From a virus: a DNA stretch of 23,370 nucleotides. Below the pieces are notes generated by a model. It saw only the letters and a program-made list of their open reading frames with translations. It made no database searches and had not been told where the DNA came from. Location: positions 1 through 23,370 of IMG/VR virus record IMGVR_UViG_3300009481_000105; one strand, given 5' to 3'. Each line of letters starts with the position of its first letter. Position 1 is the first letter of the stretch. The translations under genes were made by a program, and so were the position numbers. Below, piece by piece: positions 1 to 23,370 of this stretch.

Positions 1-18
1 AAATAACAGGAGAATATA

Positions 19-348
19 ATGGATTGGAGTAAATACAGTTCGTTGAAATCTAGCAAACTAGCCTCTTTGGGAAAAGAGAAGCAAGTCATGAAAGAAGCAG
101 TTTCAGAAGTGAAAGACGATAAAGGTCAAGTCGTGAGAGCGGCACAAGCTAAAGAAGAACGTGAATACATTGCGTTGAGTCAGAAACGATGGAACTCTGA
201 GTCTGGTGATGCTATGGATGATAGTAAGCGTGAATATTCACTATCTCAATTAGAGAGTGAAAAAGCACGTTACGATGCAGACATGGCAAGAGCTAAAGCT
301 CAAAGTGACGGACTTGCACTAGCTATTGCAGATTTTAAGAAACTATAA
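19..348 (+). CDS. Hypothetical helical protein, 109 aa
   Basis: I do not recognise a family. The ATG at 19 has an AGGAGA ribosome binding site about 6 bases upstream. The protein is rich in Lys, Glu, Ala and Gln with almost no aromatic or hydrophobic clusters. From about residue 15 to the end it should be mostly alpha helix, probably coiled coil. There is no signal peptide or membrane segment. It is the first gene in the window, just upstream of an acidic-tailed DUF-type gene and of lysis and neck genes, so it belongs to the late transcript and may be a virion-associated or scaffold-like protein. That role is inference from position only. Confidence 0.75.
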   Translation: MDWSKYSSLKSSKLASLGKEKQVMKEAVSEVKDDKGQVVRAAQAKEEREYIALSQKRWNSESGDAMDDSKREYSLSQLESEKARYDADMARAKAQSDGLALAIADFKKL

Positions 349-372
349 ACAATAACAACAAAGGAGTTATAA

Positions 373-621
373 ATGGCTAAAAAAGAAAAAGAACAAAAGC
401 CCTTTTTAAGTCTTGATGGCGAAGAGTATGTTATCGAGGACATGACAGATGAACAAAAGCAAATGCTAAATCATATTAATGATATGCAGAATAAGCTTAA
501 CACCAATGCTTTTATGAAAGAGCAATTAGAAGTTGGTAGAGAAACATTTGTTAAAATGCTTCGTGACTCACTACAAGCTAAAGCCGAAGAGGTAGAAGAA
601 GCCGAAGTAGAAGAAGCTTAA
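373..621 (+). CDS. DUF6447-like small protein with acidic tail, 82 aa
   Basis: ATG preceded by AAGGAG, with TTATAA between site and start. The pattern of residues 12-60 (LSLDGEEYVIEDMTDEQ, a predicted two-helix stretch ending in a helix of about 20 residues) resembles the small DUF6447-type proteins I recall from marine cyanophages and other marine phages. That is a similarity from memory, not a search. The last 12 residues are almost all Glu and Ala (EEVEEAEVEEA), an acidic tail. Function is unknown. Its position among late genes suggests a virion or assembly accessory role. Confidence 0.65.
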   Translation: MAKKEKEQKPFLSLDGEEYVIEDMTDEQKQMLNHINDMQNKLNTNAFMKEQLEVGRETFVKMLRDSLQAKAEEVEEAEVEEA

Positions 622-631
622 CGATAATATG

Positions 632-700
632 GAGTTAGGGTCTAATACAGAACGATACACATTACAGAACTACGCTGACCCTAGCTCTTATAATTGGAGA
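632..700 (+). promoter_or_regulatory. Inverted repeat plus TTATAAT plus Shine-Dalgarno module
   Basis: Bases 632-642 (GAGTTAGGGTC) pair with 677-687 (GACCCTAGCTC) over 11 positions with one G.U wobble and a 34-base loop. The 3' arm is followed directly by TTATAAT (688-694), then TGGAGA and the ATG at 708. The same arrangement with unrelated arm sequences occurs three times on the other strand (see 12523, 15574 and 17084). It may be an RNA structure controlling translation or mRNA processing, or a dyad next to a -10 box. The pairing is seen; the function is inferred. Confidence 0.5.
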
Positions 701-707
701 ATAATTT

Positions 708-1001
708 ATGAAATTAGATTTTCATCATGGATTGATTAGGTACTTAACATTAAACGGATGGCTAGACCATTGGACTGCGGTTCACATGGCGGCTGGAGCG
801 TTTATATGTAAAGTCTCTTTATGGTTTGGTGCTAATAATTTTGAAGCAGTTATGACTGTAGTTATGATAGGTTTGTTATGGGAAGTTGCTGAGTGGTATG
901 CAGAAAATTGGAAGCCGTATGGCTCAAAAAGAAAATGGTTAAACAACACATTGTCTGATTTAATTGTAGAGATAGGATTAGCTTGGTGGATGGTTTTATA
1001 A
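708..1001 (+). CDS. Small integral membrane protein, 97 aa
   Basis: The ATG has GGAG 10 bases upstream. Hydrophobic segments lie at about residues 25-42 and 46-62, with a third at the C terminus (residues 83-97). His, Trp and Glu residues inside the hydrophobic regions (DHWTAVH, LLWEVAEWYAE) and the motif NNTLSDLIVEIG recall the layout of VanZ/DUF2238-type membrane proteins, but this is only a resemblance. The next gene starts directly after its TAA. It could be a lysis or host-envelope gene. I cannot assign an enzyme activity. Confidence 0.7.
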   Translation: MKLDFHHGLIRYLTLNGWLDHWTAVHMAAGAFICKVSLWFGANNFEAVMTVVMIGLLWEVAEWYAENWKPYGSKRKWLNNTLSDLIVEIGLAWWMVL

Positions 1002-1274
1002 ATGGCTATTGTATATAGAGGTCAAAGATTTTCAGGTTATAATAAACCTAAACGCACTCCAAAGCATAAAACTAAATCTCATGCTGTTTTAGCAAAAAAA
1101 GGAAAGAAAGTAAAGCTTATACGTTTTGGACAACAAGGTGTAAGAGGTGCTGGTAAAAAACCTAGTACAAAAGCACAAAAAGCAAGAAGACGCTCTTTTA
1201 AAGCTAGACACAGAAAGAATATTGCTAAAGGAAAAATGTCTGCGGCTTATTGGGCTAACAAGGTTAAGTGGTAA
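1002..1274 (+). CDS. Highly basic small protein, 90 aa
   Basis: The start abuts the previous stop (TAAATG), so it is probably translationally coupled. About a third of residues are Lys or Arg, with almost no acidic residues, and there is no membrane segment. The C terminus (RRRSFKARHRKNIAKGKMSA, then AYWANKVKW) closely matches a C-terminal signature I recall in hypothetical proteins of marine cyanophages and related phages. A DNA- or RNA-binding, possibly virion-packaged role is plausible from the charge. The stop TAA shares its last base with the next ATG. Confidence 0.75.
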   Translation: MAIVYRGQRFSGYNKPKRTPKHKTKSHAVLAKKGKKVKLIRFGQQGVRGAGKKPSTKAQKARRRSFKARHRKNIAKGKMSAAYWANKVKW

Positions 1275-1561
1275 TGTCTAAGACCTCTTTTATTAATTGG
1301 GAAAATGCTCCTATAAAAAAAGAAGGATTTATAGCTATTTTTATATTTATGAGTGGGTTGATTGGCGAAGGTGTTTATTTCTATAATCGCTTTATTACAT
1401 TAGAAACTAATATGTTAGAAGCAAATACAAAGATAGAAGAATTATTATCTAAGCATATTGAAGATGAAGAACAAGAATTTGCAAAGCTTGAAGAAAGAGT
1501 CAAGTTTTATGAAAAAGAATTTAATATTAACCCATTGAGTTGGAGAAAAAAGAAAAAGTGA
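1274..1561 (+). CDS. Membrane-anchored coiled-coil protein, i-spanin-like, 95 aa
   Basis: I chose ATG 1274 (TAATG overlap with the upstream gene) over a GTG six bases earlier. One transmembrane segment lies at about residues 19-36, after a short charged N terminus. A long charged helical region follows to about residue 83 (heptad-like Leu/Ile/Glu), and the C terminus is basic. This is the topology of inner-membrane spanins (Rz class): N-terminal anchor and external coiled coil. The downstream gene starts within its stop codon (GTGA) and encodes a lipoprotein, as in Rz/Rz1 pairs. There is no sequence similarity I can name, so the role is inferred from topology and neighbour. Confidence 0.7.
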   Translation: MSKTSFINWENAPIKKEGFIAIFIFMSGLIGEGVYFYNRFITLETNMLEANTKIEELLSKHIEDEEQEFAKLEERVKFYEKEFNINPLSWRKKKK

Positions 1562-1968
1562 AAGCAATAGAAGTTATAGAGTTTGTTGTGTGTCTTGCTT
1601 TGTTTACAGTCTTAGCTGTGTGTTTAACAGCTTGTGATGATTCTTACATGACTGTAGAGCGTAGAATAATAGATGCAGAAAATAATATTCCTATATACTT
1701 TTACGCTGAAGCTATAAATGCTGACCAAGTAAATAGGTGGAAACCAGTATTTACATATTTTATTTATCAAATGGATGAAGGTGCGTATGATGCGTATTTT
1801 CATGCGTATTGTATGTTAGGCGATAGTGTTATATGGTCAGGAGTTCAGCCAATTGAGATAGAAGGCGGTAAAAAGATTTGGGGTGAATATGTAGCTGATG
1901 GAGCAAACTTTAACCCTGAATGGATTGTAAATATTACTCCAATGGCTTATGTAAGCGTGGAGCAATAG
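1558..1968 (+). CDS. Putative phage lipoprotein, o-spanin-like or superinfection protein, 136 aa
   Basis: The likely start is GTG 1558, overlapping the upstream TGA as GTGA, with GGAG 12 bases upstream. A TTG at 1540 would add six residues. Residues 7-25 are a hydrophobic signal segment ending in the lipobox LTAC (Cys about 26), followed by DD. An Asp at +2 of the mature lipoprotein is the classic inner-membrane retention signal in E. coli, which would argue against an outer-membrane spanin if the host follows that rule. The mature part, about 110 residues, is rich in Tyr and Trp and looks beta-structured, not proline-rich as in Rz1. The alternative is a superinfection-exclusion lipoprotein. 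Confidence 0.7.
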   Translation: MKAIEVIEFVVCLALFTVLAVCLTACDDSYMTVERRIIDAENNIPIYFYAEAINADQVNRWKPVFTYFIYQMDEGAYDAYFHAYCMLGDSVIWSGVQPIEIEGGKKIWGEYVADGANFNPEWIVNITPMAYVSVEQ

Positions 1969-1984
1969 ATTGTGAGAAAGATTT

Positions 1985-2332
1985 ATGGCAGATATGTATG
2001 CAGAATATGGCGTAGTAGGCGTTATGGTCATATTGTTTTCTGGAATGCTTTATTGGTTTAGAGGATTCGTTGATACACTTATTAATAATAAAATGGAAGA
2101 CCTTGAATCGGAAATAAAACAAGTGCAAAACATTTCAGAAAATGAAATGCAACAGAATAGAGAAATTTTAGTAAAATTAATAGACAGGTGGAATAAAGAA
2201 GCTCAAAGTTCTACAAGAAGACACGAAGGATTAATTGAAAATGCAGAGAGAAGGCACGAAAAATTGACTTTTGAGTTGAGGACACAGAGTGAAACCCTTA
2301 ACTTTCTTAAAGGAAAGCTTGATAAAAATTGA
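1985..2332 (+). CDS. Holin-like protein (BhlA-type topology), 115 aa
   Basis: ATG with GAGAAAG upstream. A single transmembrane segment lies at residues 9-28 (VVGVMVILFSGMLYW), then a short basic turn and about 80 residues of charged helix with heptad pattern. N-terminal anchor plus long cytoplasmic or periplasmic coil is the layout of BhlA/UviB-type and related small holins. The surrounding genes (XhlA-like protein, SLT-like endolysin) support a lysis cassette. The stop codon overlaps the next start as TTGA. Confidence 0.6.
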   Translation: MADMYAEYGVVGVMVILFSGMLYWFRGFVDTLINNKMEDLESEIKQVQNISENEMQQNREILVKLIDRWNKEAQSSTRRHEGLIENAERRHEKLTFELRTQSETLNFLKGKLDKN

Positions 2333-2421
2333 AGAAGATAAAGAAAACAAGGATTGGTAACGGAAGAGGAACCAAGAAGAAATTTAAATCTTATCGTGGA
2401 CAAGGCGGTAGAAAACGATGA
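2329..2421 (+). CDS. Tiny highly basic protein, 30 aa
   Basis: A 30-codon frame starting at TTG 2329 (TTGA overlap with the holin-like gene) and ending at TGA 2419-2421 (ATGA overlap with the next gene). Both junctions are typical translational coupling, and the frame fills the gap between its neighbours exactly. About half of the residues are Lys or Arg, with Gly-rich turns (GNGRGTKKK, GQGGRKR) and no acidic residue. It could bind nucleic acid or act at the membrane during lysis. No function can be assigned. Confidence 0.6.
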   Translation: MKKIKKTRIGNGRGTKKKFKSYRGQGGRKR

Positions 2422-2675
2422 ATAAAAAAGAAGTTGACAGCTATCGAGAGGGTGTTCAATCTAGGCTAGAAGAACTTGCGGTATTAAATGCAAAACATAG
2501 TCAAGACATGATGCACGTTAAAGAATCTGTTGATGAAGTAAAAGAAATGTTAAAAGAACAAAATGGTCGTGTTCGTGAATTAGAAAGTTCTGTATCTGGT
2601 ATGAAAGCTATTGGAGCTATGCTTGCTACAACTTTTTCTGGATTATTCGGCTATTTTTTTACGAAAGGAAGTTAA
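2418..2675 (+). CDS. XhlA-like holin or lysis-associated protein, 85 aa
   Basis: ATGA overlap with the preceding 30-aa frame. Residues 1-60 are a charged amphipathic helix with coiled-coil pattern (VKESVDEVKEMLKEQNGRVR). Residues 62-81 form one C-terminal transmembrane helix (IGAMLATTFSGLFGYFF), ending in a short polar tail. This matches the size and layout of the haemolysin XhlA family, whose members act with holins and endolysins. The family call is from architecture and overall pattern. Confidence 0.6.
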   Translation: MNKKEVDSYREGVQSRLEELAVLNAKHSQDMMHVKESVDEVKEMLKEQNGRVRELESSVSGMKAIGAMLATTFSGLFGYFFTKGS

Positions 2676-2676
2676 A

Positions 2677-2904
2677 ATGGACTTTAAATCAATGTTAATG
2701 GATTTGGCTGAAGCTCAAGCAGATAAAATGAAGGGCGAAGCTATGGGTTTTCTTGCGTCTGATGAATTTGCAGACCACTTGGCTACAAAGATTAATGAAA
2801 AAATAGATATACCATTTGTCTCAGAAGATAAAGAACAAATCTTTTTTGAAAAGATGGTAGACATAGTAACAGATATGTTAGAAGGATTTTTTAAAGGCAA
2901 ATAA
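2677..2904 (+). CDS. Hypothetical protein of lysis cassette, 75 aa
   Basis: The start at ATG 2677 has AAGGAA seven bases upstream. A longer frame from 2611 would overlap the membrane helix of the upstream gene and is rejected. The protein is acidic and mostly helical (residues 1-40 amphipathic, LMDLAEAQADKMKGEAMG), with a second helix near the C terminus ending FFKGK. No signal peptide or membrane segment. It sits between the XhlA-like gene and the endolysin and shares one base (TAATG) with the endolysin start, so it is translated with them. No family recognised. Confidence 0.7.
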   Translation: MDFKSMLMDLAEAQADKMKGEAMGFLASDEFADHLATKINEKIDIPFVSEDKEQIFFEKMVDIVTDMLEGFFKGK

Positions 2905-3371
2905 TGGATGAAGCACAATTAAAAGATTTAATTGAACGAGTTCTTAATAGAATAGAGTTATACTCTCCAGAAGCGTCTGATTTAGTGTTTAAGACGTTAA
3001 AAGTAGAGAGCCTTTTAAAATATGTTCGTCAAATAAAAGGAATTGCAGTTGGCTTTGGACAATGCGAACCTTGGGTTGCGGTAGATATATGTAAGAATTA
3101 TTTAAAATATAGACCCGACTTAATGAAACAAGTTGCGGAAACAATAAACGTGAAACTGTCATACTTCACTTTACCAAAAGAGGAAGATTGGGCATGGATA
3201 TTAGAAACAAACATAGCCGCCATGATTTCATTTTGTCGGTTGCATTACAGAAGAATACCAAAAGCGTTACCAAAAAAGAATTTAGACGAACAATGGATTT
3301 ATTATAAAAAATATTATAACACAGAGCGTGGCAAAGCCACAAACGACCATTGGATGGATATATTATCATAG
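2904..3371 (+). CDS. SLT-like endolysin (putative peptidoglycan lytic transglycosylase), 155 aa
   Basis: The pattern matches a lysozyme/transglycosylase-like phage family common in marine and other phages. It has an N-terminal helix, a VES motif at residues 34-36 carrying the likely catalytic Glu35, then GFGQCEP at 50-56 in place of the usual GxxQMEP, then DxxxNYLKYR (61-70). The C-terminal part has ARxHYxRxPxxLP-like (CRLHYRRIPKALP, 111-123) and YKKYYNTERGKAT (134-146). It cleaves the glycan strands of the cell wall for release, or is a virion-associated wall-degrading enzyme. No signal peptide, so export depends on the holin-like neighbours. TAATG overlap with the gene before. Family assignment from memory of motifs. 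Confidence 0.7.
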   Translation: MDEAQLKDLIERVLNRIELYSPEASDLVFKTLKVESLLKYVRQIKGIAVGFGQCEPWVAVDICKNYLKYRPDLMKQVAETINVKLSYFTLPKEEDWAWILETNIAAMISFCRLHYRRIPKALPKKNLDEQWIYYKKYYNTERGKATNDHWMDILS

Positions 3372-3380
3372 GAGTAAGAT

Positions 3381-4325
3381 ATGGCAACATACGCAAGTGA
3401 AAGAGAATTAAAAGATGTATTTCCAGAAGTAGATAACTTCGATACAAAAACACCTATATATGGATGGGTAGTTCATAGCTCTAGTCTTTATCGTGCTGAT
3501 AACTGTGGACTTATTACACAGCTTTTTGTAGATGGACAAGATTTAGGAGCCGCAGAAGCAAATAGCGGTGAAGTAACTGCAAATGGAGAGTGGTATTACG
3601 AATCTACTTTAGATGCTGTTTACTACTACAATAGTGCATCCAATCCAAACGATTTATTAATGGAGTCAGGTGAAGACTTTGCTACATTAAAAACAAGATT
3701 TTTAGCTAACGCATCAAAATATCTTGATGCAAAGCTTGACGGTAATCTACCCAGAGAACAGTTTAAAGATGAATCAGGCTCATACGATTACATTATTGTC
3801 AGGGCAACGGCTTTAATTGCCTCTGCCTTTTTAATTAGGTCACACGACCCTACCTCCGAGGTAGCTTCGGCACTTATGGATGAGGCTCAACAGCTCATTG
3901 ACTCCCTGAACAGCGGTAATAGCCGTTTGTCTTGGCAAACGAGTGGTGATTCATCAAAAGGCGTTATAAGAGAAATGTCTGTTAGCGGTAATTTAAAGGT
4001 TGTAGATACAAGAGGTTCTTATACAGGAATATATGATAAGATTAAAATTATTATATCAACCGCTGGAGCAATAGGAACAGCTAAATATGATGCGTATATA
4101 GGTAACGCAGATAATTTAAAGAGTAATCAAGTAGTTAGCGACAGAGTTATTAACGGACAATATCAGCCGTTAGCTAGTGGATTAGAAATAAGATTTTCGG
4201 GTTCTGCTGATAATTCAACAGCAACCTTAAATGACGAGTGGGAAATAGAAGTATTTGGAAAGACAGAGCACGTTGATAACAGTAGTTCTATACGTTCCAC
4301 TCGTATGAGTAGAAGATTTGGATAA
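3381..4325 (+). CDS. Head-tail adaptor / neck protein with C-terminal extra domain, 314 aa
   Basis: ATG with AGGAG upstream. Residues 1-20 (TYASERELKDVFPEVDNF) and about 100-185 (KTRFLANASKYLDAKLDGNL, then helices with TALIASAFLIRSH and ASALMDEAQQLIDSLNSG) follow the DUF1320 / gp6-like adaptor pattern that joins the portal ring to the tail. Residues about 28-95 are a small beta-rich insertion (YGWVVHSSSLYRADNCG). Residues about 195-300 form a beta-rich C-terminal domain that may decorate the neck. Bases 3840-3945, at the join between adaptor and C-terminal domain, look richer in G+C and hairpins than their surroundings, a possible recombination joint. Confidence 0.65.
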   Translation: MATYASERELKDVFPEVDNFDTKTPIYGWVVHSSSLYRADNCGLITQLFVDGQDLGAAEANSGEVTANGEWYYESTLDAVYYYNSASNPNDLLMESGEDFATLKTRFLANASKYLDAKLDGNLPREQFKDESGSYDYIIVRATALIASAFLIRSHDPTSEVASALMDEAQQLIDSLNSGNSRLSWQTSGDSSKGVIREMSVSGNLKVVDTRGSYTGIYDKIKIIISTAGAIGTAKYDAYIGNADNLKSNQVVSDRVINGQYQPLASGLEIRFSGSADNSTATLNDEWEIEVFGKTEHVDNSSSIRSTRMSRRFG

Positions 4326-4372
4326 ACGAATTGCAGTATAGTAATTACGATATGCAAATTACAGATAGATAA

Positions 4373-4807
4373 ATGGCGATTTCTTTTACAAATGTATTTA
4401 AGGATAAGATTCTTGATACAGTAAGAAGTTTCTTGAACACAGAGTTCGCTGGAACAATTCCTGTTTATACAGGTAATTTCAAGAACATGGGTAGTCAATT
4501 CATAAGAATGACTCCTGTGGGTAATGACCTTGTTGATAATTTAACCAACGGGGAAATTAGAGAATATATTGTTGAAGTAGCTTATTATTTTAAAGAGAAA
4601 TCGGTTAAGAGAGATACTTGGGAGCATATACTTCGTCAGATATCTCGCATGGAGAATTTGTTTAATGACAATTTGAATAACACCTACTTTAATGGGCGTT
4701 TAGTTAGTATGCGAATCAACGAATTAGAAGATGAGGAAGCAGAAATTGAAGGCTTAAACGCAGTTAAGTGGGAGTTTAGAGCGATGTTTTTAAGTAACGT
4801 ATCTTAA
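4373..4807 (+). CDS. Tail terminator / tail completion-like protein, 144 aa
   Basis: Size, position (after the neck protein, before the tail tube) and layout (N-terminal helix VFKDKILDTVRSFLN, central strands, a long helix around LRQISRMENLFND, and final strands) fit the gpU-like tail terminator family, which caps the tail tube. I see no diagnostic motif, so this rests on synteny and secondary-structure pattern. There is no clear Shine-Dalgarno site. The start follows directly after a 6-codon mini-frame (ATG 4352, TAA 4370-4372), so initiation may be by coupling. Confidence 0.55.
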   Translation: MAISFTNVFKDKILDTVRSFLNTEFAGTIPVYTGNFKNMGSQFIRMTPVGNDLVDNLTNGEIREYIVEVAYYFKEKSVKRDTWEHILRQISRMENLFNDNLNNTYFNGRLVSMRINELEDEEAEIEGLNAVKWEFRAMFLSNVS

Positions 4808-4830
4808 AGAACGAATAGTAGGAGTAGGAT

Positions 4831-5010
4831 ATGAAAGCAAAATTAAAAGACAGTAATGTCGGTTTGCCTAATTGTTGGAAAGAATGTGGATGTTCTTTTG
4901 ATGATTGGCAAAAATTACAAGAAGGGAAAGAGGTTGAATTAAAATCTATTTCCGAATCAATAGGGCATTTATTCAATGCTCCAAAATCAAAAAGCAAAGG
5001 AGATAAATAA
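4831..5010 (+). CDS. Small Cys-containing protein, 59 aa
   Basis: A complete short frame with a strong site (AGGAG) and ATG at 4831. Its TAA shares one base with the tail tube ATG at 5010 (TAATG). The N-terminal part has CWKECGC (residues 15-21) and a following helix (FDDWQKLQEGKEVELKSI), with a basic C-terminal tail (KSKSKGDK). It lies between tail terminator-like and tube genes, so it is probably a small virion or tail assembly component. No family recognised. Coupling and site make a real gene likely. Confidence 0.7.
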   Translation: MKAKLKDSNVGLPNCWKECGCSFDDWQKLQEGKEVELKSISESIGHLFNAPKSKSKGDK

Positions 5011-6011
5011 TGGCTACAGTAGCACACGCATTTTCTCCTAAAGAGTTTAAGTGTTTTATTATCTCTGATGCAACCAACGCTGGTACAACAGGGATTCACT
5101 CATCAAATATGCAACAGTTGGATGTTGATTCAGTCGGCTTTCCATCATTAAATGTTAATCAGGCGATGGATGTAAGAAGTGGCGTTGGACATACTCTGAA
5201 GGATGAAGATTTTTTTCAAGATAATAAAATGAGAGTAGTTGAGTTGGGCTTATCTGGCACATTGCACGATGATGTGGCACATAGAATGTTATTGGCTAAC
5301 ATTTGTGGTGCGGCACAAGCAGATGACACAAACCAATCTATTGGAGTTGGGCATAAAATAGTAGCTCAGAAATATGGTGCGGCAGTTACAAACAACGCCT
5401 CATCACTAACTGTGGTTATACAGCCATCAGATGTATCTAATCAACAAGGATTAGAACTTTCGGGTTGTGTAGTTACTAGCTTCGCAATTTCGGCTGATAG
5501 CGGAACAGAGGGTGGGAGATATAAATGGTCTGCCACTTTACAATCAGGTTATTTACCTGACTTAGATAATACTGCGGCGGCTGGAAGTGCGGCATACGCA
5601 AACACTACAACCACATCTTTGTCTGCGGCAAGTGGAATTAAGGTTTATAATACAGATGCGGTTTTGAGTAGCTTTACTACTACGATTGATTATCCAGCTG
5701 TATTTGCTGGAGCTTCGTCTACGGGTTTTGAAGTAGTTGGTAGAGGTGCTGAATGTTCTGTAACTCACGATTGTCAAGTTAAGTATGATGGAAATACCAA
5801 AGGATTGGTAAGTTCATTTGATACGCAAACTGCGGCTATGGCAGAAAATTCATTTATTATTGTAAATAATGGCAACTTCGGTATAGATACAGCTAATGCT
5901 GTATTAACCAATGTAGCATATTCAGAAGGCGATATGATGATGCTTGATGTTTCGCTTAAAGCAGTAGATGATGGAACTGATGCTTTGCTAGAAGTTGATT
6001 TAAGCAATTAA
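5010..6011 (+). CDS. Major tail tube protein, 333 aa
   Basis: Follows the terminator-like gene and precedes the chaperone pair and tape measure, the standard place for the tube protein. The sequence is beta-rich, with few charged clusters and many Ala, Gly, Ser and Thr, as in tube subunits. The N-terminal stretch (AHAFSPKEFKCFIISDATNAG) and repeated VxxSxxxxDGG-type strands suggest one tube domain of about 170 residues followed by a second beta domain (after about residue 190), perhaps surface exposed. TAATG start coupling. AAAGGAG lies upstream. The assignment rests on synteny and composition. Confidence 0.65.
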   Translation: MATVAHAFSPKEFKCFIISDATNAGTTGIHSSNMQQLDVDSVGFPSLNVNQAMDVRSGVGHTLKDEDFFQDNKMRVVELGLSGTLHDDVAHRMLLANICGAAQADDTNQSIGVGHKIVAQKYGAAVTNNASSLTVVIQPSDVSNQQGLELSGCVVTSFAISADSGTEGGRYKWSATLQSGYLPDLDNTAAAGSAAYANTTTTSLSAASGIKVYNTDAVLSSFTTTIDYPAVFAGASSTGFEVVGRGAECSVTHDCQVKYDGNTKGLVSSFDTQTAAMAENSFIIVNNGNFGIDTANAVLTNVAYSEGDMMMLDVSLKAVDDGTDALLEVDLSN

Positions 6012-6029
6012 GTTAAATAAGGAGAAAAC

Positions 6030-6308
6030 ATGAAAGAAGTGACCATATCATCTGGCAAAAAGGCGAAAGTCAGGGAAATGTCAGTTGACGATATTGATTA
6101 CTGTAATGATATACCTCAGTTGGTATATGACGGTGATGAAGTGAAGACAATCCGAAACCTATCTAAGGCAAGAACAGCTTGGCTTAGAAGAGGTATAGAG
6201 GGTTGTGATGATAAATTTATTAAATCAATGTCGGAGGAAGAAAAAACAGAACTTTCTCTGAAAGTGCAGGAGTACCAAAATATGGGGGAAGAGAAACCCT
6301 CACCTTAG
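6030..6308 (+). CDS. Tail assembly chaperone (gpG-like), 92 aa
   Basis: ATG with AAGGAG. Small, charged and mostly helical, starting with a short beta hairpin (KEVTISSGKKAKVREMS), as is common in chaperones that bind the tape measure. It sits between tail tube and tape measure, where phages such as lambda carry G and G-T, the longer form made by ribosomal frameshift. The final codons contain GGGGGAA at 6284-6290, and the -1 frame is open from there into the following frame. The in-frame product stops at TAG 6306-6308. Confidence 0.7.
   Translation: MKEVTISSGKKAKVREMSVDDIDYCNDIPQLVYDGDEVKTIRNLSKARTAWLRRGIEGCDDKFIKSMSEEEKTELSLKVQEYQNMGEEKPSP
6284..6290 (+). promoter_or_regulatory. Candidate -1 ribosomal frameshift site (G-T type)
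   Basis: Zero-frame codons are ATG GGG GAA; the run GGGGGAA lets the Gly tRNA slip back one base onto GGG. The -1 frame then reads GGA AGA GAA ACC and stays open to TAA at 6734-6736. The A-site re-pairing is imperfect, so efficiency is unknown. The product would be about 86 residues from the upstream frame plus about 149 from the downstream one, 235 aa in all. Confidence 0.5.
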
Positions 6309-6319
6309 AGCTTAATGTC

Positions 6320-6736
6320 TTGATTGACGGCAATTGTGAGGGTTGCCCATACCATGTTTATCCTTATACGGCACAATCGCCTGTTATGGAAAATGGAAAA
6401 TACATCACTAAGGAGTTTCGCTCAGACGAAGATGTTTGGGCTATAATTGATTTAATTATAAAAGAAACTAACACCGTGAACAGAAAGCAAAAGAAAAACT
6501 TTGATATAACAAAATCTGTGTTATCGCAAATTCCTTTCTTTGCCTGTACTAATAAAATGTTAAACCAACAAGTGCAAAATGACATTGCACGATATTTATA
6601 TTGTGACAAATTTAAAGTACCAGCCTATAAAGGCTCATACGGCAACCAACCATACAAATGGATACAAAAAGCTATGATGATAGGAAACATAATAGCAAAA
6701 AAACAAAACAAGGAAGTAGAGAAAAAAAATGGCTAA
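6320..6736 (+). CDS. Downstream (T) part of tail assembly chaperone, 138 aa if started alone
   Basis: The frame has no ATG near its 5' end; the first usable codon is TTG 6320 with no ribosome binding site. The frame continues upstream without a stop to the GGGGGAA run at 6284, giving readable protein (RETLTLELNVLIDGNCEGCP) across the junction, which supports synthesis as a -1 frameshift extension of the 92-aa gene. Residues CEGCP and a later FFACTNK suggest a possible metal site. The C-terminal half is basic and helical. It overlaps the tape measure start by 8 bases. In known phages the T part recruits tape measure and tube subunits. Confidence 0.65.
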   Translation: MIDGNCEGCPYHVYPYTAQSPVMENGKYITKEFRSDEDVWAIIDLIIKETNTVNRKQKKNFDITKSVLSQIPFFACTNKMLNQQVQNDIARYLYCDKFKVPAYKGSYGNQPYKWIQKAMMIGNIIAKKQNKEVEKKNG

Positions 6737-8678
6737 GATAGTAAGCACAGCGGTATTAGAGTTTTCTGTAAAGGGTGATAAAATTCACGTTAAAGCATTA
6801 AAACAAAGTGGGGATGCGGCAAAAAGCTACGCAAAAGGTTTAGGCATATTAAATAAAGAACAAAACATAACTTTTAGGAACCAAAGAAACCTTCATAAAG
6901 CAAACTTAAAATTAATGGGTTCTTTTTCTGTTTTACGTTCTAAACTGTTACTTATAACTTTTGCTACAGCACTATTTACTAAAACAATTGGTCGTTTAAT
7001 TTCTGCATCTAACGAACAAGAGCTAGCTGAAAGAAAACTATCACAAGCTTTAACATCAACTGGTCGAGCTACAGAATTTTCATCACATGAAATGAAAAAT
7101 TTTGCGGCAGAATTGCAAAAAGTATCATCGTTTGGCGATGAAACTATTATTAAGTCTCAAGCTTTATTGGCAACATTTACTTCTATAGGAAAAAATGTAT
7201 TTCCAAATGCAACAAAAGCAATATTAAATGTTTCTGCGGCAATGGGTCAAGACTTACAACAAACAACTATACAAGTAGGTAAAGCGTTAAACGACCCTTT
7301 ATTGGGAATGACTTCATTGAGAAGAGTAGGAATACAATTATCTGAAACACAACAAAAACAAATTAAAAGCTTTGTTGAAGTAAACGATGTTTTATCTGCT
7401 CAAAAAATTATATTAGGAGAGCTTGAAACACAATTTGGAGGAATGGCTGAAGCTATTACAGAAACATCTGCTGGTGCATTACTGCAAATGAAAAACGCAC
7501 TTGGAGACACCGCAGAAGCTTTAGGAGATTTACTTGCTCCAGCAGTTATTAATATTGCAAAAACATTTACAGGGGCGGCAGAAGCTGTTACTTTATATTT
7601 AAAAAATTTAAGATTAGCTACACTTACTATAACAGATTCAACAGAAGCTCACGAAAAAGAAGAAATTATGCTTGCTAAAATAGGAAAGAAAAAAAGAGAA
7701 ATTGCCGCATTAGATGAAGATAGTTTTATGTTTACAGTAAACAAACAGCGTCTGGATAAAGAATTATTAGAATTAGAAGTAGAACTTGTTGTAGCCACTA
7801 ACGAAAGAAAGCAAAAAGAAATAGAGGCGGCATCAGAATTGGCTGTTGCTAATGTAAAAGCAAAAGAATCATTTAGCCCTCTTGTTTCAGAACAAAAGGC
7901 TATTGGAGAGATTGCTAAAGCCAATGCAGAAATATTTAAAAACAATTTAGATTTTCAGTTAATGCAAATTGATTTGCAAGCTGAAAAATATCGTCAAATG
8001 AAATTAGATGAGGTTGCTATTGACCAATTTGTCAATGACGCAAAAAAGGAGATTGCTTTACAACATTTAGAAGATAATAACGCAATTTATGAAGCAAGCT
8101 TTGCTGGATACGATGCTTTTGTAAATACTCTAGTAGATGCAGATATGACGGGTACGGAAAGAAGAACTAAAGCGGCAGAAGCGTTTAAAAATTCTTTAAT
8201 AAAATTTGGTGCAGAAATGCTAAAAGACCATATTAAAAATATAATAGTAAAAAATGTAATTTCTAAAACAGGCGAATCAGCCGCAATAGCATCTGCTCTT
8301 GTGTCGGGTAAAGCAATTGCTTCTGCTTATGCTGTTCCAGCTTCATTGGCAAGTACGGCAAGTTTTGGTGCGTCTGCGGTTACAGGGCAAGCCGCCTTGG
8401 TTGCAAGCATAGCGGCAACAAAAGCTATTTCATCTTTTGCTCAAGGTGGAGATTTTGTTACCAACGGAGCTCAATTAATTATGGTTGGAGACAATCCCGG
8501 TGGAAAAGAGAGAGTTCAAGTAACTCCATTAAGTAGCCCCTCTGCAAGACAATCTTCTGGGGGAGGTGGAGTAACCGTTAATATATCAGGCGGTATAGTT
8601 CAAGACGATTATGTAAGAAATGAATTAATTCCAGCATTAAATAGAGCTACAGGAACAGGAACTAAGATTAATGCTTGA
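6729..8678 (+). CDS. Tail tape measure protein, 649 aa
   Basis: Long, Ala- and Lys-rich, mostly helical. A conserved tape measure core lies at about residues 90-240 (SNEQELAERKLSQALTSTG, VGKALNDPLLGMTSLRRVG, with the KALNDP signature). Coiled coil fills about residues 305-430. Hydrophobic segments near residues 70-90 and in the Ala-rich stretch at 510-570 may insert in the host membrane. The C-terminal tail has GGDFVTNGAQLIMVGDNPGG, as in many tape measure proteins. With about 0.15 nm per residue, the length predicts a tail near 97 nm, short for a siphovirus. The last 8 bases overlap the following gene. Confidence 0.88.
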   Translation: MAKIVSTAVLEFSVKGDKIHVKALKQSGDAAKSYAKGLGILNKEQNITFRNQRNLHKANLKLMGSFSVLRSKLLLITFATALFTKTIGRLISASNEQELAERKLSQALTSTGRATEFSSHEMKNFAAELQKVSSFGDETIIKSQALLATFTSIGKNVFPNATKAILNVSAAMGQDLQQTTIQVGKALNDPLLGMTSLRRVGIQLSETQQKQIKSFVEVNDVLSAQKIILGELETQFGGMAEAITETSAGALLQMKNALGDTAEALGDLLAPAVINIAKTFTGAAEAVTLYLKNLRLATLTITDSTEAHEKEEIMLAKIGKKKREIAALDEDSFMFTVNKQRLDKELLELEVELVVATNERKQKEIEAASELAVANVKAKESFSPLVSEQKAIGEIAKANAEIFKNNLDFQLMQIDLQAEKYRQMKLDEVAIDQFVNDAKKEIALQHLEDNNAIYEASFAGYDAFVNTLVDADMTGTERRTKAAEAFKNSLIKFGAEMLKDHIKNIIVKNVISKTGESAAIASALVSGKAIASAYAVPASLASTASFGASAVTGQAALVASIAATKAISSFAQGGDFVTNGAQLIMVGDNPGGKERVQVTPLSSPSARQSSGGGGVTVNISGGIVQDDYVRNELIPALNRATGTGTKINA

Positions 8679-10986
8679 TTTTAATGATTCATTAGATGCT
8701 CCTTTAAAACTAAAAAACACAACAGCATTTTGGGTGTTAAAATTATATTATGCCGATGAGGATGCGGCTGACTATATAGGCGTAAGCGATAAACATAGAA
8801 CAGATGGAAGCGATTTTTATCATGGCATTGTTTCTTCTTGGGGAGATTTAAATCAATCTTTAAACTTTTACAACTTTGAAACAACTCAAGCCAACATGAC
8901 TGTAACGCTTATTAATGCAGAAAAAAGTATAAAGGGCGGTAGGTTTTCTGATTTATTTTCATCTTATAATTTTGCCAATAGAAAATGGGAATTATTTCAA
9001 GTGGCAAGTGGGTATTCTACTTGGGATGTTTCTGCAAACATGATAGGCTCTGGAATAATTGCTGGAGATATAAAATATAACACAGATACAATATCTCTTA
9101 CGCTGTTAGATAATTCTTCAAGGTTTCACAAAATAGTTCCGTATCATGCAGTTGATTTAAATACATACTCTAATGCTCCCAGAATAAATATTGGAGCCCC
9201 TGTTCCTATGGCTTATGGAGATTTTGGGGAAGATATTGCTGTTGGAACTTATGGAGATTTTGGCTATCACTTTGTTAAGGGAAGATTTCCAGCTATTGTA
9301 GTTGACAAACAAAACTCAGACGGATTAACTGTTGCTCTCCCAGACACAATAAGACCTCATGCAGAATATGGTACAGGAACCGCTTTAAATGACATGGCTC
9401 AATTATCTATACTATACGGGGGGAGGGTATATATGCCTGTAGAGGGTCAATATTTACAATGCAATTTAAATAATTGCAAAGTTGGAGACCATGCTTCATT
9501 CGGCTATGACGACGCTCCAGATGAAGACGGAGATAATATTATATATTTTAAAGGTTCGTCTTATTTTGCTTATTTTCCTTTAGAAAGTTTAAGCGACACT
9601 ACAGGGGTTACAAGCGGAAGTATAGACAATTGGTTAGATGGAGATTTTACAACTGTATCTATTTTAGGAGCAGATGGAGATGAAGACCCTGTAACTCGAA
9701 GTGTAGAATTTAGATTTCCAGATATTACAAAACTTGGTCATTTAGATACAGACGGAGATGTAGATGTTTTGGTACAGGTAACGGCAGTTCAAGGTAGTCC
9801 AACTTTAAAGCTAGTAAATACTAAACCGGGAGCAGAACAAACATTTACTTCTGGAACTGGAAATAAAAGAGTTGCTATGTCTAGTGCTTTTAATGCAACG
9901 CAAAGAGATACGCAAGATTTTAGTTCAGAAACAATAGGTCTTAGCATAACAACCCCAGCAGATACCGACTCTGGCATAAGCTTGTCTCAAGTAGGTTTAC
10001 AAATAGAAGTTGATGTATTTAAAAAATATGGACAACCTATATATAATCAAGAAATTATTTATACGGGTGCGTCTAACGACCCCGGAGGATACAGGATTGT
10101 AAACACAGAGGTAACTTCTTCGCTTACTACGCAAAACAGACAATATATGTATTATGCTGGAAAAGGTAGAGAGTTTGGCGGTTGGATAGATGCAGACAGC
10201 AGAAACAATGGATATAATGATACTAATTTAATAGAAAATCCAATATATATAATTGAACATATTTTACGCTCTGAATTAGGGTTAACGTCTAGCGAAATTG
10301 ACCACGCTACTTTTGATACGGCTGGAAATACAACAAACGGACATATAACAAATACTTTTGACGATGCTATTGGCGACATAAAGTTTGCTTTTAGTCATTA
10401 TAAGTTTTTGGATTCAAGAGAATTAATTAAACGACTATCAAAGCAATGTTGTTCGTATGTGTTTATTGGTGGAGATGGCAAATTTAAAATTAAAACACTT
10501 CAAAAAGCCGCAGACTACGGAAGTGCAAATAAAACAATAGATTATGTAGATATAAATTTAAAGGGAATATCTAAAACACCTCTTAGTCAAGTAAAGAATG
10601 ATGTTACAGTAAATTATGACTTTGATTATATGGATGAAGTATTTAAGAAAAGCAAAAACAGAACAGCTCCAGTTACAAAAGATTCTACAGGAAACAATCA
10701 AGTATTTAAACTAAAGCTAGATGCTTCTGCTATTTTAGACGATACAACAGCAGATAATTTAGCAATAGCATACAAAGATATATTTAAAGACCAAAAAGTG
10801 GTGTTGGATTTTGATTGTTTACGACCTTATTATAATGATTTAGAAATGGGAGATATAATTAAGTTTGAAAACTGGGATAGTAAAATTAAAATATACGGAA
10901 CAGCAATGGGTACAGATTATTATATAATTTCTGATATTAGTAAAAAACCTAGCGGTTGTTCCATAAAAGCAATAAAGGTGAGTTAA
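8671..10986 (+). CDS. Large tail hub / distal tail protein, 771 aa
   Basis: ATG 8671 overlaps the end of the tape measure gene by 8 bases. The protein is mostly beta-structured with repeated short strands and Asp/Gly turns. The middle part (about residues 445-560) and the C-terminal part (about 600-760) contain DSRELIKRLSKQCCSYVFIG and an MGDIIKFENWDSKIKIYGT-like stretch, which resembles hub proteins that close the tail tip (gp27-like fold, DUF-type tail proteins of marine phages). Its position right after the tape measure is the usual place for distal tail or hub proteins. Receptor binding is possible but not shown. Confidence 0.6.
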   Translation: MLDFNDSLDAPLKLKNTTAFWVLKLYYADEDAADYIGVSDKHRTDGSDFYHGIVSSWGDLNQSLNFYNFETTQANMTVTLINAEKSIKGGRFSDLFSSYNFANRKWELFQVASGYSTWDVSANMIGSGIIAGDIKYNTDTISLTLLDNSSRFHKIVPYHAVDLNTYSNAPRINIGAPVPMAYGDFGEDIAVGTYGDFGYHFVKGRFPAIVVDKQNSDGLTVALPDTIRPHAEYGTGTALNDMAQLSILYGGRVYMPVEGQYLQCNLNNCKVGDHASFGYDDAPDEDGDNIIYFKGSSYFAYFPLESLSDTTGVTSGSIDNWLDGDFTTVSILGADGDEDPVTRSVEFRFPDITKLGHLDTDGDVDVLVQVTAVQGSPTLKLVNTKPGAEQTFTSGTGNKRVAMSSAFNATQRDTQDFSSETIGLSITTPADTDSGISLSQVGLQIEVDVFKKYGQPIYNQEIIYTGASNDPGGYRIVNTEVTSSLTTQNRQYMYYAGKGREFGGWIDADSRNNGYNDTNLIENPIYIIEHILRSELGLTSSEIDHATFDTAGNTTNGHITNTFDDAIGDIKFAFSHYKFLDSRELIKRLSKQCCSYVFIGGDGKFKIKTLQKAADYGSANKTIDYVDINLKGISKTPLSQVKNDVTVNYDFDYMDEVFKKSKNRTAPVTKDSTGNNQVFKLKLDASAILDDTTADNLAIAYKDIFKDQKVVLDFDCLRPYYNDLEMGDIIKFENWDSKIKIYGTAMGTDYYIISDISKKPSGCSIKAIKVS

Positions 10987-10987
10987 T

Positions 10988-12022
10988 ATGGCAAATATGA
11001 ATGTAAGAACGCCAAGATTTTATGTAGATACACCAAGCTATTTATTAAGTAGGGGTATGACGCAAAATGGAGAACTAGATGTATTGACTGGTAGTAATTT
11101 AATTGGCATTCAAACAGGTTCAGAAATAGAATTGTTTGATATGAACCCTTTAAATAAAGTAGATTTTAATACATCTGCCGCAACAGGAGACCATGTGTTA
11201 GTTAATATAGATACGCAAAGCACTAATAGTAAAAAGAATTTTGTTGCAATATTAAATCATAATATGAAGAGTGCGGATGCAAAAGTAAGAATTAAAGGAG
11301 CCGACACAGAATCCCTTGTTCAATCTGTTGATATGTCTCTTGGAACTGTTATGGGAAATCCAGCAGAAGTGGTTAATGCAGATACTATTAGTTCAAGCGT
11401 AGTAACTCCAGCGACTGATGGAAGCACAATTGTAAAATTTGACGAAGCAACAAAAAGGTTTTGGGGAATACAATTTGAAGGTGATAGTGCATTTGACGGT
11501 TCAACCGATTTGTTTATAGGGTGTATTTTAATAGGAGAATATTTTGATATGCCAAATGCTCCAGACTTAAATGTTACATCTTCTATTATGTTTGACGGTG
11601 TAAAAACTTTAGAATCTGCCGCTGGACAACGCTTTTCTAATATGGCAAATAGCGGAAGAACGCATGGAGCTACAACCAAGTCACCATTTACAATAGGCAA
11701 TCCAGATTATGAAGGTTATGGTGGAAGACTAGCTTATGATATGAGCTTTTCATATTTAAACGCAACAAGCGTATTTCCTAATAGATACCAGTCTTTAGTG
11801 CACACAGATGATACAGTAGTTTCTGATGTTTGGAACAAAACAAATGGAAGTCATTTGCCTTTTATATTTTCCATAGATAATGCTTACGTTGAAGATGATG
11901 GCTCTCAAGCAAATTCTGAATCTGTTCATATGTTTGCTAGATTTGCAAACAATTCATTAGACCTTCAGCAAGTAGCTCCAGATGTATGGAATGTAGGTTT
12001 TAGAGTAGAAGAAGAGTTTTAA
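10988..12022 (+). CDS. Minor/distal tail protein, 344 aa
   Basis: The ATG follows the previous stop by one base. The protein starts MANMNVRTPRFYVDTPSYLL and is rich in strands, Asn, Ser and Asp. The C-terminal 90 residues (DNAYVEDDGSQANSESVHM, FARFANNSLDLQQVAPD) suggest a beta-sandwich surface domain. Proteins with this N-terminal pattern occur downstream of tail hub genes in marine phages, as far as I recall. It is the last + strand gene, and its stop codon overlaps the stop codon of the oppositely transcribed gene by 4 bases. Receptor-binding or baseplate function is inference. Confidence 0.6.
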   Translation: MANMNVRTPRFYVDTPSYLLSRGMTQNGELDVLTGSNLIGIQTGSEIELFDMNPLNKVDFNTSAATGDHVLVNIDTQSTNSKKNFVAILNHNMKSADAKVRIKGADTESLVQSVDMSLGTVMGNPAEVVNADTISSSVVTPATDGSTIVKFDEATKRFWGIQFEGDSAFDGSTDLFIGCILIGEYFDMPNAPDLNVTSSIMFDGVKTLESAAGQRFSNMANSGRTHGATTKSPFTIGNPDYEGYGGRLAYDMSFSYLNATSVFPNRYQSLVHTDDTVVSDVWNKTNGSHLPFIFSIDNAYVEDDGSQANSESVHMFARFANNSLDLQQVAPDVWNVGFRVEEEF

Positions 12023-12303
12023 GCCTTACATCTTTTACAAATCATATTTTCTTTCCCAATTTTTGGAAAGTTTTCATAGTATTCAGTTTTTTTATGAAAC
12101 CTAGCTGATTTCTGCCAACACATTTTACACTTAGGACAATGTTTAATATTGTCATCAGCATATCTTGCATCTAATTTATAATCATTAATACCTGTAGGCT
12201 TATTCGACTCTGAATTAATAAACCATTCAATAGATTTATCGTCATCAGGGTTTTCTTCATAGTATTGTTTTCGTAGTAGTGCGGCGTGCTCTTCTTGTGT
12301 CAA
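12019..12303 (-). CDS. Small zinc-ribbon protein, 94 aa
   Basis: The start is TTG at 12303, overlapping the upstream stop as TTGA; no ATG is available near the 5' end. The N-terminal part is acidic and helical (MTQEEHAALLRKQYYEENPDDD). The C-terminal part has CPKCKMC (residues 56-62) and CKRC near the end, spaced like a zinc ribbon. Its position at the 3' end of the - strand unit does not reveal a role. It may bind nucleic acid. The reading frame converges with the late operon with only a 4-base overlap of stops. Confidence 0.6.
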   Translation of the reverse strand: MTQEEHAALLRKQYYEENPDDDKSIEWFINSESNKPTGINDYKLDARYADDNIKHCPKCKMCWQKSARFHKKTEYYENFPKIGKENMICKRCKA

Positions 12304-12503
12304 AATGGATTATTGTTCGTCTCTTTCTGTAGCTCAAATTTTAATGATAAGTATTCTTTACCTTCTTGTGTTGTATTAACCCAACTTGCAACTCGATAGT
12401 CTACTCCATCTATTTTTGCAGTTCCTGTATAATCTGGTCTTGCTTCTTTCCCTTCTTTATCATTGCGAAAGATTGAACCACTATTTTCTTTATGTTCGTA
12501 CAT
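12300..12503 (-). CDS. DUF736-like small protein, 67 aa
   Basis: ATG 12503 has GGGAG nine bases upstream and a TTATAAT box and inverted repeat before that. The body DYTGTAKIDGVDYRVASWVN, followed by EGKEYLSLKFE, matches the small beta-barrel pattern YxGxI...V.G..Y...W......G..YLS.K of DUF736-type proteins found in phages and plasmids, possibly single-strand DNA-binding-like. Function is not established. The N-terminal extension is short and polar (YEHKENSGSIFRNDKEGKEA). TTGA overlap with the following gene. Confidence 0.65.
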   Translation of the reverse strand: MYEHKENSGSIFRNDKEGKEARPDYTGTAKIDGVDYRVASWVNTTQEGKEYLSLKFELQKETNNNPF

Positions 12504-12522
12504 ATTAACTCCCTATTATAAG

Positions 12523-12578
12523 GGGTGGAGAAGTAAGGAGGTTATTCAAGAGGAGCTTGAGTAAGAACTTCCCCACCC
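12523..12578 (-). promoter_or_regulatory. Long hairpin before TTATAAT and the DUF736-like gene
   Basis: Outer stem: 12567-12578 with 12523-12534, 12 bp including one G.U. Inner stem: 12556-12564 with 12542-12550, 9 bp including one G.U, with a 5-base loop. Read on the - strand, the outer 3' arm is followed by C, TTATAAT, AGGGAG and the ATG at 12503. The arm contains CTCC, which could instead pair with the ribosome binding site GGGAG, so two exclusive folds are possible. It covers the last 12 codons and stop of the upstream 58-aa gene. Confidence 0.55.
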
Positions 12579-12718
12579 GCTTTTTTTATTTTTGTTATGT
12601 CTCCTAATATTTGTGATGATTTGTCTGTAGAATCGTATTTAATATAATTTTGTAATGCTCTTTTGACTACTTCATATTCGTCATGTGTTAAAATTAAAGC
12701 AATTCTTTTTTCTGACAT
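12542..12718 (-). CDS. Hypothetical small protein, 58 aa
   Basis: A complete short frame: ATG 12718 shares one base with the TAA of the metallophosphoesterase gene (TAATG), stop TAA at 12542-12544. The N terminus reads MSEKRIALILTHDEYEVVKR: a strand followed by a helix (to about residue 27) that looks like a small ribbon-helix unit. The C-terminal part is polar (ITKIKKAGGEVLTQAPLE). Coupling to the upstream gene supports translation. No function assigned. Confidence 0.65.
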   Translation of the reverse strand: MSEKRIALILTHDEYEVVKRALQNYIKYDSTDKSSQILGDITKIKKAGGEVLTQAPLE

Positions 12719-13944
12719 TATATTTTTATTTCAAGTATAGTTGATTTAGGTATTAATTTTTCAGATGATTTAGGATTATAAGCTTTAATACTCTTTTCAA
12801 TATTATACCCTTTATTATCTACATTTTGTAAATCCACCTTTATACCATCTCTGTTGCCATTGTTATAAAAAACATACAAGTTTTGACTTGCTCTGCCTGA
12901 TAAATTAAGTGCTTTTTCTGAATAATCATTTGCTCCAACTAGCGATGAACTCCTTGCATAAGTGTCTCCTATGCGTGCAGAATGTATATGTCCACTTATA
13001 ACATAGTCAATATTTATTCCCCTACTAGCATATCTTCCTTTGATTTGATTAACAGAAGATTCGTGTTTAGCGGTTATAGAGCCGTGACCATGCAATAACA
13101 ACAAATTTTGTCCAGCTACATTTAAAACAACTTCCATAGGGTCTCCAGATACAAATTCAATTTTAGTTTTCATAAATAATGCTCGTAGCATATTAAATAT
13201 AGTAAAGTCATAATTATCTGTAGCTAAAATATCAGCCCATCCATATTCTTTATGTACTCTTGCCTCATTTCCAGAAACACACGCTACAGTAACATTATAA
13301 GATTGGTTTAAATCAATAATTGCTTGTTGAAGTATATCGGTTGCAATAAAGACCGCTTGAGCTCTGTTTGTAGAATTTGTAAGCAATTCATCCAATCTTC
13401 TATCTGAGTTGATTAAATCACCCGTTAAAGCCACAACTACATTAGTTATATGTTGTGTCGAAAAATAACTTTTAGCGGCTTGTATGTGCCTTTTAATGCG
13501 TTTTGACGCTACCTTAAAGTCAAACTTGTTATTTGGAAGGCTAACAAGCTCATTAAAGTGTAAATCGGAGAAATGAACTACTCCAACTGCCTTCCCTTTT
13601 TTTGGATGAGTTTTAACAGATTTGTGAAATTTATTTTCTCGTAATACTTCTAATATTTTAGAGCTTAATGTGGTTACTGCATTATCTAATCGAGCATACT
13701 CACGAAAAGTTTTTCTTTCTATGCGATTTCTGTCTTGAAACGATTGTTTTTGTTTGGCAAGCTTAACGCTTTCACGCACCATATCTGGTTCACCAAGAAC
13801 AGGGCTAACTGTTTTATAATTACAATCATTACACTTCCATCTTAATTTTGGGTTTTTTGCATCATTTAAACCATTTTTTATTAGGTCTCCGCTACCGCAC
13901 TTTGGACAGGTTACAATATAACCTTCATCGTTATAAGTTATCAT
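12718..13944 (-). CDS. Calcineurin-like metallophosphoesterase with N-terminal zinc ribbon, 408 aa
   Basis: Residues 13-41 form a zinc ribbon (CPKC, then CNDC 21 residues on) like those of InsA-type transposases. After a helical linker comes the metallophosphoesterase domain: DLH at 127-129, GDL at 175-177, GNE at 225-227 (GNHE in most family members; here His is replaced), HGHG at 285-288 and GHIHS at 318-322. These ligate two metal ions. The enzyme probably hydrolyses phosphodiester or phosphomonoester bonds, perhaps in DNA or cyclic nucleotides. It overlaps NinG by 14 bases and is in an operon with a PD-(D/E)XK nuclease, which favours nucleic acid metabolism. Confidence 0.8.
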   Translation of the reverse strand: MITYNDEGYIVTCPKCGSGDLIKNGLNDAKNPKLRWKCNDCNYKTVSPVLGEPDMVRESVKLAKQKQSFQDRNRIERKTFREYARLDNAVTTLSSKILEVLRENKFHKSVKTHPKKGKAVGVVHFSDLHFNELVSLPNNKFDFKVASKRIKRHIQAAKSYFSTQHITNVVVALTGDLINSDRRLDELLTNSTNRAQAVFIATDILQQAIIDLNQSYNVTVACVSGNEARVHKEYGWADILATDNYDFTIFNMLRALFMKTKIEFVSGDPMEVVLNVAGQNLLLLHGHGSITAKHESSVNQIKGRYASRGINIDYVISGHIHSARIGDTYARSSSLVGANDYSEKALNLSGRASQNLYVFYNNGNRDGIKVDLQNVDNKGYNIEKSIKAYNPKSSEKLIPKSTILEIKI

Positions 13945-14311
13945 AATGCTCCTTTAATTCGAGGTATAAATCCTCTAGTTGTGGCGTTGAAAATTTATTT
14001 ACTGTTCTGTATCTTCTGTGTACTATGTCGTATTTATCTTTACCAAATTTTTCTACATACCAATTTGAATAAGGATAAAAATCTCTTTCGTGTCTAAGGT
14101 TGCAACCTCTACATTGCGTATGACAGTTGCCATCTTCTGATATGTCCCATCTTGTATTATAAGCCGTTCTTGAAAACAAGTGTCCATTTTGTAAAAATTG
14201 AGTTGTTCCGCATACAACACAATATGGTGTAGTCTTTCTAATTATAAGGCTAACTATTTTATCTAGTTTTCTTACAATAGATTTTCGCTTACTTATTTTT
14301 CTGCGTGGCAT
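13931..14311 (-). CDS. ninG: NinG-like recombination nuclease, 126 aa
   Basis: Matches the NinG/Rap family of lambdoid and other phages: CVVC (residues 31-34), GHLFSR (43-48), RWD (54-56), then HTQCRGCNLRH (64-74) as the Cys/His metal cluster, followed by DFYPYSNWYVEKFG. Lambda Rap (NinG) resolves branched recombination intermediates. The N terminus is basic (RRKISKRKSIVRK). It is translated after the upstream nuclease gene (TAATG sharing at 14311) and before the metallophosphoesterase (14-base overlap). Family length is usually somewhat longer, so this is a compact member. Confidence 0.75.
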   Translation of the reverse strand: MPRRKISKRKSIVRKLDKIVSLIIRKTTPYCVVCGTTQFLQNGHLFSRTAYNTRWDISEDGNCHTQCRGCNLRHERDFYPYSNWYVEKFGKDKYDIVHRRYRTVNKFSTPQLEDLYLELKEHYDNL

Positions 14312-14739
14312 TATAAAGTATAACCTTCTCTTTCACAATAGTCTTCCCATTTATCTAAAAATTGTAAAACTGTATATTTTTCATAATTCCACCATTTATA
14401 AGTGTTATTATATTTAAAATAACACTTTTCTACATATTGGTCTTTTACTATTATATCTTCTTCTTGATTTGTATTATGTCTAAATAAAACAGCACAGGCT
14501 TTGTGTCCCTTTTCTCCTTCTTTACCTTTTACTTGGTCATGTGATTGGACAGCTCTTTCTAAAGCCCATCGCTGTCCATCTGGAACATCCGCCCCAACAA
14601 GCTTTGCTTCCATATAAACAAATACTTTTCCGCTATAATCAATAAATCCATCAATGTCAGTAGGAATAATACCTCTTCTTCTTTCCATGCCCTCAAAAGA
14701 TATAAGTTGCTTTGCTCTTTCTGGATGATTTATAATCAT
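14311..14739 (-). CDS. PD-(D/E)XK-type nuclease, 142 aa
   Basis: Residues 27-46 read TDIDGFIDYSGKVFVYMEAK: an acidic strand with Asp (28, 30), a hairpin, and the E-x-K signature (E44, K46) typical of the PD-(D/E)XK core. An N-terminal helix (HPERAKQLISFEGMERRRG) carries a further acid. The rest contains a DGQRWALERAVQSHDQVKG helix and a C-terminal YYF/W-rich stretch. It overlaps the start of NinG by one base. Holliday-junction or single-strand-specific cleavage is plausible by context. The exact family is not recognised. Confidence 0.65.
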   Translation of the reverse strand: MIINHPERAKQLISFEGMERRRGIIPTDIDGFIDYSGKVFVYMEAKLVGADVPDGQRWALERAVQSHDQVKGKEGEKGHKACAVLFRHNTNQEEDIIVKDQYVEKCYFKYNNTYKWWNYEKYTVLQFLDKWEDYCEREGYTL

Positions 14740-14864
14740 TATTTCCCCTTTGAATTTATAATCTCACTACTTATAACCCATATAATAAAAAGGGCTACCG
14801 CTATAAACAAAAGCGATAACCCTAATATTAATAGATTGCTTATAAACGTTGCAATCTCAATCAT
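14739..14864 (-). CDS. Tiny single-span membrane protein, 41 aa
   Basis: A 41-codon frame with ATG 14864, GGAGGG upstream, ATGA overlap with the upstream HTH gene and TAATG overlap with the nuclease gene. Residues 10-32 are one continuous hydrophobic segment (LLILGLSLLFIAVALFIIWV), with a short acidic N terminus and polar C-terminal tail. The frame also contains a strong terminator-like hairpin (14791-14823), so the DNA may serve two purposes. Function unknown. Confidence 0.65.
   Translation of the reverse strand: MIEIATFISNLLILGLSLLFIAVALFIIWVISSEIINSKGK
14785..14823 (-). terminator. Candidate intrinsic terminator or attenuator inside the 41-aa gene
   Basis: On the - strand, 14823-14812 (AGGGTTATCGCT) pairs with 14802-14791 (AGCGGTAGCCCT): 12 bp with two G.U, 9-base loop. 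It is followed directly by TTTTTATTATAT. That is the classical shape of a rho-independent terminator for the - strand transcript, placed before TTATAAG and TTATAAA boxes at 14776-14751 that precede the nuclease gene. Confidence 0.5.
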
Positions 14865-15070
14865 TTTCCCTCCAACCACTTATCCAACCATTCTCTTCTA
14901 AATACAATCTTATTCACACCTTCAGGTTTTGATGATTTAAGATAGCCACTACGAACTGCATTATAAACAGTTGTGCGACTACATTTTGTATATTCTAATG
15001 CTTCAGGGACTCCCATCCACATTCTGTTTCTACGTTTTTTAATTACATCATTCATGTATTGAACAATCAT
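14861..15070 (-). CDS. Excisionase/AlpA-like DNA-binding protein, 69 aa
   Basis: ATG 15070 with AAAGGAGG six bases upstream. Residues 19-66 form a winged helix-turn-helix of the HTH_17/MerR-like type: GVPEALEYTKCSRTTVYNAV (helix-turn-helix), then SGYLKSSKPEGVNKIVFRRE (wing) and WLDKWL. Such proteins act as excisionases or small regulators. With no integrase nearby, a transcription regulator is more likely. ATGA overlaps join it to the genes on both sides. Confidence 0.75.
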   Translation of the reverse strand: MIVQYMNDVIKKRRNRMWMGVPEALEYTKCSRTTVYNAVRSGYLKSSKPEGVNKIVFRREWLDKWLEGK

Positions 15071-15555
15071 ATTGCCTCCTTTATAAGGTTAGTTACTGTC
15101 ATTTTTGGTTTATGAGTACATTTTCTACAAACCATATAAGTTGTTTTAGAGTCTGTTTTTGTTTTATAACCACATTCTAAACATTCTAAAACGTAATTAT
15201 TAATTGTATTATTAAATGTATTATTATGTTTTAACTTTTGTTTAAGAGGGTCTTTAACTTTTGTTATAGAGGGTCTATAAGAAAACTTAAATAGGCTATG
15301 TAATACCCTCCGATTCCCCATATCTTTCGATATATGTGAACTTAGGAACTTTTTGTCTATCAAACTTTTGATAACTAACGATACTCTTGTTTTGCTAATT
15401 TTAAAGAATTTGGCAAAATAATCATTACTTGCAAAACATCCATTTTCTCCATCCAAACTCATAATTTCTACAAGGAATATTTTTTCTTGCAAAGTTAAAT
15501 CTTCATTTAACCATATTTCTTTGGGAATCCAAATTCCCTTCCATTCTCTTTTCAT
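15067..15555 (-). CDS. Winged-helix (HTH_36-like) replication or regulatory protein with C-terminal zinc ribbon, 162 aa
   Basis: ATG 15555, site AGAGGAG. Residues 7-75 (GIWIPKEIWLNEDLTLQEKI, then CFASNDYFAKFFKISKTRVS and SLIDKKFL) fit the winged helix found at the N terminus of phage replication initiators and DnaD-like proteins. After a basic, Asn-rich linker comes a zinc ribbon (CLECGY and CRKC, near residues 124-142). No helicase or primase follows in the window. Initiation of replication or gene regulation are both possible. It has a structured leader (15574-15641). Confidence 0.65.
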   Translation of the reverse strand: MKREWKGIWIPKEIWLNEDLTLQEKIFLVEIMSLDGENGCFASNDYFAKFFKISKTRVSLVIKSLIDKKFLSSHISKDMGNRRVLHSLFKFSYRPSITKVKDPLKQKLKHNNTFNNTINNYVLECLECGYKTKTDSKTTYMVCRKCTHKPKMTVTNLIKEAI

Positions 15556-15573
15556 ACTGCTCCTCTAAATTAT

Positions 15574-15649
15574 AACCTCGCCCACCTGTAACCACATTTA
15601 AACAAATAGACGAGGTTGCTTAGTAACGCCAACCACTAAGCCAAGGCTT
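15574..15649 (-). promoter_or_regulatory. Structured leader of the winged-helix gene
   Basis: On the - strand, stem 15641-15635 with 15624-15618 (7 bp, 10-base loop) is followed directly by stem 15617-15611 with 15580-15574 (AACCTCG / CGAGGTT, 7 bp, 30-base loop). The second 3' arm runs into TTATAAT, then AGAGGAG and the ATG at 15555. A competing hairpin uses 15638-15642 with 15645-15649 (AAGCC/GGCTT, loop AA). The two adjacent stems could stack coaxially. Part lies over the end of the upstream gene. Confidence 0.5.
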
Positions 15650-15893
15650 TGAATTGGTCATTTAAATTTCTTTCAATTTCTGATATTTTATTTTCTAACT
15701 CTATAACCTCATCTCCCATTATAATAATAGAAAATGTTTCAATAAGAACTCTGGAAATATGTTCTGCCAGCTTATGGTTTTTATTATGTATAGCTATATA
15801 AAATTCAGCTAATGAATTAGCAAAAGTTTCAATCATCTGCAATTTATCTTCTAATTCTAATTCACTTATTTTTTTTTCTGTCCAAACATTCAT
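15636..15893 (-). CDS. Hypothetical helical protein, 85 aa
   Basis: ATG 15893 overlaps the preceding stop (ATGA); no other ribosome site is visible, so it is probably coupled. The protein is all helix: a charged N terminus (NVWTEKKISELELEDKLQ), a hydrophobic middle (AEFYIAIHNK, VLIETFSIIIMG) and a coil at the end (ELENKISEIERNLNDQF). No zinc or nucleotide motif. No family recognised. It is part of the chain of small overlapping genes from 16865 to 15636. Confidence 0.65.
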   Translation of the reverse strand: MNVWTEKKISELELEDKLQMIETFANSLAEFYIAIHNKNHKLAEHISRVLIETFSIIIMGDEVIELENKISEIERNLNDQFKALA

Positions 15894-16105
15894 TTTATAA
15901 TCTCAGTTATAATACAAGCAATCACTCCTAAAAGCATACCAATAGTAAATATAAGAAAATATAACAAACTTCCTCTCTTTCTATTTTGTAAAAGCTTTTC
16001 ATATTCATTTTTATAAGGATTAAAAGTTATTTTATCTGGTTTCATTTTATACCTCATTATATAAAGTTTATTGCCCCACATTTGTCCAATATAATCGTCT
16101 TTCAT
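15890..16105 (-). CDS. Small membrane protein, 71 aa
   Basis: ATG 16105 with AGAGG about 10 bases upstream, overlapping the stop of a 29-aa frame (ATGA). A basic, Tyr-rich soluble N-terminal half (MRYKMKPDKITFNPYKNEY) is followed by one transmembrane helix at about residues 47-68 (LLYFLIFTIGMLLGVIACII). The positive charges before the helix favour an N-in topology. Function unknown; several such genes occur in this operon. Confidence 0.65.
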   Translation of the reverse strand: MKDDYIGQMWGNKLYIMRYKMKPDKITFNPYKNEYEKLLQNRKRGSLLYFLIFTIGMLLGVIACIITEIIK

Positions 16106-16191
16106 ATTTTAAGACCTCTAATTATAAGAATTATACATAATATAAGAGCCGATACAATTAAAATCCAACCTAAGTCAATGGGATAAAACAT
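16102..16191 (-). CDS. Tiny single-span membrane protein, 29 aa
   Basis: Frame of 29 codons: ATG 16191 shares a base with the TAA of the 56-aa gene upstream (TAATG), and its TGA overlaps the next ATG (ATGA). Residues 9-24 are purely hydrophobic (WILIVSALILCIILII), followed by RGLKI. No ribosome site of its own, so coupling is required. The exact nesting between two genes supports it. Confidence 0.5.
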   Translation of the reverse strand: MFYPIDLGWILIVSALILCIILIIRGLKI

Positions 16192-16361
16192 TATATTTTA
16201 TTCCACCAGTTTTTATTATTTGTAATTTGCATCAATCTTCTGTGAGCACAACCACCATACTGTATCCTTTTTTCAGCTAATAGTCTTCTATATAATCTTA
16301 TTAAACCAACCTTAGATATTTTATTATTAACATTCTGCACTTTATAAGCCTCCCTTGTCAT
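16191..16361 (-). CDS. Small basic protein, 56 aa
   Basis: ATG 16361 has a strong AAAGGAGAGG site upstream, lying inside the last codons of the 98-aa gene (20-base overlap). The protein is very basic, with a helical core (VGLIRLYRRLLAEKRIQYGG), CAHRR, and an aromatic end (NNKNWWNKI). Nucleic acid binding is possible. The frame fills an otherwise empty 230-base gap together with the 29-aa frame. No family recognised. Confidence 0.65.
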   Translation of the reverse strand: MTREAYKVQNVNNKISKVGLIRLYRRLLAEKRIQYGGCAHRRLMQITNNKNWWNKI

Positions 16362-16638
16362 TTTCCTCTCCTTTTATATTTTCAGGATTATAAATTTGTC
16401 CTATATCATCCATTACAATCGTTTCATCTTTTAACTCTAAAAGTTTACTGATATGTAATTGCTTCAAGTTGTCAAGATGGGATTCATGCTTTTTGATTAT
16501 TCGTTCAACTAATGCAATATTATTCTCAATTTCTTTTATAGTAGGTTCACTCATTTTTTCCTCTTCATAATGTCTGTCAGCCTCATCCCAATTATTTAAT
16601 TTTCTTAGTTCTTCGTTATATTCTCCCATTTTACTCAT
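16342..16638 (-). CDS. Hypothetical helical protein, 98 aa
   Basis: ATG 16638 with GAGGAG upstream and ATGA overlap with the preceding gene. Strongly acidic at the N terminus (EYNEELRKLNNWDEADRHYE), then a long helix (IKEIENNIALVERIIKKHES to about residue 75) with coiled-coil pattern, and an acidic C-terminal tail (IKGEENDKGG). An alternative start at Met29 (MSEPTIKE) lacks a comparable site. No known family. Confidence 0.65.
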   Translation of the reverse strand: MSKMGEYNEELRKLNNWDEADRHYEEEKMSEPTIKEIENNIALVERIIKKHESHLDNLKQLHISKLLELKDETIVMDDIGQIYNPENIKGEENDKGGL

Positions 16639-16865
16639 TGTATCTCCTCATTTATTAAATCATATCTTCTATCTAAAAGTCTAGATATGTCTCTTATAAC
16701 TTCTCCTTGAAGTTCTTCGTGTGTAATTGCACTTTCCACCAATCCCATTACTCTATTTAATACACCACGAAGTTGTATAGCTTTTAATTGATGTTTATTT
16801 TTTTCTTCTAATAACCTGTTTATCTTTTTGTGAAGATTCTTTACTATTGTTGTTGCGTTTTGCAT
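16635..16865 (-). CDS. Hypothetical coiled-coil protein, 76 aa
   Basis: ATG 16865 has AAGGAGG upstream, one of the best sites in the region. Entirely helical: KNLHKKINRLLEEKNKHQLK (basic), then LRGVLNRVMGLVESAITHEE and a C-terminal helix (VIRDISRLLDRRYDLI). No metal or nucleotide motif. The first 71 bases overlap the end of the preceding gene in a different frame, so one of the two ends is less constrained than it looks. Confidence 0.65.
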   Translation of the reverse strand: MQNATTIVKNLHKKINRLLEEKNKHQLKAIQLRGVLNRVMGLVESAITHEELQGEVIRDISRLLDRRYDLINEEIQ

Positions 16866-17031
16866 AAGTCCTCCTTAACTCATTTATTATAAGCTTTAGT
16901 TCACTATTACTGCAATGAACCAAACTTTTTTTGCCAACATACTTCTCTTTTACTTGCAAGGTAATTCCTATACCCATATAATACTGTGCTAAAGCAAAAG
17001 ATTCTATCAATTTTTTGTCGGGGGAAGACAA
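16795..17031 (-). CDS. Hypothetical protein of uncertain start; possible +1 frameshift product, 78-89 aa
   Basis: The frame from TTG 17031 gives 78 aa but has no ribosome binding site. An ATG at 17065 with GGGGGAGG six bases upstream opens a different frame that reaches a CCC CGA codon pair in a C5 run (17024-17020). A +1 slip there would join it to this frame and give 89 aa (MATTSYPSTTKVVFP followed by DKKLIESFALAQYYMG). The body has a hydrophobic helix (FALAQYYMGIGITL), a KEKYVGKK turn and a basic tail. Read plainly, it could also be an indel in the C run. Function unknown. Confidence 0.5.
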   Translation of the reverse strand: MSSPDKKLIESFALAQYYMGIGITLQVKEKYVGKKSLVHCSNSELKLIINELRRTYAKRNNNSKESSQKDKQVIRRKK

Positions 17032-17076
17032 CTTTAGTTGTGGAAGGGTATGATGTGGTAGCCATTGTCCTCCCCC
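17020..17076 (-). promoter_or_regulatory. Hairpin enclosing the ribosome site and start codon at 17065
   Basis: On the - strand GGGGGAGGACAA (17076-17065) pairs with TTGTCTTCCCCC (17031-17020): 12 positions with one G.U, loop 33 bases. The Shine-Dalgarno site and the first base of ATG 17065-17063 are inside the stem, and the paired C5 run is the possible frameshift site. Translation would be blocked unless the stem is opened. Confidence 0.6.
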
Positions 17077-17083
17077 AAAATAT

Positions 17084-17180
17084 AAGGGTTTGGCGTAGAT
17101 GTTAATTCATTGTCTAATACTTTGGTGGAAACCAAATATAGAACAACCAAACCCTTTGTTACTGTGCCTCGGAACACAGT
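17084..17180 (-). promoter_or_regulatory. Structured leader upstream of the gene at 17065
   Basis: Gap between the annealing protein gene (stop at 17208) and 17065. Reading the - strand: hairpin 17180-17175 with 17166-17161 (ACTGTG / CACAGT, loop 8). Then stem 17156-17147 with 17093-17084, 10 perfect bp (AAGGGTTTGG / CCAAACCCTT), enclosing a hairpin 17136-17131 with 17126-17121 (TTTGGT / ACCAAA, 4-base loop). The outer 3' arm ends in CCCTTATATTTT next to the ribosome site. This may be a riboswitch-like or attenuator RNA. Confidence 0.5.
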
Positions 17181-17207
17181 TACTATTGAACCTCAATTCT
17201 CACAGAA

Positions 17208-17573
17208 TTACCGCCTGTTTTCCATCTGATGTTGAGCAGAGGTTCTCTGATTCCTTAAAGCATTTACCATCTCATCAGCGGAAGCTAATTCAGTTCCGGC
17301 TAATCCGGCACACGCTAACGCTCTCCCCCATGCGGAAGTTTGAGCAACCTCAACATAAGAAGTCTTATTAATATAAGAAGCTCCTTTATGTTCGTGTGCT
17401 ATCCCTTCAAAAGTTCTACCATTATCAAAAGTTAAAGTTGCTTTAACTATAACCTCGTTTTCGTTAGAACTAAGAAGTTCTGATGTTAAAGACCAACTAT
17501 CATCTGCACCATGTAGTTCAGATAATCTTTCAGCTACGGTCTTATATTCTTTACCATGTATTGTTACTGGCAT
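17208..17573 (-). CDS. Probable single-strand DNA annealing / recombination-associated protein, 121 aa
   Basis: ATG 17573 with AAAGGAGG upstream. The pattern IHGKEYKTVAERL, SWSLTSELLS, VIVKATLTFDNGR, EGIAHEHKGASYINKTSY and QTSAWGRALACAG is shared, as I recall, by phage proteins grouped with Rad52-like annealing proteins (Erf/Sak type). The GRALA segment resembles the alpha-helical signature of that fold. The short length suggests a minimal core of one beta sheet and helix. The role would be annealing of phage DNA ends in recombination. Family level is moderate; the substrate is not shown. Confidence 0.55.
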   Translation of the reverse strand: MPVTIHGKEYKTVAERLSELHGADDSWSLTSELLSSNENEVIVKATLTFDNGRTFEGIAHEHKGASYINKTSYVEVAQTSAWGRALACAGLAGTELASADEMVNALRNQRTSAQHQMENRR

Positions 17574-17584
17574 ATAGCCTCCTT

Positions 17585-17770
17585 TTATTCTTTAAATAAC
17601 TCCTCATAAGGCTTATTCAAAACGTAGCATATAGCTAATTTATAAGCATAGCTTGGTGTAACCTTACCACTTGCCCACGTTGATAAAGTTACTCTTGACA
17701 TATCTAATCTCCTACTAAGCCAAGATAAACTACGTTCATTTTCTTTTAAGTGTTCTATTACTTTATTCAT
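17585..17770 (-). CDS. XRE/Cro-type regulator, 61 aa
   Basis: I take Met at 17770 as the start (GAGAG just upstream) rather than ATG 17806, which has no site and would add FCKFLYNRKRV-like residues. The protein is one helix-turn-helix domain: NKVIEHLKENERSLSWLSRR (helices 1-2), MSRVTLSTWASGKVTPSYAY (recognition helix region) and helix 4-5 LAICYVLNKPYEELF. It is a Cro/CI-like DNA-binding protein without a dimerisation or cleavage domain, so probably a small Cro-type repressor. Its operators may be among the repeats in 18427-18658, which is inference only. Confidence 0.75.
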   Translation of the reverse strand: MNKVIEHLKENERSLSWLSRRLDMSRVTLSTWASGKVTPSYAYKLAICYVLNKPYEELFKE

Positions 17771-17808
17771 AACTCTCTTTCTGTTATATAAGAACTTACA
17801 AAACATTA

Positions 17809-17886
17809 TTATAAATAGCTATATATTGCAAATATAATAAACAATAATATAAGTGCATATAACCAAGATTCAAGTTCCTGTTCCAT
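17809..17886 (-). CDS. Tiny single-span membrane protein, 25 aa
   Basis: ATG 17886 with AAGGAGG 10 bases upstream. One hydrophobic stretch (LYALILLFIIFAIYSYL) follows MEQELESW. Stop at 17809-17811, adjacent to the start region of the XRE gene frame. It begins just after the stop of the 65-aa gene. The strong site and clear membrane segment favour a real gene, but it is very short. Confidence 0.55.
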   Translation of the reverse strand: MEQELESWLYALILLFIIFAIYSYL

Positions 17887-17887
17887 T

Positions 17888-18085
17888 TTATTTTTCCTCC
17901 TTAATAATTTTAAGATTATTTTTTTTTATAACTTTCAATCTTTCTTCTTTTGTCTTATACCATTCAACGTGCATTATTTCATCATCTTCGTAGTAATATA
18001 TACCATGAGGTAAATATTTATCAGATACATGGTTCTTATATGATGTTTCATCATCCCAAAATACTAATTCACATTTTGTATTCAT
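17888..18085 (-). CDS. Hypothetical acidic protein, 65 aa
   Basis: ATG 18085 with GAGGAGG upstream, itself preceded by TTATAA. A short beta/alpha protein: CELVFWDDETSYKNHVSD, YLPHGIYYYEDDEIMHVEWY, then a basic helix (KTKEERLKVIKKNNLKIIKE). Tyr-rich and strongly charged. I recognise no family. The gene overlaps the end of the preceding 42-aa frame by 17 bases. Confidence 0.65.
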   Translation of the reverse strand: MNTKCELVFWDDETSYKNHVSDKYLPHGIYYYEDDEIMHVEWYKTKEERLKVIKKNNLKIIKEEK

Positions 18086-18197
18086 TTTTTTCCTCCTCTT
18101 TTCTTTTATAAGTTAAGTTTATAATCATCTGCTCTAATTCCTCTACCTTATTTATAAGTTTTAGAACATCGTGTTTTATAATTTCTATTTCACTCAT
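18069..18197 (-). CDS. Small helical protein, 42 aa
   Basis: ATG 18197 with GAGGAG and TTATAA upstream, in a leader identical over 27 bases to that of the next gene (see 18188-18214). Residues 1-30 form an amphipathic helix (IEIIKHDVLKLINKVEELEQ), followed by a basic/acidic tail (KRKEEEKNEYKM). Stop TGA 18069-18071. It is probably dimerising or membrane associated. No family recognised. Confidence 0.6.
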   Translation of the reverse strand: MSEIEIIKHDVLKLINKVEELEQMIINLTYKRKEEEKNEYKM

Positions 18198-18214
18198 TTT
18201 ATAACTCCTCTTTT
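18188..18214 (-). repeat. 27-bp direct repeat, copy 1 (leader of the 42-aa gene)
   Basis: Identical over 27 bases to 18417-18443. Each copy, read on the - strand, holds GAGGAG, TTATAA and the start ATGAGTGAAA. Copy 1 lies over the end of the 75-aa gene. Confidence 0.9.
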
Positions 18215-18426
18215 ATTATTTTCACAAGCTCATAACTATCCTCAACATATCTTGAAGGTAGTTCTACATTTTGCATTGCAACTTTTATATCTTGGTCTGA
18301 CATTTTATAATCAAAATAATATTCAAGATTGACCTTAATAGTTGCTATTTTCATTGTCTTATCTTTATAAAACTCCTCTTTATTGTTATTTATGTTGTTT
18401 GTATCTGTATTTATTTTTTCACTCAT
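18199..18426 (-). CDS. Hypothetical small protein, 75 aa
   Basis: ATG 18426 with GAGGAG and TTATAA upstream. The first 24 residues are low-complexity (INTDTNNINNNKEEF). A second plausible start is Met25, preceded by another GAGGAG and TATAAAG, from which the sequence reads MKIATIKVNLEYYFDYKMSD: a strand, a Tyr-rich middle and a C-terminal helix (VEDSYELVKIIKEE). The N-terminal stretch may derive from a duplicated leader. No family recognised. Confidence 0.6.
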   Translation of the reverse strand: MSEKINTDTNNINNNKEEFYKDKTMKIATIKVNLEYYFDYKMSDQDIKVAMQNVELPSRYVEDSYELVKIIKEEL

Positions 18427-18443
18427 TTTATAACTCCTCTTTT
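18417..18443 (-). repeat. 27-bp direct repeat, copy 2 (leader of the 75-aa gene)
   Basis: Identical to 18188-18214. A third, imperfect copy (two inserted bases) is at 18364-18381 inside the 75-aa gene, in front of an in-frame Met. Confidence 0.9.
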
Positions 18444-18658
18444 TATAGTTAAAATCTTTTAAGTTGGAAAATCTATATATTCTCCTATTATAAGATATTA
18501 TAAGAACCAGACGCCAGACTTGCCATAACCTGAATTATAAGCCAGATTATGTATAACTCATCCAATTATACATAATATCTTTATAATCTCAGGAACGTGC
18601 TGGTTTCTGGTTTCCCTGTTCCAATCCCCACGTTACCATTTATTAAATTAAACATCAT
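18427..18658 (-). promoter_or_regulatory. Gene-poor interval with inverted repeat and TATAAT boxes
   Basis: Contains a perfect 11-bp inverted repeat, 18546-18556 (ATTATGTATAA) with 18566-18576, loop 9 bases. It also holds an 18-bp direct repeat (18561-18578) shared with 18858-18875; on the - strand that repeat includes TATAAT. An AACCAGA/TCTGGTT pair lies at 18606-18612 and 18505-18511, and several TTATAAT boxes occur (for example 18503-18497). AGGAGA at 18486-18481 has no start codon after it. It looks like a control region with promoters toward 18426. Operators for the XRE or ribbon-helix-helix protein are possible. Confidence 0.5.
18581..18658 (-). CDS. Possible 25-aa peptide
   Basis: ATG 18658 directly follows the stop of the 62-aa gene (TAAATG), with AAAGG upstream. 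The middle reads NGNVGIGTGKPETSTF, which resembles the GNVGIGT repeat found in tail fibre proteins, but one short segment is no proof of relation. It overlaps the repeat-rich interval. A gene is possible by position; evidence is weak. Confidence 0.25.
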   Translation of the reverse strand: MMFNLINGNVGIGTGKPETSTFLRL

Positions 18659-18847
18659 TTAACTGCCTTTTCTTTTATCTTTAAAGGCACACTTCCAAAC
18701 TTTTTCATTATCTTTTAATTTTAGTAAAAATTTATTTATAAACGAATCTGCAATCCCTCCAATATTTCCTGTCATTTTTTTTACTGCAAGATATTCATTT
18801 AATGCTTTTATAACATCTTCTTCTATTTCTATTATAATTTTCTTCAT
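18659..18847 (-). CDS. Ribbon-helix-helix-like DNA-binding protein, 62 aa
   Basis: ATG 18847 is preceded by TTATAAATAG with no Shine-Dalgarno site. The N-terminal strand and helix (KKIIIEIEEDVIKALNEYLA) and the second helix (IADSFINKFLLKLKDN) fit the pattern of Arc/CopG-type ribbon-helix-helix proteins, which bind operators as dimers. The basic tail (AFKDKRKGS) could contact DNA. Just upstream is an 18-bp repeat also found downstream at 18561, so this protein may regulate its own leader. The function is inferred. Confidence 0.55.
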   Translation of the reverse strand: MKKIIIEIEEDVIKALNEYLAVKKMTGNIGGIADSFINKFLLKLKDNEKVWKCAFKDKRKGS

Positions 18848-18857
18848 CTATTTATAA

Positions 18858-18875
18858 TCCAATTATACATAATAT
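18858..18875 (-). repeat. 18-bp direct repeat with TATAAT, promoter-like
   Basis: Identical to 18561-18578; a 15-base part also occurs at 16129-16143. On the - strand each reads ATATTATGTATAATTGGA, which contains TATAAT preceded by TG. The copy here lies between the amidotransferase gene and the 62-aa gene and would give a short leader. No clear -35 element is visible. Confidence 0.5.
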
Positions 18876-18937
18876 ATAACTTTTGTAGCCTGCTTGCTGG
18901 GTGTCCAGTTATTATCTATTTGGAACGACAAGTCCAA

Positions 18938-19666
18938 TTAAAAATCTCCATAATATCTATTTGTTTCAGATTCTAAATTCCAACATGAATAGCATCTTCC
19001 ATCATAATCATTGGATTCATATTTACCTATTTCTACATCACAATCCATACATTCATTATCATGCTTTTTTGTGTATGTTGTATCATCCCAATTATTCCAA
19101 TATCTACCCGTCCATGTTTGCAATTTGTTAGTATAATTCCAATTCTCATTTGAATACCAACAATCATCAATCCACGCACCACGTTTTTCGTTCACAATCT
19201 TAATTTCGCCACGTCTATTGAGAAATATCATTTTATCAGTACCTATATATCCATTAATCAATTCCATCATGGATTTGTTATGTATAAAATTGCTAGGTAG
19301 ATTAGAAATAAATTTACAGAACTTCATCGTATCACTAACTTTACTGTTGGCATCTGAGCATCTATCTATAACACCATTATGTACCATATAAGTATCATCA
19401 TTTACTTTATGTGGATGTGTATTGTTTAAATCAATTAACCCACTTGTAGCAATTCTAAAATGTAATACAAAATCTGTATTAACTATTTTTTCATGCCTCC
19501 TATAAAGTTCAAGATATTTATTAAATGATGTTAGTTCTTTTCTAATAATAAGTTTATCATTATTAGCGTACATAAACCCACCGCCATCCTTATTAGCATT
19601 CCAACATTTTTGTAATGCTTCATCACTAATTTTTATGTCTTTTGGTTTTAAAACCGCTACACACAT
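18938..19666 (-). CDS. Class II glutamine amidotransferase with C-terminal zinc ribbon, 242 aa
   Basis: Begins MCVAVLK, so Cys2 becomes the N-terminal nucleophile after Met removal. Family motifs follow in order: NKDGGGFMY (25-33), LHFRIATSG (68-76), NTHPH (82-86), VHNG (95-98; Asn-Gly of the oxyanion site) and SDT (111-113). The enzyme hydrolyses glutamine to glutamate and ammonia. The C-terminal 40 residues add a zinc ribbon (CMDC 206-209, CYSC 225-228), not part of the standard domain. ATG 19666 has AGGAGG, and the gene overlaps the amidoligase by 10 bases, so the ammonia is probably passed to that enzyme. The product is unknown. Confidence 0.85.
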   Translation of the reverse strand: MCVAVLKPKDIKISDEALQKCWNANKDGGGFMYANNDKLIIRKELTSFNKYLELYRRHEKIVNTDFVLHFRIATSGLIDLNNTHPHKVNDDTYMVHNGVIDRCSDANSKVSDTMKFCKFISNLPSNFIHNKSMMELINGYIGTDKMIFLNRRGEIKIVNEKRGAWIDDCWYSNENWNYTNKLQTWTGRYWNNWDDTTYTKKHDNECMDCDVEIGKYESNDYDGRCYSCWNLESETNRYYGDF

Positions 19667-21096
19667 AATTCGCCTCCTATTTTAAATTTGTTATCATCTC
19701 TATAACTAAAATATTCGATTGGTAATTTATTATTGCGAAAATCCTTTTCGGCTTTTTTGGTATCGTGAAAATAATCACAAAAAAGTAATGTTTTTTCTGA
19801 ATCTATAGATTGTAAATATTCATTTACTAAATTGTAATTATTTTTTTCACAAAATCTAGTGAATGAAAATATTTCAAGATTCTCCATTTTCGCTTGTTTG
19901 GTAAATTCAAATAGTGAATGAACAAATTGTAAGTTCATAACTAGAGTATCTTTTTTTAATGTTCCTCTAAAGAATCTACATTCTACCCTATCACCTGTAA
20001 TATTTACGGCTGTATTTCTACAGTTTCTCATGTTCTTAGCAAGATATTCTGTAGTATAAATAGGTGAATAATACTTTCCTATTTTGTTATAAAATGTACC
20101 CTGTTGATTAAAGTCTCTCTTTTTGCCCTTAATCATTAATTCGACTTCGTATTTTTCACTTTTATAAATGCTTTTTGAAAATACATTTGCCCACGTTACT
20201 AGGTTTCTCATTTTTCTTCTAGAAACATCTTTTATGAATAATGGATTATGATATATAAAGATAGAGAATTTTAATAAGTGCATTGGTGTAAATGCTTTTC
20301 TATTTAATGAAAAATGCAATCCACAAGTTCTAGTATCATGGCTTCGTATTCCTTTACTTGATAAATCAAATATTGGTTGGTAGCGTTCCAAACTATTCAT
20401 CCATGCCATATAGCTTTGTGGATGTGTTACAATTTCAAATCCATAATCCAAACTTCCATCTCTTTTTATATATATAAAATCTTCGTTTACATCATCCATA
20501 GCTTTATATAAATGTTCGGCAATTTGCCCATTATTTTCATCTTGTTTTTTATTTTCTACTTCTAATTCAAATCCAATAACTTCACCTGTATTTTCATAAT
20601 GTCCAAAATTAGATTTGAATATTTGCCCTTGAAAATCATCTTTTTTCAAATTTTTATCTAACATCCTGTTATAAGAATTATATCCTACACTTACCAATTT
20701 CTTGGTAATAACATTTTGATTTTTATTAAATTGTAATAATTTAATTATAGGTGTCGGTTTGTAAGAATAATCATGTATCATTCCATCGTTATTTTCGGAA
20801 CAATGCATACAAATTCCATCATCATCCATTCCTACATTATCATAACTATAATTTTCGCTACATGATTCACAATAAAATGAGTTTTCTTCATAACAATCTT
20901 GACACCAATCTTCATTATCTACAGTATGGTGATTATCATCATGGGTAGATTCATCACAGTTATAGCAAGTAAAATAATGTTCATCATAACAATCTTGACA
21001 TACCTTATAATCATCAACATAAATTAAATAATCTTCATCTTCATTTTTATAATCACATAATTCACAATAATGATATTCTATTTCTTTTTTTGGCAT
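19657..21096 (-). CDS. Amidoligase (glutamine synthetase-like fold) with N-terminal zinc-ribbon array, 479 aa
   Basis: Residues 11-99 hold six CxxC knuckles (11, 33, 44, 65, 76, 96), spaced as three consecutive zinc ribbons, with acidic and aromatic residues between. After a linker, the catalytic domain matches the amidoligase_2 pattern: GFELEVE (175-181), KRDGSLDYGFEIVTHP (211-226), RTCGLHFSLN (256-265) and VECRFFRGT (371-379). These family members use ATP to join a carboxylate and an amine, with Glu and His ligating metals. The neighbour supplying ammonia from glutamine fits this. TAATG overlap with the HNH gene upstream. The zinc array may bind protein or nucleic acid. The acceptor is unknown. 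Confidence 0.8.
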   Translation of the reverse strand: MPKKEIEYHYCELCDYKNEDEDYLIYVDDYKVCQDCYDEHYFTCYNCDESTHDDNHHTVDNEDWCQDCYEENSFYCESCSENYSYDNVGMDDDGICMHCSENNDGMIHDYSYKPTPIIKLLQFNKNQNVITKKLVSVGYNSYNRMLDKNLKKDDFQGQIFKSNFGHYENTGEVIGFELEVENKKQDENNGQIAEHLYKAMDDVNEDFIYIKRDGSLDYGFEIVTHPQSYMAWMNSLERYQPIFDLSSKGIRSHDTRTCGLHFSLNRKAFTPMHLLKFSIFIYHNPLFIKDVSRRKMRNLVTWANVFSKSIYKSEKYEVELMIKGKKRDFNQQGTFYNKIGKYYSPIYTTEYLAKNMRNCRNTAVNITGDRVECRFFRGTLKKDTLVMNLQFVHSLFEFTKQAKMENLEIFSFTRFCEKNNYNLVNEYLQSIDSEKTLLFCDYFHDTKKAEKDFRNNKLPIEYFSYRDDNKFKIGGELCV

Positions 21097-21512
21097 TATG
21101 AATTTTCCTTTCTTTCATTAGCGGTAATTTCTGCATGGCATCTTACACATAAAAGTATGCATTTTTTAATTTCCTCTTCTATGTATTTATCTTTTCTAAC
21201 TCCGAACATATCAGAAACATTGAATAATTTATTATCTTCGGTGTGATGAAATTGGATTGCTTCGATTGAAAAATTTAAATGTGTTTCTTTTGAATAATTA
21301 CACATGGTACATTTTATAGTGTTTGGCTTGAATTTTTTTATTTGCTTTTCTTTTATCTTTCTTCTTTTTGCATTTTTTATAGGAGTTAAACACGCTTTAC
21401 ATTTTGATGCCTTTGATTTTGTACCATCTTTTTTAATATAACCGGCATCCCAAAAATCTGTAATTGGCTTTGTTTTTTTGCAATCTCCAATACATTTTTT
21501 ATAACTATTCAT
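21096..21512 (-). CDS. HNH endonuclease, 138 aa
   Basis: I choose ATG 21512, directly after the stop of the upstream gene (21514). A frame from 21587 would overlap that gene by 74 bases with an unlikely leader. A zinc motif lies near the N terminus (KKCIGDCKKTKPITDFW, then CKAC at 38-41). The HNH core follows: CTMC (68-71), QFHHTEDNKLF (87-97) and CVRCHAEI (122-129). It is a DNA endonuclease, often a free-standing homing enzyme in phages. Stop overlaps the amidoligase start (TAATG), so it is co-translated with the amidoligase. Confidence 0.75.
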   Translation of the reverse strand: MNSYKKCIGDCKKTKPITDFWDAGYIKKDGTKSKASKCKACLTPIKNAKRRKIKEKQIKKFKPNTIKCTMCNYSKETHLNFSIEAIQFHHTEDNKLFNVSDMFGVRKDKYIEEEIKKCILLCVRCHAEITANERKENS

Positions 21513-21513
21513 A

Positions 21514-22002
21514 TTATGAATCTCCGTTTGGTAATTTGAAAAAATCTTTTGCCCATCTTCGTTTGTGATGGTTTCTATATTTGCCATTTTCTTTAGCTAC
21601 TTCATCAATATAAATAGCAAATTCTCTAAAATATTCCTTGCCTATCATATCCTTATCTTGTGGATAAAATATTATATGTTCCTTATCATCATATATTCCT
21701 CTTTCAATAGGAATAGCTATATAATGAGATTGATTGGGTGTTATTTTAATTCTTAATGATTTACCATAAGAGGTATTTGAAATTCTAGTGTGGAATTTCA
21801 CTTGAACAGATTTATAATTTTCAATTCTATTTTTTTGGGTACTCTTTCCAATTATAAGGTCTATTCCTCTGTCGCAAATTGGCTTTGATACTTCGTACCC
21901 ATTTTCTAATAATAAACTAATTACTTTTGTTTCACCGATAGCACCTTGAACAGTTGTTGAAACTTTTAACGAACAAGTTTTTTTATATCTTTGTTTTTTC
22001 AT
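21514..22002 (-). CDS. PD-(D/E)XK endonuclease, 162 aa
   Basis: ATG 22002, with AGGAGG 12 bases upstream. Residues 20-69 carry the PDDEXK_5-type pattern: GAIGETKVISLLLENGYEVS (Glu24), PICDRGIDLIIG (Asp48) and SVQVK (65-69, Lys69). Such enzymes cut DNA, some as homing endonucleases. A strand-rich region (TSYGKSLRIKITPNQSHYIA) follows, and a basic C terminus (NHHKRRWAKDF). The first gene of the operon with HNH, amidoligase and amidotransferase; it could act on host or competing phage DNA. Confidence 0.7.
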   Translation of the reverse strand: MKKQRYKKTCSLKVSTTVQGAIGETKVISLLLENGYEVSKPICDRGIDLIIGKSTQKNRIENYKSVQVKFHTRISNTSYGKSLRIKITPNQSHYIAIPIERGIYDDKEHIIFYPQDKDMIGKEYFREFAIYIDEVAKENGKYRNHHKRRWAKDFFKLPNGDS

Positions 22003-22115
22003 CTATTATAAACCTCCTATTTATAAGCTATATTTATAAGTCTCAATTATAAGCAAATATTGATTTTTTGCTTTTTTTTTGCTCTTTTTTTGGTGTTTTT
22101 TTTCTCTGGTCAAAA
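22003..22115 (-). promoter_or_regulatory. A-tract and TTATAA-rich leader of the nuclease-amidoligase operon
   Basis: On the - strand four A-tracts (22103-22096, 22091-22085, 22080-22072, 22069-22064) are spaced about one helical turn, which should bend the DNA. They are followed by four TTATAA boxes within about 45 bases and AGGAGG before ATG 22002. GCAAA / TTTGC near 22070-22052 can pair just before TTATAAT. A promoter with an A-rich upstream element is the simplest reading; there is no clear -35 box. Confidence 0.5.
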
Positions 22116-22418
22116 TTAATTATTTACTATATATCCTGTAGGGTTTTCTAGTGTACTAGAGAAATTATCTGTAAATAAATAGACTTTATCCATCTCTGTA
22201 AATGGCTCGGAATAGCCTGTAATTATTATTCCAAATTCATTTAATAATATATCTATTGCCTGTTCGGTTAATCCATTTAAGGAATAGTTCCAAGATTTAA
22301 TAATTGATTTTCCTCTGTGTCTTGTATCAGTTATTCTAATTCTAGTTCCTCTTGTATTTGTTGCACCAAGATATTTTACAACAAACATTCTTTTATTGAT
22401 TGCTTTTGTATTTTTCAT
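22116..22418 (-). CDS. Hypothetical small protein, 100 aa
   Basis: ATG 22418 with AAGGAG upstream. Basic N terminus (KNTKAINKRMFVVKYLGATN) followed by TRGTRIRITDTRHRGKSI, then a helix (LTEQAIDILLNEFGIII) and a C-terminal strand region (YLFTDNFSSTLENPTGYIV). The ATNTRGTRIRITD pattern recalls small early proteins of phages, function unknown. A 9-bp hairpin (22450-22472) lies between it and the gene upstream. Confidence 0.65.
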   Translation of the reverse strand: MKNTKAINKRMFVVKYLGATNTRGTRIRITDTRHRGKSIIKSWNYSLNGLTEQAIDILLNEFGIIITGYSEPFTEMDKVYLFTDNFSSTLENPTGYIVNN

Positions 22419-22449
22419 AGTTTTTTACTCCTTTTTTATTTAACTATAT

Positions 22450-22472
22450 ACAAGCGTAAATAATACGCTTGT
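22450..22472 (-). terminator. Intergenic hairpin, possible terminator or processing site
   Basis: Perfect 9-bp stem ACAAGCGTA / TACGCTTGT with a 5-base loop (22459-22463). On the - strand it is followed by ATATAGTT rather than a run of T, so termination would be weak. Attenuation or RNA stabilisation is equally possible. Confidence 0.45.
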
Positions 22473-22504
22473 TTCATCCTTTTGGAATCTTCAGTATAGT
22501 AAAA

Positions 22505-22675
22505 TTATTCCTCTTCTATATTTAGCCATGGATTTAATTCTAAAGAATTATCATATAAAATTGCTTCTATTTTATTTATCACTTCATTAGAAAATTCCCA
22601 TTTTCTTAACATATATTGAACGTCTGAAAGAGCATCTCTTTTACTCATATTAATTTTATCTTTTATTTTGCTCAT
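22505..22675 (-). CDS. Small helical protein, 56 aa
   Basis: Complete frame with ATG 22675 and GAGGAG upstream. A Met10 alternative exists in the same frame. The sequence is helical (INMSKRDALSDVQYMLRKWE, then NEVINKIEAILYDNSLEL) and ends acidic (NPWLNIEEE). Located between the 49-aa membrane gene and the 22450 hairpin. No family recognised. Confidence 0.65.
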   Translation of the reverse strand: MSKIKDKINMSKRDALSDVQYMLRKWEFSNEVINKIEAILYDNSLELNPWLNIEEE

Positions 22676-22698
22676 GGTTTATTCTCCTCTAGTTTATT

Positions 22699-22848
22699 TT
22701 AAATAAAAAAAGCACAAAATAGATTTGCACCTAATAAAATAATTAATAAATATTCTTTGTAATATCTTTTTCTTTGTACCCTTTTTAGGCTTTTTTGATA
22801 TTCTTTTGAATAGGTAGGTTTAACGAATTGAATGTGATTTTTAACCAT
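22699..22848 (-). CDS. Small membrane protein, 49 aa
   Basis: ATG 22848 shares a base with the upstream TAA (TAATG). Basic and aromatic N-terminal half (VKNHIQFVKPTYSKEYQ, SLKRVQRKRYYKEY), then one hydrophobic C-terminal helix (LLIILLGANLFCAFFI). The positive charges before the helix suggest a C-terminal tail anchor with the body in the cytoplasm. Function unknown. Confidence 0.6.
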   Translation of the reverse strand: MVKNHIQFVKPTYSKEYQKSLKRVQRKRYYKEYLLIILLGANLFCAFFI

Positions 22849-23249
22849 TATTTAACATCGTATGTTAATTCGTATAAATCACTTTCATATTCATTTTCTA
22901 AATACTTTAATTCATCGTAATCACTATCTATGTCATCATGCTCACATTGTAAAGAACTAACAATATCACCAAACATATCTTCCGCATCGTAACAAGCCTT
23001 TTGCAATTCTTGCATTTGTTCCCGTATTTTATTTAAGTGATAATCTTGTCCTGATTCATCAATATTATTTTCATCCGCTAATGTTGATAATTTGCTTATG
23101 ATAATATGAGCCGAGTCCGCATATTTGATAGCATTTGTAGTTTCTCTTGCTTCATCTAATACGCTTTTAGCCTGTTCAAGTTTCTCGAATGATTTATCCC
23201 ATTTTTTAATTAATATTTCTTTTTTTGCTTTTAATTGCTCTTTAGTCAT
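22848..23249 (-). CDS. Hypothetical helical acidic protein, 133 aa
   Basis: I start at ATG 23249, which has GAGGAG upstream; the longer frame from 23297 adds 16 residues with no site. Helical throughout: basic N terminus (KEQLKAKKEILIKKWDKSFE), coiled-coil middle (LEQAKSVLDEARETTNAIKY), and a strongly acidic C-terminal half (CEHDDIDSDYDELKYLENEY, and ESDLYELTYD). The acidic tail resembles DNA mimics in charge, but this is only a charge observation. First gene of the - strand block in the window. Confidence 0.65.
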   Translation of the reverse strand: MTKEQLKAKKEILIKKWDKSFEKLEQAKSVLDEARETTNAIKYADSAHIIISKLSTLADENNIDESGQDYHLNKIREQMQELQKACYDAEDMFGDIVSSLQCEHDDIDSDYDELKYLENEYESDLYELTYDVK

Positions 23250-23370
23250 GATTTTAATCTCCTCTTGTTTTCTCATGTGTCTCAAGATACTAAGCATAAA
23301 ATCTCAGAAAACCTAAACTTTATTTACATTTATGTTAATTTAATTTACAGGTACTTTAATTAATCCCTGT
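23250..23370 (-). promoter_or_regulatory. Leader region at the window edge
   Basis: No gene of its own. Very A/T-rich, containing GAGGAG for the gene at 23249 and AT-rich stretches that could hold a -10 box. No clear -35 box, hairpin or repeat is seen. It may continue beyond the window. Confidence 0.3.

Follow-up and report, generated by a model that had tools for sequence, protein, structure and literature searches.

A recurrent two-gene module of a LIM-fingered amidoligase and a class II glutamine amidotransferase in phages and mobile DNA of Clostridia, with predicted amide-forming chemistry

Gene layout of the locus

The stretch of DNA analysed (the window, 23,370 bases) is a virus record as classed by IMG/VR. 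Its plus strand carries structural genes, including a tape measure gene, and its minus strand an early/replication block encoding a DnaD-like replication protein, NinG and an SbcD-like exonuclease. An ORF check placed four co-directional genes in positions 18938-22002, all on the minus strand (Table 1). The coordinates and junctions given in a preliminary description of this DNA were all recovered: a single base separates the stop codon of the PD-(D/E)XK gene (21514-21516) from the ATG that opens the HNH gene at 21512, the HNH and ligase genes share a TAATG at 21096, and the ligase and amidotransferase genes overlap by 10 bases (19657-19666). An in-frame ATG at 21587, upstream of 21512, was discounted as the HNH start because the homologue in the closest relative, L001, begins MNSYKK; position 21512 is the most likely start and gives the 1-base gap.

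Table 1 Features of the four-gene stretch and the evidence for each assignment
Feature	Coordinates	Strand	Basis
Class II (Ntn) glutamine amidotransferase, 242 aa	18938..19666	-	GATase_4 match, conserved residues, GlmS/PurF profile matches
Amidoligase with LIM-like fingers, 479 aa; carboxylate-amine ligase of GS/YbdK fold	19657..21096	-	hhalign, PF12224 in relatives, model, Foldseek
LIM-like Cys4 zinc fingers, three in tandem, at ligase residues about 10-100	20797..21069	-	Cysteine conservation, LIM profile and structure matches
HNH endonuclease, 138 aa from ATG at 21512	21096..21512	-	phrog_2255, 1.8e-19
PD-(D/E)XK-like nuclease, 162 aa	21514..22002	-	PDDEXK_5, 1e-5, 26.0 bits vs cut-off 26.1

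Families, active sites and fingers of the pair

In a Pfam profile search the window ligase alone gave no direct match, a result that, taken literally, goes against the Amidoligase_2 assignment in the preliminary description. The family-level evidence nevertheless upholds it. Amidoligase_2 (PF12224) was matched by 46 of 53 aligned ligase relatives, and profile-profile comparison (hhalign) with genuine Amidoligase_2 members of Clostridia gave a probability of 99.1 (E 1.2e-18). An AlphaFold2 model of the ligase (pLDDT 87.8), searched with Foldseek, matched GS III (7u6o, 3.2e-5), YbdK (1r8g, 9.3e-5) and the Pup ligase PafA (4bjr, 1.7e-4), as well as Dop and plant glutamate-cysteine ligase; for GS III, YbdK and PafA the probabilities were 0.99-1.00, but TM-scores were low, at 0.2-0.37. 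The site residues are E177xE179, D213-G-S215, E221, G259xH261, R294, N365 and E372xR374. The motifs ExE, DGS, GxHxH and ExR are kept in the window ligase, save that Ser takes the place of the second His in GxHxH, at residue 263 (about 20308-20310); that motif is otherwise 94% conserved, and Ser stands there in 10 of 156 sequences in all. Judged by sequence and model, the protein is a glutamine-synthetase-fold amidoligase, kin to Amidoligase_2, with predicted ATP-dependent activity.

The zinc ribbons previously described at the N-terminus of the ligase are in place as six CxxC motifs (residues 11, 33, 44, 65, 76 and 96), but they are not generic ribbons: profile and structure matches point to three tandem LIM-like fingers. 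The twelve cysteines make up three Cys4 units (C11/C14/C33/C36, C44/C47/C65/C68 and C76/C79/C96/C99), and at least 10 of the 12 are kept in 132 of 156 paired ligases. LIM (PF00412) was matched by 13 of 53 ligase relatives, with no match for the window ligase alone in the Pfam search, and the ligase family profile matched the LIM structures of PINCH and CRP1 at 4.5e-7 (PINCH) to 4.7e-6. Seven residues separate successive fingers in the window (C36-C44, C68-C76), compared with the two-residue linker in LIM; because of this longer spacing, we call the fingers LIM-like rather than canonical LIM. The LIM fold generally serves protein contacts.

The downstream protein was confirmed as a class II amidotransferase. 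It matches Pfam GATase_4 at 5.1e-6, above the curated cut-off, a profile of its relatives matches GlmS and PurF in the PDB (6e-12), and the predicted fold of one relative (L015) matches the glutaminase domain of GlmS. An N-terminal Cys nucleophile and the Arg, Asn-Gly and Asp of the glutamine site are all found in the window protein, the catalytic residues being the nucleophile Cys2 (M1-C2), H69/R71 (HFRIAT), H96-N97-G98 and D112-T113. Conservation of Cys2, H69, R71, H84, P85 and H96-N97-G98 is at least 99% in the amidotransferases of 156 paired relatives. The C-terminal finger reported earlier is likewise present at residues 206-228 (CMDC at 206, CYSC at 225), but it is a minority feature, found in 38 of the 156.

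A Foldseek match of the amidotransferase to the gamma-glutamyl hydrolase EgtC (2.3e-4), alongside the matches of the ligase to YbdK and plant glutamate-cysteine ligase, raises the alternative of add-and-remove gamma-glutamyl chemistry, in which the ligase would attach an amino acid or amine and an Ntn amidohydrolase would cleave it. Such a division of labour is found in ergothioneine biosynthesis, where a GS-fold ligase (EgtA) likewise works alongside an Ntn protein resembling class II amidotransferases (EgtC). The glutamine-binding residues fail to distinguish hydrolase from glutaminase activity. We consider this alternative unlikely, since the closest PDB sequence relatives are the glutaminase domains of GlmS and PurF, and no further genes of such a pathway (EgtB/D/E-like) were seen next to the pair. 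EgtC also differs in removing a gamma-glutamyl group and supplying no ammonia; LIM fingers are absent from EgtA/EgtC, and ergothioneine pathway genes are absent here.

Recurrence and surroundings of the pair

Relatives were fetched by ligase similarity alone, giving 161 loci (81 viral, with the window and L001 included, and 80 from genomes); the presence of an amidotransferase was therefore not a selection criterion. An amidotransferase gene lies directly downstream on the same strand at 141 of these loci (70/81 viral, 71/80 genome), so the neighbourhood on which the earlier proposal depended holds across relatives. Among the remaining 20 loci, pairing is in most cases interrupted by contig ends (L016, L017, L073, L089, L135, L150, L161 and L170) or by frameshifted copies (L128, L154, L159 and L169), or the copies are slightly rearranged (L027, L029, L041, L068 and L081). 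L101 is a genuine exception, with fingers kept and the partner missing from 5.9 kb of downstream sequence. Pairwise distances of ligase and amidotransferase are correlated, with a Spearman coefficient of 0.56 where 500 permutations gave no value above 0.09, a correlation that partly reflects the shared descent of linked genes. Because the arrangement recurs in about 140 loci it is not due to chance, and the pairing is real and near-obligate.

Retrieval took the best matches across nearly the whole ligase protein and therefore favours finger-bearing relatives; for this reason an independent search with the Pfam model was run over 148 Clostridia genomes. In this PF12224 draw, the partner accompanied all 7 fingered ligases (L194-L197, L200, L226, L227) and none of the 18 fingerless ones, within fetched flanks of mostly about 5-6 kb. 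L198 is a decayed copy with neither fingers nor amidotransferase. A strict requirement of fingers for pairing was ruled out, as L005, L006, the L061 group and L075 have degenerate fingers yet keep the amidotransferase. When a single origin of the fingered clade was tested, the tree needed 3 changes, with deep forks open and long branches present. The ligase of L004 (the C. difficile phage/plasmid version) has neither fingers nor amidotransferase, yet falls among fingered ligases (97/77 support); this suggests joint loss of both, on tree support that is not strong.

Two further arrangements were seen around fingerless ligases. In Clostridia (L183-L188, L190, L202-L205), a fingerless Amidoligase_2 gene often lies beside a second, diverged amidoligase-like gene instead of an amidotransferase. 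In the C. difficile phage and plasmid (L004, L208), the fingerless, partnerless ligase adjoins DUF1653 and pentapeptide-repeat genes.

The preliminary description had joined all four genes into one operon with the two nucleases as partners, and this part did not survive comparison. Among the 161 loci, HNH lies beside the pair only in the window and L001, and PD-(D/E)XK only in the window, counts that rule out the nucleases as functional partners. A single restriction- or defence-like operon of nucleases and pair would fit the tight co-directional packing in the window, but is contradicted by these neighbourhoods and is highly improbable. Neither the pair nor HNH matched in PADLOC, so the pair was also rejected as a known defence system; the PD-(D/E)XK protein, which had no match in a PDB search, weakly matches one PADLOC candidate model. 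No dedicated NCBIfam model was matched by the pairs tested.

An ATP-grasp gene occurs at 0 of the 161 loci and a cyclotransferase gene at 3, with neither in this fragment, and the pair therefore stands alone. Many phages carry it, as does mobile DNA of gut Clostridia; recombinase, integrase or relaxase genes lie nearby at 58 of the 80 genome loci (Clostridia), consistent with carriage by mobile elements.

Other genes were seen close to the pair. A DUF960 (PF06124) gene often precedes it on the same strand (44/80 genome loci), as in the Ruminococcus flavefaciens locus L133 and in L051, where it is directly upstream of the ligase; it was not found in the window and is a candidate third component in Clostridia. 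A DUF3846-type gene adjoins the pair at L144:5248-5640 (Pfam-confirmed), L119:5330-5668 and L010:5932-6315, and in further Clostridia elements.

Known systems and predicted chemistry

Amidoligase-amidotransferase pairs are already known in phages, namely in Marvin, in MEP402 and in the LUZ24/phiEco32 cassettes; the founding papers on them reportedly came from Iyer in 2009 and Mageeney in 2012. In mycobacteriophage Marvin (gp105/gp106) and its cluster S relatives, an amidoligase is likewise followed by a class II amidotransferase. The proteins are homologous to those of the window but distant in sequence (26% and 25-26%); the ligase has four N-terminal CxxC motifs, its fingers are reduced, and both Marvin genes are annotated 'glutamine amidotransferase domain protein'. 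Methylophilales (OM43) phages MEP401/402 have the gene order and 10-base overlap of the window in gp06/gp07, with an amidotransferase 38% identical to that of the window; they differ in their degenerate ligase fingers and replication-gene neighbours. PMC10580990 names the MEP401/402 pair, notes such pairs in Marvin and OM43 phages, and cites Iyer and colleagues for the proposal from comparative genomics, in agreement with the preliminary description.

In the 'peptidoglycan modification' cassettes of LUZ24, phiEco32 and RIO-1, Amidoligase_2 and a class II amidotransferase lie in an early phage operon, as here. These cassettes also encode a COOH-NH2 ligase, an ATP-grasp enzyme and a cyclotransferase, which the window pair lacks, and LUZ24 gp18, the one cassette ligase checked, has no CxxC and weak similarity to the window ligase (1e-4). 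Membership of the pair in the LUZ24/phiEco32 cassettes was rejected on the ATP-grasp and cyclotransferase counts given above. A longer cassette occurs in Stenotrophomonas phage StenR_269 (L007), comprising cyclotransferase, amidotransferase, GS-like, ATP-grasp and amidoligase genes and two tRNA genes.

Cell-wall remodelling is the hypothesis published for the related multi-gene cassettes (phiEco32, LUZ24 and RIO-1) in PMC5498523 and PMC10580990. Applied to the window, the pair would act on a cytoplasmic precursor of peptidoglycan and amidate one of its carboxylates, in the manner of MurT/GatD or AsnB/LtsA, and the altered wall would exclude superinfecting phages or tune lysis. Glutamine-dependent amidation of wall peptides is established biochemistry, and this explanation is compatible with cytoplasmic enzymes. 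We nevertheless regard it as rather unlikely here: the 161 loci almost entirely lack the remaining cassette enzymes, ATP-grasp and gamma-glutamyl cyclotransferase, the LIM-like fingers suggest a protein partner and not a nucleotide-linked sugar peptide, and no wall gene was seen in the vicinity of the pair. MurT/GatD and AsnB/LtsA share the logic of a glutaminase coupled to ATP-dependent carboxylate activation, but their ligase folds are unrelated (Mur ligase and ATP pyrophosphatase), and GatD is not class II.

The conserved glutaminase residues, the conserved GS-fold ligase site, the 10-base overlap and the correlated divergence lead us to propose a glutamine-fed amide synthetase. We favour, at a probability of roughly 0.6, a two-subunit, glutamine-dependent enzyme that would be carried as self-contained two-gene cargo and act on a cytoplasmic target. 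The single ammonia-to-amide machine of the preliminary description is thereby strengthened by the near-obligate pairing, intact catalytic residues and correlated divergence. Carboxylate amidation at the expense of glutamine is a well-supported prediction from the sequences. In the proposed pathway, Cys2 of the amidotransferase, exposed by removal of Met1, would hydrolyse glutamine to release ammonia, while the GS-fold ligase would draw on ATP and Mg to turn a carboxylate of the acceptor into an activated acyl phosphate. Reaction of the acyl phosphate with ammonia from the amidotransferase would then form a primary carboxamide. The LIM-like ligase fingers, and the additional finger that some amidotransferases carry, would make protein-protein contacts, holding the two subunits together and/or capturing a protein or peptide acceptor. 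In phages and mobile elements the cargo would modify a cytoplasmic host or phage target, and the nearby nucleases would be unrelated neighbours. A joint model was made of the natural in-frame read-through pair of L015 (stop read as Gly, 52-row alignment); its domains are good, but its pTM is 0.57, and no confident ligase-amidotransferase interface is therefore assigned.

Since the fingers are LIM-like, a protein partner or substrate is the leading guess, and we infer that the acceptor is probably a protein or peptide. The roles suggested in the preliminary description, shielding of phage DNA or disarming of a host factor, are conjectural. The pair might instead amidate a low-molecular-weight carboxylate, including a nucleotide or DNA base, given that GS-fold ligases and class II amidotransferases act mostly on small molecules and that in MEP402 a few short genes separate the pair from primase, helicase and polymerase genes downstream. 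This seems distinctly unlikely, as no base-modification enzyme was present among the window ORFs searched and three LIM-like fingers would be hard to account for. Within the amide synthetase reading, we tentatively raise as one possibility a mobile, LIM-fingered enzyme that would capture a particular protein of host or phage and amidate its carboxyls with glutamine as ammonia donor; if true, it would be a phage enzyme that amidates proteins and differs from the known post-translational modifiers.

The LIM-fingered two-gene form, which does without the ATP-grasp and cyclotransferase of the cassettes, seems new in its scale and in its autonomy. The literature searched contained no paper mentioning 'LIM domain' together with 'amidoligase', and PADLOC and dedicated NCBIfam models gave no match for the pairs tested. 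An anecdotal gene pair, usually annotated hypothetical, can thus be defined as a two-component module of very wide distribution and clear predicted chemistry. If proteins or wall peptides are amidated, it would offer phages and mobile elements a common route to rewire Clostridia and other hosts.

Some loci hold two ligase and two amidotransferase genes (L156, L025, L027, L029, L039 and L078). The copies in L156 (2136-4197 and 5737-8198) are clearly two consecutive, diverged pairs, which suggests duplication or different targets.
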